Below the pieces are notes generated by a model. The model did no database searches. It was not told where the DNA came from and saw only the letters and a program-made list of their open reading frames with translations. This document shows positions 1 through 64,000 of a DNA stretch of 64,000 bases, one piece after another. A program made the translations under genes and the position numbers. Numbering within the stretch: the first letter of the stretch is position 1; every line of letters begins with the position of its first letter. Source of the stretch: Methanocalculus chunghsingensis (GTDB lineage: Archaea > Halobacteriota > Methanomicrobia > Methanomicrobiales > Methanocorpusculaceae); NCBI RefSeq assembly GCF_018132105.1, contig NZ_JWHL01000004.1, positions 62,001 through 126,000 of the forward strand. The letters run 5' to 3'.

Positions 1-402
1 TTTGTGACGACTCATTATATGGATGAGGCCGATCATGCCTGTGATCGTGTCGGGATCATCGACAGAGGGAAGGTGATCGTCACCGAGACGCCCGGGATGC
101 TGAAGGCATCGGTCTGCCGGGATATCGTTCTGATCCGATCCGATGATCGGTTCAAAGGGACCTTTCCGGAGGGGGTCACCTTCCTTGGACGAACCGGAAA
201 TGAGCTCCGGTTTGAGGTGGAGGATGGTGATGAAGCCGTTCTTGTCCTCTCCCGCCTCTTTGCAGAGAATGGGATGGATATTCGTTCGGTCTCGGTACGG
301 AAACCCACCCTGGACGATGTCTTCCTCTCCCTTGTCGGTGAGCAGGATGAGCAGACTGCCTTTGATCTTACCCGGTTCAGGACGATGCTCCGGAGGCGCT
401 GA
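1..402 (+). CDS. ABC transporter ATP-binding protein, C-terminal part (DrrA-like)
   Basis: The frame is open at base 1, so only about the last 133 residues are present; Walker A and B lie outside the window. The visible part opens with the switch-histidine region (TTHYMDEAD), followed by the usual 'GIIDRGKVI' strand and a C-terminal extension typical of DrrA/CcmA-type ATPases. It would energise export through the permease encoded next: its stop overlaps that start by one base (TGATG), so the two are translated together. The substrate cannot be told from sequence; drug or lipid exporters are usual for this family. Confidence 0.9.
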   Translation, partial: FVTTHYMDEADHACDRVGIIDRGKVIVTETPGMLKASVCRDIVLIRSDDRFKGTFPEGVTFLGRTGNELRFEVEDGDEAVLVLSRLFAENGMDIRSVSVRKPTLDDVFLSLVGEQDEQTAFDLTRFRTMLRRR

Positions 403-1127
403 TGATCCGGACACTCTGGTACGTGGAACGGGATCTCAGGAGGTGGCTCAGGGGGAGGATCAATCTCCTCTCAGCCCTCATCATGCCTGCTGCCTGGCTC
501 ATCTTCGTCGGCATGGCGCTCCCTATCCGGTTTACTGATAATTATCTCGACTTCATCACCCCGGGCATCCTTGTCCTGACGATGCTCGGTGCGGCGTTAC
601 AGGGTGGCTCCCTTCTGATGTTCGATAAGATCCTCGGCTTCCTCCAGAAGTTCCTTGCGATGCCCTCACCGCGTGAGAGTATCCTCTATGGGAAGATCCT
701 CTTCATCACCCTGCGGGGGATGATCCAGACGACGGTCATCCTGGTCTTTGCGATCATCCTCGGGGCGCAGTTCCTCGACCCGGTTCTCCTCGCACAGATC
801 TATCTGATCCTCTTCATCTTCGGGATACTCCTCTCCTCGATCACGACGACGGTTGCCCTCACCCTTGAGGATCATGATACCTATGCGGCGTTCAATGCGA
901 TGATCGCGATGCCGCTCTTCTTTACAAGCAGTGCGCTGATGCCCTATGACCAGATGCCGTCCTGGCTTGCCGTCCTCGCACGGCTCAACCCGGTGTCATA
1001 TGCAATCGACGCGATCCGTGATCTCCAGGCGGGAATTTTCCCGGCTATGACGCTTGCCGGGCTTCTGATCGGTGCATTCGTCGTACTCCTGATCAGTGTC
1101 ATCATCTTCCGGAGGGCGACGGTGTAA
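402..1127 (+). CDS. ABC-2 type transporter permease
   Basis: This is the membrane partner of the upstream ATPase. The 241 residues contain about six hydrophobic segments, roughly at residues 22-42, 50-68, 100-125, 130-155, 165-185 and 215-238, matching the ABC-2 (DrrB-like) fold. The 'RLNPVSYAIDAIRDL' stretch near the C-terminus is characteristic of these permeases. Start chosen at the ATG that overlaps the ATPase stop. The gene is followed by T-rich and A-rich runs and then a convergent gene. Confidence 0.9.
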   Translation: MIRTLWYVERDLRRWLRGRINLLSALIMPAAWLIFVGMALPIRFTDNYLDFITPGILVLTMLGAALQGGSLLMFDKILGFLQKFLAMPSPRESILYGKILFITLRGMIQTTVILVFAIILGAQFLDPVLLAQIYLILFIFGILLSSITTTVALTLEDHDTYAAFNAMIAMPLFFTSSALMPYDQMPSWLAVLARLNPVSYAIDAIRDLQAGIFPAMTLAGLLIGAFVVLLISVIIFRRATV

Positions 1128-1139
1128 GAGGTGAAGATA

Positions 1140-1175
1140 GTATTTTTTTATAAAAAAAGTGGTTTTTGGATGATT
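1140..1175. terminator. Probable bidirectional poly-T terminator between convergent genes
   Basis: A run of seven T is followed after one TA step by seven A and a later T5. It therefore offers U-tracts to transcripts arriving from either side, as archaeal terminators require. It separates the permease from the convergent surface-protein gene. Called from base composition only. Confidence 0.4.
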
Positions 1176-1192
1176 TTTCCCGATTACTCCTC

Positions 1193-3709
1193 TCAGATCT
1201 CCTGCGTCTTCCCGACATAGAAGTACGCGATCCTGGCGGCGTCACCGGAATCGACTTGCCCATTATCGTTAAAGTCGGCTTCCAGATCCTCCGGTGTGAG
1301 GCCAGCTGCCATCCATGCGACATTAGCTACATCACCGATATCGATCCGGCCGTTTCTGTTCAGGTCGCCCTGGATATGGTGGCTCTCCAGTACGGTGATA
1401 TATCCGATCTTCTCCTCACTGTCTGATCCCAGACTGTTGGTAACCGTCAGATTCACCGTATAGGTGCCAGGCGCTGTGTAGGTGTGCGTCGGATTCTGGA
1501 TCAGTGCAGAGCTGCCATCACCGAAGTCCCATGCCCATGAAGTCGGGGCTCCTGTTGAGATGTCAGTAAAGGCGACGGCAAGCGGAGCGGGGCCGGTTGT
1601 CGGAGTCGCGATGAAGTTGGCGACCGGAGCGGCATCATCCCCTATCCGGATAACCGCGGGTGTGACGGCTGTAATGATCTCAGAATTGATCTCTGCCCTG
1701 CTGACGGTCAGGTTTGTTGTACCTTCAGAGAGAGCCTCAACAGAGACCATGACAAGTAACGTACCTCCGACCTCTTGGGGGAAGAAATCAAACTCCGGCG
1801 GTGTATATGTACCCCAGCATGTGACCGATTCTGCAGGAACAGGGGTATGGCCGTTCTCTTCTCCCGGCAAGGTGATATTTACTCCGGTGATTCGTGCCCT
1901 CTCCGGCTGGGTAATGTTGATATCGATATTAAATGCTATATTGGGCTCAGAAAGACCGGTGAGGAGGATGCTATATTCCCGTGTCTCCCCGACAGCGAGA
2001 GCTGACTGTCCTGGCATCACCCAAATCGCAATACCCGTATGATCAGACCGGAGCACAACGGTCTTTGTAATGTCTTCATTGATGACTTCGATCATTCCAA
2101 AAGCATATCCGTACCCCTCTTTGATTATCTGATATGTGTGATTGCCCGGATAGGTCTGGAATACCACCTCTCCTGAGCTATCAGTCTGTTTGATGGTCCA
2201 TGGCTCACTACTGAGCACGGCACCTGCCCCCTCAAGGGGCTCATGCTCTTCATTCGTGACGATGAATGTGACCTGGTAGAAGGTCATGAGCATCACAGGA
2301 ACCTCAACATTCTCATCGACGACAGTAACCGTTCCATATTGATCCGGGCCATATCCCTCTTTGGTAACAATATAGTCATGCCAGCCATTGGTTACGGTAA
2401 AGACTGCCGTTCCGGCTGGCCCGGTGGTCTTCTCTTCATCTCCGATGGTAACAACAGCACCCTGCAGGGGCGCCTCATCCTCATCGGTGACGATAAATGT
2501 GACATCGAAATAATCTATCCATGTTGTATAGGCACTATTTGATACAAGATCGCCATATGTTGCGATAATTTTGTCTGTTCCAAGACCTGTTTCTGAACTA
2601 TACGACCAGACAGCATTTCCACTGGCATTGGTCACTCCGGTTCCGGTCTCCCCTTCATTGGGTCCGCTGACAATCATAAAGGTGATCGTCTCATCTGCGA
2701 TGGGATCGCCCTGTGTATCAATAAGGGTTGCAGTGAGCGTCTGTGTCTCCCCGACTTCTCTTATCGTCTGAAGGGGGGTCAGTTCGGGAGATGATGCCTC
2801 AAAACTCGTTGCCCGGATGAAGACATTTGAATCATAGATGTCATCTCCGACATCAGCAATCGCAATTTTGATGGTGTTTGTTACCCCTCTGTTCACCTGT
2901 CCTGTTGCGGTGAGCACCGTTGTGAGACCGTCCATCTCGGTGTTGATCACCACTGCAGGGGGATTCATTCCATCATGGAGATCATTATTCCGATAATATC
3001 CGGGATTTCTGAGGAGGTTGACATAGTTTATCGCCACCGGTGTATCTGCCGTTCCCGGGATGATAGCGATATTTTCGCCATTGAGGAAGAATCCGAAGAC
3101 ATCGTTGAATTGACTTCCCACAAATTCATTGTACTCATCTGATGAGAAGACATACTCAAATTGGACAACATTTCCTTGTGGAACGAAGTTAAACTCCAAA
3201 ATCGCTGCATCGTAGGTTCTGTTAAATTCAAACTCCTGTTCCGGCCATTCCATCATCTGGATAGGCTCATTGGAGCTGTATCTTCTGAGGATCTCATCGA
3301 GATCATCATCCCCGGGCATATTATTCTGCCATGAGATATCAGATAACAGGTTCGGTCCAATAACATGGTTGATCCTGCCTGTACTCAGGATAATCCCTTC
3401 TTCAAATCCGATGATCCCCGTACCTCCGGTGAAGGTTCCTGCAGCGAGATCTGCTCCCGTGTATCGTACATTTGATACATTGATGCCGGAACCAAGGAGT
3501 TGATTGGCAAGATCTGCAGCGGTCAGACCTGTTGTCAGGTCAACTGTCTCCATCCCGTTATCTGATTGTATCTGCGAATAATCGCGGATCTCTCTCTCCT
3601 TTGCGTCACCTGCTGTGCCAGTTCGCTCGGCAGCAGCAATCCCGACCAGCAGTAGGGCTATCAGGATAAAAACGGATGTAATTTTCATTATCTGTCTGGT
3701 GGATTTCAT
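1193..3709 (-). CDS. Secreted choice-of-anchor L / PKD / dockerin surface protein
   Basis: A large exported protein of unknown role. Start set at the ATG at 3709, which follows a GAGGTGAG ribosome site and directly begins a signal peptide (MKSTRQIMKITSVFILIALLLV); an in-frame ATG at 3757 lacks this. Domains in order: a choice-of-anchor L domain (about residues 35-300, with 'YVFSSDEYNEF' and 'FGFFLNG'), an Ig-like bacterial domain, two PEGA/carboxypeptidase-regulatory-like repeats ('VTFIVTDEDEAPLQGA', 'VTFIVTNEEHEPLEGA'), a cohesin-like domain (about 595-700), a PKD domain ('SWAWDFGDGSS') and a C-terminal dockerin with two calcium loops (DLNRNGRIDIGD, DFNDNGQVDSGD). The same cohesin-like and dockerin modules occur in the neighbouring protein at 4101-8192, so the two probably interact at the cell surface. 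Confidence 0.85.
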   Translation of the reverse strand: MKSTRQIMKITSVFILIALLLVGIAAAERTGTAGDAKEREIRDYSQIQSDNGMETVDLTTGLTAADLANQLLGSGINVSNVRYTGADLAAGTFTGGTGIIGFEEGIILSTGRINHVIGPNLLSDISWQNNMPGDDDLDEILRRYSSNEPIQMMEWPEQEFEFNRTYDAAILEFNFVPQGNVVQFEYVFSSDEYNEFVGSQFNDVFGFFLNGENIAIIPGTADTPVAINYVNLLRNPGYYRNNDLHDGMNPPAVVINTEMDGLTTVLTATGQVNRGVTNTIKIAIADVGDDIYDSNVFIRATSFEASSPELTPLQTIREVGETQTLTATLIDTQGDPIADETITFMIVSGPNEGETGTGVTNASGNAVWSYSSETGLGTDKIIATYGDLVSNSAYTTWIDYFDVTFIVTDEDEAPLQGAVVTIGDEEKTTGPAGTAVFTVTNGWHDYIVTKEGYGPDQYGTVTVVDENVEVPVMLMTFYQVTFIVTNEEHEPLEGAGAVLSSEPWTIKQTDSSGEVVFQTYPGNHTYQIIKEGYGYAFGMIEVINEDITKTVVLRSDHTGIAIWVMPGQSALAVGETREYSILLTGLSEPNIAFNIDINITQPERARITGVNITLPGEENGHTPVPAESVTCWGTYTPPEFDFFPQEVGGTLLVMVSVEALSEGTTNLTVSRAEINSEIITAVTPAVIRIGDDAAPVANFIATPTTGPAPLAVAFTDISTGAPTSWAWDFGDGSSALIQNPTHTYTAPGTYTVNLTVTNSLGSDSEEKIGYITVLESHHIQGDLNRNGRIDIGDVANVAWMAAGLTPEDLEADFNDNGQVDSGDAARIAYFYVGKTQEI

Positions 3710-4100
3710 GATACTCACCTCATCCCATCGTAATGGATGATGATCGCCGCAATGCATTCTTCATGGTCGTGGGATCGATACATCCATATCCTGCTGCCGG
3801 TACATTCAGGTGATAAAGAACGGCTTGCAAAGGAAGAGGAAGAAGACTATCGACGTCCATTATTCCTCTTGTGGGAACATCTGACCCTTGTCTTTAAAAG
3901 TCATTCAACCATACTCCGGCCAACAAAGAATATAGTGGAATGTTAATTCACTTCATATATAGTTTGTGTATTTAACTTTTATATATTTATTAATATATGA
4001 ATTAATAGGATCGAACAAATGTAATGTAGCAAAATAATTTTGAGTATCCTTACAATAATTATATTGCTATATATTTTTATTGAACCTATACTATTAAAAA
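3710..4100. other. AT-rich intergenic region with promoter of the surface-protein gene
   Basis: About 390 bases without a convincing gene. The right half (3940-4090) is strikingly AT-rich compared with the flanking genes. On the minus strand a TATA-like CTTTTAAAG lies near 3895-3903 and further TATA-like stretches lie near 3950-3965; any of these could drive the gene starting at 3709. The only open frame here (plus strand, 3737-3946) has no recognisable features. Confidence 0.45.
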
Positions 4101-7100
4101 TCAGAGTGCCGGGATCTTCCCGACATAGAAGTACGCGATCCTGGCTGCGTCACCGGAATCGACTTCTCCATTATTGTTTAGGTCGGCCTCCGGATCATCC
4201 GGTGTGAGCTCCGCTGCCATCCATGCAACCTTAGCGACATCTCCGATATCGATCCAGCCATTTCTGTTGAAGTCGCCACGGAGGTGAATCGTCAGCAGTC
4301 CCCCGTTCATCCTGCCAAAGGCTATATCATGGGCACCCCTGCTCCATTGGGCATCATTGATTGTAATCTGGCTCTCCCCGGTCTGTTGTTTCGCCCGGAT
4401 GGTGATATCGAGAACCCTCAGCGGTTCTGCACCCGCAGTGTAGGTGGCGTTGTTCCGTCTCATCTCCACCTGAACTGCTCCGGTCTGGTTGTTGATCTGG
4501 TAGGTGAGATCCGTTCCTTCGGCGACCGATTCATTCACCGTAACGCTGGTGATACTCGCAAAAGCAGGATGAATGGTGGTCGTCCACCGAATCTGCCCGG
4601 CATTTGTGATATTGGTGACCGATACCGGGATTGTTCCGTTCATCCCTGTTGCAATATCGAGGGATCCTGCCCCGATGATCATATCCGAGGCAGGATGGAG
4701 GACGGTGATATAATCCATCCAGATCTCGGTCGATCCCCCTGCCTCATTATCTACGCTCAGGCGAACCGTGTACGACCCCGGCCCGGTATAGGTATGCACC
4801 GGATGCTGCTCTGTGCTGTTTCCACCATCCCCGAAGCTCCATGCCCAGGAGTCGGGGGCCCCGGTCGAGAGATCGGTGAAGGCGACCGTGAGCGGAGCGT
4901 ACCCGATGGTGCTGTTTGCGGTGAAGTCGGCCTCAGGGGGCAGGATAACATCGCTGACACTGATATACCCGCTCCGTCTGAGGGTGTCACTACCGGCGGC
5001 ATTGTACACCTGGAGTGTCACCTGATACTCCCCTTCACGGGTGTAGGTATGGACGGGGTTCTCGTCGGTTGATCCGGCTGTCTCCAGGTGCCAGATATCA
5101 TTCTGATACACAAAGTCGGCGTTTCCACCCATCAGGACGACCGTTCCGTCAGGGAGCACCACGGTTTTGTGCCCCTGCCGTTCCTCCCATTCTGCATCGG
5201 CCGATAGAAGAGACCAGGTTGCGCCACCATCGGCAGACCGCCAGGTGTCATTCAGGGCATACCCCTCTGGCAGATCATTATGCCATCCACCCGTCAGGAT
5301 GATGCCTGCATCCGGGAGGAGAACGGTTGCATGCCCTTCCCGGCTCTCCCATCCGGCATCTGCCGTCACCAGTGTCCATGAGGTGCCGTTATCGGCCGTC
5401 CTCCAGACATCGGCTGAGCCGGTCTGGCCTGTACGTCCACCGATGATAAGAAGGCTTCCGTCAGGGAGGGCGAGGCTGCTGTGGCCGTATCGTGCGGTCC
5501 ATCCGGCATCTGCCGTCATTCTTGTCCATGAGGTGCCGTCATCGGTGGACCGCCAAGTGTCATTTAATCTGGTGATGAAGTTGAAACCACCCGTCAGGAC
5601 GATGCTCCCGTCAGGAAGTACAGCGGTGTCATGGCCAAACCGTGCCGACCAGCCGGCAGCCTGGGTCAGCCGGGTCCATGTGGCACCTTTGTCAGTTGAC
5701 TGCCAGACATCGTTCCTGACACCCCCTGTATCATAGCCGCCCATCACGACAATACTGTCGTCCGGGAGGGCAACGGCGGTATGGTACTGGCGACCGCTCC
5801 ATCCGGCTGTGCCGGTCATCTGCGTCCAGTTCAAACCGCCGTCAGTAGATCGCCAGACATCCCTTTTATTCTGGGAATTGCTGTCAATACCGCCCATGAC
5901 GACGATGCTTCCATCCGAGAGGGTGACTGCAGCATGGCCTGTTCGTCCTGACCAGATCTCCCCTGTCTCCACTTCATTCCATCCTGCCTGGAAGTTCTCA
6001 TCACCGAAGTACCAGGTATGGCCTGTCGGCTCGCCGGTCGACTGATCGGTAAACTGTACAGAGAGGGGGGCTGTTCCCCCGGTGGTGTTAGCGGTGAAGC
6101 CGGCAACAGGCGGAACTCTTTCTCCTATGATGATTCCGGCGGGTATAACCACCGTTTCATACCCGGGCCAGAGGGCCGGGCTGGTGACCGTCAGGTTCGT
6201 GACTCCCTCGGAGAGGGCTTCGACGGTTACGGTGACGATCGTCAGGTTCGCGTTCTCTGGCGGTATGTGGGTCTGTGACCAGCAGTTGACGGAATCTGCC
6301 GGGATCAGACTATGATCGCCTGTTCCGGCTGTGATATTCATCCCGGTGATCCGTGCTTTCTCCGGTTCTGTGAGGTTGATGTCAATATCAAATGATCCAA
6401 GCCCGTCTTTGAGGTACGAGAGGATGATCGCATATTCGCCGGTCTCCCCGACCATCAGCTCTGATTGCTCCGGTGAGACGATGATCTCCACGATATCATC
6501 CGGAATGGAGATATATCCGGTCTTTATCTCGCTCTCCTGTCCCTGGCTGTTACTCACCGTCAGGTTCACGGTATAGTCGCCGGGTGCAGTGTAGGTGTGG
6601 GTCGGATGGTTGAGCCTTGAGATGGCACCATCCCCGAACTCCCAGAACCAGGCCGTCGGATGACCGGTCGACTGGTCGGTGAAGTTCACGGTAAGAGGGT
6701 TCTCTCCGGTCTGTACATCTGCTGTGAATGCCGGTTGTGGTTCGGTTGAGACGGTGGTAAATGCCTTGATGCAGACATTGGTATTTTCCATCTCGTCGGT
6801 GAGATCAGTCCACTCGGCTCCATCCGGGCTGACATAACTCTCGTTCGGCCCTGCGGTTGCATTACTGGAGTAATTCCCTACCGGAGTCTCAATAGGAATC
6901 GGGCTGGTATGCCCCGCTGTCTCGAGCCTGACAACAACAGAGAACTGCTCCCCTTCTGAGAGTTCAGCCGGGGGAATATCTATCGTATGGTATCCGGGGA
7001 TGGCGATCGTCCCGGTTGTTGTCGAGGCGGGGGCACCGGCTCCGATCGGCCCGTCACCGGGGTTGGTATAGACGGAGATCTGGTAGCTGCTATTCATCGC

Positions 7101-8192
7101 CGGTGTGTAGAAGCTGACTGCCGTGATCGTCTCATCGCCGGTTGCAGTGAAGATATTGGCAAACCAGCCGATCTCCGATTGATACCCGACATCACTGGTC
7201 CATCCAAGCGGGTCATACTGGTATACCTGATCATAGATCGGTGTATCAAGGGCGGTAAATACTGCAAAACTCCTTATGCTTGTATCATAGTAGGAGAGGT
7301 AGAAGTATCCGTCCTCCCCCCAGCTGGTACCCCAGCTGTTCTTAACGATGAAGGCGCCATCTCCGGGGGGGGTGGTCAGGAAGTTCGTCCTCGCATAGGT
7401 GTCATCCCAGCCGACGATCGCAACTGCATGGTTGCTTCCCGTCTCCTCGTTCTGATAGAACGCGGCGGTATCCGGGTTATACCCCCCGTTCCAGAAGAGG
7501 GATACCTGGACAACACCGTGATTCATCAGTGCCCACCTGACATTGTCGTTATCAAGCGGACCTGATCGGTCGGGGAGGAAGTACACGGTCTGGACACGCT
7601 TCACAGGCGGGATGTCGTCGGGAGATCCGGCTGAGAGGGCGACATAGGGATCATCGACCTCCTGTACCGGCCCCATCCAGCCGCCGAGATAGGCGGTTGA
7701 CATATACCGGTTTCCTCCTTCATTGGAGTCAAATATCCGATAGTCGATGTTTTTCATATGATTCTCTGAGAAATCCCATGCCTCGTCCGGGAGAAGGACG
7801 GATTCGAGTGAGGCATAGGTTGCAAATGCCCAGCAGTTCCCTTCATTCCCCTGATTCCTCACCGGGGATACCCTTCCCTGCTCGCGAAGATCGTAAACAG
7901 GGGTGGAATGAAGAGATGAGAGCCGGTTCTCTGCCTGGATCTGCATTCCTCTGGTATGAGAGAGATCGATCGGGGACGGGATGACGCCCGGAATGAAGCG
8001 ATCGTCAGAGGTCGGTGTATATTCTTTCCCCTGCGTCTGGTACTCAAGGAACGCCGGATTGAGGGGTGCACTGTTCAGGACGGATGTCCGGTTCTCTTCG
8101 GAATTCAGATCCCCTGCCGCTGCTCCTGTGGTGATAAGGCAGAAGAAGAGAATGAATAAGAAAAATTGTATATGTTTACGAAAATGATACAT
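4101..8192 (-). CDS. Secreted papain-family (C1A) protease with PKD, kelch-like, cohesin-like and dockerin modules
   Basis: The 1363-residue exported protein starts with a signal peptide (residues 1-27). A C1A cysteine protease domain covers about 95-315, with oxyanion Gln114, catalytic Cys120 (GNCWAFA), His255 (SNHAVAIVGWDD) and Asn285 (VKNSWG), so it should be active. Then come a lectin-like domain of the type found in archaeal papain relatives (about 325-480), a PKD (490-570), a cohesin-like domain (575-690), a PKD half followed by six kelch/Asp-box-like repeats (about 735-1045; each with a GH/YH...LPDGSIVVMGG core and WRSTDGG), the rest of that PKD, another PKD, a second cohesin-like domain and a C-terminal dockerin (DFNRNGWIDIGD, DLNNNGEVDSGD). 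It is probably a surface protease or a component of a surface complex with its neighbour; the substrate is unknown. Confidence 0.88.
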   Translation of the reverse strand: MYHFRKHIQFFLFILFFCLITTGAAAGDLNSEENRTSVLNSAPLNPAFLEYQTQGKEYTPTSDDRFIPGVIPSPIDLSHTRGMQIQAENRLSSLHSTPVYDLREQGRVSPVRNQGNEGNCWAFATYASLESVLLPDEAWDFSENHMKNIDYRIFDSNEGGNRYMSTAYLGGWMGPVQEVDDPYVALSAGSPDDIPPVKRVQTVYFLPDRSGPLDNDNVRWALMNHGVVQVSLFWNGGYNPDTAAFYQNEETGSNHAVAIVGWDDTYARTNFLTTPPGDGAFIVKNSWGTSWGEDGYFYLSYYDTSIRSFAVFTALDTPIYDQVYQYDPLGWTSDVGYQSEIGWFANIFTATGDETITAVSFYTPAMNSSYQISVYTNPGDGPIGAGAPASTTTGTIAIPGYHTIDIPPAELSEGEQFSVVVRLETAGHTSPIPIETPVGNYSSNATAGPNESYVSPDGAEWTDLTDEMENTNVCIKAFTTVSTEPQPAFTADVQTGENPLTVNFTDQSTGHPTAWFWEFGDGAISRLNHPTHTYTAPGDYTVNLTVSNSQGQESEIKTGYISIPDDIVEIIVSPEQSELMVGETGEYAIILSYLKDGLGSFDIDINLTEPEKARITGMNITAGTGDHSLIPADSVNCWSQTHIPPENANLTIVTVTVEALSEGVTNLTVTSPALWPGYETVVIPAGIIIGERVPPVAGFTANTTGGTAPLSVQFTDQSTGEPTGHTWYFGDENFQAGWNEVETGEIWSGRTGHAAVTLSDGSIVVMGGIDSNSQNKRDVWRSTDGGLNWTQMTGTAGWSGRQYHTAVALPDDSIVVMGGYDTGGVRNDVWQSTDKGATWTRLTQAAGWSARFGHDTAVLPDGSIVLTGGFNFITRLNDTWRSTDDGTSWTRMTADAGWTARYGHSSLALPDGSLLIIGGRTGQTGSADVWRTADNGTSWTLVTADAGWESREGHATVLLPDAGIILTGGWHNDLPEGYALNDTWRSADGGATWSLLSADAEWEERQGHKTVVLPDGTVVLMGGNADFVYQNDIWHLETAGSTDENPVHTYTREGEYQVTLQVYNAAGSDTLRRSGYISVSDVILPPEADFTANSTIGYAPLTVAFTDLSTGAPDSWAWSFGDGGNSTEQHPVHTYTGPGSYTVRLSVDNEAGGSTEIWMDYITVLHPASDMIIGAGSLDIATGMNGTIPVSVTNITNAGQIRWTTTIHPAFASITSVTVNESVAEGTDLTYQINNQTGAVQVEMRRNNATYTAGAEPLRVLDITIRAKQQTGESQITINDAQWSRGAHDIAFGRMNGGLLTIHLRGDFNRNGWIDIGDVAKVAWMAAELTPDDPEADLNNNGEVDSGDAARIAYFYVGKIPAL

Positions 8193-8411
8193 GGAAGAAC
8201 AAGCTCCTGTGATAGCTATTATTGTATAATGTTATTTATCTATTGTGTATAAGAAAAGCAAGGAAATCTTATATTTTTATTAATTAAAAAGTATTATATT
8301 ATGGGATCTGATCATTTTGGCGATCAATACATCTCCTCGTTTCTTGATCAGGGTCTGAACCGGCACTGATAAGAAAGAACAATACCAGATGAACCACAAC
8401 CATCCTCCCGG

Positions 8412-9338
8412 ATGACCCTCTCTGCTGCCGGTATTCTGATGGTCGCTGACCGGATCACGATTCTCCTGATCCTGATCGCGGTCGGGTATCTCGCGTTTCG
8501 TCTCTCCATCCTCGATCGCCAGGCGACCCATAAACTGTCGCTCCTCCTGCTGCATGTGACCATCCCTGCATTGATCATCGTCTCGATGCAGATCCCGGCC
8601 TCCCCGGAGCTTCTCTCAGGTGCAGTCGTCTTCTGCCTTGCAATCGGGGTCTTCTATCTCCTTGCAGCCACGGTCGCCTATATTGGGACATTACTCCTCA
8701 GGATGGAGGATCGGGAGCGGGGGGTCTTCTCGTTTGCGATCCTCTTTGGGAACGTCGGATTCATGGGTTTTCCGATTACAGAGACGCTCTTTGGTACTGC
8801 ATCGCTCTTTTATGTCGCACTCGGAAACCTGGTCTTCAACCTCCTCGTCTTCTCAGCAGGTATCGTGATGATGACCGGCAGGTACGAGTTCAATCCCCGG
8901 CTGCTGATCAATCCCGGGATTGCGGCCTCCTATATCGGCCTGACCCTCTTCCTCCTCGGTCTCCGGATACCGTCACCCCTCTTCGATGCGATGGAGCTTA
9001 CCGGCAATCTGACGACCCCGCTTGCGATGATCATCGTCGGGTCGCTCCTTGCGACATTCCCTGCAAAAGAGATGATCGGTGATCTGAAGACATATCTCGC
9101 AACCGGCCTCCGGCTCATCGTCCTGCCGGCTGCGACCTATCTCCTCCTTGCTCCGCTGATAGACGATCCCCTTGTCCTCGGGGTGATCGTCATCCTTGCA
9201 GCGATGCCGGTCGCCTCGACCACAGCTATCTTTGCCGAGATCTATGGGGGTGACGAGCGGTTTGCCTCCCGCCTTGTCTTCATCTCGATGATCTCCTCGA
9301 TCATCTCGATCCCCCTGATCGGTGCCTTCCTCATCTGA
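8412..9338 (+). CDS. AEC (auxin efflux carrier) family transporter
   Basis: A 308-residue membrane protein with about ten hydrophobic segments in two five-helix halves, the AEC/bile-acid-transporter-like arrangement. Recognisable family stretches are 'LLLHVTIPALIIVSMQ' in the first half, 'GNVGFMGFPI' in the centre and 'AAMPVASTTAIFAEIYGGD' near the end. AEC proteins export or facilitate organic anions such as malate; the substrate here is unknown. The start could also be the ATG at 8439 (MVADRITILL), since neither has a clear ribosome site. The 3' end overlaps the convergent sulfopyruvate decarboxylase gene by eight bases. The 218-bp spacer before it also carries the promoter of the divergent protease gene. 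Confidence 0.85.
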   Translation: MTLSAAGILMVADRITILLILIAVGYLAFRLSILDRQATHKLSLLLLHVTIPALIIVSMQIPASPELLSGAVVFCLAIGVFYLLAATVAYIGTLLLRMEDRERGVFSFAILFGNVGFMGFPITETLFGTASLFYVALGNLVFNLLVFSAGIVMMTGRYEFNPRLLINPGIAASYIGLTLFLLGLRIPSPLFDAMELTGNLTTPLAMIIVGSLLATFPAKEMIGDLKTYLATGLRLIVLPAATYLLLAPLIDDPLVLGVIVILAAMPVASTTAIFAEIYGGDERFASRLVFISMISSIISIPLIGAFLI

Positions 9339-10446
9339 CGGCTGCTGCCTGCATGAACCGATCCCGGATCTCAACCGGTGAGAGAGGAATATTTGGAACA
9401 TCAGCGTTCCCGGGCCTGATGATCATATGGATAAAGCGTGGGCCCGGTGTTCGATCCTGGATTGCCGCAGTGAGGTCTGCTTTTGTCTGGACCTGCCGGG
9501 TATGGGAGATACCTGCTGCCTGTGCAATCTGTGCGAGATCGGTGGTTGCATACCCCTGCGTGATCTGGTTGCCGGTTGAGCCGAACGTGCCGTTATCAAG
9601 GCAGATGATCGTCAGGTTCTGCGGCTTCATCGATGCGATGACCGGAAGAATCGCTGTTCCAAGGAGTGAGCCGTCGCCATCGATCACGACGATCTCCCTC
9701 CCTGATCTGAGTGCAAGGCCAAGGCCGATGGGTGATGCCTGGGTGTAGGAACCGAGCATATAGAAGTTTTCAGCCCTGTCCCCGGCAGCATACAGCTCTT
9801 TTGAGGGGATACCGATATTCGAGACGACAAGGGCATTACCAAGATGTGGGGATAACGCCTGGAGTGCGTCATACCGGGTCATCTGCGGGGCTTTGATCAC
9901 ACCCCCGGGAATCTGAGGGATGATCCGGCTTCGGTCCGGGAAAATCGGAGAAGGGCAGGTGCCCCCTGCGAAGCATGCCGGCGAGACGAGGGCGACCGTC
10001 GGCCTCCCCTCTGCATATGCCAGTTTGATCATCTCCCGGATGGCATTGAGATCCCTCTTCTCCATTATGGTTGCATACGGGATCCCGGCTCCCTTCAGTA
10101 TCTCCGGAAGCCGGGAGTTGAATGGAACCTGTGCCGGGATTGCTTCATTATATACTCCCCGCCAGCTTGCGATGATCGGGAGTGGGAGGCCAAATGTTCC
10201 GTGGAGCGAGAGGAGGGCATTGAGCATATTGCCAAGCCCCGAACTCTGGATCACCATCGCCGGCCTCCCTCCGGCAAGAGAGACGCCGGCGGAGACCCCG
10301 ACCCCGTCCTCCTCACGAAGGAGGGGGATATGTGAAAACTCTTCGGTGATACGTGCACAGAGGAGGCTGGCACGGTCACAGGGGAGGTGGGGGATGGTAT
10401 CGATCCCCTCCTCCCTGAAAATGTTGAGGATCGCCTCTTCAAGCAT
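9331..10446 (-). CDS. comDE: Sulfopyruvate decarboxylase, fused alpha and beta subunits
   Basis: A thiamine-diphosphate enzyme converting sulfopyruvate to sulfoacetaldehyde in coenzyme M biosynthesis. The 371 residues join the two subunits found separately in Methanocaldococcus: the N-terminal half (1-165) holds the pyrimidine-binding domain with the conserved Glu of 'LREEDGVGVSAG' and the 'QSSGLGNMLNAL' stretch; the C-terminal half (about 185-371) holds the ThDP-binding motif GDGSLLGTAILPVIA...CLDNGTFGSTG (GDG...N). It is the last gene of a six-gene overlapping operon; its start overlaps the cysteate synthase stop by eight bases, consistent with consecutive enzymes of one pathway. Confidence 0.93.
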   Translation of the reverse strand: MLEEAILNIFREEGIDTIPHLPCDRASLLCARITEEFSHIPLLREEDGVGVSAGVSLAGGRPAMVIQSSGLGNMLNALLSLHGTFGLPLPIIASWRGVYNEAIPAQVPFNSRLPEILKGAGIPYATIMEKRDLNAIREMIKLAYAEGRPTVALVSPACFAGGTCPSPIFPDRSRIIPQIPGGVIKAPQMTRYDALQALSPHLGNALVVSNIGIPSKELYAAGDRAENFYMLGSYTQASPIGLGLALRSGREIVVIDGDGSLLGTAILPVIASMKPQNLTIICLDNGTFGSTGNQITQGYATTDLAQIAQAAGISHTRQVQTKADLTAAIQDRTPGPRFIHMIIRPGNADVPNIPLSPVEIRDRFMQAAAVR

Positions 10447-11680
10447 GGTTCTTCTCCGTGATGCAGACCGGGAGCTCTGCCGGCCTGATGATCTCTTCCG
10501 GCTTTACCGGGTATCGTTCAGAAACTGATCGGTACCCGCCGCCGGTAATATTGAGGAGGATACAGTCATCCTCAGCAACTGCACCGCTTTCGACGGCTCT
10601 GAGGAGTGCGGCGCAGGCGACGGCTGCTGCCGGATCGGGATCGATCCCTTCGGTCTCGTCAAAGAGAGCGCCGGCACGGGCGGCATCCCTGTTTGTGATC
10701 CCATACATCGCCCCGCCACATGCCCGGAGGGCATCGAAGAGGCCGCCGGTGATGGCATAGGGCGGGGTCCTGTTCGTCAGGACATCGGCCTCCACCGCTG
10801 CTATCGCCTCTTCCGGATGGGGCATATCGATCGCCGGGATGATCTCCCGCCTCCCCGCCTGCCATGCCGAGACGAGCGGGATGAAGGGGAGGTTCTGGGC
10901 GAGGTGGAGGCCGGGGAGGGTCTTTCCGTATTTTCCATCCCCGATGAGCCGAAGCGATGCTTCCCATGCCGCGATAGCGCCGGTTCCGCTCCCGACTGCC
11001 TGGAAATACTGATCCGGAATCCTCCCGATGGTGGTGGCGGCATCAAGGAAGACGGTCCCCATGCCGTCCCGGCGGGCGACATTCTTTGCGCCTCCTTCCG
11101 GCCGGTACCCGGGGAGTGATGCGATCCTGTCGGCGACCGCGATCGCGTCGGCATAATCGCCCTCAACGCCGATGAGGGTGATATCCTTGGCCGGCTCCGT
11201 CGTCCAGATCCGCTCAAGCGAACGGACGGGAACGACGATGAGGACCGGATCACCGGTCTCCCTGGCGACCTCGGCGAAGGCACGGCCTGTATTTCCAGCC
11301 GATGCGAGGACGATGGTGCCGCCGCCGGTCTCCCGGTGCCGGATGAGGGTCGGCCATGCCTCCAGCTCCTTGAAGGAGCAGGTCGGAACATATGCCCCTC
11401 TCTCCGGTGCATATCCGGTAAACCCTATCCAGAGATTTGAGAGGCCGGCTTCACGGGCGAACCCTTCTGATCGGAAGGTGACGGGGCCGGATCGTGTGAA
11501 TGGGATCTCTGTAACCGGCAGCCATCCCGCATAGCGGAAGAGGCCGGGCTCATCTCTCAGAATTAGTTTTTTTTCAGGATAGATCGCCCTGAGGAGCGCT
11601 TTGTGGCCATGCGGGCAGGCAAGCTCCCCGGTATCCGGAAAGGTACTTTGGCAGACCGGGCAGCTGAGGAGATGGGTCAT
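10439..11680 (-). CDS. Cysteate synthase (threonine synthase paralogue)
   Basis: A PLP enzyme that makes L-cysteate from O-phosphoserine and sulfite, the Methanomicrobia/Methanosarcina entry to coenzyme M. The 413 residues begin with a degenerate zinc-ribbon (CPVCQSTFP...CPHGH), as in threonine synthases. The PLP lysine sits in 'TCSFKELEAWP', the phosphate-binding region is 'LASAGNTGRAFAEVA', and 'QAVGSGTGAIAAWE' is the family glycine loop. Distinction from threonine synthase rests on operon context beside sulfopyruvate decarboxylase and on the divergence of the substrate region. The start overlaps the Mmp16 stop by four bases (ATGA). Confidence 0.88.
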   Translation of the reverse strand: MTHLLSCPVCQSTFPDTGELACPHGHKALLRAIYPEKKLILRDEPGLFRYAGWLPVTEIPFTRSGPVTFRSEGFAREAGLSNLWIGFTGYAPERGAYVPTCSFKELEAWPTLIRHRETGGGTIVLASAGNTGRAFAEVARETGDPVLIVVPVRSLERIWTTEPAKDITLIGVEGDYADAIAVADRIASLPGYRPEGGAKNVARRDGMGTVFLDAATTIGRIPDQYFQAVGSGTGAIAAWEASLRLIGDGKYGKTLPGLHLAQNLPFIPLVSAWQAGRREIIPAIDMPHPEEAIAAVEADVLTNRTPPYAITGGLFDALRACGGAMYGITNRDAARAGALFDETEGIDPDPAAAVACAALLRAVESGAVAEDDCILLNITGGGYRSVSERYPVKPEEIIRPAELPVCITEKNHA

Positions 11681-12915
11681 CTTCCCCCCTCCTTCAGGAG
11701 AAATGTTCCTTCCTGTATCCGTCCTGCAAGCCTCCGGCAGAGCCGTTCTGCCCGGGTCCTCTCTGACTGCCTGAGGGTGATCGGGATCTCTCTTTCGTTA
11801 TAGGTGAGTGATCCGAGATGGATCCGGTACACCCCGGCCTCGCATGCCGACTGGCATGTCCCACAGGCGAGGCAGAGACTGCGGTCGATGGTGAGATCCT
11901 CCCGGATAGCTGCTGCCGGGCAGAGGATCCGTGCATGGCAGGGGGAACAGGAGATGCAGCGATCAGGATGATGCCGGACAGCCCGGTCGGTCCCCTGCCA
12001 GACAGCAGCATAATCGGCAGATCCACGGGGTTTCCTCTCTTCTATCCCGGCGATGGGGAGTTGGATATCACCATCCCGGATCAGAAGGGCCTGCAGGGAT
12101 GCATCATCAAGGACGGGAACTGCCGCAGCGACCGAGGTGAGGCATTCCGGTCCTTCGGATGTTGTGAACCCGCCCATCATCAGGGGGTCCATCCCTTTCA
12201 TATCGGCGGAGCAGGCGAGGTTTGGGCGTTGTGGCGTTGATCGCGTCCCTTCACCGAGGATGATCCCGTCGGCGCCATTGAGGAGGATAGGGGTTCCGGG
12301 ACCGAGGAATCTGAGGGAGGGATCATTCTCGACCGGATTCACCTCTCCGCATCCCGAGACCGAGATCTCCCTGCAGGGGCCATGAAGGCCGGTCACCGAG
12401 AAGATCGTCGGGGTGACTCCTGCTTCTTCTGCAAGAAACGCGGTATAGTTACGAAATGCTGATCGTGTGGTATGGAGCCTCGCCGCCGGGCAGTCATCAA
12501 GGGTGATGGTGGCCTCATGGGTCTGCCCGTCCGCAACCGCCTCACACAGGATCTCCCTGCCTGCGGCAAGATCCGCAAAGAGGTGGCCTCCCCCATACCG
12601 GCCGTCCCGGTGGGCAGTACCGTAGACGATACAGTCGATGAGGCCGAGCCGTTCGTTGGGGCAGGGGCCCGGAAAGGCCGGGACTCCGTTGAGATTACAT
12701 GATTCGGCACGCCTGAAGGTGCCGGGTGGGGCAACCGGGATCGAGAGGACCGCATAGGTCCCTGACATCACCCCGAATGTTGCGCAGGTGACGATATCGA
12801 GATCGTCTGCCGTAAACTCTTCCCCGTCCCGCAGGCGCCTCTTGAACTCATCTGCCGGGATGACAACAGCAGTGCCGTCCCGTATCTTCTGGTTGATCTC
12901 TCCCGGAGTCTTCAC
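11677..12915 (-). CDS. Methanogenesis marker 16 metalloprotein (DUF39 plus 4Fe-4S domain)
   Basis: A protein restricted largely to methanogens. The first ~330 residues match the DUF39 family, whose relatives act in sulfur transfer to aspartate semialdehyde during homocysteine synthesis; family cysteines are visible (VTCATFGVMSG, SCNLNGV, ...CPNERLGLIDC). The C-terminal ~80 residues form a two-cluster ferredoxin domain (CISCSPCHARILCP and CLACGTCQSACE). The precise reaction is not established. It lies between the coenzyme M enzymes and three metal-handling genes, overlapping its neighbours by four bases on each side, so a role in sulfur or metallocofactor delivery to that pathway is a reasonable inference. 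Confidence 0.88.
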   Translation of the reverse strand: MKTPGEINQKIRDGTAVVIPADEFKRRLRDGEEFTADDLDIVTCATFGVMSGTYAVLSIPVAPPGTFRRAESCNLNGVPAFPGPCPNERLGLIDCIVYGTAHRDGRYGGGHLFADLAAGREILCEAVADGQTHEATITLDDCPAARLHTTRSAFRNYTAFLAEEAGVTPTIFSVTGLHGPCREISVSGCGEVNPVENDPSLRFLGPGTPILLNGADGIILGEGTRSTPQRPNLACSADMKGMDPLMMGGFTTSEGPECLTSVAAAVPVLDDASLQALLIRDGDIQLPIAGIEERKPRGSADYAAVWQGTDRAVRHHPDRCISCSPCHARILCPAAAIREDLTIDRSLCLACGTCQSACEAGVYRIHLGSLTYNEREIPITLRQSERTRAERLCRRLAGRIQEGTFLLKEGGR

Positions 12916-13523
12916 AGGCCGATCCCCTCCACCCTGACATGCAGTCCGTCCTTCTCCATGATAACCATATTCACGACACCGGTATGGGAGAGGCCCATCA
13001 TACAGAAGCCGGGGAGGAAACGCTGTCTTTTGCCGAATGCAGGTTCACGCCTGACCGTCTCTGCGATCCCCTCGAAGGCATGGACATGATATGCCCGGAT
13101 ATCCTTCACGTCCTCACTCCGTGCTTCAAGAGGGGTTGTTACATGGCAGGAGATGATCCCGCTCACCGGATCAGCGGCGGTTACCCTGAGGGCATGGGTG
13201 ATCGGGCAGCCTGCACCCGCAGGCCTTCCGATGACGAGATCCCCCCTCTGTATCTCCCAGCGTTCAACGAGATCCGGGCGGAAGGGGACGACATCCTTCC
13301 GGGTCGATGGCTCACCCGGAAAGGGGTGGAGGACGAAGTCATACTCGATCCCGAGAAGATCAACCCCTGAATATCCGGATGATACCTGTTGCTTCTCTTC
13401 ACCATAGAACGGGCAGTCGGTCTGTCTCTTTGCACCTGCGGCAAGGAGAGCAGAGAACGCCATACAGGTCTTCGCCCCGCAGAGGCCGCAGTCCTTGCCG
13501 GGTGGCTTCCATGCCATGGTCAC
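12912..13523 (-). CDS. 4Fe-4S protein of the Mmp16 operon, function unknown
   Basis: The 203 residues start with a cysteine motif (KDCGLCGAKTCMAFSALLAAG followed by CPF) of the kind found at the N-terminus of corrinoid iron-sulfur proteins (FeS family). That motif binds a 4Fe-4S cluster. The remaining ~150 residues resemble no enzyme I can name, but contain 'RKDVVPFRPDLVERWEIQRGDLVIGRPAGAGCP' and 'LPGFCMMGLSHTGVVNM', which look like a conserved fold. The start overlaps the GTPase stop by four bases. With its neighbours it may form a cofactor-loading or reductive-activation module. Confidence 0.75.
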   Translation of the reverse strand: MTMAWKPPGKDCGLCGAKTCMAFSALLAAGAKRQTDCPFYGEEKQQVSSGYSGVDLLGIEYDFVLHPFPGEPSTRKDVVPFRPDLVERWEIQRGDLVIGRPAGAGCPITHALRVTAADPVSGIISCHVTTPLEARSEDVKDIRAYHVHAFEGIAETVRREPAFGKRQRFLPGFCMMGLSHTGVVNMVIMEKDGLHVRVEGIGL

Positions 13524-14224
13524 TCCCCCCGGAAGAGGTTCTCTACATCATCCAGTCGGCGGATCACACCGAAGTGATGGTTCCACCCGATCTCTTTCTT
13601 CCCGATACAGACGGTGCAGACACCAAGCGGCGGGTTGCCCCGGAGGGTGATTGCAGACTCCTCCACAATCTCCTCCAGCCCCTCGATCATCTGCATCAGG
13701 TACCGCATCCCGGTGCCGACGATGGCATTCGTCTCGATGATCTCAACGTCGGGTGCGACATCCCTGATCCCCTCCCTGAAGACCTCCTTCTCGGCCTGGG
13801 AGACGAGGTCCACCCTGGTGACGACGGCGATATCTGCAAGCGCGATCATCGGCGCCATCTTATAGGGGGAATGCGTCCCCGAGATGGCTGAGATGACCGC
13901 AATCCCAAGTGACTGTGTTGTATAGGGGGTGCACCGGAGGCAGAGACCTGCCGACTCGATGATCAGGTACTCTGCCCCCTCCTCTTCCGCCCATCCGAGG
14001 GCATCGGCGGTGACCATGATCCCTGCATGATCAGGGCAGAGATCCCCGGAGATGAGCTTCTTTGCCGGTATTCCAAATTCAGCGGCGATCTCTTCATCCT
14101 CAGTTGCATAGATGACATCGATCTTAAGGTACGCTGCTGATCGCTTTGGGAGGTTCCGAAGGATCTGCCTGATCACCGCGGTCTTCCCGGCAGAGGGGGG
14201 GCCGGCAACGATGATGAGCTTCAT
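13520..14224 (-). CDS. HypB/CobW-like P-loop GTPase of the Mmp16 operon
   Basis: The 234-residue SIMIBI-class P-loop protein has Walker A 'GPPSAGKTA' at residues 8-16, and a 'VTRVDLVS' segment in place of the NKxD guanine motif. Two CxxC pairs are visible (CLRCTPYTTQSLG in the middle, GVCTVCIGKKEIGWNHH near the end), the sort of soft-metal ligands found in nickel chaperones such as HypB. It likely uses nucleotide hydrolysis to load a metal or cluster. Four-base ATGA overlaps on both sides link it to the ABC ATPase and the Fe-S protein. The client is unknown. Confidence 0.78.
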   Translation of the reverse strand: MKLIIVAGPPSAGKTAVIRQILRNLPKRSAAYLKIDVIYATEDEEIAAEFGIPAKKLISGDLCPDHAGIMVTADALGWAEEEGAEYLIIESAGLCLRCTPYTTQSLGIAVISAISGTHSPYKMAPMIALADIAVVTRVDLVSQAEKEVFREGIRDVAPDVEIIETNAIVGTGMRYLMQMIEGLEEIVEESAITLRGNPPLGVCTVCIGKKEIGWNHHFGVIRRLDDVENLFRGE

Positions 14225-14988
14225 ATGGCGGCGACCTGTTCGCTGAGTATCTCTCCGGACCGCAGCCGTTCCCGGAGGGAGGAGAGATAGTTGTCCATCT
14301 CGGTGACCTGCCTGAGGATGGATGCCTCAGCCCCGTCAGGTTCAAGGACCGCACGGACCGAGCCGTTCCCCATCACGATCCGCCGGTCCGAGAGGAGTGA
14401 GACGAGGGGATCATGGGTGACGAAGATGACGGTTGTTCCCGACTCCTTGAGGCAGGTGATGACCCGGTCACGGAAGATTCCGGCGTTTTCGATCTCATCA
14501 AGGAGGATGATCGGGGCATGCGAGATGACGACGGCGTCGGCGATGAGAAGGGATCTCGTCTGGCCGCCGGAGAGGGAGGAGATGCGTGTGCCGGATCGGA
14601 TCGGTTCGCCGGTGAACTGGTTGGCGAGGTTGATCGTCTCTGCAATGCGATCTCCCTCCTCTATCTTCCGGGCACGGAGATGCATCGAGAGGAACTCCTG
14701 CACCGTCAGGTCGGCGAGGCATTTGGTCGTCTGGGTGATGAGGGCGACCGGTTTGCAGGAGGGATCGCGGACGAACCGCTCCGGTGGCGGGGCACCATCG
14801 ACAAGGATCTGTCGTCCGGTGACGGTATCGCCCTGGGCAAAGACCTCAATATCGTTGATGAAGGCACTCTTCCCGGAACCTGTCGGACCGACGATGGCGA
14901 TGGTGTCGCCTGGCCGGAGGTGGAGGGCCTCAAACGGTTCGGGATCACCGTTTCGATCATGGCCCGGAAGGATGGTGATCGTGTACAT
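14221..14988 (-). CDS. Stand-alone ABC ATPase, first gene of the coenzyme M/Mmp16 operon
   Basis: A soluble ABC-type ATPase of about 255 residues with Walker A (GPTGSGKSA), Q-loop (ITQTTK), signature (SSLSGGQTRSLLIA), Walker B (PIILLDEIEN) and switch histidine (FVTHDPL). No permease is encoded nearby, so transport is unlikely; the methyl-coenzyme M reductase activation factor AtwA is a precedent for a soluble ABC protein in methanogens, though that one has two ATPase domains. Start preferred at 14988 (MYTITILPGH); an in-frame ATG at 15030 is possible, but an AT-rich TATA-like stretch at 15037-15048 overlaps its upstream region. Confidence 0.78.
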   Translation of the reverse strand: MYTITILPGHDRNGDPEPFEALHLRPGDTIAIVGPTGSGKSAFINDIEVFAQGDTVTGRQILVDGAPPPERFVRDPSCKPVALITQTTKCLADLTVQEFLSMHLRARKIEEGDRIAETINLANQFTGEPIRSGTRISSLSGGQTRSLLIADAVVISHAPIILLDEIENAGIFRDRVITCLKESGTTVIFVTHDPLVSLLSDRRIVMGNGSVRAVLEPDGAEASILRQVTEMDNYLSSLRERLRSGEILSEQVAAI

Positions 14989-15123
14989 GATCAGGTTTCT
15001 CTGTCCGGGAGATGATAATGATTTCCCCATTGTGGAAATAAATTTATCTTAATCGTCTTTTTTATTGATTAATTTGGTCTTATTGTATAATTTATGGGGG
15101 TTTATCGATTCAAGTGTATGTTT

Positions 15124-16500
15124 TTAAGGAACAACTCCCATAAGTATTGATTCGATATCCTCCATATCATATACACGATACCCCTCCTCCCGGAGCACCT
15201 CTTTCCCGTCAATTTTTCCACACACAAGAGAGTACTGCTCAATGGGATACTGATCATGCCGAACATTCAGGGACTTCTTCTCCAGCCGCTTCAGGATGCC
15301 ACGCCCCCTCTTTTCGGTTATATGTCCCCATTTACATTCCCCGAAGATAATTTCCCTGTGCTGATCATTTGTAGCAATGAGATCGATCTCTTCTCCACGA
15401 TACCACCATCGTCCTATGACATAGTCAGGAAGAATGATCGGAAAAAATTCTTTTCGGATATATACTTCAAACTGTTTTCCAAAATATGGATCTCTTGACT
15501 CTCTTCCTGCTGAGGGTCTGTCCATCTCGATCGCCTGTTTCTCGGGAAATACATGAGAATACCAGAAATCGAAAATGGGATCCTGTATCCTGTATAATCC
15601 CTGGGTTTTGCTCCCGAAAATTGGAAGTTCCTTCTCAATGATTCCCAATCGGATCATCGCTTCCATATATGGATACAGGTGACGTGGATCGACTCCGCAA
15701 AACTGACTAATAGCTCCTGCAGCTGTTTTTCCAACTGCAATTGCATGAAGGATGGATTGATAGAGCTTCAGTTCCCGAAACTCCTGGGAGAGAAGAAAAT
15801 ATGGCTCACGATAAAAATATCCATATTTATTAAAGAACTCTCTCTGGACGAATGTTTCATACTCCTCATACTCCCCGGCTTTGAGAAGGTACTCAGGGAT
15901 TCCCCCTATGGTCAGATAGGTCTTCAAAGAATCCTTAAAATTATATGATGGAAGGAGACTCTTTGCATCAGTGAAATGTAATGGTCCAAGGAGAATATCA
16001 CGTGTTCTTCTTCCATAGAGGGGGGAGGTATAGGACAGGGCACTGTCGGTCATCAACCCGAGCATCGATCCCGAGAGGATGATGCACCAGTTTGAATCTG
16101 TCAGTGCCATATCCCAGGATTTCTGGAGTGCAGAGAGTATTGACGGGTCATTTTTTATCAGGTAGGTGAATTCGTCGATGATAAGGTATCGGCGTTCTGT
16201 TGGTGGATGTTGCCCAAGATACATAAAGAGCTGATCCCAGCTCGTCATCTCAAGTGAGGCGAGGAGTTGATCACCGAAGAACTGGGAGATTGCATGCTGG
16301 AGTTTTCGTATCTGAATTGCTTTTGCGGTATCTTCTGCAAAATAGATGATCCCCTCTTTATTTTGGGTGAACTCTGTCATGAGGCGGGTTTTGCCGATCC
16401 TTCTCCGTCCATAAAGGATGATAAGCCTCCCTCCGTCTCTTTTCCACTCCTCCTCAAGGAGTGCAATCTCGGTGGTTCTATCGACAAAACTCCTAATCAT
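15124..16500 (-). CDS. Archaeal AAA ATPase with DUF234-type C-terminal domain
   Basis: The 458-residue protein belongs to the expanded archaeal family with an N-terminal AAA/STAND-like domain and a C-terminal DUF234 domain. Walker A is 'YGRRRIGKTRL', Walker B 'RYLIIDEFTYL', and the C-terminal part carries a PD-(D/E)xK-like core ('GEEIDLIA...IIFGECKWG'). Members are abundant in archaeal genomes and linked to mobile DNA, but their job is unknown. The gene is lower in GC than its neighbours and stands alone behind a dense set of GATTA/TAATC palindromes, suggesting recent arrival and tight self-control. Confidence 0.85.
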   Translation of the reverse strand: MIRSFVDRTTEIALLEEEWKRDGGRLIILYGRRRIGKTRLMTEFTQNKEGIIYFAEDTAKAIQIRKLQHAISQFFGDQLLASLEMTSWDQLFMYLGQHPPTERRYLIIDEFTYLIKNDPSILSALQKSWDMALTDSNWCIILSGSMLGLMTDSALSYTSPLYGRRTRDILLGPLHFTDAKSLLPSYNFKDSLKTYLTIGGIPEYLLKAGEYEEYETFVQREFFNKYGYFYREPYFLLSQEFRELKLYQSILHAIAVGKTAAGAISQFCGVDPRHLYPYMEAMIRLGIIEKELPIFGSKTQGLYRIQDPIFDFWYSHVFPEKQAIEMDRPSAGRESRDPYFGKQFEVYIRKEFFPIILPDYVIGRWWYRGEEIDLIATNDQHREIIFGECKWGHITEKRGRGILKRLEKKSLNVRHDQYPIEQYSLVCGKIDGKEVLREEGYRVYDMEDIESILMGVVP

Positions 16501-16620
16501 AATTAGTACTAATCAGGATTAGTATTAAGATCTCCCCCTCTGGATGAAAAGACGATAATGCACTCTCGATGGAGCGCTTAATGTAAACCCTAATCCAGAT
16601 TAGTACTAATCCTGATTAGG
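16491..16620 (-). promoter_or_regulatory. Array of ATTAGTACTAAT palindromes upstream of the DUF234 ATPase
   Basis: The perfect 12-bp palindrome ATTAGTACTAAT occurs at 16502-16513, touching the ATPase start codon, and again at 16599-16610. Each copy is flanked by extra TAATC or GATTA half-sites, so the second block (16590-16619) is itself almost a 30-bp palindrome. It runs into the ruvB stop codon. The layout looks like paired operators controlling the ATPase gene. Confidence 0.6.
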
Positions 16621-17611
16621 ACCGGCGCCCTGCAAGAAGATGTTCCCTCGCCGCATCTGTCGTCTCCCTCCCTTTCGGGGTTCGCTTCAGAAAGCCGATC
16701 CTGATGAGATAGGGCTCATAGACCTCCTCGATGGTCCGGACCTCCTCCCCGATCGAGATGGCGATGGTACGGACGCCGACCGGTCCGCCAGAGAAGTCCT
16801 CGGCGACGACGGTGAGGATCCGGCGATCGAGATCGTCGAGGCCGAGGGGATCGATCCCGAGGATGCTGAGGGCAGCATCTGCCGACCCCTGTGTGATGGT
16901 GCCGTCCCCCCGGACCATCGCATAATCGCGGACACGACGGAGGAGTCGGTTTGCGATTCGCGGTGTTCCCCGGCTCCGTTGTGCGATCTCCCATGCACCC
17001 TCCTCGGTGATGGAGATCTTGAGGATTGATGCCGACCGCTTCACGATACTGAGGAGTTCATCGACCTCGTAGAGGTTCAGCCGGAAGATCATCCCGAACC
17101 GGTCACGGAGAGGGGAGCCGAGGAGGCCGACCCGTGTCGTCGCTCCAACGAGGGTGAACCTATCGAGGGGGAGCTGGATCGCCTTTGCCCCCGGCCCCTC
17201 CCCGATCATCACGTCGATCATATAATCCTCCATCGCCGGGTAGAGGATCTCCTCAACGACCGGATTGAGCCGGTGAATCTCGTCGATGAAGAGGAGATCG
17301 CCATGGGTGAGCGCTGTCAGCTGGGCGGCCAGATCGCCGGGCTTGTCGATGACCGGCCCGGTGGTGCTCCGGATTGCAGCCCCCATCTCCCGTGCGATGA
17401 TCTGGGCGAGGGTCGTCTTCCCAAGGCCGGGCGGCCCTGAGAAGAGGATATGATCGAGGGTCTCGCCACGGAGCTTGGCGGCCTCGATTGCGATCCGGAG
17501 CGCCTCTTTGAGCTGTGGCTGGCCGACGAACTCATCGAGATCCCCCGGTCTGATTGCGGGATCGTCGATATCATCCGTCATCCGCACTGGTGCTGTTATC
17601 CGGTCGGTCAT
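16616..17611 (-). CDS. ruvB: Holliday junction branch migration ATPase RuvB
   Basis: The hexameric AAA+ motor that drives branch migration of Holliday junctions with RuvA. The 331 residues carry Walker A ([11 protein letters not shown]), Walker B ([10 protein letters not shown]), sensor 1 (LVGATTR) and the arginine-finger region (LRDRFG), then the C-terminal winged helix ('[16 protein letters not shown]...[18 protein letters not shown]'). Length and motifs are normal. Its start overlaps the ruvA stop by four bases. RuvABC is bacterial in general but is present in Methanomicrobiales. Confidence 0.96.
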
Positions 17612-18201
17612 TCTGATCGCTCCCTGAGGCGGGCGAGTGCCGCTTTAATAATTACCTGGACAGACTGGCTCTCCTCCGATTCGGTGACGCTCCGGACCGC
17701 CTCATCGGCCTCCCGTTCAGAGAAGCCGAGGGTGATAAGGGCAGAGATGGCATCCGATGCAGGCTGTGGAGATGCTACCTTTCTGAGTGTGCCTGCCCGT
17801 TTCTTCATCGTCTCCTTCAGCTCAAGGATGAGACGCTTTGCACTCTTTGGCCCGATCCCTGAAATCCGGGTCAGCATCTTCTCATCCTCGCTGATGATCG
17901 CCATCGCAAACTGGTCAAGTGATATCTGGGAGAGGATGTTTAATGCTATCTGCGGCCCGATCCCGGAGACGTTGATGAGGATCAGAAAGAGATCCCTCTC
18001 CCCTGGATGGAGGAATCCATAGAGTGAGACGGCATCTTCCCGGACGACGAGATGGGTATGAAGCTTCACCGGATTACTCATCTCCCGGATCTCCCGGAGA
18101 TCCGGCTGGCTGACCCTGATGAGGTATCCGATTCCACCGACATCGATGACGACGGATCCTTCCCCGATGGAGGCGACTGAGCCGCTGATGTGTGCAAACA
18201 T
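17608..18201 (-). CDS. ruvA: Holliday junction DNA helicase subunit RuvA
   Basis: The tetrameric junction-binding partner of RuvB. Start set at ATG 18201 ([15 protein letters not shown]), giving 197 residues, the normal length; it follows a GGTGA ribosome site, whereas the longer frame adds an unrelated leader. An N-terminal OB domain (1-64) is followed by two helix-hairpin-helix motifs ([32 protein letters not shown]) and the C-terminal three-helix RuvB-binding domain ([16 protein letters not shown]). It lies four bases after ruvC. Confidence 0.95.
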
Positions 18202-18205
18202 GGAT

Positions 18206-18679
18206 TCACCGGAGGGTATTGGTATGGCAGAGGGCGATCGCAAGGCCGTCGGCGGCATCATCCGGGCGTGGGATCTCGTCAAGCTTCAGAAGGCGCCGGA
18301 CCATATCCTGCACCTGCTCCTTCTTTGCCCGGCCCGACCCCGAGACCGCCAGCTTGATCTGGTTTGGGGTATATTCGATGACCGGAATCCCCCGCTCCTC
18401 AATGGCAAGGAGGATCACCCCCCTCACCTCGGCGACGCGAATGGCTGATGTAACGTTCTTTGTGAAGAAGAGCTCTTCAACGGCGACTTCATCGGGGGCA
18501 TGCTCTGCAAGCAGGGCCGAGATACGGCGATAGATCTCATGGAGACGGTGGCTCGTCGTCTGGTTGGTCCCGGAGGTCTCAATACAGCCGTTTTCAATAT
18601 GCCGTATCGTCCGGGTCCCCTTCTCGATGACGCCGTATCCCACCCGGGCGATGCCGGGATCTATCCCGATGATGATCAT
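18206..18679 (-). CDS. ruvC: Crossover junction endodeoxyribonuclease RuvC
   Basis: The Holliday junction resolvase, an RNase H-fold nuclease. The 157 residues keep the catalytic acidic positions: Asp7 (GIDPGIARVGYG), Glu68-69 (VAVEELFF) and the C-terminal Asp pair in 'PDDAADGLAIALCH'. It is first in the ruvC-ruvA-ruvB operon. Archaea normally use Hjc, so this set provides a bacterial-type resolution pathway. Confidence 0.95.
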   Translation of the reverse strand: MIIIGIDPGIARVGYGVIEKGTRTIRHIENGCIETSGTNQTTSHRLHEIYRRISALLAEHAPDEVAVEELFFTKNVTSAIRVAEVRGVILLAIEERGIPVIEYTPNQIKLAVSGSGRAKKEQVQDMVRRLLKLDEIPRPDDAADGLAIALCHTNTLR

Positions 18680-18768
18680 GATCCGTACATGGATCTTCGG
18701 CTCTTATGGTAAATACGGTTATCCCGCGGGATGTGAAAGTGAATGGCAGCGATCTCCCCTCGTACCCC

Positions 18769-19188
18769 TCACTTTGTCCTCCCGCTCGCAAGCTCTGCTG
18801 AAGCCCCGGCGAGGAGCGCCATCATCGGGATGATCAGGTACCGGGAGCCGATACCGGCAAACCACTCCCATGGCTCCACCCCGAAGAGCCCGACCATCAT
18901 CAGAAGATCAAGGGCCTGGTTGATGAGGAGCCAGGTGATACCGATGGTCATCCCGGCAGTGATCCAGGCCGTCTCCTTCGGAAGGGATCGGAGATACAGG
19001 AAGATGAGGAGCGTTCCGGCCGCTGCACCGGAGATGATCATGATGCTTTTGAAGGCGAAGATATCGATCCGTAATGCCCCATCGCTCCCATAGAAAGGGA
19101 GGGAGAGGCCGAAGGGGATGAGCCAGGTGAGGATGCCATAGAGGAGGAGGCGGAGGTGCCGGTGCATGGATGAAAATGAGTCATTCAT
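18769..19188 (-). CDS. Small four-helix membrane protein, function unknown
   Basis: The 139 residues hold four predicted membrane segments, approximately at residues 12-31, 46-66, 75-97 and 110-132, with short loops. I recognise no family. It stands alone, with a short spacer to ruvC on one side and to the divergent AAA ATPase on the other. The true start may be the second ATG (MHRHLRLLLYG, residue 8). Confidence 0.65.
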   Translation of the reverse strand: MNDSFSSMHRHLRLLLYGILTWLIPFGLSLPFYGSDGALRIDIFAFKSIMIISGAAAGTLLIFLYLRSLPKETAWITAGMTIGITWLLINQALDLLMMVGLFGVEPWEWFAGIGSRYLIIPMMALLAGASAELASGRTK

Positions 19189-19314
19189 ATATAGTGAGGA
19201 TTACGGTTTGTACGTGGAAAGCAGATCAGAGGTATTCCGCCTGATTATCTGAAATGGATTATATTTTATAATCTGTGTGTTTCATAAGAGAGTATGGAGC
19301 GTGTATAGTCGATT

Positions 19315-20523
19315 ATGGGAGGGCCTGTTTTACAAGAGCTGTGTCTGAAGAATATCCTCTCATTTGGTCCGGATACGCAACCGATCCCGTTATCATCACT
19401 CAATGTCATTATTGGACCGAATGGCTCGGGGAAGTCCAATCTTATTGAGGCGATCAGCCTCCTTGCCGCAGCTCCAAAGGATCTCTCAGCTCCGGTCCGA
19501 GAGGCAGGGGGTGTCAGAGACTGGTTATGGAAGGGTGCTCATAGCCCGACAGCCACTATTAAAGCAACACTTTCCTTATCTGACCATCCGGATATGCCAA
19601 TTCGTCATACCATCTCATTTCGTGAACATGGAAACCATTTTGAAGTGACTGCTGAGCGGATCGAGACATCTGCGCCATATCCGGGATATGATGAACCATA
19701 TTATTACTACCGGAATGATGCAGGATTTATCCGGCTCAAGGGCAAAGCCAGATCAGAAGCGATGCAGGTCTCTGAAGCGGATGGTGGTGAAGAGCACCAG
19801 CTCCCCCGGGATACGATAGATCCCGAACGATCCGTTCTCTCTCAGGTGAAAGATCCATATTACTACCCTGTACTCACCGGCCTGACTGAGGTATATAACG
19901 GAATTCATATCTACCGTGACTGGATTTTTGGGAGGTATACACCTCCACGCCAGCCACAAAAGACCGATCTGCCATCACGATATCTAACTGCAAATAGTGA
20001 AAATCTTGCTCTGATATTGAACAAACTTGCATTACATGATAAAAGGACGATTCTTGAGGCGCTCAAAGCTCTGTATCCTGAGATCGATGATTATCATGTT
20101 CAGATCGTCGATGGGGGCGGGGTCCAGGTGTACCTGAAAGAGGGGCAGTTTGACATCCCTGCAACCCGGCTCTCGGATGGAACCCTCAGGTATCTCTGTC
20201 TTCTTGCTATCCTCTGCCATCCAACCCCTCCGCCACTCATCTGCATCGAAGAGCCAGAGCTTGGGCTGCATCCGGATGTCCTCCCAACGCTTGCTGATCT
20301 GATGGTCTCTGCGTCAGAACGGTGCCAGCTGATCGTGACGACTCACTCTGATATACTGGTGGATGCACTGACAGAAATTCCCGAATCTGTTCTCGTCTGT
20401 GAGAAGAGGAATGGGAGTACTCATTTGCAGAGGCTGAATCATGATGAGCTTAAGGATTGGCTTGTAGAGTATCGTCTGGGCGAACTCTGGATCAAAGGTG
20501 AAATTGGGGGGATGCGTTGGTGA
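19315..20523 (+). CDS. AAA ATPase (OLD/RecF-like) of a two-gene ATPase-DUF4276 pair
   Basis: An ABC/SMC-type ATPase of 402 residues. Walker A is 'IGPNGSGKSNLIEAI' (residues 33-47), the signature-like 'TRLSDGTLRYLCLLAIL' precedes Walker B 'LICIEEPELGLHP', and 'VTTHSDILVDAL' is the switch region. The pattern matches the AAA_21/AAA_15 ATPases found in phage-defence modules. The next gene, overlapping by four bases (GTGA), is a DUF4276 protein; such ATPase/TOPRIM-like pairs resemble RloAB/AbiL-type systems. A TATA-like ATTTTATAATCT lies at 19261-19272. Sensing and killing activities are inference. Confidence 0.85.
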   Translation: MGGPVLQELCLKNILSFGPDTQPIPLSSLNVIIGPNGSGKSNLIEAISLLAAAPKDLSAPVREAGGVRDWLWKGAHSPTATIKATLSLSDHPDMPIRHTISFREHGNHFEVTAERIETSAPYPGYDEPYYYYRNDAGFIRLKGKARSEAMQVSEADGGEEHQLPRDTIDPERSVLSQVKDPYYYPVLTGLTEVYNGIHIYRDWIFGRYTPPRQPQKTDLPSRYLTANSENLALILNKLALHDKRTILEALKALYPEIDDYHVQIVDGGGVQVYLKEGQFDIPATRLSDGTLRYLCLLAILCHPTPPPLICIEEPELGLHPDVLPTLADLMVSASERCQLIVTTHSDILVDALTEIPESVLVCEKRNGSTHLQRLNHDELKDWLVEYRLGELWIKGEIGGMRW

Positions 20524-21152
20524 GTGTGAAGATCTATCTGGAAGGAGGTGGTGGTAGGCAGGATTCAAAGGATCTGAAAATAGCCTGCCGAAGAGGTTTC
20601 CGATTATTACTGGAATCTATGGGGTATTCCGGTAGGATGCCCCGGCTTGTTGCGAGTGGCAGCCGTGATACCACCTTCTCTGATCTCAAAACCGCTCTCA
20701 AAAGCCGTAAAGGCAGGTATATAGCGATGCTGATTGATAGCGAGGATCCCATTGCCGATCCCGAAAGGACATGGGATCATCTGATAGCAAGAGATGCATG
20801 GAAGAAGCCGGATAATTGCGATGATGAGAATGTTCTCTTCATGACCACCTGTATGGAGACATGGATCGTTCTGGATCGTGAGGCCTTGAAGAAAGTCTTC
20901 GGTCCCCATCTTCAGGAGTCGGCATTACCCTCGCCTGTTCATATCGAATGTACAAAACGTCATGAGGTTCAGAAGGCTTTGATCCATGCCACGCGAAACA
21001 CCACCCAACCATATGCAAAGGGGAAGGTCTCGTTTGAACTGGTAGGAAAGCTCAATCCTGATGTTCTGGAAGAACATCTCGTGGCGTTCCAGCGCATGAA
21101 ACGTATTCTGGATGAGAAACTACAAGGGAGAGTAAAAAATGACACTTCTTGA
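20520..21152 (+). CDS. DUF4276 family protein, partner of the AAA ATPase
   Basis: About 210 residues. Start chosen at GTG 20520, whose GTGA overlaps the ATPase stop and follows a GGGGGATG ribosome site. The family hallmark is an N-terminal 'VKIYLEGGGG' with acidic residue, then 'MPRLVASGSRDTTFSDLKTAL', then 'AMLIDSEDPI', which together resemble a TOPRIM fold with metal-binding Glu and Asp residues. 'CMETWIVLDREALKKVFG' in the second half is also typical. DUF4276 proteins are encoded next to such ATPases as probable nuclease effectors. Its 3' end overlaps the next small gene by 14 bases. Confidence 0.83.
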   Translation: MSVKIYLEGGGGRQDSKDLKIACRRGFRLLLESMGYSGRMPRLVASGSRDTTFSDLKTALKSRKGRYIAMLIDSEDPIADPERTWDHLIARDAWKKPDNCDDENVLFMTTCMETWIVLDREALKKVFGPHLQESALPSPVHIECTKRHEVQKALIHATRNTTQPYAKGKVSFELVGKLNPDVLEEHLVAFQRMKRILDEKLQGRVKNDTS

Positions 21153-21327
21153 CCGCATCCTCTCCGCCCTGAAACCAAAGCCGGATACCTCCCCCCGCCG
21201 GTATCAGCGATGTGCCTATTGCGGCAAACGCTCAGAGGATCCATGGACAGATGCAGAATGGGACCGCCGCGAGCGGATGTGTGAGGAATGCGAGTATGCG
21301 GAGATGGCAGACGGGACGCTCTGGTAA
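21139..21327 (+). CDS. Small zinc-ribbon-like protein
   Basis: A 62-residue protein with two cysteine pairs (CAYCGKRS and MCEECEY), the spacing expected for a single zinc site. It starts inside the end of the DUF4276 gene after a plausible ribosome site (AAGGGAG), so it may be co-transcribed with the ATPase pair. No function can be named. Confidence 0.55.
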   Translation: MTLLDRILSALKPKPDTSPRRYQRCAYCGKRSEDPWTDAEWDRRERMCEECEYAEMADGTLW

Positions 21328-21336
21328 AAACCGGGA

Positions 21337-21741
21337 TTAGTGGTGCTCTCCATGCACCCATCGCTCCCCGTCCGGCGTATACTCTTTCTTCCAGATCGGG
21401 ACCCGCTCCTTGAGCCGCTCGATGATGTATTCGCATCCTTCAAACGCCTCCCGCCGGTGGCCTGCACCGACCAGGATCAGGACGATGTTATCGCCGATCC
21501 TGAGATCGCCGATCCGGTGGATGATATCGACGGATTTGATCGGGAACTTCGCAAACGCCTCATCCCGGATCACCTCAAGTTCCTCGACGGCGACTTCCTG
21601 GTGTGCCTCAAGCTCCATCCGTTCTATCCCGTCGTCCCGTACGATCCCGATGAACGAGACGAAGGCGCCCATATCAGAGGCTTTTCTCTCCTCGATCAGT
21701 CTGTTGATATCAAAGTCTTCCTGTGTTACTGTAACAACCAT
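21337..21741 (-). CDS. moaE: Molybdopterin synthase catalytic subunit MoaE
   Basis: The large subunit of molybdopterin synthase, which inserts two sulfurs into precursor Z using thiocarboxylated MoaD. The 134 residues show family motifs: 'GAFVSFIGIVRD', 'LEAHQEVAVEELEVI', 'IHRIGDLRIGDNIVLILVGAGHRREAFEGCEYIIERLKERVPIWKKE', the last containing the active-site lysines. It sits five bases after moaD. The cofactor would serve formate dehydrogenase and formylmethanofuran dehydrogenase in such a methanogen. Confidence 0.94.
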   Translation of the reverse strand: MVVTVTQEDFDINRLIEERKASDMGAFVSFIGIVRDDGIERMELEAHQEVAVEELEVIRDEAFAKFPIKSVDIIHRIGDLRIGDNIVLILVGAGHRREAFEGCEYIIERLKERVPIWKKEYTPDGERWVHGEHH

Positions 21742-21746
21742 TCGTT

Positions 21747-22025
21747 TCAGCCTCCGGCAACCGGTGGATAGAGTGCAATCTCATCGCCATCATTGAGGAT
21801 GATGGCAGCGATCTCTTCCCTGTTCACCCGCTTCTTATTTCTCATCAGAATGATGTACTTCCGCAGAATACCATCCTCGTCAAAGAGGGCAGATCGTGCG
21901 GCGGGACTCCCTGCTCCAATCTCCAGAAGGAGTGCCGCAAGTGTCGCCCCCTCCTCCATCTCCATGATCTGTTCTGATCCAAATATCTCCCGAAACCGGG
22001 CAAATGACTGCACTCTGATCTTCAT
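21747..22025 (-). CDS. moaD: MoaD/ThiS family sulfur carrier protein
   Basis: A 92-residue ubiquitin-like protein ending in the Gly-Gly needed for thiocarboxylation (DEIALYPPVAGG). Adjacent moaE indicates a molybdopterin synthase small subunit. A strong GGAAAGGAGG ribosome site precedes the ATG, and a TATA-like TTTATAACC lies near 22057-22066. Activation would need an E1 enzyme; two candidates are encoded in this window (28057 and 62867). Confidence 0.93.
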   Translation of the reverse strand: MKIRVQSFARFREIFGSEQIMEMEEGATLAALLLEIGAGSPAARSALFDEDGILRKYIILMRNKKRVNREEIAAIILNDGDEIALYPPVAGG

Positions 22026-22102
22026 CGCTTCCTCCTTTCCAGTACTTCAGCCATGGAAGGTTATAAACCATTATTTCCCGGCCCTTCCTGTCCTCTAGCG
22101 AA

Positions 22103-22136
22103 GATATTTATCGTCCGATACCTTAACAATTGTGAA
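22103..22136 (+). promoter_or_regulatory. TATA box and operator TTAACAATTGTGAA of the first regulator gene
   Basis: A GATATTTATC TATA-like box at 22103-22112 is followed, 20 bases from its start, by the palindrome TTAACAATTGTGAA at 22123-22136. The expected transcription start (about 25 bases after the box) falls inside the palindrome, as for a repressor site. The identical arrangement precedes the second regulator at 35341-35374. Confidence 0.75.
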
Positions 22137-22163
22137 TAGGGATCTATCTGAGGTGACGATACT

Positions 22164-22490
22164 ATGAAATTACCCTGCCAGGTGATCGTCTGGGATGTTC
22201 TTCCGGCCATCCGGGCTGCCATCGCAGAGGAGCTGATCGCCTGCGGTTCGACCCAGCAGGAGGCGGCTGTTATCCTTGACTGCGCCCCTTCTGCGATATC
22301 ACAATACCTCTCCGGTAAGCGGGGGTACAGAATTGTCTTTGAGGATGAGATCCGCTCTCTCATCCGGGATCTGGCAGCAGATCTCCATGCAGGTGCAGAA
22401 AAGGATCTTGCAGCCCGAATCTGCCGGATCTGTGTTGAGCTTCGTAAAGATGATGGGGCTTGCGGGTCCTGCGAGGATGATCATGACTGA
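22164..22490 (+). CDS. XRE-type regulator with C-terminal CxxC...CxxC cluster (copy 1), candidate sulfur/cysteine repressor
   Basis: The 108-residue protein has an HTH of the type found at the N-terminus of archaeal ThiN/ThiR regulators ('STQQEAAVILDCAPSAISQYLSGKRGYRI', residues 29-57). Instead of a ThiN ligand domain it ends in four cysteines (CRICVELRKDDGACGSC, residues 90-106), able to hold zinc or an Fe-S cluster; another Cys is at residue 5. A GAGGTGA ribosome site precedes the ATG. Its own promoter carries the palindrome that also marks cysteine and methionine genes nearby, and it overlaps larE by eight bases. I infer that it binds that palindrome and senses sulfur, cysteine or Fe-S status; this is not shown directly. 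A paralogue about 80% identical lies at 35394. Confidence 0.82.
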   Translation: MKLPCQVIVWDVLPAIRAAIAEELIACGSTQQEAAVILDCAPSAISQYLSGKRGYRIVFEDEIRSLIRDLAADLHAGAEKDLAARICRICVELRKDDGACGSCEDDHD

Positions 22491-23265
22491 TCGGAAGAAG
22501 AATCTCGATGCCGTCCTCAGAGAGAAGGCTCCCCTCATTATTGCCTTCTCGGGGGGGGTGGACAGCTCTCTCCTCGCAGCGGTTGCCGCAGAGGCCGTTC
22601 CTGGAAAGGTCCGGTATATTCTCCTTGATTCACCGATCATGCCGCGGAGGGCAGTCGCTGATGCACGACGGATTGCAGAGGAGATCGGGATCGATCTCGA
22701 GGTGGTGGACTTTCCTATCCTCGATGATGAATCATTCTGTGGTAATCCGAAAGATCGGTGTGCCATCTGTAAACGGCAGTCGTCAGCGATCCTCAAAGGG
22801 TCTGCTGAGGGTGCGACAATAGCCGACGGGGCGAATCTCTCGGACCTCGGGGAGTACCGCCCCGGCCTTGCCGTTGCCGATGAGGAGGGGGTTCTTCACC
22901 CGTTCATCGAGGCAGGGGTCGATAAGAGAGGTATCCGTGAGCTGGCACGCGAATGCAGGCTCAGCTTCTGGAATAAACCTTCAAATGCCTGCCTTGCCAC
23001 AAGGATCCCATATAATGAGCCGATAACCCGGGAGAGGTTGATGATGATCGAGGAGGGCGAGGAGGTCCTCGCAGAGATCGGCTTTTCGCAGTTCCGTCTC
23101 CGGGTGCATGGGGATATTGCCAGGATCGAGGTTCCTGAAGGGGAGCTGGATCAGGTGATCGCCCATCGGAAGGAAATTCTGGAGATTTTCAGGGAACTAG
23201 GCTTCCTCTATGTTACCCTCGATCTTGGAGGATTCCGGAGCGGGAGTATGGATGAAGGACTATGA
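22483..23265 (+). CDS. larE: LarE-like ATP-dependent sulfur transferase
   Basis: A PP-loop enzyme of 260 residues related to LarE, which donates sulfur to a pyridinium cofactor. Start at ATG 22483 after GAGGATG, overlapping the regulator stop by eight bases; longer frames add unrelated residues. The PP-loop is 'FSGGVDSSLLAAV' (residues 21-33). Cysteine motifs are 'CGNPKDRCAIC' and 'NACLATRIPY', the latter aligning with the sacrificial cysteine of LarE; the presence of the former suggests a cluster-binding variant. Sulfur donation fits its co-transcription with the candidate sulfur regulator. The acceptor here is unknown: no larB or larC is in the window. Confidence 0.85.
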   Translation: MTDRKKNLDAVLREKAPLIIAFSGGVDSSLLAAVAAEAVPGKVRYILLDSPIMPRRAVADARRIAEEIGIDLEVVDFPILDDESFCGNPKDRCAICKRQSSAILKGSAEGATIADGANLSDLGEYRPGLAVADEEGVLHPFIEAGVDKRGIRELARECRLSFWNKPSNACLATRIPYNEPITRERLMMIEEGEEVLAEIGFSQFRLRVHGDIARIEVPEGELDQVIAHRKEILEIFRELGFLYVTLDLGGFRSGSMDEGL

Positions 23266-23320
23266 TTGTCGCTCCGCCGGATCACCATGCCGACATGATC
23301 TCATCTTTATCCTGAATGCG

Positions 23321-23340
23321 TGATGCCCTTGTGGGCATCA
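23321..23340. terminator. Perfect 8-bp stem hairpin after larE
   Basis: TGATGCCC and GGGCATCA pair perfectly around a TTGT loop, followed shortly by TGACTGTTTT. The hairpin lies about 55 bases past the larE stop and may end the regulator-larE transcript or stabilise its 3' end. Confidence 0.4.
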
Positions 23341-23398
23341 TGACTGTTTTCGTGCTCTGTCTCTCGATTGCTGACCCTCAGGTCATTGATCGCAATAG

Positions 23399-23412
23399 TT
23401 AACAATTGTGAA
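23399..23412 (+). promoter_or_regulatory. Operator TTAACAATTGTGAA upstream of the winged-helix gene
   Basis: The same 14-bp sequence as at the two XRE regulator genes lies 59 bases before the start of the winged-helix gene. No good TATA-like box is visible upstream of it, so the promoter itself is less clear than at the other sites. Confidence 0.65.
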
Positions 23413-23470
23413 GTTCCATTGTACTATGGTGATTTCACTATGAGGGATCGTTTTTGTTGAGAGAAACAGC

Positions 23471-23725
23471 ATGAACCAAACAGAGCAGCGGAGTATTCGT
23501 CACCTGCCACCGTCGGCGAAGCTCCTCTATAAAGTCCTCGAATCAGGTGGCCAGATGACACAGAAGGAACTGGTCACTGCGACCTCTCTCTCCCAGCGGA
23601 CGGTACGATATTCTTTGAAAAGGTTGAAGGACGAGGGATATATCGTCGAACGGTACTACTTTGCAGATGCCCGGCAGAGCCTGTATGGTCTCTGGGATAC
23701 CGCTCCCAGTACAGGCACCGTGTGA
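23471..23725 (+). CDS. Winged-helix transcriptional regulator
   Basis: The 84-residue protein is a bare MarR/TrmB-like winged helix: 'SAKLLYKVLESGGQMTQKELVTATSLSQRTVRYSLKRLKDEGYIVERYYFADARQSLYGL', with recognition helix at about residues 41-54 and the wing after it. No ligand domain or cysteines. It stands between the regulator-larE pair and the convergent metY-SepCysS operon, and its upstream region holds one of the seven palindromes, so it may be a second-tier regulator of the sulfur genes. Confidence 0.8.
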   Translation: MNQTEQRSIRHLPPSAKLLYKVLESGGQMTQKELVTATSLSQRTVRYSLKRLKDEGYIVERYYFADARQSLYGLWDTAPSTGTV

Positions 23726-23852
23726 GGGCTTCTCTCATACCGTTTTTTACATCCCCGCCATATGTCAGAGTATTTAACTTTGGTGGCACCATATGGAATC
23801 GAGGATGGACCGATGCTTAAAAATAAATGTACCTGAATCGGGAGTTGCCCGA

Positions 23853-25154
23853 TCAGATGGTGACTTTTTCCAGTGCCTGATTGAGGTCAAAGATGATATC
23901 TTCGATATCCTCGGTTCCAATCGCAAGCCTGATGTAATCCGGGGTGACACCGGTTGCCTTCTGCTCCTCTTCGGTGAGCTGCTGGTGTGTGGTTGTTGCC
24001 GGATGGATCACAAGACTTTTTGAATCGCCGATATTTGCAAGATGGGAGAAGAGTTTCAGTGACTCTATGACAGTGCGTCCCGCTTCAACCCCTCCCTTCA
24101 CACCAAATCCGACGAGGGGACCGAAGTTTCCATTCAGGTATTTTGTAGCCTTTGCGTGGCTCTCATGGTCCGGCAGTCCGGGATAATTGACCCAGGCTAC
24201 ATTTGGGTGTTTGCTGAGAAACTCTGCAACCGCCTGCGCATTCTTTCCATGCCGTTCGATCCGGAGGTGGAGTGTCTCAAGTCCGATCAGGAAGAGCCAT
24301 GAATTGAATGGAGAGAGTGCAGCCCCGGTGTCTCTCAGAAGCTGAAGCCTGAGTTTGAAGGCGACTACAACATTGCCAAGTCCCGGGAAGTTCCCGAAGG
24401 TATCCCAGTATTTCACCCCGTGGTAACTCGGATCAGGTTCTGTAAACTCCGGAAATTTACCCCGGCTCCAGTCAAATCTGCCTGCATCGACGACAACCCC
24501 GCCGAGCGAATTCCCATGGCCGCCGATGTACTTCGTGGCAGAGAGCACAACAATATCTGCCCCATGGTCGATGGGCCGGACAATTCCAACCGCCGTCGTG
24601 TTATCAACAACGAATGGAATCTCATGCTCATGGGCAATGGCTGCGATCGCTTCAAAGTCAGGGATATCGAGTTTCGGGTTCCCGATCGTCTCTGCATAGA
24701 TGGCACGGGTCTTGTCTGTGATGGCTCTTCGGAATACCTCCGGGTCGGTTGAATCGACAAATACAACTTTCCTGCCGAATTTTGGGAAGGTATAATTGAA
24801 GAGCTGATAGGTTCCGCCATAGAGATTATCCGCTGAGACGATCTCATCTCCCGGCCGTGTTATGGTCAGGAGGGCATTGGTGATCGCTGCCATTCCTGAA
24901 GCGAATGCAAGGGCAGCTGTCCCACCCTCGATTGCTGCCACCCTCTTCTCGAAGACATCGGTCGTCGGGTTCATCAGCCGGGTATAGATATTTCCAAGCT
25001 CCCTGAGGCCGAAGAGATTCGCTGCGTGTTCTGTATTCTGAAAGACATATGATGTCGTCTGGTAAAGAGGGACGGCCCGCGATCCGGTCGTCGGATCCGG
25101 TTCCTGCCCCGCATGAAGTGCCTGTGTTCCCAGTCGGTATGGTGTTTCTGTCAT
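23853..25154 (-). CDS. metY: O-acetylhomoserine sulfhydrylase (MetY-type PLP enzyme)
   Basis: Makes homocysteine from O-acetylhomoserine and sulfide. Start set at ATG 25154 ([26 protein letters not shown]...), giving 433 residues, normal for the family. PLP lysine lies in '[17 protein letters not shown]'; '[21 protein letters not shown]' and '[19 protein letters not shown]' are typical of the Cys/Met metabolism PLP family. It follows the SepCysS gene by ten bases, in one operon behind a palindromic operator; its acetylated substrate would come from MetX at 33715. Confidence 0.93.
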
Positions 25155-25164
25155 GGTATTCGTC

Positions 25165-26529
25165 TCATTCTGCAATCGGTAATTCGTATTTTTCTGCAAT
25201 TTCGATGAATACATCGGCGAGATAGTGTACCTGCTTCTCACTGAGGCCGTAGGTGTTCAGCTTCCAGGTACGTGTGGCACCTGCAAACTCGCCGATGATT
25301 CCCCGCTCTGATAACTCGTCACTGAGGAAGAATCCTCGGCGTTTATGGGTCTTTGCAACGGTGTCGAAGCTCCCCGTAGTGTCCACTTTTGTGAGGGTAT
25401 GTTTCCGTGGGTACTCGGAGACGACCCAGCTTCCCGTGATCGAGAGGAGCCGGTCGATGAAGTAGTTCGATCGCCGCACCTCATCGTCCCAGTGGAGTGT
25501 CCGCTCTTTCACCGCCGGGAAGGACGCCATCATCGAGAGGAGCGTCCCCCCCATCAGGGTGCACCCGAGCATCTGGACCTCTTTGATCCCAAATTTCCTC
25601 TTCGTCAGGTCTCCGGTCATTGCAGTGGTGTTCAGGACCTTCTCTGCCCATTCGCTGGATACGGCAAGTACTCCGGAAGGAGCGACTGATGCCATACTTT
25701 TGTGTCCTGACCCGACGACGAAGTCAACGCCGAGCGCCTTTCCATCCACGGGCATGATCCCGACGGTATAGGCGCCATTGTAGAGGATCGGGATGTCGTA
25801 TTGATGTGCTACTTTTGCAATAGCGGAGATATCATGAACATTTGCGTTCTGGTAGTCGACATGATCCATCATCACAAGGGCGGGAGTCTTCCCTGTCTCG
25901 CGGATCACATCTTCAATCTTCACTGCGGTTGCCTCAGGGGTGACGAGATTCTTTTCGTTGAGCGGAACCTCTCTGACGACCCCACCTGCACCTTCGACTG
26001 CGAGGAACTCGGTGTAATGGGCAAGTGCAGAGACGATAACACTGTCCCCTTTCGCAACAAGGCTCTGAGCGACCGCCTGGAATCCCCTTCTGGCTCCCGG
26101 TACCACACGGGCAACATCCATATTCACGTAGGATGCAAGGTCTGCATGAAACTCTGCAATGCCCGGTTTTGTGATCTTATCCAGACGGAAGGGTTTTCGG
26201 CAGGCGTCACAGGTCGAGTACCCGTCACCGTAGGCGGCAAGCGCTTTCCTCGCCTCCGGAGTCAGTCTTCCAGCTGCCTGAATCGGCTGGATATTGATGA
26301 AATCCTCTTCCCGTGATCGGATGGGAATACTGTCGGCAATCTTTGTGATACGTGCTGTGCCGGTATCTCCTTCCAGCTCCGAGATGATCGCCTTCAGTTC
26401 TGCGATCTTCTCATCAAATGCCCTCTCCTCACTCTTGTCAAGACCTTTCGGGACTGATCCGCGATAGATCTCCCGCATATCCTCAAGGGTGAAGATCGCC
26501 TCGAATAACTTCTGTACTCTGATACTCAT
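25165..26529 (-). CDS. pscS: Sep-tRNA:Cys-tRNA synthase (SepCysS)
   Basis: Converts O-phosphoseryl-tRNA(Cys) to cysteinyl-tRNA(Cys), the indirect methanogen route to cysteine. Start at ATG 26529 ([18 protein letters not shown]) after a GGAGAGGG ribosome site; the longer frame has a leader without homology and spans the operator. The 454 residues are longer than Methanocaldococcus SepCysS because of an N-terminal extension of about 75 residues. Family cysteines ([11 protein letters not shown]), '[11 protein letters not shown]', and the PLP lysine in '[20 protein letters not shown]' are present. The promoter carries TTCACAATTGTGAA, and the gene is followed by metY. Confidence 0.94.
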
Positions 26530-26593
26530 GATCCCTCTCCACTCTGAATAATAGGATACATTCTTCCGCCTCTTCTTGTGAGTGCAATGAATA

Positions 26594-26640
26594 TTCACAA
26601 TTGTGAACTCATTATAGATAGATTCTAGAATATTTATATC
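26594..26640 (-). promoter_or_regulatory. Promoter and perfect operator TTCACAATTGTGAA of SepCysS-metY
   Basis: The perfect palindrome is at 26594-26607, 65 bases before the SepCysS start codon. On the minus strand TATA-like ATATAAATATT lies near 26629-26639 and CTATAATG near 26612-26620, so the palindrome covers or directly follows the expected start of transcription. Confidence 0.75.
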
Positions 26641-26712
26641 TTCATGAAGAGGCGCTTTTTGTCGGTGCACCCGATTATTAAAAGTAGGGGCTGGTTGTAT
26701 CGTACCCGGTTG

Positions 26713-27387
26713 CTACAGGAGACCTGGAAACAGGGGTCCCATGAGATAATAAAGAGCCACAGAAAGGATGATTATCCCTGCACCTCTCCGTATCCCAACC
26801 TGATACCGGGTCAGAACCCGGAGGATACCGGAGACCCGTTCTTCCGAGAGGGCCGAGAGGAGAAGAAGCGGTGTTGCCATGCCGATTCCAAAGATGATAA
26901 AGTGCACCAGGCTGGTTATGGCTTCAGGTATGGTTGCTGAAAGGGCAAAGATCATAAGGAGCCCGGCTGGGTTGCAGGGGAGGGCAACAAGACCGAAGAA
27001 TCCACCGTACAGCAGAGCTGCTGCATGTTGGGAATGTGCCGTCGGGACATCAATGCCCGGAAAGAGACGGCCCGGATCCAGGCCAAGGATCATTCCTGCA
27101 CCAAGGAAGACGAGCAGTATGTATATGATTGGGCTTATGAGTCGAATCGCTGTGGATAGCGGTGTATTCACAATAATCACGAAGAAAAGACCGAAGAGAA
27201 GCATCGATCCTATCGCACCGGCGCTGACGATGAGCCCCAGATACAGAGGGGACCTCATCCACCCCTCTCTATTACCTGAGGCGAGATAGGCAAGATAGCC
27301 GGGATAGAGGGGAAGGACACAGACTGCCCCGAGAGGGGTATAGATCCCGGCAAAAAATGAGAGGATCAAGGTTTCAGAGGTAATCAT
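26713..27387 (-). CDS. CcdA/DsbD-like membrane thiol reductase
   Basis: A 224-residue integral membrane protein with six predicted helices, matching CcdA-type proteins that carry electrons across the membrane to extracytoplasmic thioredoxins. Conserved 'SFFAGIYTPLGAVCVLPLYPGYLAYL' near the N-terminus and 'GFFGLVALPCNPAGLLMIFAL' in the second half each hold one of the paired cysteines (VC and PC). It overlaps the stop of the thioredoxin-like lipoprotein gene by four bases, so both form one redox unit. Neighbouring sulfur genes make thiol maintenance a sensible role. Confidence 0.88.
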   Translation of the reverse strand: MITSETLILSFFAGIYTPLGAVCVLPLYPGYLAYLASGNREGWMRSPLYLGLIVSAGAIGSMLLFGLFFVIIVNTPLSTAIRLISPIIYILLVFLGAGMILGLDPGRLFPGIDVPTAHSQHAAALLYGGFFGLVALPCNPAGLLMIFALSATIPEAITSLVHFIIFGIGMATPLLLLSALSEERVSGILRVLTRYQVGIRRGAGIIILSVALYYLMGPLFPGLL

Positions 27388-27944
27388 GAAGAGAGATCTC
27401 CGATGATCGCGGCGAGCCCCTCAGATGAGAAGACACCAGGCCCGAGGAAATAGATGGTATCGTTATAGAGGAGTATCGTCTGCGGAGTGGATTGCATGAA
27501 CCTGATCCCGAATGTTTCAATAAGTCCTATTGAGAGTTGTGCGGGTGCTGTCACAAAGAGCCCCTGGTACCCGTTTCTCTCCACATATCGCCTGACTGTG
27601 GCACTCCCTTCACCAGGATCGATATTTAATCCCACTACAATAGAGAAGTCGGGATATTCCCTCTGAAGATCTGTCGATTCTCTGAACTGGGCTCCACATG
27701 CGGGGCATGAGGTGGTAAAGGTATGGATGATGACCGGTTTTCCAGACGCCATCAGAGATCCAAGGGTGAACTCTTCCTCTGTTGGAATGTCGGTGAGCGG
27801 TATTGTCAACCAGGGTATGCTATCCGTTTCAGAAACTATCTCCGTCGCTCTCTCATCCTGGAATCCGGTACAGCCGGAGGCAAGAAGAAGGGTGAGAACG
27901 ACCAGGCAGACATACACTTTTTTTCCATGACCGTTTCCTACCAT
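27384..27944 (-). CDS. TlpA-like thioredoxin-fold lipoprotein
   Basis: The 186-residue protein has a lipoprotein-type signal (VCLVVLTLLLASGC, lipid cysteine near residue 25) and a thioredoxin fold with the active site TTSCPACGAQF at about residues 77-87. It would act outside the membrane and take electrons from the CcdA-like protein encoded downstream with a four-base overlap. Its client proteins are unknown; the large secreted proteins in this genome are possible ones. Confidence 0.85.
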   Translation of the reverse strand: MVGNGHGKKVYVCLVVLTLLLASGCTGFQDERATEIVSETDSIPWLTIPLTDIPTEEEFTLGSLMASGKPVIIHTFTTSCPACGAQFRESTDLQREYPDFSIVVGLNIDPGEGSATVRRYVERNGYQGLFVTAPAQLSIGLIETFGIRFMQSTPQTILLYNDTIYFLGPGVFSSEGLAAIIGDLSS

Positions 27945-28056
27945 ACACCCCCCCTCTCACTCTCTCGATAACGAATCTCGTACAAAAAGAGATATCATCG
28001 CATGTATGTCAGTTATTCCTTTCAATATATAATTAAGGTAATGAATGTGAGCCGGG

Positions 28057-28827
28057 TTACTGAATCCAACCGTGATCCTGTTGATCGACAGCGCCCATCA
28101 CATCCCCTTTCCCACAAACATGGCACCGTGGGTTCTTCTCAAGCCTGATCTCATCAACCGTGGATCGCTCGCCATCCCAGTGAAGGAGGCGATTCAAAAG
28201 GAGCTCTCCTGTGCCGGTGAGATACTTGATCACCTCAGTTGCCTGCACCATTCCAATGAATCCGGGTGTCACCCCGACCACCGGAAAGACCTCGACAGGG
28301 GGAGGGTGGGGGAAGGTGCATGCCAGGCATGCAGTCTTCCCCGGGAGTATGGTTGTCGCCTGTCCGCAGAGACCCCGGATCCCGCCATGAAAGAAGGGGA
28401 TCTCCTTTATATATGCTGCTTTATTCAATAGATACCTGGTTGGGAAGTTATCCAACGCATCGACAATTCCATCTGCATCTCCGATGAGATCGAGGACATT
28501 TGTCTCATCAATGGTTATATCGATGGCCTCAATTGAGATATCAGGATTAATCTCCCTGAGTTTTACGGATGCTGACACGGTCTTCCTCTCCCCGATATCC
28601 CGATTAAAGTGGAGTATCTGTCTGTTGAGATTTGTGAGTTCAACACTATCTTTGTCAACAAGAACAATGCGCCCAACTCCTGCAACTGCAAGGTAGATGG
28701 CTATCGGAGAACCAAGCCCTCCTGCCCCGGCAATAAATATCGTTGCCGTCTTGAGCTGCTCCTGGCCACTCTCACCAAAGAGCATGATCTGACGTTTATA
28801 TCGATTACGTTCCTGTTCAGAAATCAT
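28057..28827 (-). CDS. ThiF/MoeB/HesA-type E1 activating enzyme (copy 1), downstream of tRNA-Cys
   Basis: Adenylates the C-terminus of a ubiquitin-like sulfur carrier. ATG 28827 (MISEQERNRYKRQIMLFG) is preferred over the GTG at 28836 because GAGTGA lies nine bases upstream. The nucleotide site is 'GAGGLGSPIAIYLAVAGVG', with 'LTNLNRQILH' and 'DALDNFPTRYLLN'. Two CxxC pairs (CLACTFP, CHVCGKG) bind zinc. There is no rhodanese domain. The gene begins 36 bases after tRNA-Cys on the same strand and has no evident promoter of its own, so both are probably on one transcript controlled by the palindrome at 28943. A paralogue lies at 62867. Confidence 0.9.
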   Translation of the reverse strand: MISEQERNRYKRQIMLFGESGQEQLKTATIFIAGAGGLGSPIAIYLAVAGVGRIVLVDKDSVELTNLNRQILHFNRDIGERKTVSASVKLREINPDISIEAIDITIDETNVLDLIGDADGIVDALDNFPTRYLLNKAAYIKEIPFFHGGIRGLCGQATTILPGKTACLACTFPHPPPVEVFPVVGVTPGFIGMVQATEVIKYLTGTGELLLNRLLHWDGERSTVDEIRLEKNPRCHVCGKGDVMGAVDQQDHGWIQ

Positions 28828-28863
28828 AAAAATCACTCAGTCTGCGCACTATCTGGTGATAAG

Positions 28864-28935
28864 AGCCAGAGCCCGGAATCGAACCGGGATGTAGTTGATC
28901 TGCAGTCAACCGCGTAGCCACTCCGCCACTCTGGC
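28864..28935 (-). tRNA. tRNA-Cys (GCA anticodon)
   Basis: Read on the minus strand the acceptor stem GCCAGAG pairs with CTCTGGC, the D stem is GCG/CGC, the anticodon stem GTTGA/TCAAC encloses the loop CTGCAGA (anticodon GCA), and the T arm is CCCGG-TTCGAAT-CCGGG. The discriminator base is U, as expected for tRNA-Cys. CCA is not encoded and there is no intron. It is preceded after seven bases by an operator shared with cysteine biosynthesis genes, and its product is the substrate of SepCysS encoded at 25165. Confidence 0.95.
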
Positions 28936-28942
28936 ACCGCTA

Positions 28943-28968
28943 TTCACAATTGTGACTTCGCTATAATC
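28943..28968 (-). promoter_or_regulatory. Promoter and operator of tRNA-Cys (TTCACAATTGTGAC)
   Basis: The 14-bp site at 28943-28956 differs from the perfect palindrome by one end base. A TATA-like GATTATAGC lies directly upstream on the minus strand at about 28960-28968, so transcription would start at or just after the palindrome, next to the mature tRNA 5' end. Confidence 0.75.
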
Positions 28969-29037
28969 AACTCTTACCTCTGATACATTAATGGCTTCGA
29001 ATCCGGCAAAAATCACCTCATTTTTTCTTCAATCCGA

Positions 29038-29086
29038 AGATATATTACCCCGCAGAACAAAATATCGGACAAATCACAATTGTGAA
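29038..29086 (+). promoter_or_regulatory. Promoter and operator of the radical SAM operon
   Basis: A TATA-like GATATATTA at 29038-29046 is followed by ATCACAATTGTGAA at 29073-29086, one base short of the perfect palindrome, ten bases before the start codon. The site covers the likely transcription start and ribosome-binding region. Confidence 0.7.
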
Positions 29087-29095
29087 AGGTTGAAA

Positions 29096-30097
29096 ATGGC
29101 TCATCATTCAATGACCCTGGAAGAGAAGGCATTTCTCCTCAGTATTGGATCAATTGAGCTTGATGAACGGCTGTTCTCACATATAACCAGTACCCAGGCA
29201 ACTGCGGGTCCCGGGGCTGGTGGAATTTCAGTATTCATACGCTCGGGTGAGCACAGGGTACGCCTGGCCGTAAAAGATCATTCCCCACTACAACTCCTTC
29301 CTGAGGAGGATGGAGTTGTTATTCTCTATCATAACGAGCCGTTTGTGTATGGATTTCTTGAAACGCCACTCTGCCACTGCCCGGAGCAGGCATATATCAC
29401 CGTCAGTGAGCGGTGCATCTTCCACTGTAGATTCTGCCCGGTTCCAAAACTGCATGGCGGCAGGAAAAGCATCGAGACGATCATCGGGCTGGTCCAAGAG
29501 GCGTCTGCAACCGGGGGTCTCAAGGCAATCTCCCTTACAAGCGGTGTTGCCATATCTCCTGAAGAGGAGGTGGAATGGATCGTTGAGGTGGTGCATGCAC
29601 TCCACAGCCGTTTTGACCTCCCGATCGGTGTCTCTGTCTATCCGACAAAGGACTCCAGCAGGCTGCTCTATGATGCCGGTGCCGTTGAGATCAAGTATAA
29701 TGTGGAGACGATGGACCCGGTGATCTTTGCTACTGTCTGCCCTGACTTCTCCTTATCTGAGATACTCGATGCACTCAGGGAGGCGGTCAGGATCTTCGGG
29801 AAAAACGCAGTATTTTCAAATTTCATCATCGGACTTGGTGAGGATGACCAGACCGTGCTTGATGGTGTCACGACTCTTGCCCGGATGGGTGTCATCCCAA
29901 ATCTCCGTCCGATCTCACCATCCCCACTTCGTGAAGGGGAGATCACCATTCAACGGCCATCACAGGAACGGCTCCTGTATCTTGCCAAAAAAACCGTTGA
30001 GATCCTGGTGCGGTATGGGCTTGATGCCCGGTCTGCCCGGACGATGTGCTTCCCATGCACCGGCTGTGATATCACACCGTTTCGGGATATTTACTAA
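29096..30097 (+). CDS. Radical SAM protein of the palindrome regulon, function unknown
   Basis: Start at ATG 29096 (MAHHSMTLEEKAFLL), downstream of the operator; the upstream extension would overlap promoter elements. The 333 residues hold the radical SAM motif 'CIFHCRFC' (about residues 103-110) in a TIM-barrel, with 'LTSGVAISPEEEVEWI' and 'VSVYPTKDSSRLLYDAGAVEIKYNVET' in the core, and a C-terminal 'CFPCTGCDITPF' that could bind a second Fe-S cluster, as in BioB-, LipA- or methylthiolase-type sulfur-inserting enzymes. Control by the same operator as cysteine genes fits a sulfur-inserting or sulfur-mobilising role, but the reaction is not known. It leads an operon with DUF1890 and DUF1894 genes. 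Confidence 0.78.
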   Translation: MAHHSMTLEEKAFLLSIGSIELDERLFSHITSTQATAGPGAGGISVFIRSGEHRVRLAVKDHSPLQLLPEEDGVVILYHNEPFVYGFLETPLCHCPEQAYITVSERCIFHCRFCPVPKLHGGRKSIETIIGLVQEASATGGLKAISLTSGVAISPEEEVEWIVEVVHALHSRFDLPIGVSVYPTKDSSRLLYDAGAVEIKYNVETMDPVIFATVCPDFSLSEILDALREAVRIFGKNAVFSNFIIGLGEDDQTVLDGVTTLARMGVIPNLRPISPSPLREGEITIQRPSQERLLYLAKKTVEILVRYGLDARSARTMCFPCTGCDITPFRDIY

Positions 30098-30112
30098 TTG
30101 AGGTTTTGTACT

Positions 30113-30562
30113 ATGGAAGAAGAAAGAGATGAAACGCTTATCCTCCTTGGGTGCCCCGAGGTTCCGGTTCAGCAGGCACTTGCACTCTATGCAGCCGATC
30201 GCCTGAATGAAGCTGGCAAAGATGTACTGATCGCCGGGAACAGCGCGGTGCTGGTTCTCCTGAAGGTATCAGATCCAAAGAAGGTGTACGCAAAGAAGAT
30301 GGTTGAACTGGATCGGTGTATCGAGGAACTGGCATCAGGGGAACGGACTCCGTCCACATGCATTGTCTTTGCCCACAATGATGCCGGAATCAGTTATGCA
30401 ACAACGATTCGATATCTCTTTGAAGGCCGTCTCATTGTCATTGTCTTTGGGAGAGAGGCAGAGGAACTCGCAGAACAGCTTGAGATCCCCTGCGAGATGA
30501 TCGTCGAGAAGGCGGTTCATAATCCAGGCAAACTACGTAAAAAACTCGATGAGGTGCTTTGA
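30113..30562 (+). CDS. DUF1890 family methanogen protein
   Basis: A cytosolic protein of 149 residues from ATG 30113, which follows GAGGT at a good distance; a start at 30098 is possible but lacks a ribosome site. 'LILLGCPEVPVQQALALYAADRLNEAGKDVLIAGNSA' and 'CIVFAHNDAGISYATTI' fit the DUF1890 family, an uncharacterised Rossmann-like group restricted to methanogens. Its stop overlaps the DUF1894 start (TGATG), and the pair is commonly adjacent. Function unknown. Confidence 0.78.
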   Translation: MEEERDETLILLGCPEVPVQQALALYAADRLNEAGKDVLIAGNSAVLVLLKVSDPKKVYAKKMVELDRCIEELASGERTPSTCIVFAHNDAGISYATTIRYLFEGRLIVIVFGREAEELAEQLEIPCEMIVEKAVHNPGKLRKKLDEVL

Positions 30563-30846
30563 TGGGCTGTGTTGAAGATCTCGGTTATGATGTCCTCCTC
30601 TCCATGGCCTCCTTTAAGGAGTGCCGGAGCTATGTTGAAAAACACTTTAAAGAGGTCTATTATGTCGATCCGGGATTTAAGATCTTTGAGAAGCGGATCA
30701 TCGGTGTTCCTCCCATTGCTCTTGGGATAGATGGCGATGCAGTCATCCTCCCCTACACCAAACCCTGCCATGGCACCTACCTTCTCCGTGTCGTATCTTC
30801 AGAAGATGCGGTGATGGTGCGCAAAAATGGGAGGGATAAGCCATAA
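30562..30846 (+). CDS. DUF1894 family methanogen protein
   Basis: The 94-residue protein starts at ATG 30562 inside the preceding stop (TGATG) after GAGGTGC. 'MASFKECRSYVEKHFKEVYYVDPGFKIFEKRIIGVPPIALGIDGD' is the family core. It is a small methanogen-specific protein, always of unknown function, and here belongs to the radical SAM operon under the palindromic operator. A 61-base gap leads to nadA. Confidence 0.77.
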   Translation: MGCVEDLGYDVLLSMASFKECRSYVEKHFKEVYYVDPGFKIFEKRIIGVPPIALGIDGDAVILPYTKPCHGTYLLRVVSSEDAVMVRKNGRDKP

Positions 30847-30907
30847 GGTCAGAGAGTGGTATAAGAATCCTGATGAGGATCCATCTGATTGAAGAGAGGT
30901 GTCAGAA

Positions 30908-31813
30908 GTGATTGCGCGGGATATATCATCTGAAATCCGTCTGCGTGCCGAAGAGAAGGATGCGGTGATCCTTGCTCATAACTATCAGGTTGCCGGGGTG
31001 CAGGATGTTGCTGATATCGTCGGTGACTCCCTTGAACTTGCCCGAGCAGCAGCAGGGCGAAGAGAAGAAATAATCGTCTTCTGCGGTGTCGACTTTATGG
31101 CAGAGACTGCCGCCATCCTCTCTCCTGAAAAGACTGTTCTCCTCCCGGCACCCGATGCCCACTGCCCGATGGCAGGGATGATCACCGGTGGCGAGGTGAA
31201 GACCCTCCGTGAGCGGTTCCCTGACGCAGCAGTCGTTGCATACGTGAATACGACGGCTGAGGTGAAGGCAGAGAGTGATATCTGCTGTACATCGGCAAAT
31301 GCTCTGAAGGTCGTTGAATCACTCGAAGCTGACCAGGTGATCATGCTCCCTGACAGAAACCTCGCCGGCTATGTGGCACGATTCACAGAGAAAGAGATCC
31401 TGCCATGGCAGGGGTTCTGTTATGTCCATGACATGATGACTATCGCAGACGTCTCCAGAGCCCGTCTCAATCATCCTGGTGCAGAACTCCTCGTCCATCC
31501 CGAATGTCGTCCGGGGGTGATCGATCTGGCAGATTATATTCATTCTACCTCGGGAATGATCCGGCATATCTGTGCATCCGACAAGCGTGAATTTATCATC
31601 GGAACCGAGCCTGGAATCATCCATCAGATTGAGAAACGGTGTCCCGGGAAGCGGGTCTATCCCCTCTCAGAAAAAGCCGTCTGTATCAATATGAAGAAGA
31701 CCTCTCTGGAGAAGGTCCTCCAATCACTTGAGAATCTGACCCCCCGGATGGTGGTGCCAGAAGAGATTGCGGCACGGGCACGGGTTGCCATTGAGCGGAT
31801 GCTTCAGATCTAG
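30908..31813 (+). CDS. nadA: Quinolinate synthase NadA
   Basis: Condenses iminoaspartate with dihydroxyacetone phosphate for NAD synthesis using a 4Fe-4S cluster. About 301 residues. GTG 30908 is preferred because GAGAGGTG precedes it at proper distance; a GTG at 30899 is also in frame. The three cluster cysteines are in '[10 protein letters not shown]', '[11 protein letters not shown]' and 'HPECRPGV'; 'AHNYQ', '[12 protein letters not shown]' and 'GTEPGIIH' are also typical. It probably extends the preceding operon. The 3' end overlaps the convergent cysE-like gene by four bases. Confidence 0.93.
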
Positions 31814-32763
31814 TGATCCAGACGTTTTCCTTTCTGGGAAACGAACCGATCCCAGTTAAACGGCTCGTCAAGGATCTCAACCTCAACATGCTTGATTTCA
31901 CCAAGTCCGAGGACCGTCCTCTTCACCTGATCCTTGAGGTAATCGACGAGAGGACAGGCACTCGTCGTCAGCACCATCGATACAAGTACTGTGTCATCCT
32001 CGACATGCACTTCCTTGACAAGACCGAGATCGACGATATCGATCCCGACCTCCGGATCGATAACCGTCCTGAGCGCTTTTCTGACCTCCTCCTCCCTGAT
32101 CAGTTCGTGCCTCTTCGCCTCTTTTGTGACATGATCGCGCTCAAGCTCAAAGATCCTCTCTTCGAGGCGGCTCTGGCGATCGAGGAGGCGGCTTACAACC
32201 CTGAGCATTGGATCCGGCATGTCACCATGATCGAGGACTCCGGGTGCCCTCGGCTCATCGGGTCCGGCAATTCTTCCCGGGACGCCAATCACGGTTGCCC
32301 CGGCTGGAACCGGACGGACAACGACCGATCCCGCACCAACCCGTGCACCCTCTCCGATCTCGATCGGTCCAAGGACGGCTGCACCTGATCCTATGGTGAC
32401 ATTGTTTCCGATCGTCGGATGGCGCTTTCCTTTCGTCAACGATGTTCCCCCGAGGACAACTCCCATATAGATGAGGACATCATCGCCTACCTCCGCAGTC
32501 TCCCCGATGACGATACCAGATCCATGATCGATGAAGACCCTTCTCCCGATGGTTGCACCGGGATGTATCTCGACACCGGTTAGAGCCCGTGAGATATGAG
32601 AGAGAAGGCGGGCAGGGAAATGAAGCCCATAGCTCCAGAGGCGGTGCGCAATCCTGTGCATCCAGAGGGCATGCATCCCCGGATAACAACAGATCACCTC
32701 AAGGGTGGATCGTGCCGCCGGATCCTTCTCAAAGACTGTCCTGATATCTTCCCGTATGCTCAT
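31810..32763 (-). CDS. cysE: Serine O-acetyltransferase fused to a MIP18/DUF59 domain
   Basis: Start at ATG 32763 ([23 protein letters not shown]). Residues 1-180 are a CysE left-handed beta-helix acetyltransferase ('[50 protein letters not shown]', with hexapeptide repeats and the catalytic His region), producing O-acetylserine for CysK. After a charged linker (about 195-228) the last ~90 residues form a DUF59/MIP18 domain ('[26 protein letters not shown]...[14 protein letters not shown]'), a family involved in iron-sulfur cluster assembly. This fusion is uncommon. The gene is third in the metX-cysK-cysE operon, ten bases after cysK. Confidence 0.9.
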
Positions 32764-32773
32764 GAATGAACAC

Positions 32774-33703
32774 CTATGCGCTGAAGAGGCCTGTTGAGAG
32801 GTATCTCTCCCCGGTATCCGGCAGGATGACAACGATCAACTTTCCTGCATTCTCCTTTCGTCCTGCTACCCTGAGAGCCGCTGCAAGTGCCGCACCTGAT
32901 GATATACCTGCGAGGATTCCCTCAAGACGGGCAAGCTTCCGTGCTGTCTCCTTCGCATCACCTGCTGTTACCTGGAGGATCTCATCAACGAGGTCGAGCC
33001 TGAGGATCTTCGGGATGAACCCTGCGCCGATCCCCTGAATCGTGTGAGGGCCGGGCTTTCCACCTGAGAGTACCGGAGATTCGGCTGGTTCGACTGCAAT
33101 TGCTTTGAAGTCAGGCTTTCTCCCTTTTATCACTTCGGATATCCCGGTGATCGTGCCTCCGGTTCCAACTCCCGCAACGACAATATCCACCTTTCCGTCG
33201 GTATCCTGCCAGATCTCCTCGGCAGTCGTCTTCCGGTGGATCTCCGGGTTGGCAGGGTTCTCAAACTGCTGGGGCATGAAGCACCCCCCTTCTTCTGCCA
33301 TAGATGTTGCCTTCCGGATTGCTCCGCCCATCCCCTCACTGCCTGGTGTCAGGATCAGTTCTGCGCCAAGAGCAGAGAGAATCTGTCTTCGCTCCATACT
33401 CATCGTCTCCGGCATGACAAGGGTGATCGGATGGCCGCGTGCGGCTGCAACAGCTGCAAGTGCTATCCCGGTATTTCCGCTCGTCGGCTCAACGATCATG
33501 ATCCTCTGGCCCTTACACAGCCTCCCATCTCTCTCTGCGCTGTCGATCATCGCAAGCCCGATCCTGTCCTTGACGCTGTGCATCGGGTTGAAGGACTCGA
33601 CTTTGACGACAACGGTTGCAGATAATCCCTCGGTGATCCGGTTCAACCGGACAAGGGGGGTGTTCCCGATTGTTTCTGTGAGATTATTATAGATCCTTCC
33701 CAT
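32774..33703 (-). CDS. cysK: Cysteine synthase (O-acetylserine sulfhydrylase)
   Basis: Forms cysteine from O-acetylserine and sulfide. Start at ATG 33703 ([23 protein letters not shown]) after GGAGGAGAG; 309 residues, a standard length. The PLP lysine is in '[15 protein letters not shown]', with '[12 protein letters not shown]' and '[11 protein letters not shown]' binding substrate and phosphate. It sits between metX (11-base gap) and cysE, so free cysteine synthesis and homocysteine synthesis are made from one transcript, alongside the tRNA-dependent SepCysS route. Confidence 0.95.
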
Positions 33704-33714
33704 ACTCTCTCCTC

Positions 33715-35184
33715 CTATGTGCATCTGCCAACAAGCCTGCTGATCGCGTCACTGGTGATGATACCGATCACCCGTTTCTTCTCATCAACGACCGGGAGTG
33801 CTGAGATGGATCGATCCTGCATTCTTCGTGCCGCATCCCGAACCGGCTCATCCGGTAATGCTGTGAGAACATCCCGGCTCATGATCTCATCGAGGGTCCG
33901 ATGGCCGCAGGCAACCGCCTTTGCAATATCCCATGACGTGACGATCCCGGAAAGCTTCTCCTCTTCTCCAAGTACCGGGAGATGATTGACACCCTCGTTG
34001 ATCATTATCTTTGATGCCTCAAGGATGGATGCCGCCTCGTTGATCGTAGGTATTCCGCTCTCCATCACGTTTTTGACGAGGAGGCGGTCGAGGAAGTCGC
34101 CGATGATATAGTTCAGCTGACCTGATTCGAGCAGGAAGGCATCATGGCCATACTTCGATCGAATCTCGCGGTACTGCACATCGATCCCATTCTCAGTGAG
34201 TGCTGATACGATCTCCTCTGACTGGTATGGCGGGTAGAGCCAGTCGCTTGATACTGAGACGACGAGGAAAGACGATGTAGCATGAGCGAATCCGGCTGCA
34301 AGCGATCCGTCCATGGAGAGATCGAAGTAATCGAGTGCCCGTGTGATATAGAGGTAACTGTTTGGATCGAACCGGCGGGTAAATGAGTCTCCCTGGTGAT
34401 GGAGGTAGCTCTCCACCTGAAACTCTGTTGCAAAATCATAGTTGATCCCTTCAGGTCCATAGAACCTTCTTCCGAACTTCTCATGCATCGCCTCATCCGA
34501 GAGGTATGTGATATGACCGATCATCCGGGCAACGCCAAGACCACGTGAAGGAGGATCCGTTGCCGGGTACTCTCCCCCTTTCCATGCGGGATCTGCCATG
34601 ATCGCCTGTCGCCCAACTTCATTAAAGGCGATCTGCTGCGGTGATGATCGGGCGGTGGTTGCAATGGCAATCACCTTGCTGACCGATTCCGGATAGAGAA
34701 CCGACCATGCGAGTGCCTGCATTCCGCCCATCGATCCACCGGCGACTGCAGCGAGTCTCCTGATCCCGAAATGGTCGATGAGCCTCTTCTGAGCCCTGAC
34801 CATGTCCTGAATGGTGATAACAGGAAAACCCAGTCCATACGGCTTTTTGGTCGTCGGATTGATTGAGGCCGGCCCGGTCGATCCCTTACATCCTCCGATA
34901 ACATTTGAACAGATGACGAAGTACCGGTCCGTATCAAACGCCTTCCCCGGCCCGATAAGCGTCTCCCACCACCCTTTCTTCCCGGAGTCCGGATCTACTC
35001 CGGCCGCATGGGCATCTCCTGAGAGGGCATGGCAGACGAGGATTGCATTACTCTTCTCACGATTCAGTTTGCCATAGACCTGGTATGCGATTGTGAAAGG
35101 GGTAAGGGTCGCTTTGGATTCAAGGAGAAGCGGCTCATCAAAGGTGATTGTCATCGTCTTTGCTGTTGATAATGATTGTGCCAT
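33715..35184 (-). CDS. metX: Homoserine O-acetyltransferase with C-terminal CBS pair
   Basis: Acetylates homoserine for methionine synthesis. Residues 1-365 are the alpha/beta-hydrolase MetX domain: nucleophile Ser in '[15 protein letters not shown]', Asp in 'VSSDWLYPP' and His in '[11 protein letters not shown]'. Residues ~370-489 are two CBS motifs ('[34 protein letters not shown]', '[31 protein letters not shown]') that may give adenosine-nucleotide or SAM control. This fusion is known in methanogens. GGAAGAGAG precedes ATG 35184. The promoter has the perfect palindrome at 35203. Confidence 0.94.
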
Positions 35185-35202
35185 CTCTCTTCCCTCGTCA
35201 AT

Positions 35203-35253
35203 TTCACAATTGTGAATCTTCTATACATGAATGAACGGATGGTTATAAAAAAG
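35203..35253 (-). promoter_or_regulatory. Promoter and perfect operator TTCACAATTGTGAA of metX-cysK-cysE
   Basis: The perfect palindrome at 35203-35216 lies 18 bases before the metX start. Minus-strand TATA-like sequences are TGTATAG near 35220-35228 and TTTTTATAACC near 35243-35253. Binding would block transcription start or early elongation. Confidence 0.75.
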
Positions 35254-35340
35254 TTATTGATCCGGTGGATCCGTTCTGGAAAAAATCTGAGTCTTTACAT
35301 TACATTTTGTATGGTATGAATCTGTTGTCCCTTTGGCGAA

Positions 35341-35374
35341 GATATTTATCATCTCCTTACTTAACAATTGTGAA
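35341..35374 (+). promoter_or_regulatory. TATA box and operator TTAACAATTGTGAA of the second regulator gene
   Basis: GATATTTATC at 35341-35350 and TTAACAATTGTGAA at 35361-35374 reproduce the arrangement at 22103-22136 exactly, including the 20-base offset and the preceding GGCGAA/AGCGAA. This shows the promoter was duplicated with the gene and the operator was kept. Confidence 0.75.
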
Positions 35375-35393
35375 ATAATATGTCAGGAATGTG

Positions 35394-35726
35394 ATGGTGC
35401 TGAAGTTACCTTGTCAGATAATCGTATGGGATGTACTCCCCGCCATCCGTGCGGCCATCGCAGAGGAGCTGATCAGGTGCGGTTCTGCCCAGCAGGATGC
35501 GGCCGAAATTCTTGATTGTGCACCTTCTGCAATATCGCAGTACCTCTCGGGAAAGCGAGGATATAGAATCGTTTTTGAGGAGGATATCCGCTCCCAGATA
35601 AGGGATCTTGCATATGCTCTCCATGCAGGTAAAGAGATAGATCTGGCATCCCGGATATGCAAAATCTGTGTGAAAATGCGAGAAGGAGAGCAGGCCTGCG
35701 GTTCTTGTGAGGATGAGGATGCCTGA
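35394..35726 (+). CDS. XRE-type regulator with C-terminal CxxC...CxxC cluster (copy 2)
   Basis: A 110-residue paralogue of the regulator at 22164. The HTH ('SAQQDAAEILDCAPSAISQYLSGKRGYRI') is almost unchanged, so both should read the same DNA site, and the four C-terminal cysteines are kept (CKICVKMREGEQACGSC). ATG 35394 follows AGGA; a GTG at 35391 is also in frame. Differences cluster in the linker between the HTH and the cysteines, suggesting altered sensing rather than altered DNA recognition. It is followed, with the same eight-base overlap as copy 1, by a gutted larE, then sufS and fdhD. Confidence 0.8.
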   Translation: MVLKLPCQIIVWDVLPAIRAAIAEELIRCGSAQQDAAEILDCAPSAISQYLSGKRGYRIVFEEDIRSQIRDLAYALHAGKEIDLASRICKICVKMREGEQACGSCEDEDA

Positions 35727-36042
35727 TCTGAAGAGAAGCGTCAAAACAGTACTCAACACTACGTCCCCTCCTGTCAATGCCTTCTCCGGCGGTCTGGATA
35801 GCTCTCTTCCGGCAGCAGTTGCAGAGGAGGTTTTGGAAGAGATCCTCCCGGCAATCGGCTTTTCAGAACTGTGTCTCTGCCCTCATGATGATGTTGCCGG
35901 AATTTCTGTCCCGGAAGATGAATCTGGGGACCAGATCGCATCTCGTGAGACGATACCAGATGACTTCAGGCATCCTGGTTTTATTTATAATATCCTTGAT
36001 ATTATAGGGTATCGAGGTGGGAGTATGATTGAAGAATCATGA
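35719..36042 (+). pseudogene. Internally deleted larE copy
   Basis: The frame begins like larE (PDLKRS...VNAFSGGLDSSLPAAVAEE), keeps the PP-loop, then jumps to the C-terminal part (VLEEILPAIGFSELCLCPHDDVAGISVPEDE...YRGGSMIEES). About 150 residues are missing, including the motifs equivalent to CGNPKDRCAIC and CLATRIPY of the copy at 22483. The frame is intact across the junction, so a 107-residue protein could be made, but it cannot have sulfur-transfer activity. It overlaps the sufS start by four bases and may persist to keep translational coupling. Confidence 0.82.
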
Positions 36043-37223
36043 ATGCTGATGTAATCCGTTCAGACTTTCCGATCACCGACGACCTCATCTATCTCGATTC
36101 TGCCGCAACCAGCCTGATGCCCCGGCAGGTTGCAGAGGCGATCTCTGCGTATGATCTCAGGTACAGGGCAAATATTGGAAGGAGCGTCCACCGCCTTTCT
36201 GTCGTTGCCACCCAGCGATATCTTGATGCCCACGATCGGATCGCCTCTTTCATTGGTGGGGAATCCGGAACCACCGTGATCACGAAGAATACGACCGAGG
36301 CTATCGGAATTGTTGCTTCAGGAATCCCCTGGGAGAAGGGGGACCGGGTGGTGACGACTGCACTCGAACACCATTCAAATCTCCTCCCCTGGCTACGGCT
36401 CCGGAACAGAGGTGTTAACGTTGATATCGTCATGCCAGAGGCCGATGGTACGATCGATCCGGCAGCATTTGAGGCAGCCGTCACTGATGAGACGCGCCTC
36501 GTTGCGATCACCCATGCGTCAAATGTCCTCGGGGCGCTCCTTCCTGTCAGGAAGATTGCTGATATCTGCCATGAACACGGTGCCGAACTCCTTGTGGATG
36601 GTGCCCAGTCAGTTCCACATATCCCAATCGATGTAAAGGATCTTGGGTGTGATTACCTCTGCTTTTCAGGACATAAGATGCTTGGGCCGTCCGGGACCGG
36701 GGTCCTCTGGATGCAGGAGATGACTCCCGAGCCGCTGATCATCGGCGGGGGCTCGGTCGAGGCGGCTTCGCTGACAGGGTACACGCTTGCCGGGGATTAC
36801 CGCCGGTACGAGGGGGGCACCCCTCCGATCGGGGGAACAATCGGCCTTGGTGAGGCGGTGAAGTACCTCACCTCTCTTGGTATGGAGGATATTAGCCGCC
36901 ATGAGGAGTGGATCACACGGAGACTTCTTGATGGACTCACTGGAATCGACGGGGTGATCGTGCATGGCCCTGATACTCCCGGAGATCGGATCGGTGTCGT
37001 CTCCTTCACTGTTCCGGGGATGCATCCCCATGATGTCGCCCATATCCTTGATGAGGCGTCGGATATCATGGTACGATCAGGCGATCACTGCTGTAAACCG
37101 TTAATGGAGCTCCTTGAGCTTCCTCAGGGGACGGTCAGGGCAAGTACGTATCTTTACACTACTGGCGAGGAGATCGATCTCCTTCTCAGGAGCCTCGAAG
37201 AGATTGTTCGGATGGTGGAATGA
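36039..37223 (+). CDS. sufS: SufS/CsdA-type cysteine desulfurase
   Basis: A PLP enzyme releasing sulfur from cysteine as a persulfide. The 394 residues match group II desulfurases: 'YLDSAATSLMPRQVAEAI' at the start, PLP lysine in 'CFSGHKMLGPSGTGVLW', and the catalytic cysteine in 'MVRSGDHCCKPLMELL'. ATGA overlaps tie it to the deleted larE before and fdhD after. With FdhD next door, the likely role is providing sulfur for the active-site molybdenum or tungsten of formate dehydrogenase. The operon promoter carries the sulfur palindrome. Confidence 0.9.
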   Translation: MNADVIRSDFPITDDLIYLDSAATSLMPRQVAEAISAYDLRYRANIGRSVHRLSVVATQRYLDAHDRIASFIGGESGTTVITKNTTEAIGIVASGIPWEKGDRVVTTALEHHSNLLPWLRLRNRGVNVDIVMPEADGTIDPAAFEAAVTDETRLVAITHASNVLGALLPVRKIADICHEHGAELLVDGAQSVPHIPIDVKDLGCDYLCFSGHKMLGPSGTGVLWMQEMTPEPLIIGGGSVEAASLTGYTLAGDYRRYEGGTPPIGGTIGLGEAVKYLTSLGMEDISRHEEWITRRLLDGLTGIDGVIVHGPDTPGDRIGVVSFTVPGMHPHDVAHILDEASDIMVRSGDHCCKPLMELLELPQGTVRASTYLYTTGEEIDLLLRSLEEIVRMVE

Positions 37224-37993
37224 TGTTTAAAAAACTGCCAATACTTCGCGTCATGGGTGATAGCTTCTCCGAGGAACTCCACCCTGTCGTCGAGGAGGTG
37301 CCGGTGGCGGTCATCGTCAATGGCCGACACACCCTCACATCAATGACCAGCCCGGTGATGCTCCGTGAGTTTGTTATCGGGTATCTCTATACTGAACGGA
37401 TCATCAGATCCCTGGATGATATCGAGTCGATCAGGATCGAGGATGCCACAGTGAGTGTCCTGACGAAGAATCCTTTTGAGATCCTTGTTTCAAAGAAGAC
37501 TGTCCTCTCCGGCTGCGGGGGGACGAGTTCATTCCTCGACTCCACGCACCTCCCGCAAGCACCTCAGGGCTTTCAGATCTCGCCGGGAGTGATACAGTCG
37601 GCGGTGAAGGCCGGGCTCGAATCTGATCTCCATGTGGAGACCGGGGGGATTCATATTGTCGGGCTTTTTGATAAAGAGGGGGTGGCGATCCGGATCGTCG
37701 AGGATATCGGCCGGCACAACGCCCTTGACCGCCTGATAGGGTTTTCTCTTGAAGCAGGGATCGATCTCTCAGGGACCTTTATCATCTGCTCAGGGCGGAT
37801 ATCTTCTGAAATAGCGAGAAAATGCCTTATTGCCGGTATTCCTATTGTTGCCTCGCGTGGCGCTACCACAACGCTTGCTGTTACGATAGCAAAACAGGCG
37901 AACCTGACGCTCATCGGTTTTGTCAGATCGAACAGGATGAATATCTACTCGGGTGCAGAACGGATCGCTGGTGCGCAGACCTTGTCCGGATGA
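37220..37993 (+). CDS. fdhD: Formate dehydrogenase sulfurtransferase FdhD
   Basis: FdhD moves sulfur from a cysteine desulfurase to the molybdopterin cofactor of formate dehydrogenase. The 257 residues contain the family signatures 'REFVIGYLYTERII', 'SGCGGTSS' (the active-site loop, here with a single cysteine instead of the CxxC of Escherichia coli), 'GGIHIVGLFD', 'EDIGRHNALDRLIG' and 'CSGRISSEI'. The start overlaps the sufS stop (ATGA), which supports a direct sulfur relay. Formate dehydrogenase itself is not in the window. Confidence 0.92.
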   Translation: MMFKKLPILRVMGDSFSEELHPVVEEVPVAVIVNGRHTLTSMTSPVMLREFVIGYLYTERIIRSLDDIESIRIEDATVSVLTKNPFEILVSKKTVLSGCGGTSSFLDSTHLPQAPQGFQISPGVIQSAVKAGLESDLHVETGGIHIVGLFDKEGVAIRIVEDIGRHNALDRLIGFSLEAGIDLSGTFIICSGRISSEIARKCLIAGIPIVASRGATTTLAVTIAKQANLTLIGFVRSNRMNIYSGAERIAGAQTLSG

Positions 37994-38021
37994 TCAGAGG
38001 ACCTCCGTACTATGGAGGATT

Positions 38022-38249
38022 TCAGCTCTCATCGACCCGGATGATCTGTACCGGGCAGAGATCTGCTGCATCCAGTATGCAATCTTTGAGGTCCTGAGGG
38101 GACTCTCCCTCTGCAATCATTCCGTTCGCCCGGAACTCTTCAATAATCTGGCTGAACGAATCTTCAGGATTCTCTTCGAAGAAGTCCGGGCAGGTATCCC
38201 AGCAGGATCCACAACTGATACAGGCTACACGATCAATGCTGACGTTCAT
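38022..38249 (-). CDS. Small ferredoxin-like protein
   Basis: A 75-residue protein with one N-terminal 4Fe-4S motif (CISCGSCWDTCP) plus a distal cysteine pair element (DCILDAADLCPVQII), the layout of single-cluster ferredoxins. The insertion between the two parts (about residues 27-53) is acidic. It lies 30 bases downstream of the DUF6448 gene and converges on fdhD. The partner is unknown. Confidence 0.85.
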   Translation of the reverse strand: MNVSIDRVACISCGSCWDTCPDFFEENPEDSFSQIIEEFRANGMIAEGESPQDLKDCILDAADLCPVQIIRVDES

Positions 38250-38279
38250 GATGAATCACAGGTACCAAGCAGGAAGTAC

Positions 38280-38819
38280 TTAGTGTTTGTGCCCGCCTTT
38301 CTCCATATGCTCCCCACCATCTCCGGTCACCGAGGTATAGAGATGATGTGAATAGACCACCCAGCCGATGAACGCTTCAATATATGCTCTTCCGGCAGCT
38401 ACATCGTCTGGATCATACCCTTTCTTCTGCATGACGCGGTCGAAACGATGGGTGAGATCTTCTTCTATCGCCTTCAGGATAAACCCGATCGTCTCTTTCG
38501 GATCACCGGTATCAATCGCTTTCTCGGCTCTTGGTACTATCGGCCCTTCACTGAGTCCGGCGGGTTTCAAGCCGGTGTAGGCGGCTCCCTCACCAGCCCG
38601 GTGGATCCGGATGCAGTTCTCAAAGAACCAGTCCTCGGCAACATCCTGAGAGTCTTTTCCGGCCTTTCTGGCCCGCAGGGTCCTTTCAAAGATACTTCTC
38701 AGCTCTTCTTCTGACTCTTGTGGGATCCAGATGAGTACATAATTGAGGTTCTCCGTCTCCAGCGCCTTTTTTGCCGCTGTTACGACAGGACCATCCCTTG
38801 TATCGCAATGTGGTGGCAT
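38280..38819 (-). CDS. DUF6448-like cytosolic protein
   Basis: A soluble, largely helical protein of 179 residues. 'MPPHCDTRDGPVVTAAKKALETENLNYVLIWIPQESEEELRSIFERTL' and 'DWFFENCIRIHRAGEGAAYTGLKPAG' match a conserved bacterial/archaeal family of unknown function; the histidine-rich end (HMEKGGHKH) may bind metal. A weak relative of the sulfur palindrome lies upstream at 38871-38884, but three mismatches make control by it doubtful. Confidence 0.7.
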   Translation of the reverse strand: MPPHCDTRDGPVVTAAKKALETENLNYVLIWIPQESEEELRSIFERTLRARKAGKDSQDVAEDWFFENCIRIHRAGEGAAYTGLKPAGLSEGPIVPRAEKAIDTGDPKETIGFILKAIEEDLTHRFDRVMQKKGYDPDDVAAGRAYIEAFIGWVVYSHHLYTSVTGDGGEHMEKGGHKH

Positions 38820-38924
38820 GGTTCATCACTCTCTGTTCTGATATGCCGAGGGATCACCATTCATCAGTTATTAACTATTGTGTCTACCTGGAGCAATCTC
38901 CCATCCCTCTCTTCCACCCATTCG

Positions 38925-39290
38925 TCAGCCTCGTATCATGACCAGCGTCATCTTGAACTTCGTGATTGCGCTGAGGGCATGGGGGACGTTTGCCGGAAAG
39001 ATGATGGTCTCCCCTTCCTTCATCTGGAACGTCTCCCCGGCGATCCAGACCTCGCACTCGCCATCAAGGATTGTGACGACCGCATCATATGGTGCGGTAT
39101 GTTCGGAGAGACCTTCATCCTCATCAAATGAGAAGATGCTGATGCTCCCTGCCTTGTTGTTGATGACCATCCTGCTTGCGACGGTCCCCTCCTGATAATT
39201 GACGAGATCCGGAAGACTGAATACCTTTCCCTTCAGCTCCTCACGATTTTTATCATGCTTACCAGGACTTTCCAGTTTAAACTCAGCCAT
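38925..39290 (-). CDS. Cupin-fold protein
   Basis: Start at ATG 39290 (MAEFKLESPGKHDKN) after a GGAGGAAG ribosome site. The 121 residues form one beta-barrel cupin: 'GLSEHTAPYDAVVTILDGECEVWIAGETFQMKEGETIIFPANVPHAL' carries the metal-binding His/Glu motifs. Such small cupins often bind a transition metal near redox stress genes; the neighbour is the hybrid cluster protein, but a link is inference. Confidence 0.85.
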   Translation of the reverse strand: MAEFKLESPGKHDKNREELKGKVFSLPDLVNYQEGTVASRMVINNKAGSISIFSFDEDEGLSEHTAPYDAVVTILDGECEVWIAGETFQMKEGETIIFPANVPHALSAITKFKMTLVMIRG

Positions 39291-39343
39291 ACTGCTTCTT
39301 CCTCCTCTCTCCATGTATACCCTGCGGGTATAAAAATGGGGGG

Positions 39344-40957
39344 TTATGCCCCGACCATCCTTTTCATATCTTCTTCGACGGTGGTGTTTGGCTTGAGATC
39401 GAAGTTCTTCACCAGCACATCAAGGACCGTCGGAGAGACGAATCCCGGAAGCCTTGGGCCGAGGGTGATATCCTGTATCCCGAGGGAGAGGAGCGAGAGG
39501 AGGACGAGTACCGCTTTCTGTTCGTACCAGGCGATGTTGTATGCGATCGGTAGATCATTGATCCCGACCCCGAATGCCTCTGCGAGTGCCTGGGCGATGA
39601 CGACAAGCGAGTAGCAGTCATTGCACTGGCCTGCATCAAGCACCCGTGGAATTCCGCCGATTGTTCCGAGATCAAGGCTGTTGTACCGGTACTTGGCACA
39701 CCCGGCGGTGAGGATGACCGTATCCTTTGGAAGTGCTTCTGCAAACTCCGTGTAGTACGCACGATCTTTACGCCTCCCGTCACAGCCGGCCATCACGATG
39801 AACTTTCTGATATCCCCGTTCTTCACCGCATCCACGACCGTTCCTGCTATCGAGAGGACTGCGTCATGGGCACAGCCGGTGATGAGATCCCTCCCGCTCC
39901 CCGGAAGCGCCTGCGGGGGTTGCGCGGCCTTTGCTGCGGCGATGACTGCTGCAAAGTCCTTGTTGCCGTCGGCAGATGCCGGGATGTGAGCAACACCCGG
40001 AAATCCGGCCATTCCTGTGGTGTAGATCCTTTCTTTGTAGGAGTCCTTTGGTGGGACGATACAGTTTGTGGTGACAAGAACGGGTCCGTTGAAGTTCTCA
40101 AACTCCTCCTTCTGGTCTGGCCAGGAGCCGCCGTAGTTCCCGACAAGATGAGCGTACTTCTTCAATGCCGGATAGGCATGGGCCGGCAGCATCTCGCCAT
40201 GCGTATAGATATCGACCCCGGCATCCTGTGACTGCTCAAGGAGCATCTCAAGGTCCTTTAAGTCATGGCCGGTGATCAGGATGCCGGGGCGGGATCCGGG
40301 GGTGGTCTTCACGTTTGTGATCTCCGGCTTTCCATATGCCCCGGTATTGGCTGCATCAAGGAGTGCAAGCACTTTCACGCCGTACTCTCCACATTCGAGG
40401 ACGAGTGCCACCATCTCATCAACAGAGATATCCTGAAGCATTGAGGCGAGACCTTTCTGGAGGAACTGTTCGATCCCGGCATCGGTCTCTCCGAGCACCT
40501 CTGCATGTGTATAGTACGCGGCGATCCCTTTCATCCCAAAGAGAAGGGTTGAACGGAGAGACCGAACATCTTCGTTCTCTGTTGCGAGGAGCCCGACGGT
40601 CTTCCCTTTTGCCAGCATATCGGCTTCGGAAGCAGGCTTCCAAGTACAGGCATCCGGCTCGTCCTTTCCTGCCGGGAGGCCGTCACGGATGGTGATTGCT
40701 TTCTTGATCAGATCAACAAATCTCTCCTTATCGAAGTTGACATTGGTCAGGGTCGCAAAGAGGGCATCCGCGATGAATAATCCGGCCTTCGGATCATCCT
40801 TTCCGGTCTCCATCGCCTGGAGATTCCGAACCGCAATTCCCTTGCAGAGATGGATGAGGAGATCCTGGTACACCGCAATCTCATCTTCCTTTCCACATAC
40901 TCCCCTGACTGTACAGCCGTTTCCTTTGACGGTCTCTTCGCACTGGTTGCAGAACAT
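39344..40957 (-). CDS. hcp: Hybrid cluster protein (hydroxylamine reductase)
   Basis: The 537-residue class of Hcp, a nitric oxide or hydroxylamine reductase with a hybrid Fe-S-O cluster. The N-terminal cluster cysteines are in MFCNQCEETVKGNGCTVRGVCG; hybrid-cluster ligands lie in 'GECGVK'-like 'LECGEYGVKVLAL', 'TTNCIVPPKDSY', 'ILTAGCAKYRYN' and 'DAGQCNDCYS'. The first 77 bases and the promoter are duplicated at 41683-41871, and the divergent HxlR regulator has been pushed 800 bases away by a toxin-antitoxin insertion. Confidence 0.94.
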   Translation of the reverse strand: MFCNQCEETVKGNGCTVRGVCGKEDEIAVYQDLLIHLCKGIAVRNLQAMETGKDDPKAGLFIADALFATLTNVNFDKERFVDLIKKAITIRDGLPAGKDEPDACTWKPASEADMLAKGKTVGLLATENEDVRSLRSTLLFGMKGIAAYYTHAEVLGETDAGIEQFLQKGLASMLQDISVDEMVALVLECGEYGVKVLALLDAANTGAYGKPEITNVKTTPGSRPGILITGHDLKDLEMLLEQSQDAGVDIYTHGEMLPAHAYPALKKYAHLVGNYGGSWPDQKEEFENFNGPVLVTTNCIVPPKDSYKERIYTTGMAGFPGVAHIPASADGNKDFAAVIAAAKAAQPPQALPGSGRDLITGCAHDAVLSIAGTVVDAVKNGDIRKFIVMAGCDGRRKDRAYYTEFAEALPKDTVILTAGCAKYRYNSLDLGTIGGIPRVLDAGQCNDCYSLVVIAQALAEAFGVGINDLPIAYNIAWYEQKAVLVLLSLLSLGIQDITLGPRLPGFVSPTVLDVLVKNFDLKPNTTVEEDMKRMVGA

Positions 40958-41069
40958 CGAAATCCTCCTTTGATATCTTTTTGATACAAGATACCTATTA
41001 CATACTATATTATAAATAGAGGGGAGTTTCCAATACTATACCATGCAGGAAGGGTGTACAGTCAATCTG
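40881..41069. repeat. 189-bp direct repeat, copy 1 (hcp start, promoter, first codons of hxlR)
   Basis: Matches 41683-41871 without gaps at a constant offset of 802 bases with 13 mismatches. This copy keeps the functional hcp start (ATG at 40957) but only nine codons of the regulator: ATG at 41043 reads MQEGCTVNL and then a stop. The repeats flank the RelBE-type pair. Confidence 0.9.
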
Positions 41070-41142
41070 TAACCAACATCTCTACCTTCCGGAGTTTGAG
41101 TGGTAGTAATCTTTATGGTATACTGTGGTGTACTATAGTATC
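41070..41142 (+). promoter_or_regulatory. Promoter region of the RelBE-type pair
   Basis: A TATA-like TTTATGGTATAC is followed by a partly dyadic GTATACTGTGGTGTACTATAGTATC immediately before the antitoxin start, a normal place for an autoregulatory operator. The stretch 41073-41105 resembles a shortened copy of the sequence around the start of the DUF5591 gene near 61040-61135. Confidence 0.45.
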
Positions 41143-41379
41143 ATGGCGACATCCCAGACGATTAAACTTGAACCTTCAACAAAAGAGCGACTGAACAGGT
41201 TGAAGATCCATCCCCGTGAAACCTATAATGACTGTATTGAGCGCCTAATTGATGTGATATATGATGATGAACCCCTCTCTGAAGAGACCATCAGGCGTCT
41301 GGATGAGGCAGAGACCTATATAAAAGCAGGAAAATTCAGACCTCTTGACGACGCCATGAGGGATCTTGATCTCCTGTGA
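41143..41379 (+). CDS. RelB/DUF7557-like antitoxin
   Basis: Starts at ATG 41143 (MATSQTIKLEPSTKERLNRLKIHPRETYNDCIERLIDV), 78 residues. The N-terminus is a short ribbon-helix-helix DNA-binding domain and the C-terminal part ('EETIRRLDEAETYIKAGKFRPLDDAMRDLDLL') is an acidic helix that would wrap the toxin. It overlaps the toxin start by four bases (GTGA). It lies between the 189-bp repeats, within the split hcp/hxlR locus. Confidence 0.85.
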   Translation: MATSQTIKLEPSTKERLNRLKIHPRETYNDCIERLIDVIYDDEPLSEETIRRLDEAETYIKAGKFRPLDDAMRDLDLL

Positions 41380-41651
41380 AACCCTTTGACATTGTCATTA
41401 TCCCTCCAGCAGAACGGGATCTTGCCAGGCTTGATCCACCATCGGCTCAGCGAATCCAAAAGGCGCTTGCAGATCTTGCACATGAGGAGAACCCATACAG
41501 GTTTCTCAAACGTCTGGAAGGGAACCATACCCCCCCGTTCTTCTCACTCAGGGTAGGAAAATACCGCGCTATTCTGAAGATCCATAATGAGCGTCTGATT
41601 ATTATCGTGATTGAGGTGGGACCTCGAAGAACAGTATATAGAACATTCTAA
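41376..41651 (+). CDS. RelE/ParE-superfamily toxin
   Basis: A 91-residue mRNA-interferase-like protein starting at GTG 41376. 'KPFDIVIIPPAERDLARLDPPSAQRIQKALADLA' and 'NPYRFLKRLEGNHTPPFFSLRVGKYRAILKIHNERLIIIVIEVGPRRTVYRTF' give the RelE fold with basic catalytic-region residues. A scar of the same type, retaining the ends of the gene and its downstream flank, is at 60940-61028. Confidence 0.88.
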   Translation: MKPFDIVIIPPAERDLARLDPPSAQRIQKALADLAHEENPYRFLKRLEGNHTPPFFSLRVGKYRAILKIHNERLIIIVIEVGPRRTVYRTF

Positions 41652-41682
41652 CCGATAATTCTTTGTGGGCAATCCGCACCCT

Positions 41683-41871
41683 TCATCCTCCTTTCCACAT
41701 ACTCCCCTGACTGTACAGCCGTTTCCTTTGACGGTCTCTTCACACTGGTTACAGAAGATCAAAATCCTCCTTTGGTATCTTTTTGATACAAGATACCTAT
41801 TGCATACCATATTACAAATAGGAGAGAGTTTCTAATACTATACCATGCAGGAAGGGTGTACAGTCAATCTG
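41683..41871. repeat. 189-bp direct repeat, copy 2 (dead hcp start, promoter, start of intact hxlR)
   Basis: Pairs with 40881-41069. Here the regulator start (ATG 41845) is functional while the hcp fragment has lost its start: the codon equivalent to ATG is ATC at 41757-41759 and only about 25 hcp codons remain before unrelated sequence. The promoter part holds GGTATC...GATAC..GATACC at 41774-41797, a candidate regulator site. Confidence 0.9.
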
Positions 41872-42204
41872 ACGGTTCGATACCTCTCAAAGAAGTGGAT
41901 GCTCCTAATCATCCTTGAGCTGTACAAAGGCGAAGCGTACACCCGCCGGTTTTCCGAACTGAGGACCTCACTGGGTGGGATCACCCCGAAGGTCCTCTCA
42001 GAGCGGTTGAAGGAACTTGAGGATGAAGGGCTCCTCACCCGCCGTATCGATACCAGCGTCTTTCCGGTCCGCTCAGAGTACTGCCTGACAGAGAGCGGCC
42101 TTGAGATCGTTGATCTGATCCGTGACATTAAACGCTGGGCACTCAAATGGAAGATCGATAACATCCCCTGCGGCGAGCAGGACTGCAAGCAATGCATCCT
42201 TTAG
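41845..42204 (+). CDS. HxlR-family winged-helix regulator
   Basis: The 119 residues have the HxlR core: 'CTVNLTVRYLSKKWMLLIILELYKGEAYTRRFSELRTSLGGITPKVLSERLKELEDEGLLTRRIDTSVFPVRSEYCLTESG'. A cysteine at residue 5 and a C-terminal cluster (CGEQDCKQC) could sense redox state or bind metal. Before the toxin-antitoxin insertion it was divergent from hcp and shared its promoter, so it probably controls hcp. It is followed after ten bases by a 4Fe-4S protein gene. Confidence 0.88.
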   Translation: MQEGCTVNLTVRYLSKKWMLLIILELYKGEAYTRRFSELRTSLGGITPKVLSERLKELEDEGLLTRRIDTSVFPVRSEYCLTESGLEIVDLIRDIKRWALKWKIDNIPCGEQDCKQCIL

Positions 42205-42214
42205 GTGATGAAGA

Positions 42215-43045
42215 ATGAAACGACAGATCATCAGTATTAATGAAGAGCTCTGCACCGGGTGCGGCGAATGTATCCCCGACTGCCCGGAAGGGGCGATCCA
42301 GATCATCGACGGAAAGGCACGGCTGGTCAGCGACCTCTACTGCGACGGACTCGGTGCCTGCATCGGAACCTGTCCTGAAGGCGCGATCTCGGTTATTGAA
42401 CGGGAGGCAGAGCCATATGACGAATGGGCTGTGATGCGAAGCATCGTCTCAAAGGGTGAGGGTGTCATCAGGGCTCATCTTGCGCATCTTGATGCACATG
42501 ATCAGATGGACCTCTATGAACAGGCAATAGCCTATCTCCAGGAGCATGACATTCCGGTTCCCTATCATGAGAGGGGACCGCAGGAGTGCCAGTGCTCCCC
42601 ATCAGGCTGTCCGGGTACGGCATCCAGAAGCATCAGCAGGGACGATAGGGGAATGCCAGGCATGGTGGATCTCCCTTCAGAGCTTCGGCAGTGGCCGGTC
42701 CAGCTCCGGCTCATCAACCCGGCGGCACCCTGCTTTGACGATGCTGATCTCCTCATCTCTGCAGACTGCGTGCCGTATGCCTATGGAAATTTCCATGCAG
42801 GGCTCCTCAAGGACAGGGTTGTGGTCAATCTCTGCCCGAAACTGGATACCGATCTTGAGGGGTATATTCAGATTCTCGTTGAGATCTTCACCCTCCATAC
42901 GATCCGATCGATTACCATTGCCCATATGGAGGTTCCCTGCTGTAGTGCCGTCCATTACATCCTCGAACGTGCACTTGAAGAGGCGGGTGTCGAGATCCCG
43001 ATCGACAATGTCGTGATCACCGTGAATGGTGAGATCCGATCATAA
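42215..43045 (+). CDS. 4Fe-4S ferredoxin-domain protein, likely Hcp partner
   Basis: A 276-residue protein with two N-terminal cluster motifs (CTGCGECIPDCPEGA and CDGLGACIGTCPEGA; the second has GLGA in place of the usual CGAC spacing), a linker with further cysteines (CQCSPSGCPG) and a conserved C-terminal domain ('LLISADCVPYAYGNFHAGLLKDRVVVNLCPKLD...VPCCSAVHYI'). Such proteins accompany hcp in anaerobes and may donate its electrons. It is in one operon with the HxlR regulator. Confidence 0.82.
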   Translation: MKRQIISINEELCTGCGECIPDCPEGAIQIIDGKARLVSDLYCDGLGACIGTCPEGAISVIEREAEPYDEWAVMRSIVSKGEGVIRAHLAHLDAHDQMDLYEQAIAYLQEHDIPVPYHERGPQECQCSPSGCPGTASRSISRDDRGMPGMVDLPSELRQWPVQLRLINPAAPCFDDADLLISADCVPYAYGNFHAGLLKDRVVVNLCPKLDTDLEGYIQILVEIFTLHTIRSITIAHMEVPCCSAVHYILERALEEAGVEIPIDNVVITVNGEIRS

Positions 43046-43098
43046 TCTCCTTTTTCTCTTCAATTTTAATATAATCGTAAAAAAAAAGAGAATTCTGT
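43046..43098. terminator. Bidirectional T/A-run terminator
   Basis: Between convergent genes the plus strand has CTCCTTTTTCTCTTC followed by a run of nine A, giving U-tracts to transcripts in both directions. Called from composition and position. Confidence 0.45.
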
Positions 43099-44322
43099 TT
43101 ATGTCCCGACATTCCAGGAGGCCATATACTCCTCCTGCTCGGGGGTGAGGGTGTCGATGGTGCAGCCGAGGGATGCCAGTTTGATCCGTGCAATCTCCTC
43201 ATCCATCTCGGTGGGCACATCATGGACGCCGGGAGCGAGGTCCTTTCCATGTTGTACCATGTACTCTGTTGAGAGTGCCTGGACTGCAAAGGAGAGATCC
43301 ATCACCTCGATTGGGTGGCCCATCCCCTTTGGAACGGCAAGGTTTACGAGCCGGCCTTCGGCAAGGACGTGGATCTTCCGGTCCCCGAAGGTGTAGGAGT
43401 CGATTCCGTCCCGGCGGCCGATCTCATCTGCATTTGTATCGAGCCATTCGACATCGATCTCGACGTTGAAGTGTCCTGCATTACAGAGGATTGCACCATC
43501 ACGCATCAGGGCAAACTCCGGTTCTTTCAGAATGCCGACATTGCCGGTTGTGGTGACGAAGAGTTCGCCGATGGGTGCCGCTTCCCTGATCGTCATCACC
43601 TCAAAGCCATCGAAGTGCGCCTGGAGGGCACGGCGGGGATCGATCTCGGTGACGATGACCCGTGCACCGAGTGCCCGTGCCTTCGTTGCAAGACCCCGGC
43701 CGCAGTACCCGTATCCGGCGACGACTATGTGCTTTCCTGCGATCAGGTTGTTGGTCGTTGCCATAATGGCAGTGAGCGCACTCTCGCCGGTGCCGTGGAC
43801 ATTGTCGAAGAAGTGCTTCATCGGGGTGTCATTGACGGCAACCACCGGGAATTCGAGCTTTCCTTCTCCCGCCATCGACTTCAGTCGGTGGATCCCGGTC
43901 GTCGTCTCTTCACAGCCTCCGAGGACACCGGGGAGGATGTCACGCCTGCCTGTATGGAGGTGGTGGATGAGATCCATCCCGTCATCGATGGTGATCGACG
44001 GCCGGGCATCAAGGACCTTGTCGATTCCGGCATAATACTCTTCATGTGAGCAGGCACGCTTCGCATAACAATGAATGTTCCCATCATTGAGTGCCTCTGC
44101 CACATCGTCCTGGGTCGAGAGCGGGTTGCAGCCGGTGATATGCACCTCTGCACCTCCTGCTGCAAGTGTCCGGGTGAGGACCGCGGTCTTCGCCTCGACA
44201 TGGAGTGCCATCCCGATGACGATCCCTTTCAATGGCTGTTCTCTGATAAAACGCTCCCGGATCTCCCTGAGAACCGGCATATACTGTTCCGCCCAGCGGA
44301 TCTTTTCTTCACCTGTATGCAT
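43099..44322 (-). CDS. ahcY: Adenosylhomocysteinase-family enzyme (S-inosyl/S-adenosylhomocysteine hydrolase)
   Basis: Recycles the by-product of SAM-dependent methylation. The 407 residues match the family: 'GCNPLSTQDDVAEAL', 'DDGMDLIHHLHT', 'EETTTGIHRLKSM', 'NDTPMKHFFDNVHGTGESALTAI' and the NAD-binding 'VVAGYGYCGRGLATKARALGARVIVTEIDPRRA'. In methanogens this enzyme often acts on S-inosylhomocysteine after deamination, so the exact substrate is uncertain. It lies near metK and a SAM-dependent methyltransferase, together covering the methyl cycle. Confidence 0.93.
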   Translation of the reverse strand: MHTGEEKIRWAEQYMPVLREIRERFIREQPLKGIVIGMALHVEAKTAVLTRTLAAGGAEVHITGCNPLSTQDDVAEALNDGNIHCYAKRACSHEEYYAGIDKVLDARPSITIDDGMDLIHHLHTGRRDILPGVLGGCEETTTGIHRLKSMAGEGKLEFPVVAVNDTPMKHFFDNVHGTGESALTAIMATTNNLIAGKHIVVAGYGYCGRGLATKARALGARVIVTEIDPRRALQAHFDGFEVMTIREAAPIGELFVTTTGNVGILKEPEFALMRDGAILCNAGHFNVEIDVEWLDTNADEIGRRDGIDSYTFGDRKIHVLAEGRLVNLAVPKGMGHPIEVMDLSFAVQALSTEYMVQHGKDLAPGVHDVPTEMDEEIARIKLASLGCTIDTLTPEQEEYMASWNVGT

Positions 44323-44398
44323 TGTTTATCCCTGTCTGTATGAACTTCTCTTTATTCTGTTATCTTCCTTCTCTTTTCCTGTGGGAACTGCTTTTTGA

Positions 44399-45238
44399 TT
44401 ATTCCTTTCGGAGACGGGCAACGAAGAGTGCCCAGCCGATCTTCTTCTCATAGCCCTTCTCGACCCAGAACCGGAGTCCCTCAAGGGCAGCGTCGATGAT
44501 CCCGGCGGGAGTCCCTTTCTCGTTGATGAGTGCATCCCGTTTCCTCTCCACGATATCATGGACCTCCTGGTAGGATCGGGCCAGGTTGCTGCTCCCCAGA
44601 TCCTGGATCTCAAGGATTTCAAAGCCTGCTTCTCTCAGCTTCTCTTTATACAGGTCGTGTGTGGCAATATTCGATGTCCTCACCCTGGCATAGACCCGTT
44701 CAGCCTCTTCACGGCTGAGGGTCTCCATCTCAAGGATGTCAGAGAAGACGAAGGTGCCGCCCGGTTTCAGGACACGTGCACATTCCCTGACGAGCTTCCC
44801 CTTGTCCGGGCTGTGAAGCATCGCATCCTGGCTGACCAGGATATCAAACTCATCATCTGCGAAAGGCATGTTGTTGTAATCGCCATCGATGACAGAGATT
44901 TTTTCATCCAGCCCTTCTTCTGCGTTCTTCATCCTGGCGTATGCATTCTCTTTCTCTGAAAGATTCAGCCCAAAGACCTTATTGCAGTCATTATTCTTTG
45001 CTATATACCGTGGAAGACCGCAGAAGCCGCTTCCGACATCAAGGATAACCGTCTCCGGGGTGATGGTGAGCCTCCCCACCAGATTCTCGTTTGCCTTTAT
45101 TGCCGCCTCAAAGAAGGTATTGGTCTCATCAAAGATACCAAGATGATGGTTCTCTCCACCCCAGCATTCTTTATACATCTCATGAATTGCGCCATCGTAG
45201 AACTGTTGAGTGACTTCGAGATATTCTTCTGATGTCAT
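44399..45238 (-). CDS. SAM-dependent methyltransferase, sarcosine/dimethylglycine N-methyltransferase-like
   Basis: Start at ATG 45238 (MTSEEYLEVTQQFYDGAIHEMYKECWGGENHHLGIF); 279 residues. Class I fold: motif I 'VILDVGSGFCGLPRYIA', post-I 'VFGLNLSEKENAYAR', motif II 'FDILVSQDAMLHSPDKGKLVRECARVLKPGGTFVFSDI'. The N-terminal 'FYDGA...WGGENHHLGIF' resembles the betaine-forming methyltransferases of halophilic methanogens. The neighbour encodes a glycine betaine-binding protein, supporting an osmolyte role, but other small-molecule methylations cannot be excluded. Confidence 0.78.
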   Translation of the reverse strand: MTSEEYLEVTQQFYDGAIHEMYKECWGGENHHLGIFDETNTFFEAAIKANENLVGRLTITPETVILDVGSGFCGLPRYIAKNNDCNKVFGLNLSEKENAYARMKNAEEGLDEKISVIDGDYNNMPFADDEFDILVSQDAMLHSPDKGKLVRECARVLKPGGTFVFSDILEMETLSREEAERVYARVRTSNIATHDLYKEKLREAGFEILEIQDLGSSNLARSYQEVHDIVERKRDALINEKGTPAGIIDAALEGLRFWVEKGYEKKIGWALFVARLRKE

Positions 45239-45311
45239 TAAGTACCTCCGTTTCATTTGTACTCGTTTTCTCTTGTAAAATTAACCGGTGGAATGACCGG
45301 AAAAAAAGGGA

Positions 45312-46184
45312 TTAGTTTGATCCGATCCATGCATCAACTGTCGCCTGGTTTGCATTGATCCAGGTTTTGGCAGCTTCGTTTGCCGGGGTTCCGGATTCGA
45401 TATCGGTCATGACAGATGCGATATCATCGGCGGTCCACTGGAAGCGTTCAAGGATTCCGTAGGCCTCCGGGTCATCCTCTCTGAGTCCCATACGGGCGAG
45501 GGTGACGATATCATCAAACTCTCCGTACTCCTTCCGCGGGTCGTCGAGGAATTTCAGATCGAAGCGTCCAAACATCCAGTGCGGACTCCATCCGGTCACA
45601 GCAATCCACTCATCATTGTTGATGGCGGATCTGAGTTCGGCAGCCATGCCGGCACTGCTGCTTGCGATCAGTTCATACTCGAGATCATAGCCTTCGATGG
45701 CATTCTCAGTCATCGTCATGACACCTGCCCCCGGCTCGATACCGATGATCCGGTGATCAAATCTGTCAGCGACACCGTTCATCTCCTCGATGGAGTCGAT
45801 GGTGACATAAGCGGGAACGACGATGCCATGCCGCCCTGATCCCTCGATATTTGCGTTGACATAATCGATTCTGTCACCATACTCTTCCCAGAAGTGCTGA
45901 TGAATATGCGGGAGCCATGCATTCGTGGTGAAGTCGACATCACCGCTTGCAAGTGCTGCATAGAGCGGTCCTGCATCGACGGCTATGATCTCAACATCAT
46001 ATCCTGCCTGCGTGAAGACCTCTTCGATGACATGGGTGCTGGCGATAGCACAGTCCCATGTGACATATCCAATAGAAATCTCTTTTTTAGGCTCTGCTTC
46101 GTCACCCACACATCCTGCTACGAGGATGCCTGAGAGGATGAGAAGGCTGATGAACATCGGGATACCAAACCTCTTCAAAATCAT
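45312..46184 (-). CDS. Glycine betaine/proline betaine-binding lipoprotein (OpuAC-type)
   Basis: A secreted binding protein of 290 residues with a lipoprotein signal (MFISLLILSGILVAGC, lipid cysteine near residue 25) and the OpuAC fold: 'ISIGYVTWDCAIASTHVIEEVFTQAGYDVEII', 'TTNAWLPHIHQHFWEEYGDRIDYV' and 'AVTGWSPHWMFGRFDLKFLDDP' hold the tryptophans that box the quaternary ammonium. No cognate permease or ATPase is adjacent, so it may serve a transporter encoded elsewhere. GATACC/GGTATC elements occur in its upstream region at 46241-46285. Confidence 0.9.
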   Translation of the reverse strand: MILKRFGIPMFISLLILSGILVAGCVGDEAEPKKEISIGYVTWDCAIASTHVIEEVFTQAGYDVEIIAVDAGPLYAALASGDVDFTTNAWLPHIHQHFWEEYGDRIDYVNANIEGSGRHGIVVPAYVTIDSIEEMNGVADRFDHRIIGIEPGAGVMTMTENAIEGYDLEYELIASSSAGMAAELRSAINNDEWIAVTGWSPHWMFGRFDLKFLDDPRKEYGEFDDIVTLARMGLREDDPEAYGILERFQWTADDIASVMTDIESGTPANEAAKTWINANQATVDAWIGSN

Positions 46185-46531
46185 ACTGAAACTCCGTTCA
46201 TCCCGGTTATCCGGTGATGAACAAAAGGCCGTATCTGACCGATACCTGTTTAGATACCCCTTCTTAAAAGTATTTATTGGGTATCTTTATATGAAATAAG
46301 ATTTTAAAGGGTTAATTTCTCAATTTATGACCAATATAGTGGATTTCGCATCACCTGATCTGTTAATCTTTCAAAAAAGCTATTCAGTATGGTATCCCCT
46401 GTATGATATCGCCGGGGATTATCCCCCTCTTCCGGATTTATGAGGAAGTGTTGCTTCTTCTTCCAATAGCGACTGTAATATTTCTTTGAAAAAGCTGCGC
46501 GAGCCGCTCTGATGAGAAAAAAAGTGTTTTT
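46185..46531. other. Intergenic region upstream of the betaine-binding protein gene
   Basis: About 350 bases without a convincing gene. It holds two GATACC copies (46241-46246, 46253-46258) and an inverted GGTATC (46280-46285), and an AT-rich stretch near 46262-46330 with minus-strand TATA-like sequences (for example the complement of CTTTATATG at 46286-46294). The left edge (46400-46530) shows nothing recognisable. Confidence 0.4.
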
Positions 46532-47716
46532 TCAGTGTTTGTTATGGATTCCTTTGATCAGGATCATCGGTGTGCCTGCATCTGCCGAACCGCTGACGAG
46601 GTCGGCAAGGCTTGCCAGAACATCCTTCATGTTCCGGGGTGTCGTTCCTTCACATTCGATACAGTGGATCTCACGTGCCCGTTTGTACTCTTCTTCGAGG
46701 AGTTTTGTTATCTCTTCTTCTGATCTCCCCTCGGCATGGAACATATCAACCATATACTTCATCTTAAATCCTTCACGGAGGCTGTCGCCGATACCCGGGG
46801 TTGCACCGAAGGTGGTTATCGGGTCGGCGAGTTCGTATATGCCGCTGCTTGGATCTTTATATGCTCCATCACCGTAGACGATGATCTCAAGATGCTTGCC
46901 GGTCTTCTTCAGGATCGCATCCTGAAGCGTGCAGGCGAAGAGATCGGCGAGATGCGGGGCCAGCTTCAGCCTCTCTTCCGAGGACATATTGCTCCCGAGG
47001 AGTCCCCACTCAGACCCTGGCAATGACGTGCCCTTGCTGCAGATATCCTGAAGGGTGCAGCAGTTGGGTATGACCGCAGAGAGTGCAGCCCTCGTCTTCT
47101 CCCGTGTATGGATATCGGCTGCGATGACGGCGTCGGGGGCGAAGTCTGTGATCCTTGCCGGATCATTGCAGAGGAAGATAGTCGGTCTGGCACCAGCCTC
47201 ACGGATGATCGTCTCATACAGGCCGATATAGTTGACCCCGGTCAGCGGATGGGTGAATTCCTGTGGTAGGTCGCCTGATCTGATCAGGCCTTCATGCTTC
47301 TCCCCAAGCTCTATTGCCACATCCGGTGGGATGATCTGGTTGCCGACTTCGTCATCCGGGAAGGAGAGCTGGACGATGACCTCACCTTTCGGGACTGCCC
47401 GGGCGATGCTCTTTAAGATGAGGGAGAACCGGTTCCGGCTGGCAATGGGGAAGACCACACCAACCCTGCTCTCCGGGGTGAGGGAGAGGAGGTTTCGGAT
47501 CTCCGCAGCGACATCGTCGATGCTGACGAAATTATTCTGTGCACGGGCAACGATCGATTCGGTGATGGCAAGGACATCGCAGGTCTCGAGCATCCCGTCT
47601 GCATCCATCCTGGTGATATCCTGCAGGATCATCTCCTGCAGGTCGGTTCCTGGAATGATTACTCCCATTTTGATGCCGAATGCACAGGGGCCGATATAAT
47701 CTGGTAATTGAAACAT
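46532..47716 (-). CDS. CofE-like (coenzyme F420-0:glutamate ligase family) protein, long form
   Basis: The 394 residues resemble the ~400-residue branch of the F420-0:gamma-glutamyl ligase family seen also in bacteria lacking F420, not the ~250-residue CofE of methanogens. Recognisable stretches are 'YIGPCAFGIKMGVIIPGTDL', 'CDVLAITESIVARAQNNF' and 'IVYGDGAYKDPSSGIYELADPITTFGATPGIGDSLREGFKMKYMVD'. The reaction is unknown; a ligase forming an amide bond to an amino acid is likely. It sits between metK and the betaine-binding gene on the same strand. Confidence 0.75.
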   Translation of the reverse strand: MFQLPDYIGPCAFGIKMGVIIPGTDLQEMILQDITRMDADGMLETCDVLAITESIVARAQNNFVSIDDVAAEIRNLLSLTPESRVGVVFPIASRNRFSLILKSIARAVPKGEVIVQLSFPDDEVGNQIIPPDVAIELGEKHEGLIRSGDLPQEFTHPLTGVNYIGLYETIIREAGARPTIFLCNDPARITDFAPDAVIAADIHTREKTRAALSAVIPNCCTLQDICSKGTSLPGSEWGLLGSNMSSEERLKLAPHLADLFACTLQDAILKKTGKHLEIIVYGDGAYKDPSSGIYELADPITTFGATPGIGDSLREGFKMKYMVDMFHAEGRSEEEITKLLEEEYKRAREIHCIECEGTTPRNMKDVLASLADLVSGSADAGTPMILIKGIHNKH

Positions 47717-47810
47717 AGATACCCTCTCGTTATTAATTCTGTACTGTTATCGGAGATAAGCTATTATGATCGCCGGCTGAAGGAAGATTCCTCCAGCCGC
47801 CATCCATCTC

Positions 47811-49016
47811 TTAAAAGGTCTTCAGTTCACCCTTAATGACTCTCTTGGTGATACTGGTGATGTCCGCCAGCCTCTCATTGACGATCTCCTCAACATCACG
47901 GGAGAGTGCGGTGAAGTCAGAACCCTTCTCTGGTATGATCTGGACGCTGGCGACGAGGGGCTGGTCGATCGGCTTGCCGATCTGGGAAAGCAGACGAACA
48001 TACATCTCGGTGATCCCATCGACCTTCATGCAGGCCTCCTGGGCGATCCCGGTGGCGAGGAGATTGTAAATCTTCCCGATATGGTTGATCGGGTTCTTTC
48101 CGCTTGCAGCCTCCATGCTCATCGGCCGGTTCGGGGTGATGAGCCCGTTGATCCGGTTGCCACGGCCGACAGAGCCGTCATCCCCCATCTCTGCCGAGGT
48201 TCCGTTGACGGTGAGGAAGATACTGTTATTTTTGATGTCATCAGCAGTGTTTACGGCAACCTCAACCTTCCTGCTGGTATGCTTTCGGGCAACTGCCTGG
48301 AGCTCTTCCTGCATGAGGGCGGTCATATTGACATAATCGTCCATTGATGAGCAGTACCGGTCCACCATTGCGGAGGCGATGGTGAAGGTCATCTGGTCGC
48401 CGTTTCGAAGCCCCATGATCTTAATGTCATAGCCGATCATCGGGTGCTTTGGGCGGAGGGTGTCTGCGATCTCCTGGTTCATCGCAAGAATGATCTCTTC
48501 GACCTCGGAGAAGGGGGCATGCCCGACACCAAATGAGGTATCATTGGCACGCGGAATCGGGCTTGACCCGGATGGCTTGAAGACATCACGGAGGTCGGTT
48601 GATCCATCGCCCATTCTGCAGTCGACAATGATGTCCCGTTCCATGTTCAGGGTGGGGAGGGTCTCGGCAAGGTAGATCCGGGCAGCTTCGATAGAGATTG
48701 CATCGGTCGGGATGACGTGGCCTTCAAACTGTTTGGTTGCTCTTCCCGTCAGGAGGAGATATATCGGTCTGACGATCTTTCCGCCGCCAAACGAGGGGAT
48801 GGAGGCACCGGCGACGACTTCGCCCTGATCGGTGTTATGGTGGAGAACACCGTCGCAGCGGTCTTCGTACTCCCGGCAGAGTGCCCGGCTGACCGCTTCG
48901 GCGACGCCATCGGCGATGCTGTCGGGGTGGCCGATACATTTCCGTTCGACGAGTTCGATCTGCTGTTCTTCAATCGGTGTCTGGTCCAGGGATACAACAT
49001 TAATCGTGCGTTTCAT
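47811..49016 (-). CDS. metK: Archaeal-type S-adenosylmethionine synthetase
   Basis: Makes SAM from methionine and ATP. The 401 residues are clearly the archaeal MAT, unrelated in detail to bacterial MetK: 'ELVERKCIGHPDSIADGVAEAVSRAL', 'HHNTDQGEVVAGASIPSFGGG', 'VGHAPFSEVEEIIL', 'NGTSAEMGDDGSVGRGNRINGLITPNRPMSMEAASGKNPINHIGKIYN'. It begins the group metK, CofE-like, betaine-binding, methyltransferase, ahcY on one strand, although spacers of 70-350 bases suggest several promoters. Confidence 0.96.
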   Translation of the reverse strand: MKRTINVVSLDQTPIEEQQIELVERKCIGHPDSIADGVAEAVSRALCREYEDRCDGVLHHNTDQGEVVAGASIPSFGGGKIVRPIYLLLTGRATKQFEGHVIPTDAISIEAARIYLAETLPTLNMERDIIVDCRMGDGSTDLRDVFKPSGSSPIPRANDTSFGVGHAPFSEVEEIILAMNQEIADTLRPKHPMIGYDIKIMGLRNGDQMTFTIASAMVDRYCSSMDDYVNMTALMQEELQAVARKHTSRKVEVAVNTADDIKNNSIFLTVNGTSAEMGDDGSVGRGNRINGLITPNRPMSMEAASGKNPINHIGKIYNLLATGIAQEACMKVDGITEMYVRLLSQIGKPIDQPLVASVQIIPEKGSDFTALSRDVEEIVNERLADITSITKRVIKGELKTF

Positions 49017-49385
49017 AAAAAGCCTCAGTTTGTAAAGGTCATCTTTTCACTGAATTCTGGAAAAATACCTTTTTTCTACTATTACCTTCCCGATTGACAA
49101 ATAGCTTCTGCCTCACGGCCCGGCGTTCGGGGTTTGGTAAAATAGCATTCTATGAAGCGTTATGTTGTTTTATTGGATTATCTATTGTGTATATAGTTCA
49201 TCCCTTCCGGAATGCCTCTCTTCTCATGGTTTGGAGTGTATTTGTTCTTCATTGGCGCAGGCTCTTCTGCATCATCCGTATTTGTACTGACTGTATTCCG
49301 GGTCAGTTCGCTGATTCTTCGACGATGATTGCTCTCCTTCGCATATTCCGGCCTTTGGTCATCTGATATGGAACGGAGAAGGGGG
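49017..49385. other. Intergenic region upstream of metK
   Basis: About 370 bases with no convincing gene. The part next to metK is T-rich on the plus strand (A-rich for the metK transcript) and would hold its promoter; no repeat or palindrome stands out. Confidence 0.35.
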
Positions 49386-49991
49386 CTACCGGTTCCTGGT
49401 GAGGATAACTGAGAGCTTCTCACCATTGGGTATCGTGAGGGTGAGGTGGCGTGCATAGGCGACTGCGAGGAGCGAGCCGATGGTATTCGCTATCATGTCA
49501 AAGACCGTGTCAGTATACCCGTGATTATAGGATGAATGGAAGATGCTGTCGATAAATAATTCTCCTATCTCCCAGACGGCACCAAGGAGGAAGACGAGGA
49601 TGATGATCCCGAGGTACATCCCCGTTGGCCGTACCTCGACTCCCCGGAGACTGAGGATGAGATATATAGAGAAGATGATCAGTCCGAGTGCAAATCCTGA
49701 GATAGAGTGGGCAATTTTGTCATACCATGGTGCATATATCCAGTAGTACCGGGCGATTCCCCCGGCACTATGGATGAGGAGTGCCAGTGCAACAGCTGCC
49801 TTTGTGCCGGTGGGGAGGTCTATGGAGAGGTACCATGCAATACCAAATGGAATGAGGATAAGAGTAATGGTGAGGAGGACGAAGAGAACCCTGAACATAT
49901 CCCGGTGAAGATATGCCTGTACGAGATATCCGATGAGGATGATCTGCATCAGGATAACGGCTGCGGGTTCCACTGCTTTTATATTCATCAA
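49386..49991 (-). CDS. DUF2238/YjdF-like membrane protein
   Basis: An integral membrane protein of 201 residues with five or six helices. 'WIYAPWYDKIAHSISGFALGLIIFSI' and 'VFLLGAVWEIGELFIDSIFHSSYNHGYTDTVFDMIANTIGSLLA' carry the conserved Asp, His, Glu and Asp residues of the YjdF/DUF2238 family. Function unknown. The start may be the first or second of two adjacent ATGs. Confidence 0.78.
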   Translation of the reverse strand: MMNIKAVEPAAVILMQIILIGYLVQAYLHRDMFRVLFVLLTITLILIPFGIAWYLSIDLPTGTKAAVALALLIHSAGGIARYYWIYAPWYDKIAHSISGFALGLIIFSIYLILSLRGVEVRPTGMYLGIIILVFLLGAVWEIGELFIDSIFHSSYNHGYTDTVFDMIANTIGSLLAVAYARHLTLTIPNGEKLSVILTRNR

Positions 49992-50061
49992 AAAACACGG
50001 TACGAGATCTATTGGATCTATTTTATAATTATTGGTCAGTCTATGAGGGATACAAGCAGTT

Positions 50062-51381
50062 ATGGTTCTCCGGACAGAATACTGGATGATGGCCTCACCA
50101 ATCTGCTATCCCGCCTCCCCGTTTGATATCTTCAATGTCTCATTCGAGCGTTTCTTCGATCCGGCGATGCACAGGGTTATCGTCTTTGATGGCGCTCTTG
50201 ATGCCGGGATTCTCCGGGAGGCGACGATGCAGCTGATAGGATCAAATCCGTACCTTGGATCCCGGTTTGCAGAGGATGGCGTTCTCCCGGTCTGGGAGGC
50301 GATCCCTGAGGTTGCCTGGGCGATGGCATTCTCGGTTGTGACCGGTGCAGAGGATGAACCTCTCCCCCGCCCTCCACCATCCATCGATCCCCGGAAGGGA
50401 CCACAGGTGCGGGTGAGGCTGTACCGGCGGTCGGATGGCGATACCCTTTCTGTCACCTGCCATCATGGGTTCTGTGATGCCGGTGGGCTTGGGATCGTCA
50501 CCCGGCAGCTTCTGGCGATATACCGGAATCTGATAAGGGACCCGGGATACTGTGCCCCACTTCTTGATCCCTATGACCGGGGGATGGATCAGATCCTTGA
50601 ACTCTTCACCGAGGATGAGCGGCGGGAGGCACTCCGGGCTGAGGAGCCCTTCATCGACCGGTGGGGCTTTCCGTATGTGTACACCGGCAGAGGGGAGCCG
50701 AGGATAGCATACCGGACATTTCCACAAGAGCGGCTCGCTGCCGCGAAGGCGTTTGGACGGGAGCATGGGGCGACGGTAAACGATATCCTCATCGGCTGTT
50801 ACGTCCTGGCTCTCAAAAAGATACGGGGCAATCCTTCTGATAATGGCGAACCTCGATCGATCATGAGTTCTGCCGACCTCCGGCGGCACCACCGGATGGA
50901 TACCGGCGATCTCCCGAGGAACTCGTCAGTATCCTTTCAGATCACGCTCTCTCTCGATGAGGATGCGGGGCTTGCGGATATCATCGGCGAGGTGACGGCG
51001 GTGATGGGCCGGAAGAAGCAGCGGGATCTCGGCCTTGCCTGCATCCTCTTCTATGAGACGCTTCTGGAGGGGGGGATGCCTGCCGTGGAAGGGTTTTTTG
51101 ATGCGATCGCCCGGGGCCATGCCGAGGAGGGGCTGAAGAACCCGGTCTTCTCAAATCTGGGTATTGCTGATCCTGATGATATCACCGGAGGAGAGGATCT
51201 CCTCCCGGAGATCCGGGATATCCAGACCCTCCCCTGCGTCTGCTGGCCGTATGGGTTTCTCCTCGTCGCCTCCACCTTCAGGGGAAGGCTGACGCTGATG
51301 ACGGGATATGAGGAGGGGCCTTATGCGACGGAGACGGTGGAGCGGTTCCTCGGATGTATGGATGCATATCTGCCGGGATAG
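50062..51381 (+). CDS. Condensation-domain-like acyltransferase
   Basis: The 439-residue protein belongs to the chloramphenicol-acetyltransferase/NRPS condensation superfamily. The catalytic motif is 'CHHGFCDAGGLGIV' (HHxxxD type, about residues 132-145), and the second half has 'HGATVNDILIGCYVLALKKI'. This group includes alcohol O-acetyltransferases and PapA-type lipid acyltransferases; stand-alone copies are frequent in Methanomicrobia. There is no NRPS nearby. The start is uncertain, with ATGs also at 50086 and 50089. Confidence 0.8.
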   Translation: MVLRTEYWMMASPICYPASPFDIFNVSFERFFDPAMHRVIVFDGALDAGILREATMQLIGSNPYLGSRFAEDGVLPVWEAIPEVAWAMAFSVVTGAEDEPLPRPPPSIDPRKGPQVRVRLYRRSDGDTLSVTCHHGFCDAGGLGIVTRQLLAIYRNLIRDPGYCAPLLDPYDRGMDQILELFTEDERREALRAEEPFIDRWGFPYVYTGRGEPRIAYRTFPQERLAAAKAFGREHGATVNDILIGCYVLALKKIRGNPSDNGEPRSIMSSADLRRHHRMDTGDLPRNSSVSFQITLSLDEDAGLADIIGEVTAVMGRKKQRDLGLACILFYETLLEGGMPAVEGFFDAIARGHAEEGLKNPVFSNLGIADPDDITGGEDLLPEIRDIQTLPCVCWPYGFLLVASTFRGRLTLMTGYEEGPYATETVERFLGCMDAYLPG

Positions 51382-51411
51382 AAGCGGAAGGCGAATTTTG
51401 CTTGTAAGCGA

Positions 51412-51720
51412 TCACTTCTTATTGAGTTTTTCAATCTCTTCCTCCACTTCCTTTATACCTTCCTGATAGAAATCCCCCTCTTTTGGATCCAGCTCAATAA
51501 GAAGACGGTATAATTCCCCAACATGCACCTTCTCTTCGTCTGCAATGTCGCGGAAAACCTCTTTTGCAAGCGGATTATCTGTTGCATCAGCAATCTGGAG
51601 ATAGAGCTGAATCGCCTCAAACTCGGCAGCCATGCTGTAGCGGACGGTGCGGATGAGTTCTTCATGGGAGATCTTTCTGTCAAGGTTGTTTCCTGCGAAT
51701 GGATTGGCAAATTCTGGCAT
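51412..51720 (-). CDS. Encapsulin-cargo-type ferritin-like protein
   Basis: A 102-residue protein from ATG 51720 (MPEFANPFAGNNLDRKISHEELIRTVRYSMAAEFEAIQLYLQ). The 'AAEFEAIQLY' and 'DIADEEKVHVGEL' helices give the ExxH di-iron site of the short ferritin-like proteins packed inside, or fused to, encapsulin shells in Thermotogae and archaea. The C-terminal tail is strongly acidic-basic (EGIKEVEEEIEKLNKK). No encapsulin shell gene is in the window. It probably stores or oxidises iron or handles peroxide. Confidence 0.82.
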   Translation of the reverse strand: MPEFANPFAGNNLDRKISHEELIRTVRYSMAAEFEAIQLYLQIADATDNPLAKEVFRDIADEEKVHVGELYRLLIELDPKEGDFYQEGIKEVEEEIEKLNKK

Positions 51721-51856
51721 TTCTATCACTTCCTTTTTTTATGGGCTGATTTGAGCCCATTATAGGCTTTTATATGCAGGGGGTTATATGTGTTGGGGAT
51801 CTGGTACATTTTATAAGAGCAGGGTTATGTATCATCTGGTTCGAAGAGTAGATACC

Positions 51857-52681
51857 ATGCAGCAGCTGACAACCATCGCCCGCCCCGTCGATCCCTCGTA
51901 TCCGACGAACCGGGCGATTATCATCCTGATACTCCTGGTCTTCGCGGGAACTTCTCTGTACCGGGGGGCTGATTCGCCTGAATCGTTCATCTCCGGGCTG
52001 ATCGCAGGAGTTGCCGTCTTTCTTGCATGGGCAATCGCCCGGGAGCTCGACCCTGATTCTGAGTATGCCGCGTTTCTTCCGGCTGTGATCTCCATCCCTC
52101 TCCTTGTCTTCATTCCGGTTCACGGTCTTTTGGCATCACTCTTCCTCCTTCTCCTTCTCCGGGTGGTGAATAGGACGACCGGCCTGCCAGCAGGAGTCCT
52201 CGATTCTGCCGCCCTTCTCCTCCTCTCCGGCTGGCTGGTCTCTGCCGGGGTATGGATTGCAGGACCGGCGGCGGTGGCTGCCTTCCTCCTTGACTGGCGG
52301 TTGCGGAGCGGCAATCCCCGGCAGATCTGGTTTGCGGCGGGAACACTCCTCCTGATGCTTGCTCTTATCTTCCTAAGCGGCGGCTTCGGACTCGCTGGAT
52401 CGGATCTTCCCGCCGCCTTCCCGGTCTCCCTCCTGGTGCTCGCCGCCCCCCTCCTCTTTGTTCTGGTCATCCTCAGGGGGGGGCCGATCCGTTCCCCGGA
52501 TGATCGGGGCTCTGAGGTGCTGGATACCGACCGGGTGCAGGCGGCCCGGATTCTCGGCCTCTCCGTTGTGGTGGTAGCGGTTCTGGTTGGGGGGATGGAA
52601 GCGGTTGCGTTGCTGCTTTCAGCATGGGCTGCGCTGGTGGGTCTTGGTATATATGGCTCTATACGGTGGGTGCTGAAATAG
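51857..52681 (+). CDS. Multispanning membrane protein, function unknown
   Basis: About 274 residues with roughly eight hydrophobic helices and no recognisable family motif. Start set at ATG 51857 (MQQLTTIARPVDPSYPTNRAIIILILLVF), because a TATA-like TTTTATAAG at 51809-51817 would place the transcript start near 51840; an in-frame ATG at 51827 is the alternative. It stands alone between unrelated genes. Confidence 0.65.
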   Translation: MQQLTTIARPVDPSYPTNRAIIILILLVFAGTSLYRGADSPESFISGLIAGVAVFLAWAIARELDPDSEYAAFLPAVISIPLLVFIPVHGLLASLFLLLLLRVVNRTTGLPAGVLDSAALLLLSGWLVSAGVWIAGPAAVAAFLLDWRLRSGNPRQIWFAAGTLLLMLALIFLSGGFGLAGSDLPAAFPVSLLVLAAPLLFVLVILRGGPIRSPDDRGSEVLDTDRVQAARILGLSVVVVAVLVGGMEAVALLLSAWAALVGLGIYGSIRWVLK

Positions 52682-52788
52682 CCCGGTTTGAGTAATAAAA
52701 AAAGGAAGGGCGGTTCTGGTAGCCGCCACCGGAGGGATGCAGATCGTTGGTGGGGGAGGGGGTATGTGGTATGGAATGGGGGTGCTGA

Positions 52789-52935
52789 TCAGCCCTGCTT
52801 GTACTCACAGTACTGGCAGAGGGGGCAGGGATAGATCTTTTCATCAGCAGTTTCGAGCCTGATGGACTTTCCACACTTCTTGCAGACGTATCTGCCTGGT
52901 CCTGGCTGGTCGCCACATTTGATCGTCTTTGTCAT
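52789..52935 (-). CDS. Small zinc-ribbon protein (48 residues)
   Basis: From ATG 52935 the frame reads MTKTIKCGDQPGPGRYVCKK and continues with C..C, CPLC and C residues. Two CxxC knuckles (CKKC, CPLCQYC) would bind zinc or iron. 'CGDQPGPGRYVCKKCG' resembles a widespread family of small zinc-ribbon proteins of unknown function. The longer frame to 53226 overlaps the divergent promoter region and has no similarity to anything. Confidence 0.7.
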   Translation of the reverse strand: MTKTIKCGDQPGPGRYVCKKCGKSIRLETADEKIYPCPLCQYCEYKQG

Positions 52936-53086
52936 AGGTATTGTTCGGATGTTTACGAATATATATTTTGTGGATGGATGTACGGGGTCTCTTCGACGAT
53001 AGACGAGCAGTTTGCAGGTGGACGGGTTCCTGGTGGAGTTAATCGTGCAGGATAAGCTTAATGCCGAATCAGGTAATCTTCCTTCC

Positions 53087-54037
53087 ATGAAGCAGGAGGT
53101 ACGGTCCGGTTCGGAACCGGGTATCAGCGTATCAGCCATCGCCGATCTTGTCAGGATCGGGAGGCCGCAGTTCCTTATAGCCGGATTCTTCCTCTTCCTG
53201 CTCGGCTCCCTCTTCTCCGTCTGCACAGGGGTCCCCTTCAGCCCGGAGCGGTTCCTCTGGGGGTATGCTATCGTTGCCGCCGCCCACCTCAGCGTCAGTT
53301 ATAGTAATGAGTATTATGACCGCTCATCTGATGATCCCGCCGCCCGCTCTCCCGTCTCCGGGGGGACGGGGATCCTTCCTCTGCGGCCACATCTGGCAGG
53401 GTATGCCCTCGCTACTGCCATTCTCCTCTCTATTGTATCACTTATTCTTGCCATCGGTTTTGTCATCGCTTTCTCATGGACCGCCGCCATTATCCCGTTT
53501 GTTCTTGCCGGGATAATCCTCTCCTGGGTCTACTCGGCCCCTCCTCTCCGGTTCTGCAGCCGGGGTCTTGGCGAGGTGGCAACCCTCCTGGCATTCGGCT
53601 TCTTCCTCCCCGGGAGCGGGTACTTCGTCATGGCAGGGACGATCAGCAGCGACTTTCTCCTCTTCTCGATCCCGCTCCTCTTCCTCGGCCTCTTCTTCAT
53701 CATCAGCGTTGAGCTCCCGGACCGGGAGGTTGATCTCCGCTCAGGCAAACGGAACCTGGTGACGGCCTATGGCCGGCGGAGGGCACGCCAGGCCATCACC
53801 GGAGCCGGGGCGGCGGCGTGTATCAGCTACCTGGTGTTCCTTCTGGCCGGGCCGCCGCTTTTCGACTGTCCTGCAGGATGGCTCTTCCTCCCCGCCCTTC
53901 TTCCGCTTGCCGCCGGTCTTCTGGGTCTTCACTCATCAGCGGATGAGCGGGATGCGATCTGCAGGGAGGCAGGGATGAACATCGCTTCGCTGACTGTTTT
54001 TATTCTCGGAGGGTGTCTGATTTTGATTGGAGTGTAA
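53087..54037 (+). CDS. UbiA-family prenyltransferase
   Basis: A membrane prenyltransferase of about 316 residues with eight or nine helices. Both aspartate-rich motifs are present in the UbiA pattern: 'SNEYYDRSSDD' (NxxxDxxxD) and 'ELPDREVDLRSGKRNL' (DxxxD), which bind Mg-prenyl diphosphate. It attaches an isoprenoid chain to an aromatic or lipid acceptor, for example in quinone, menaquinone-like or archaeal ether lipid synthesis; the acceptor is not identifiable. ATG 53087 is preferred over upstream non-ATG codons. Confidence 0.87.
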   Translation: MKQEVRSGSEPGISVSAIADLVRIGRPQFLIAGFFLFLLGSLFSVCTGVPFSPERFLWGYAIVAAAHLSVSYSNEYYDRSSDDPAARSPVSGGTGILPLRPHLAGYALATAILLSIVSLILAIGFVIAFSWTAAIIPFVLAGIILSWVYSAPPLRFCSRGLGEVATLLAFGFFLPGSGYFVMAGTISSDFLLFSIPLLFLGLFFIISVELPDREVDLRSGKRNLVTAYGRRRARQAITGAGAAACISYLVFLLAGPPLFDCPAGWLFLPALLPLAAGLLGLHSSADERDAICREAGMNIASLTVFILGGCLILIGV

Positions 54038-54114
54038 GGGGCGTATTAGCACCGGAACGAGGCGAAATGATGATCGGAAGATAGAAGTTGGAGAAGTACA
54101 ACATCTTTCATCAT

Positions 54115-55410
54115 ATGAATGATATTCATGAGGTTTCAATTAAAAATTATCGAGCCATCGATGAGATATCATTTACACCGAAACGTATCAATATTCTTGT
54201 TGGTCCTAATAACAGTGGTAAATCCTCTGTTCTCGAATCGATTGCGTTATTGAAATCCAGTGAGAACAGGTGCGAAGATTCACTGGGGATATACGTTTTA
54301 GGTGAGATTATAAAAAAATATTCAATGAAGTATCTTTTTCATAATCTGGAGAAAACTATTGAGATATCATGTAAAGATATGTGTATTACCCTTCGATATT
54401 ATTCAGAAGGATACCCAAAAGATACAAGCGGCTCTCACATTCGTGACTATTTTAATGAAATAATACAGGACCATTTTAATCAGCCCGATACGATACATCG
54501 AATCAGATCACGGTTCTTTCAGGATAGAAAATATGCAGATAACCCCCAGTGGAAACACCAGGTACGGCGTGACGGATCATCTCCTTTGGACAGCAAGCCT
54601 CGATTTGATCATGATGAGAGGGATGAACGATTCGGAATGTATATTACAGGTCTGGAGAAGAAGATCGAATCGGTTCTCTATCATACAAAGAAAATTGTAT
54701 TTTCAGGCTTTCTGAAGGGATCCCCCGCTCTTCTGTATGTAATCCTGGATAAAGAGAATAGGGACGATATACAGCAGCAGGAAGAGGTATTCGATTTCAT
54801 GAGATACCAGATGAAGAGTTTTCATGAGATACAATCGCCTCTGCATACATCCACAGGATTTGTAAGTGATTATGATACCGGTTCCCAATCGGGGAGGCTT
54901 GATGACCTCCATGATGAAGTGGTTCGAAGAAACCTGATCGTTGAATCCCATAATCGCATCATTTCTAAAATTCCATATATTGAGGACATACGAAAAACAG
55001 ATGAAGGGATGTATGTTTCATTAAGCGGACAGGAGCGGACAATTCCTTTGGCATCAATGGGAGATGGATTCAAATCAATGCTCAGGATTTTTTATCTAAG
55101 TGTTCTGGCAAAGAACGGTGTGATTACTCTGGAAGAGCCGGAACTATCCCTCCATCCGGGATATATTGAGATGCTCGCAGAAGCAATCATCTTTTGCTCA
55201 AAGGAAACACAGTTCTTTATTTCAACTCATTCCAACGACCTCATTCAAAGTCTGCTTGAGGTAGCGGACCAGAATACCTGCCTGGATTCCATTCAGATTA
55301 TCAAAATGCATCCACGACTTGATGCTCATACGATAGAAATCGAAGAGATCCCCGGAGGAGAAGCTCTCGATGATATCGAGACGATCAGGATCGATCTCCG
55401 GGGGATCTGA
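54115..55410 (+). CDS. AAA ATPase (OLD-like) of a second ATPase-TOPRIM pair
   Basis: A 431-residue ATPase starting at ATG 54115 (MNDIHEVSIKNYRAIDEISF); a TTG at 54088 is in frame. Walker A is 'VGPNNSGKSSVLESIALL', the signature region 'PLASMGDGFKSMLRIFYL', Walker B 'VITLEEPELSLHPGYIEML', switch 'FISTHSNDLIQSL'. This is the OLD/AAA_15 pattern. Base composition is markedly richer in A and T than the neighbouring UbiA and hsdR genes, a sign of transfer. The next gene, one base after its stop, encodes a TOPRIM-like partner. Together they look like a two-gene defence module unrelated in detail to the pair at 19315. Confidence 0.85.
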   Translation: MNDIHEVSIKNYRAIDEISFTPKRINILVGPNNSGKSSVLESIALLKSSENRCEDSLGIYVLGEIIKKYSMKYLFHNLEKTIEISCKDMCITLRYYSEGYPKDTSGSHIRDYFNEIIQDHFNQPDTIHRIRSRFFQDRKYADNPQWKHQVRRDGSSPLDSKPRFDHDERDERFGMYITGLEKKIESVLYHTKKIVFSGFLKGSPALLYVILDKENRDDIQQQEEVFDFMRYQMKSFHEIQSPLHTSTGFVSDYDTGSQSGRLDDLHDEVVRRNLIVESHNRIISKIPYIEDIRKTDEGMYVSLSGQERTIPLASMGDGFKSMLRIFYLSVLAKNGVITLEEPELSLHPGYIEMLAEAIIFCSKETQFFISTHSNDLIQSLLEVADQNTCLDSIQIIKMHPRLDAHTIEIEEIPGGEALDDIETIRIDLRGI

Positions 55411-55411
55411 G

Positions 55412-56092
55412 TTGATACGTCCGATGTTATGCGAGGGGAAACATGACTGCTGGTTTTTGGATGAGGTGATACGGCAGGAATGCTCCATACCCCCGCTCTG
55501 TTTCCATAAGGATCTGGGAGGGTTTCAGAAGTGCTATCGTTCGGAATATCATTCCACCCAACGCAGCTTCGTCATTCTCTCTGACAATGGACATGAGTTG
55601 ATGGCCAGATATGTCCCCGCTATTATGGATTTCTTCGGCACCATGAGACTGAATCTGCACTACATCGTTCTGAAGGATGCAGATTACTGTAAGCCTGCAG
55701 ATTTACTGGCACAGTATTGTGACGGAATGAACCAAATTCTGAAGACGAAAAAGAGAGGTGGCATTACAATACGGCAGGAGCAGGCAGATCACACCATTTC
55801 GATGATCTCTGAGAGCGATGATCGTTTCTCGTTCCACTTCCACTTCGTATTCATCCCCCAGAGTCTGGAAGAGACCATTGTAGCGAAGTCTTTGGAGATG
55901 AATCGATCATGTATCAGAGGTGGTACGGCAGGAGTGAGTACGGACCCTCATAAAGCATTGAATGATATTGCACGCCACTTAGACCTCGATGATAAAGAGG
56001 CACTTATCCGACATTCTGTGAAGGAACAATGGTTCAGTGATGAAGACTGGTATACCGATCTTCTCAGCAGCATACAACAGCTGAATAGCTAA
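55412..56092 (+). CDS. TOPRIM-like protein, partner of the AAA ATPase
   Basis: About 226 residues. The first good start is TTG 55412, placed after GGGGGATC, or ATG 55424; both leave the N-terminal 'MLCEGKHDCWFLDEVI' intact, the acidic strand-helix that begins TOPRIM domains. 'HYIVLKDADYCKPADLL' supplies the second acidic motif (DxD). 'HFHFVFIPQSLEETIV' and the C-terminal helices are not recognised. By analogy with OLD nucleases and PARIS-like pairs it is a candidate nuclease effector. Low GC like its partner. Confidence 0.75.
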   Translation: MIRPMLCEGKHDCWFLDEVIRQECSIPPLCFHKDLGGFQKCYRSEYHSTQRSFVILSDNGHELMARYVPAIMDFFGTMRLNLHYIVLKDADYCKPADLLAQYCDGMNQILKTKKRGGITIRQEQADHTISMISESDDRFSFHFHFVFIPQSLEETIVAKSLEMNRSCIRGGTAGVSTDPHKALNDIARHLDLDDKEALIRHSVKEQWFSDEDWYTDLLSSIQQLNS

Positions 56093-56299
56093 TCCAATCT
56101 CAATAACGTACAACTCAGTAATACATACAACATACATGCAGGAAGCAACTATTCGGAAATTCCGAACAGTTCAAAGGAAGAGGATAAGGACATCGAAAGA
56201 GGAGGCGAAGGTGAGAAAGAGCCACTGCTTTTCTGGAGGAGGAAGAACCACCCCTAAGAACCAACTCTCCGGAAAAAACGGAACGTTCATAGCTCACAT

Positions 56300-56571
56300 T
56301 CAGGGAAAAACCGAGTATCTCTTCCCTGCTTTTTACCCGGTGAAAGATTATGCGGCCGTCATCGGTCAGTTCAAAGCCGATCCTTTAACTGCCAATGCGA
56401 ATCCTGAAATACCCCGGCATACCTCTCATCCGGCTGATGTCGAAGTCAGAAAAGATGTCATCAGAATCCGGAATTTTCTCAAAAAACTATCTCTTCAATA
56501 CATTTTTGAAAAAGGTTCTGAATTCTTGACAGATCCTTCAGAAATGTCTTTTTATAGAAACAATCTGGCAT
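56300..56571 (-). pseudogene. RelE-type toxin, frameshifted and with an internal stop
   Basis: From ATG 56571 the frame reads MPDCFYKKTFLKDLSRIQN and ends at a TGA just past a run of six A (56481-56486). Shifting frame there continues into a perfect RelE C-terminal half: FEKIPDSDDIFSDFDISRM, MRGMPGYFRIRIGS, a TAA at 56385-56387 where tyrosine (TAC) is expected, then RIGFELTDDGRIIFHRVKSREEIL and the stop at 56300. The total length of 272 bases matches a ~90-codon toxin with one indel. The antitoxin remnant is directly upstream. Confidence 0.85.
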
Positions 56572-56572
56572 T

Positions 56573-56785
56573 TCAGGCAGATTCCTTCAGTTTCCTGTAC
56601 TTTTTCAGAGCCTGGTTGCGATCCAGAGGTTCTTCTTCATCAGATTCGTGGATATATTTTTCAAGCCCATAATCCTCAATAATCGATTCAGTCTTTTCGA
56701 ATGTTGAGATATCGATCACCACGCTGACGGCCTTGTTATCCTCTGAAACGATATACTGGCTTGTATCTCTAATATACCGTTGGCC
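56573..56785 (-). pseudogene. Antitoxin gene remnant upstream of the dead RelE
   Basis: The minus-strand frame reads RYIRDTSQYIVSEDNKAVSV, then VIDISTFEKTESIIEDYGLEK and a C-terminal helix ending KKYRKLKESA before the stop at 56573, one base ahead of the toxin ATG. This is the typical archaeal partner of RelE. No start codon is in frame: an upstream TGA closes the frame, and the ATGs of the preceding repeat (ATGGGACATATGGGTAATG) are in another frame, so a frameshift at the 5' end is likely. Confidence 0.8.
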
Positions 56786-56880
56786 TCATTACCCATATGT
56801 CCCATTATGTGATTTTTATACTGCGAAACGACAGGCTCCATACTTATACCGTTGGCCTCATTACCCATATGTCCCATTAT
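56773..56880. repeat. Two perfect 36-bp direct repeats before the dead antitoxin
   Basis: The same 36 bases occur at 56773-56808 and 56845-56880, 72 bases apart. They contain CATATG and, on the minus strand, several ATGs. The first copy runs into the antitoxin remnant, so the repeats are either duplicated operator/leader sequence of the toxin-antitoxin unit or the result of slippage that destroyed the start. Confidence 0.85.
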
Positions 56881-56941
56881 ACCATAAAGCCTCTATGCAG
56901 TATGCACATCCAGAAGATCCTTTCAGCAGAAAAGAGCTCTT

Positions 56942-57307
56942 TTGATAATGCTCACCAGTCCAAGGAGAGGATTACACAGAATTGGAAAGAAGGGGGAGGG
57001 GGGTGGAGAGACGGACAGACACCGTGCAAGTACCATGCAAGTACCATGCAAGTACCATGCAAGTACCCCGCAAGTTGTTACCATACTACAAGCTGCTCTT
57101 CATGAAAACAGATCACGTGGTGAACTCCAGGAAGCTGCACAATTAAAAAACAGAGATAATTTCCGTAAAAACTACTTAAAACCCCTTGTAGAAGACGGAC
57201 TCCTTGAACCAATGATCCCCGATAAACCACGCAGCCCGAAGCAGCGGTACCGCACCACCGCCGCCGGGCGTGCACTCATCAAAGCAGCCGGGGAGGAGGA
57301 GAGATGA
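56942..57307 (+). CDS. Winged-helix domain protein, probably the C-terminal remnant of a larger regulator
   Basis: The last ~75 residues ('PQVVTILQAALHENRSRGELQEAAQLKNRDNFRKNYLKPLVEDGLLEPMIPDKPRSPKQRYRTTAAGRALI') are the winged helix that ends AlbA_2-type ATP-binding and Fic-type proteins, where it follows a repetitive Pro-Gln-Val linker. Here the linker is an 11-bp tandem repeat and the catalytic part is missing, so the gene is likely a 3' fragment. The stop overlaps the hsdR start (ATGA), so its translation may be coupled to hsdR. The start is arbitrary. Confidence 0.6.
   Translation: MIMLTSPRRGLHRIGKKGEGGGETDRHRASTMQVPCKYHASTPQVVTILQAALHENRSRGELQEAAQLKNRDNFRKNYLKPLVEDGLLEPMIPDKPRSPKQRYRTTAAGRALIKAAGEEER
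57026..57075. repeat. 11-bp tandem repeat GCAAGTACCAT, about 4.5 copies
   Basis: Three exact units at 57026-57058, a fourth ending CCC (57059-57069) and a partial fifth. Eleven is not a multiple of three, so gain or loss of one unit shifts the reading frame leading into the winged-helix domain upstream of hsdR. Confidence 0.9.
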
Positions 57308-60300
57308 CCCCTGCCGGATATACGGAAGATGCCCTCGTTGAGCAGCCCGCCATTGCAGTCTTCAGGGAGCTTGGCTGGGAGGCGATCAACGCCTATGACG
57401 AGTTTGATCACGGTGTCAGCACCCTGGGCAGGGAGACGAAATCCGAGGTCATTCTCAAGAGAAATCTGCGTGAAGCCCTGCTCCGGCTCAACCCGGATGC
57501 ATCCGTCGAGGCAGTCCATGAAGCAATTGCGGATCTCACCCGTGACCGCTCCCGGATGAGCATGGCCGCCGCCAACAGGGAGATCTATCACCTGCTGAAG
57601 AATGGTATCCGGGTGCCGGTTCCGGACCCGGATGGCGATGGCGAGACGATTGAGCTTCTGCGGATCATCGACTGGGAGAAGAGCAGAAACAACGACTTCC
57701 TCCTCTGCTCCCAGTTCTGGGTCACCGGGGAGATGCACACCCGGCGGGCCGATCTCGTCGGCTTCGTCAATGGCATCCCATTCCTCATAATCGAGCTGAA
57801 AGCCGCCCACCGCAGGCTTGAGACGGGATTTTCCGGCAATATCCGGGATTACAAAGATACCATTCCCCAGATCTTCCAGCCAAATGCGATGATCATCGTC
57901 TCAAACGGGAGCCAGAGCAGGGTTGGGAGCGTCACTGCGGGATGGGAACACTTTGCGGAATGGAAGAAGGTGGGGAGTGAGAAGGAGCCGGGGCGTATCT
58001 CGCTTGAGACGATGCTCCATGGGATCTGTGCACCGGACCGCCTCCTCGATATCGTCGAGAACTTCACCCTCTTCCAGGAGATCCCGGGGGGCCTCATCAA
58101 GCTGGTCGCAAAGAATCACCAGTACCTCGGTGTCAATAATGCAATCGACGCCCTCACCGATATCCGGGAGCGGGATGGCAAACTCGGTGTCTTCTGGCAT
58201 ACCCAGGGGAGCGGCAAGAGCGTCTCGATGATCTTCTTTGCCCAGAAGGTCCTCCGGAGAGTTCCCGGCAACTGGACATTTGTCATCGTCACCGACCGGC
58301 AGGAGCTTGATACACAGATCTACAGGAACTTCGTATCGGCAGGGGTTGTGACCGAGAATAAAGCACAGGCAGAGAGCAGCCTCCATCTCCGGCAGCTGCT
58401 CACCGAGGATCACCGGTACGTCTTCACCCTCATTCACAAGTTCAGGACTGATAAGGGAGAGCGGCACCCGGTCCTCTCCGGACGGGGGGATATCATCGTC
58501 ATCACCGACGAGGCGCACCGGAGCCAGTACGATACCCTTGCAATGAATATGCGGACCTCCCTTCCGAATGCCGCCTTCCTCGCCTTCACCGGAACCCCGC
58601 TGATCGCCACCGAAGAGAGGACCCGGCAGGTCTTTGGTGAGTATATCAGCGTCTATGACTTCAAGCAGTCGGTGGATGATGGTGCGACCGTCCCGCTCTA
58701 TTATGAGAACCGGATCCCGCAGCTCCAGCTGACGAACGAGAATCTCAATACCGATATGGCAGCACTCCTCGAAGCTGACGAGCTTGATGAGGCAGAGGAG
58801 AAGAAGCTTGAGCGTGAGTTTGCACGGGAATATCACCTGATCACGCGGGATGACCGGCTCGAGGCAATTGCACGCGACCTCGTCGATCACTTCACCGGTC
58901 GGGGTTTCCGGGGCAAGGCGATGATGATCGCAATCGACAAGGCGACCGCCATCCGGATGCATGACAAGGTCAGGAGATACTGGGATACCAGGATCAGTGA
59001 CCTTGTTGCAGAATCTACCGGGGCAGAGGGTGCTGACCGGCAGGAGCTCCTCGATACGATCGCCTGGATGAGAGAGACGGATATGGCGGTCGTCGTCTCA
59101 CAGGGGCAGAACGAGATCGCGGAGATGGCTGAGAAAGGGCTTGATATCAGGCCTCACCGCAGGCGGATGGTTGATGAGGATCTCGAGACGCGGTTCAAGC
59201 GGTCCGACGATCCCTTCCGGCTGGTCTTCGTCTGTGCAATGTGGATTACCTGCTTTGATGTCCCAAGCTGCTCGACCCTGTACCTCGACAAGCCGATGCG
59301 CAACCACACCCTGATGCAGACGATAGCACGGGCAAATCGGGTCTATCCCGGGAAGGTGAGCGGGTTAATCGTCGATTATGTCGGGGTCTTCAGGAATCTT
59401 GAGAAGGCCCTTGCCATCTATGGTGCAGGGGGGGAGGGCGATACTCCGGTGGAGGATAAATCCGCTCTTGTTACCGCACTTCAGCAGGCACTCTCCGAGA
59501 CCCGGAGCCTCTGCGAGGAGCATGATGTCGATATTGATGCGATACAGGCTGCGGAAGGATTTGACCGTATCGCCCTGAAGGATCGTGCTGTTGAGGCCCT
59601 CCTCGTCTCAGAAGATATCAAACGGCGTTTTCTCGACTGCGCAAATGTGGTCCAGCGGCTGTATAAGGCGGTCCTTCCGGACCCGGAGGCGAGACGGTTT
59701 GCCGCCCATGTCTCACCGATCCGGTTCATCGCCGATGGTATCCGGTCGCTCATGCCGCCGGTTGATATCTCAAACGTGATGGAGCAGGTCGGGGAGCTGC
59801 TTGACCGGTCGATAGCCACCGATGGCTACACCATACGTGAATCGGATCAGCAGTATGGAGAAGAGCAGCTGATTGACATCAGCGGGATCGATTTTGAAGA
59901 GCTTGCCCAAAAGTTCAGACAAGGCAAGAAAAGGACGATGAACGAGAGGCTGAAGGGAAGCGTCGCCCGAAAACTGATGGCGATGGTCCGGCTCAACCGC
60001 ACCCGGATGGATTATCTCGAGCAGTTCCAGAAGATGATCGAAGAATATAATGCCGGGAAGCTGAGCGACGACGAGTTCTTTCACCGGCTCGTCGCCTTCA
60101 CGAAGAGTTTAAACGAGGAGGAGCAGCGGACCGTCAGCGAACAGCTGAATGAGGAGGAGCTGGCGATCTTTGACCTCCTGACAAAGCCGATGATCGAGCT
60201 CTCAGCCGCCGAGAGGAAGCGGGTGAAGGCAACCGCCCGGAAGCTCCTTGCCACCCTGAAGGAGGAGAAGCTCGTCCTCGACTGGCGCAAACGCCAGCAG

Positions 60301-60456
60301 ACGCTCTCAGATGTCCGCCGGACGATTAATACGATGCTGGATGAGTGCCTCCCGGAGGTCTACACGACGGAGCTGTATGAGGAGAAGACGACCGCCGTCT
60401 TTCAGCATGTGTATGATGTGTATTATGGGGGAGGGGAGAGTGTGTATGCGGGGTAG
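57304..60456 (+). CDS. hsdR: Type I restriction enzyme R subunit (HsdR), without hsdM or hsdS
   Basis: A complete 1050-residue motor-nuclease subunit. N-terminal PD-(D/E)xK nuclease: 'HTRRADLVGFVNGIPFLIIELKAAHR' (Asp and ExK). SF2 translocase: Walker A 'FWHTQGSGKSVSMIFFAQ', 'VIVTDRQELDTQI', DEAD-type 'VITDEAHRSQYDTLA', motif III 'LAFTGTPLI', and motif VI 'NHTLMQTIARANRVYPGK'. The C-terminal helical region (about 850-1050) normally contacts HsdM. No methylase or specificity gene lies within the window on either side, and the downstream 260 bases are empty, so the subunit is orphaned here or works with partners elsewhere. It overlaps the upstream winged-helix frame by four bases. Confidence 0.95.
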   Translation: MTPAGYTEDALVEQPAIAVFRELGWEAINAYDEFDHGVSTLGRETKSEVILKRNLREALLRLNPDASVEAVHEAIADLTRDRSRMSMAAANREIYHLLKNGIRVPVPDPDGDGETIELLRIIDWEKSRNNDFLLCSQFWVTGEMHTRRADLVGFVNGIPFLIIELKAAHRRLETGFSGNIRDYKDTIPQIFQPNAMIIVSNGSQSRVGSVTAGWEHFAEWKKVGSEKEPGRISLETMLHGICAPDRLLDIVENFTLFQEIPGGLIKLVAKNHQYLGVNNAIDALTDIRERDGKLGVFWHTQGSGKSVSMIFFAQKVLRRVPGNWTFVIVTDRQELDTQIYRNFVSAGVVTENKAQAESSLHLRQLLTEDHRYVFTLIHKFRTDKGERHPVLSGRGDIIVITDEAHRSQYDTLAMNMRTSLPNAAFLAFTGTPLIATEERTRQVFGEYISVYDFKQSVDDGATVPLYYENRIPQLQLTNENLNTDMAALLEADELDEAEEKKLEREFAREYHLITRDDRLEAIARDLVDHFTGRGFRGKAMMIAIDKATAIRMHDKVRRYWDTRISDLVAESTGAEGADRQELLDTIAWMRETDMAVVVSQGQNEIAEMAEKGLDIRPHRRRMVDEDLETRFKRSDDPFRLVFVCAMWITCFDVPSCSTLYLDKPMRNHTLMQTIARANRVYPGKVSGLIVDYVGVFRNLEKALAIYGAGGEGDTPVEDKSALVTALQQALSETRSLCEEHDVDIDAIQAAEGFDRIALKDRAVEALLVSEDIKRRFLDCANVVQRLYKAVLPDPEARRFAAHVSPIRFIADGIRSLMPPVDISNVMEQVGELLDRSIATDGYTIRESDQQYGEEQLIDISGIDFEELAQKFRQGKKRTMNERLKGSVARKLMAMVRLNRTRMDYLEQFQKMIEEYNAGKLSDDEFFHRLVAFTKSLNEEEQRTVSEQLNEEELAIFDLLTKPMIELSAAERKRVKATARKLLATLKEEKLVLDWRKRQQTLSDVRRTINTMLDECLPEVYTTELYEEKTTAVFQHVYDVYYGGGESVYAG

Positions 60457-60721
60457 GGGGAGATTTTTTCATCCATTAAATAACCCAAGTTGCTCATCTC
60501 CTCTCGGCCTTTTTCTTTTTTAATTATGTTAAAATGAGAATAAGGCTAGAATAGACCTTCCCCTCCAGAGGTAATCATTGTCTCTACACCGTCGAGACAA
60601 TTGATCTAACCAATCATCATGACTCCATGCGGGATAACCACCCCATAAGCACCTGTCATATCATTCCCATAACCCCCATTAAATAGTGATAAAACATCCT
60701 TCAAAGGGAAGTGTGTGTTCT
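60457..60721. other. Intergenic region with an 8-bp inverted repeat
   Basis: No gene seen. ATTGTCTC (60577-60584) and GAGACAAT (60594-60601) form a perfect 8-bp inverted repeat around nine bases. It may be a hairpin or a protein site. A T-run after hsdR (60511-60524) could terminate that gene. Confidence 0.4.
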
Positions 60722-60868
60722 ATGCAGAAGTATGAGTACAGATGTGTTGCAATTCTTGGTATGGGAGAGAAGACCACGAGGATACTCAATGAGTATGGTC
60801 AGCAGGGGTGGGAGCTGGTTGATGTTGTCTGGATCTGGCATTATTTCAAAAGGCCGCTTAAATCCTGA
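60722..60868 (+). CDS. DUF4177-like small protein
   Basis: A 48-residue protein from ATG 60722 (MQKYEYRCVAILGMGEKTTR). 'YEYRCVAI...LNEYGQQGWELVDVVWIWHYFKRPL' has the family pattern of an N-terminal strand, 'LN..G..GWELV' helix-turn and a final strand ending in 'FKRP'. Function unknown; the fold is a small alpha-beta domain. Neighbours give no hint. Confidence 0.75.
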   Translation: MQKYEYRCVAILGMGEKTTRILNEYGQQGWELVDVVWIWHYFKRPLKS

Positions 60869-60939
60869 AGATTCAGGATATAGGATTTCATTTTATTGAT
60901 CAATACTGCTTAAGGCTCAATAAGCCTTCTTTTCCTCAT

Positions 60940-61028
60940 CCCTACCAGCAGAACGGGACCTCGAAGGACAGTATACAGAACATTCTAACCGATACTTCTT
61001 TGTGGGCAACCCGCACCCTTCATCCCCC
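60940..61028 (+). pseudogene. RelE toxin scar with shared downstream flank
   Basis: Bases 60940-60958 match the start of the relE gene at 41400-41420 (ATCCCT...CCAGCAGAACGGGA), then the sequence jumps at a GGGA microhomology to its end (GGGACCTCGAAG...AGAACATTCTAA) and continues into the flank that follows relE at 41652-41690 (CCGATA...TTCTTTGTGGGCAA...CCGCACCCTTCATCC). About 200 bases of the toxin gene are missing. The match over the last 73 bases has only about four differences. Confidence 0.85.
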
Positions 61029-61055
61029 TCCACCACCAACATCTACCCGACAACC

Positions 61056-61691
61056 ATGGGCGACAACAACAACAACCCATCAGAAAAGTCCCTCCTCACC
61101 GACCCCCCCTTCTACCTCCCGGAGTTTGAGGAGTCCCACCAGTATATCCTCAATGAGTATGCTGTTGAGCCAAAGGATATCGGGATCTTCATCCCCTGTG
61201 CCATGCGAAAACCTTACAGCGCAAGCCCGAGCCACCAGCTGATCAAAATGGTCATCTCACAGGTCTTTTCTGATGATCAGTACCATCTCGTCGTCTTTGG
61301 GACCTGCGGGATCGTGCCGTCCGAGCTCGAGGAGATGTACCCCTACGCCCATTACAAGTACATGCTCGGCAAATGCAAAGACCAGAAGGTCCTTGACGAC
61401 TTCCTCAGGATAGAGACCGACCGGGTCGCCGGGTACCTGGAGAAGACACGCCACCTCTACCGGTACCGGATCGCCTACTGCCTCGGGATCTTCCGGGAGG
61501 CGTTCATCCGGGGGGCAGAGCAGGCCGGTGTCGAAATCGACCTCATCCTCCCGACAACCGATGTCATCACTATGATCGTCGAGCAGGGAGACTGTGCCTT
61601 CCAGGAAGGCTCCCTCTCGATGGATGAGTACCTCGGGGAGTTCTGTGAAGAGCTGATCCGGTTCAGAAACGACCGGTACAAAAAAGAGTGA
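61056..61691 (+). CDS. DUF5591 domain protein
   Basis: Start at ATG 61056 (MGDNNNNPSEKSLLTDPPFYLPEFEESHQYI); the GTG at 61002 lies in the flank shared with relE. 211 residues. 'IGIFIPCAMRKPYSASPSHQLIKMVISQVF' and 'YHLVVFGTCGIVPSELEEMYPYAHYKYMLGKC' are the family core, a domain that also occurs in archaeal tRNA-guanine transglycosylase relatives such as archaeosine synthase. A role with tRNA modification is possible but unproven. Confidence 0.82.
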   Translation: MGDNNNNPSEKSLLTDPPFYLPEFEESHQYILNEYAVEPKDIGIFIPCAMRKPYSASPSHQLIKMVISQVFSDDQYHLVVFGTCGIVPSELEEMYPYAHYKYMLGKCKDQKVLDDFLRIETDRVAGYLEKTRHLYRYRIAYCLGIFREAFIRGAEQAGVEIDLILPTTDVITMIVEQGDCAFQEGSLSMDEYLGEFCEELIRFRNDRYKKE

Positions 61692-61714
61692 CCTTTTATT
61701 CCATTTTATATTTT

Positions 61715-61912
61715 TTATAAATCCTTCACTGAATCCATTTTCCCATCCTTGCAAGAGGGGGGACTGACTTCCAGATAGAGGGTTATCGCCTCATGCAATC
61801 GGTGGAGTACTTCCTCATAGGTCTTTGCCTGGGTGAAACACCCCGGCAGAGAGGGGATAGAGGCATGATAATACCCATCCTCATCTTTTTCAATCAGGCA
61901 ATCGAATCTCAT
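61715..61912 (-). CDS. HicB-like antitoxin, solitary
   Basis: The 65 residues show the HicB N-terminal domain: 'FDCLIEKDEDGYYHASIPSLPGCFTQAKTYEEVLHRLHEAITLYLEV'. There is no DNA-binding C-terminal domain and no HicA gene on either side; the upstream 56 bases lead straight into the end of the Mmp8 gene. Such short HicB-only proteins are common in methanogens and may pair with a distant toxin or have another role. Confidence 0.82.
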   Translation of the reverse strand: MRFDCLIEKDEDGYYHASIPSLPGCFTQAKTYEEVLHRLHEAITLYLEVSPPSCKDGKMDSVKDL

Positions 61913-61968
61913 CCCTTCCTCTCTTAGTTCTATGATGGCAACCTGGCAGTGCCTCGCGACAGGCTCCC

Positions 61969-62829
61969 TCAGATCAACGGCTCCGGCAGCGTCCCGCCGC
62001 CCGCCGGGAGCTTCGTCGGCTTGATCAGGACCTGTTCATCAGACTGCCGGATCTTCTCGATCAACAGCTCTTTTCCCCGCTTCGTCATCGCAAAGACCGG
62101 AACCGAAACCCCTGCCTGGAGGAGCGCCCTCTCCCCGGCGATCCGCCGGATCGAACCGGATGCACAGGCAGTGACAATATCTGATGCGGAGACGAGCATC
62201 TCCGCCTCAGCCTCCGAGAGGCCGGTGACATGGACCCCGATGATCAGGATATCAGGGAACAACCCCCGGATCGTCTCAGCATCTCCCGGGAGTGCGACCG
62301 TCACCGCGATATGGGCAAACCCCTCCGCAACCGCACGGGCTGCCCCTTCCACCTGGTCCATCGTTGCTCCATTCTGATCGAGGACGATCCCGCCCCCCTC
62401 CTCGATCCGCTCGATCACCGACCGGTATGGAACCGTCCGGACCAGTCCTGACATCCGGCCGCCGATCCCCTGGACCATCGATGGTTTCGTTACGATGACC
62501 GTCCCGGCACCGTCGCAGGCAAGGACCGCGGCATCAAGGATGCCGGCTTTCATTCCGAAGCTGATGATCTCGGACGCACCAAACCCGACGAACTCACGGT
62601 CATCCTCCACCTGCCGGTCAGGGGTGCACATCCCGAATGCCCGGATACGGTGGCGTATATTCTCTGCAATATGCTCTCTGCTCATCTCCGGGATCGGATA
62701 GGCGAATCGCTTTGCAAGCGGGCAGTCCCGGATCATCGGCTCGCCGACCTCGATCACCTCACCGTCCCTGACCACAATACGCGCCCGGCCGATAGCCTCG
62801 ATAATATGTTCATCCTGGTATTCTGTCAT
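61969..62829 (-). CDS. Methanogenesis marker protein 8 (DUF2099)
   Basis: A 286-residue cytosolic protein confined to methanogens. Family stretches are 'EAIGRARIVVRDGEVIEVGEPMIRDCPLAKRFAYPI', 'VGFGASEIISFGMKAGILDAAVLACDGAGTVIVTKPSMVQGIGGRMSGLV' and 'DQNGATMDQVEGAARAVAEGFAHIAVTV'. Its reaction is not known. It follows the second E1 gene on the same strand after about 37 bases, so a joint transcript with the NcsA-like and E1 genes is likely. Confidence 0.88.
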   Translation of the reverse strand: MTEYQDEHIIEAIGRARIVVRDGEVIEVGEPMIRDCPLAKRFAYPIPEMSREHIAENIRHRIRAFGMCTPDRQVEDDREFVGFGASEIISFGMKAGILDAAVLACDGAGTVIVTKPSMVQGIGGRMSGLVRTVPYRSVIERIEEGGGIVLDQNGATMDQVEGAARAVAEGFAHIAVTVALPGDAETIRGLFPDILIIGVHVTGLSEAEAEMLVSASDIVTACASGSIRRIAGERALLQAGVSVPVFAMTKRGKELLIEKIRQSDEQVLIKPTKLPAGGGTLPEPLI

Positions 62830-62866
62830 CCATCTCCCTCGTGTGGAGTACCATCATCCCGAGCTC

Positions 62867-63601
62867 TCATGAATCTGCCTCTCCACCGCAGACCGGACAA
62901 TCCGGATTTTTGTCAATTGGAATCGTATCGACCTCGGATCGCATCCCATCCCAGAGGAGGAGCCGGTTTGTGAGCAGTTCCCCGGTTCCGAGAAGGTATT
63001 TTATCACTTCATTTGCCTGCACCATCCCGATGAAGCCCGCCGTCACCCCGACGACCGGGATCACCTCTTCCGGCGGTGTATGGGGGAAGATGCAGGCGAA
63101 ACAGGCAGTCTTCCCCGGCACGACCGTTGTTGCCTGGCCATAGAAGCCGCGTATCCCGCCATGGAAGAACGGAATCTCCTCCTTATGCGCAGCCTTGTTG
63201 AGAAGGTACCGGGTCGGAAAGTTATCCATCGCATCAACGATCCCGTCTGCTCCCAGAATAAGCTCGCCGATACTCTCCTCGTCCATCCAGCGATCGATGG
63301 GGACGATCTCAATATCGGCGTTCAGATCCCGCAGCCTGCGGGCAGCCGAATCGGTCTTCCTCTCCCCGACAGAGGAGTCGCCATGGAGGATCTGCCGGTT
63401 CAGGTTGGTCAGATCAACATCATCATTATCGACGATGATCAGCCTGCCCACCCCGGCAGCCGCGAGATAGAGTGATATCGGCGATCCAAGACCTCCTGCA
63501 CCCGCAATGAAGATCGTCGCCTTCTTCAGCCTCTCCTGGCCGTCCTCCCCGAAGAGGAGGATCTGGCGTTTGTACCGTTCCAGCTCACCTGTCGATAGCA
63601 T
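62867..63601 (-). CDS. ThiF/MoeB/HesA-type E1 activating enzyme (copy 2)
   Basis: The 244-residue paralogue of the enzyme at 28057, starting at ATG 63601 (MLSTGELERYKRQILLFG). It has 'GAGGLGSPISLYLAAAGVG', 'LTNLNRQILHGD', 'DAMDNFPTRYLLN' and zinc pairs CFACIFP and CPVCGG. It overlaps the end of the NcsA-like tRNA thiolation gene by 17 bases. Archaeal tRNA thiolation uses an E1 and a ubiquitin-like carrier to supply sulfur to NcsA, so this copy is probably dedicated to that job whereas copy 1 is tied to tRNA-Cys and sulfur control. Confidence 0.92.
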   Translation of the reverse strand: MLSTGELERYKRQILLFGEDGQERLKKATIFIAGAGGLGSPISLYLAAAGVGRLIIVDNDDVDLTNLNRQILHGDSSVGERKTDSAARRLRDLNADIEIVPIDRWMDEESIGELILGADGIVDAMDNFPTRYLLNKAAHKEEIPFFHGGIRGFYGQATTVVPGKTACFACIFPHTPPEEVIPVVGVTAGFIGMVQANEVIKYLLGTGELLTNRLLLWDGMRSEVDTIPIDKNPDCPVCGGEADS

Positions 63602-64000
63602 CAGTATCCCTCTCATCGATCATTGTTCCGGAAGATATATCTGACCTCTCAAGCACCCGGCAGACCGAACAGATCTCCCCGCTTGCAGTCCCGCCGCACT
63701 GGAGGCATCGCTGTATCTCCCCCTGCCTCGGAATCGCCCCGACGATATCCCGTACCTGATCCCGGGAGGAGATCAGCCGCCGCATCGTTCCTGGATAGCG
63801 GAACTCGAGATTCGCGAGAATCTCCCGAACCTCCCCCCGGAGCGCACCTCCCGCATACGGGCACTCCGGGAGATCGACAAACTCCCCCATCACCATCAGG
63901 CAGACGGTGATCTCCTTCTCGGAGAGGATCGAGAGCGGCTTGATCCTCGGGATGAAGCATTCCGGGAGACCGCCGGAGGTATCAAGGACCATCCGGGGGA
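63585..64000 (-). CDS. NcsA/TtuA-like tRNA 2-thiolation protein, C-terminal part
   Basis: The frame runs off the right edge, so only the last ~138 residues are seen; the PP-loop domain is outside. 'SEKEITVCLMVMGEFVDLPECPYAGGALRGEVREILANLEFRYPGTMRRLI' and the C-terminal zinc finger 'CLQCGGTASGEICSVCRVLE' match the TIGR00269/Ctu1-NcsA family, which thiolates U34 or U54 of tRNA. The E1 gene begins inside its 3' end. Confidence 0.85.
   Translation of the reverse strand, partial: PRMVLDTSGGLPECFIPRIKPLSILSEKEITVCLMVMGEFVDLPECPYAGGALRGEVREILANLEFRYPGTMRRLISSRDQVRDIVGAIPRQGEIQRCLQCGGTASGEICSVCRVLERSDISSGTMIDERDTDAIDR

Follow-up and report, generated by a model that had tools for sequence, protein, structure and literature searches.

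To our knowledge, every methyl-coenzyme M reductase requires coenzyme M (CoM). ABC proteins are known in the activation of this reductase, and the activation protein A2/AtwA has two ABC domains per chain. HypB and UreG are nickel-insertion GTPases, whose partners are hydrogenase and urease proteins. The closest described locus is a methanogen CoM cluster that includes an ATPase, a 'Ni2+ binding GTPase' and a COG2000 Fe-S protein (Chadwick et al. 2025, PMC12068725, Fig. 2B). The same paper establishes MMP16 as the CoM synthase ComF, reports that the MMP16 reaction needs electrons and names MMP16 as the main CoM synthase of M. acetivorans; in its presentation of the cluster, the role of the ATPase, GTPase and Fe-S genes is left open. 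L-aspartate semialdehyde sulfurtransferase (HcyBio/COG1900a), an enzyme of homocysteine synthesis, shares the DUF39 family with MMP16 but acts on another substrate and has its conserved cysteines at other sequence positions, according to the comparison in PMC12068725. The in situ source of sulfite is unclear, and the sulfite needed by CoM is explained by a proposal only (PMC6286981).

Here we describe a type-2 (cysteate-route) CoM operon in a window of 64,000 nucleotides from Methanocalculus chunghsingensis. Its genes are apparently the same, in the same neighbourhood, as those of the published cluster, and the neighbourhood is therefore not new: it was published in 2025, including the three genes labelled 'role unknown' in the Fig. 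2 legend (PMC12068725). Relative to that description of the cluster, our survey adds the dependence of the three genes on cysteate synthase (CS) rather than on MMP16 or ComA, the existence of operons lacking MMP16, and a wider GTPase-ABC module.

The six-gene coenzyme M operon

Between positions 9331 and 14988, the minus strand carries six open frames, abc, gtp, fes, mmp16, cs and comDE, in this order (Table 1). The frame coordinates give consecutive overlaps of 4, 4, 4, 4 and 8 bases, confirming the 4-8 base overlaps described in the initial annotation. The start of abc implied there, 14988, likewise fits better than 15030, because relatives in the same genus have no in-frame start further upstream. 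Identical genes in identical order are found in 17 of the 20 loci fetched, which represent several families of the order, so the arrangement is beyond chance.

Table 1. Genes of the coenzyme M operon (positions within the window)
Gene	Product	Position	Strand	Basis
abc	soluble ABC ATPase, 255 aa	14221..14988	-	PF00005 55 bits; family alignment
gtp	HypB/UreG-fold GTPase, 234 aa	13520..14224	-	PF02492; alignments; PDB profile; AlphaFold model
fes	COG2000-type Fe-S protein, 203 aa	12912..13523	-	PF04060 38 bits; alignments; structure model
mmp16 (comF)	coenzyme M synthase; DUF39/COG1900d protein carrying a ferredoxin domain at its C terminus	11677..12915	-	TIGR03287, PF01837; function as given for the cluster in PMC12068725
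cs	cysteate synthase, PLP enzyme	10439..11680	-	TIGR03844
comDE	fused sulfopyruvate decarboxylase, TPP enzyme	9331..10446	-	TIGR03845 + TIGR03846

CS, which forms cysteate from phosphoserine and sulfite, passes its curated cut-off (604.1 bits against 324.9). ComD and ComE are fused in a single chain (187 bits against a cut-off of 148 for TIGR03845 and 237 against 221.5 for TIGR03846), and MMP16 is identified by TIGR03287 (516 bits against 364) and PF01837 (295 bits). No match to ComA was found in this genome (G000), which encodes a separate HcyBio/COG1900a copy on contig 12. A PDB sequence search revealed no relative of the DUF39 domain of MMP16, the matches falling mainly on the ferredoxin domain. 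The initial annotation counted two CoM enzymes and four genes without an assigned reaction; CS and ComDE stand, but with MMP16 now known to act as the CoM synthase (PMC12068725), the genes without a reaction are reduced to three. These are gtp, abc and fes, hereafter the trio.

The GTPase, ABC ATPase and Fe-S protein

The GTPase belongs to the CobW/HypB/UreG G3E-type superfamily (PF02492, 52.4 bits against a cut-off of 20.7) and matches HypB and UreG in PDB profile comparison. The nearest PDB folds to its AlphaFold model (pLDDT 79.5) in a Foldseek search are UreG (4hi0) and HypB (2hf8), with E-values of about 1e-10 and TM-scores of 0.62-0.65. Nevertheless, it scores under the equivalog cut-offs for both HypB (TIGR00073, 56.8 bits against 121.2) and UreG (TIGR00101, 30.9 bits against 204.2). 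Alignments revealed residues kept across orders, namely, C63-P-D-H66, C95-L-R-C98, C203-x2-C206 and H217. A HypB-like metal site would have Cys-His within switch I and a further Cys following the ENVG/ESAG motif. C63 and H66 lie opposite C95 and H96 of HypB, and C98 is one residue from HypB C127; we take these HypB residues to be metal ligands and read C63, H66 and C98 as putative ligands on that basis. The protein shares with the nickel-insertion GTPases the fold and Walker A, with what may be comparably placed metal-type Cys/His residues, but differs from them in the additional CLRC and C-terminal CxxC motifs and in its partners, an ABC ATPase and a COG2000 protein. With these nickel chaperones as the nearest relatives of the modelled fold, a role in metal handling is reasonable.

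The ABC ATPase consists of one ABC_tran match with an LSGGQ signature. Its Walker B is followed by DEIENAG, where a DEPT/SALD D-loop is usual; DEIENAG or DEVENAG is present in nearly all aligned family members, and the canonical D-loop is absent. The conserved block encodes no membrane permease, either here or in any of the 17 six-gene loci. A transporter was considered and discarded because a permease is absent and the D-loop is altered.

The Fe-S protein is called COG2000 after the name given to the Fe-S gene of this neighbourhood in PMC12068725, Fig. 2B. It combines an N-terminal 4Fe-4S module (C12, C15, C20, C37) with a C-terminal beta domain in which C106-P-x2-H110, C174 and H180 are conserved in alignments. 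For the latter, a Foldseek search with the structural model (pLDDT 89) identified no PDB relative. The 4Fe-4S module is 44-47% identical over 32-36 residues to that of the corrinoid/iron-sulfur protein gamma subunit (CdhE/AcsC), but fes has no corrinoid domain, PF04060 being the only domain found.

Distribution of the trio

Several hundred genomes were surveyed, 150 of them in the methanogen order. Within the order, 82 genomes encode both the trio and CS, 6 only the trio, 5 only CS and 57 neither; the trio is thus present in 82 of 87 CS genomes compared to 6 of the 63 without a CS match. Moreover, five genera (g2, g6, g10, g11, g13) include some genomes with the trio and CS and others with neither. 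Outside the order, the trio is found in 27 of 61 CS genomes and in 1 of 12 ComA-route genomes, and among named ComA-route archaea in 2 of 50. The trio therefore tracks the cysteate-synthase route and not methane production in general. This comparison of CoM routes, for which the initial annotation had called, bears out its assignment of the additional genes to CoM biosynthesis, as does the finding that their homologues are not consistently separated from CoM genes; the link between the trio and CoM synthesis is strong.

CS, MMP16 and the trio are missing together from 54 of the 150 genomes, and at least five genera of the order contain such genomes. Six genomes (G017, G085, G093, G097, G113, G143) have the trio, CS and ComDE without MMP16. 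Conversely, Methanosarcina-type (g82, g93) and g45 genomes have CS and MMP16 without the trio, which is thus not obligatory; G336 is an exception among the g82/g93 genomes. Two genomes (G064, G125) carry a divergent trio without CS and MMP16, and three with the trio and MMP16 but no CS (G076, G106, G145) are probably explained by contig ends. No CS genome of the order lacks both MMP16 and the trio, a pattern that could imply two alternative CoM synthases. We rejected this idea since the pattern is expected by chance: the trio occurs in about 94% of CS genomes and the MMP16-less genomes are only six and related, making the pattern uninformative. A search of the literature at hand found no statement on whether Methanoregula boonei requires CoM.

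Gene order and related GTPase-ABC pairs

In other families, the order is CS-ABC-GTPase-FeS-ComD-ComE with MMP16 convergent, the trio still accompanying the CoM genes, and in four genomes (G298, G336, G352, G354) the trio accompanies an MMP16 copy away from CS. A ThiF/MoeB-like gene is close to some trios, probably coincidentally.

In a FastTree phylogeny, the CoM-linked GTPases group without exception in a single clade (support 1.0), separate from those of other GTPase-ABC pairs. The latter adjoin DUF364/DUF4213 heavy-metal-chelation proteins, FecCD/BtuF-like or ZnuA/ABC-3 metal transporters, or a CdhD-like protein. Pairs found with DUF1858-SBP_bac_6 or DUF364 proteins in archaea and Fusobacterium are homologous and likewise side by side, but their partners are of metal-uptake, chelation or solute-binding-like types, with no adjacent COG2000 or CoM genes. 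Overall, the GTPase-ABC pair is part of a wider module near metal-uptake or metal-chelation genes. Selenocysteine at internal stops of paralogous GTPases was also considered and dropped, the one case checked being a terminal stop.

Possible functions of the trio

We tentatively favour the trio being an accessory module of the cysteate route, in which the GTPase and ABC ATPase may load metal into the COG2000 protein for sulfur or redox chemistry. In the route itself, cysteate made by CS is converted to sulfopyruvate by an aminotransferase encoded elsewhere and then to sulfoacetaldehyde by ComDE, whereupon MMP16/ComF exchanges the aldehyde for a thiol. The CPDH/CLRC site of the HypB-like GTPase would hold a metal ion, which this protein and the soluble ABC ATPase would jointly pass, driven by GTP and ATP, to the conserved C/H residues of COG2000. 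The latter, presumably a redox protein with one 4Fe-4S cluster, would supply the sulfur substrate of the route or keep it usable, the favoured candidate being sulfite for CS. The sulfite idea is weakened because ComA-route organisms also need sulfite yet lack the trio. A more far-reaching form of the proposal, that the GTPase and ABC ATPase constitute a new kind of intracellular machine spending ATP and GTP to metallate COG2000, a hitherto undescribed Fe-S enzyme providing sulfite or other activated sulfur for the cysteate route, is improbable; its pair would be related to pairs that, in archaea as well as in bacteria, go with cytoplasmic proteins resembling solute-binding proteins.

Alternatively, the trio could mature or reductively activate MMP16/ComF, by cluster insertion or by passing low-potential electrons through COG2000 to the ferredoxin domain. 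The placement of fes, which immediately precedes mmp16 here and in most relatives, the trios that accompany CS-distant MMP16 copies and the electrons needed by MMP16 in the account of PMC12068725 are all consistent with this, but six genomes with trio, CS and ComDE have no MMP16, and genomes of g82 and g93 related to M. acetivorans, G336 excepted, lack the trio although MMP16 is described as the primary CoM synthase of that organism (PMC12068725), so that we consider such activation rather unlikely. Thus, of the initial suggestion of a machine for loading or reductively activating a metallocofactor or for handling sulfur, metal handling remains reasonable given the UreG/HypB fold, whereas an activator of MMP16 only is disfavoured, because of the MMP16-less operons and the Methanosarcina-type genomes with MMP16 but no trio. 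The MMP16-less operons have as neighbours a divergent XRE regulator and a member of the SsuA family whose start shows no evident signal peptide, similar NMT1/SsuA-like neighbours recur at G025 and G159, and cytoplasmic SBP_bac_6 proteins adjoin several related GTPase-ABC pairs. Such neighbours would fit a trio that tunes CoM synthesis by sensing or salvaging CoM or sulfonates, a transporter-derived ABC ATPase and the GTPase being coupled to a cytoplasmic SsuA-like sulfonate-binding protein as an energy-driven sensor or trap. However, no such binding protein or regulator lies beside the operon in the window, and the XRE/SsuA neighbours go with a GTPase sub-clade over three families (f2, f6, f7), a distribution suggestive of a single island spread by horizontal transfer; we regard a sensor as quite doubtful.

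Activation of methyl-CoM reductase, at which the initial annotation had hinted, is unlikely. The resemblance of the GTPase to nickel chaperones and the known part of ABC proteins in reductase activation would fit a trio that handles nickel or activates the reductase, its position in the operon being owed to a shared role in methane formation. Against this, the 54 genomes of the order without CS, MMP16 and trio, in which we assume the reductase to be present, must still activate it, and genomes of this kind extend over several genera; furthermore, abc has one ABC domain rather than the two of A2/AtwA, and ComA-route Methanobacteriales lack the COG2000 partner, making this reading very improbable. 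That the trio is dispensable in several CoM-making lineages could also mean that it shares no function with its neighbours and hitch-hikes in a conserved operon, but the trio is retained with the CoM genes in at least two different arrangements, and in several genera both are missing together; hitch-hiking is most improbable.

Implications

The source of the sulfonate sulfur of CoM is unsettled in the literature consulted, and three conserved genes in the CoM operon have had no assigned role. The survey yields testable claims, namely, that the trio goes with the cysteate and not the ComA route and is independent of MMP16. A third is that the trio probably serves metal handling, with the COG2000 protein at the centre of the module. 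Those Methanoregula-type genomes that combine trio, CS and ComDE but lack MMP16 offer natural tests of ComF replacement, and the GTPase-ABC pair hints at an uncharacterised metal-handling module common to archaea and bacteria.

Organization of the coenzyme M operon

Curated models identify three enzymes of the type-2 coenzyme M (CoM) route in the six-gene operon, namely, cysteate synthase (CS), fused ComDE and MMP16. A profile search of the source genome (2.13 Mb, 99.5% complete; the window lies on contig 20) gave no match to ComA. The genome encodes one additional DUF39 protein, by its score the homocysteine enzyme. MMP16 has been shown to be the primary CoM synthase (ComF) in M. acetivorans (Chadwick et al. 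2025, PMC12068725). That study already reports an ATPase, a 'Ni2+ binding GTPase' and a COG2000 Fe-S protein as frequent neighbours of CoM genes, leaving their role unassigned there, and thus the association of this trio (abc, gtp and fes) with CoM genes is not new.

Features of the window and of other loci
Feature	Location	Strand	Assignment
Large protein	window 4101-8192	minus	1363 aa; reads as secreted papain-like protease; PKD and Kelch/sialidase-like repeats, dockerin-like end
Operon	window 9331-14988	minus	six overlapping genes; abc start codon most likely at 14988
fes product			small protein with CFeSP-type 4Fe-4S module (domain match)
gtp product			CobW/HypB/UreG-type GTPase (domain match)
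abc product			ABC ATPase, permease absent
Upstream neighbour	window 15124-16500	minus	archaeal ATPase_2/DUF234 protein, adjoins operon
ruvC-ruvA-ruvB	window 16616-18679	minus	bacterial type, just upstream of operon
Trio of G157	L114:6283-9628		class-V aminotransferase gene between gtp and fes
Divergent MMP16-like protein	L052:9035-10324 (G087)		37% identical, under family cut-off
Divergent MMP16-like protein	G091:C50:5661-6914		as for G087

The ruv run is unusual in an archaeon; RuvB scores 447 bits against a TIGR00635 cut-off of 299, and RuvA and RuvC were assigned by reading translations.

Co-occurrence with the cysteate route

Of 20 loci retrieved across several families of the source order, 17 share both the gene content and the gene order of the window operon. 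The 150 genomes of the source order were surveyed with one profile per protein, the COG2000 protein serving as marker of the trio because close paralogues are absent in this order. MMP16, CS and trio are all present in 76 genomes and all absent in 54; five have MMP16 and CS without the trio, six have trio and CS without MMP16, and nine show other patterns, three of these probably because contigs end before CS. Absences in draft genomes may reflect assembly gaps. With kinship ignored, the trio is associated with CS (Fisher test, p ~3e-28) and with MMP16 (p ~1e-22). Moreover, five genera (g2, g6, g10, g11 and g13) each contain genomes with both CS and trio and genomes with neither, a recurrence that argues for repeated joint loss.

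The trio neither is needed for MMP16 nor depends on it, since each occurs without the other. Trio and CS without MMP16 are found in G017, G085, G093, G097, G113 and G143, two of which are assembled into one contig each (G017, 99% complete; G085, 97%); five loci fetched from this set have the order abc-gtp-fes-cs-comDE. Conversely, G049 and G065 have MMP16-cs-comDE without the trio, as do, for MMP16 and CS, Methanosarcina-type genomes (g82/g93; exception G336). In G037 (genus g18), trio-cs-comDE and MMP16-comDE occupy separate sites (L042, L065). The two genomes with a divergent MMP16-like protein lack both CS and the COG2000 protein.

In other orders, four genera of family f8 (g68, g60, g37, g98) have cs-abc-gtp-fes-comD-comE, with MMP16 convergent in most, and family f22 has cs-abc-gtp-fes with MMP16 elsewhere. 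In G157 (f14), presumably Methanocella, the trio lies away from CS. In a genome survey of the trio with CS versus other CoM routes, as proposed in the initial annotation, genomes from other orders encode the COG2000 protein in 27 of 61 cases with CS vs 1 of 12 with ComA. Among 50 named ComA-route archaea (35 Methanobacteriales), full-length matches were confined to two MAGs, both ANME-1-type or related, one of them very likely identical to the single positive MAG among the 12. Being common with CS and rare with ComA, the trio follows the cysteate route. Lineage may contribute to this pattern, because ComA archaea belong mostly to other clades; within the source phylum, most ComA-route genomes also lack the trio.

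Related GTPase-ABC modules

In the GTPase tree, CoM-linked proteins form a single, fully supported clade separate from distant GTPase-ABC pairs. The latter adjoin DUF364/DUF4213 heavy-metal-chelation proteins, FecCD/BtuF-like transporters, a CdhD-like protein or ZnuA/ABC-3 genes; several, including that of Fusobacterium vincentii, carry an SBP_bac_6 protein without evident signal peptide, some with an N-terminal DUF1858. Such paralogous pairs (L067-L074, L123-L125, L234; Fusobacterium included) apparently represent an uncharacterised metal-handling module. Seven trios (L057, L059, L061, L062, L064, L066, L120) lie beside a cytoplasmic SsuA-like protein of the sulfonate-binding family, in most cases accompanied by an XRE regulator. 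Inside the CoM-linked clade, the GTPases of these trios group together with support 0.92; this sub-clade spans three families (f2, f6, f7) and thus looks like a mobile island. At L058, L060 and L063, divergent trios stand alone, encode a longer COG2000 protein and adjoin genes for PKD/dockerin-type surface proteins; G064, of this group, has neither CS nor MMP16.

Protein features and possible function

Two structure models were built, each on 16 sequences. The folds nearest to the predicted GTPase are UreG and HypB; C63/H66 align with the Cys-His pair of HypB, and C98 is one residue off the third HypB ligand. Alignments spanning several orders show conservation of C95, C98, C203, C206 and H217. 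In the COG2000 protein, C106-P-x2-H110, C174 and H180 are kept alongside the four cluster cysteines in every aligned lineage, pointing to a second metal site. No PDB structure matches the C-terminal fold of this protein. The ABC family retains LSGGQ, with the usual D-loop replaced by DEIENAG.

The resemblance of the GTPase fold to HypB and UreG, the conserved ligands and the metal-uptake genes beside related pairs lead us to propose that the GTPase and ABC protein jointly load metal into the COG2000 protein, which would then serve the cysteate route. The most attractive job for the latter, one candidate among others, would be sulfite supply to CS, since the source of this sulfite has been described as unclear (PMC6286981). 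However, ComA organisms likewise need sulfite, yet lack the trio. We advance the complete metal-loading scheme tentatively, as a possibility somewhat short of even odds. That the CoM-linked clade is a dedicated accessory of cysteate-route CoM synthesis, by contrast, we regard as highly probable.
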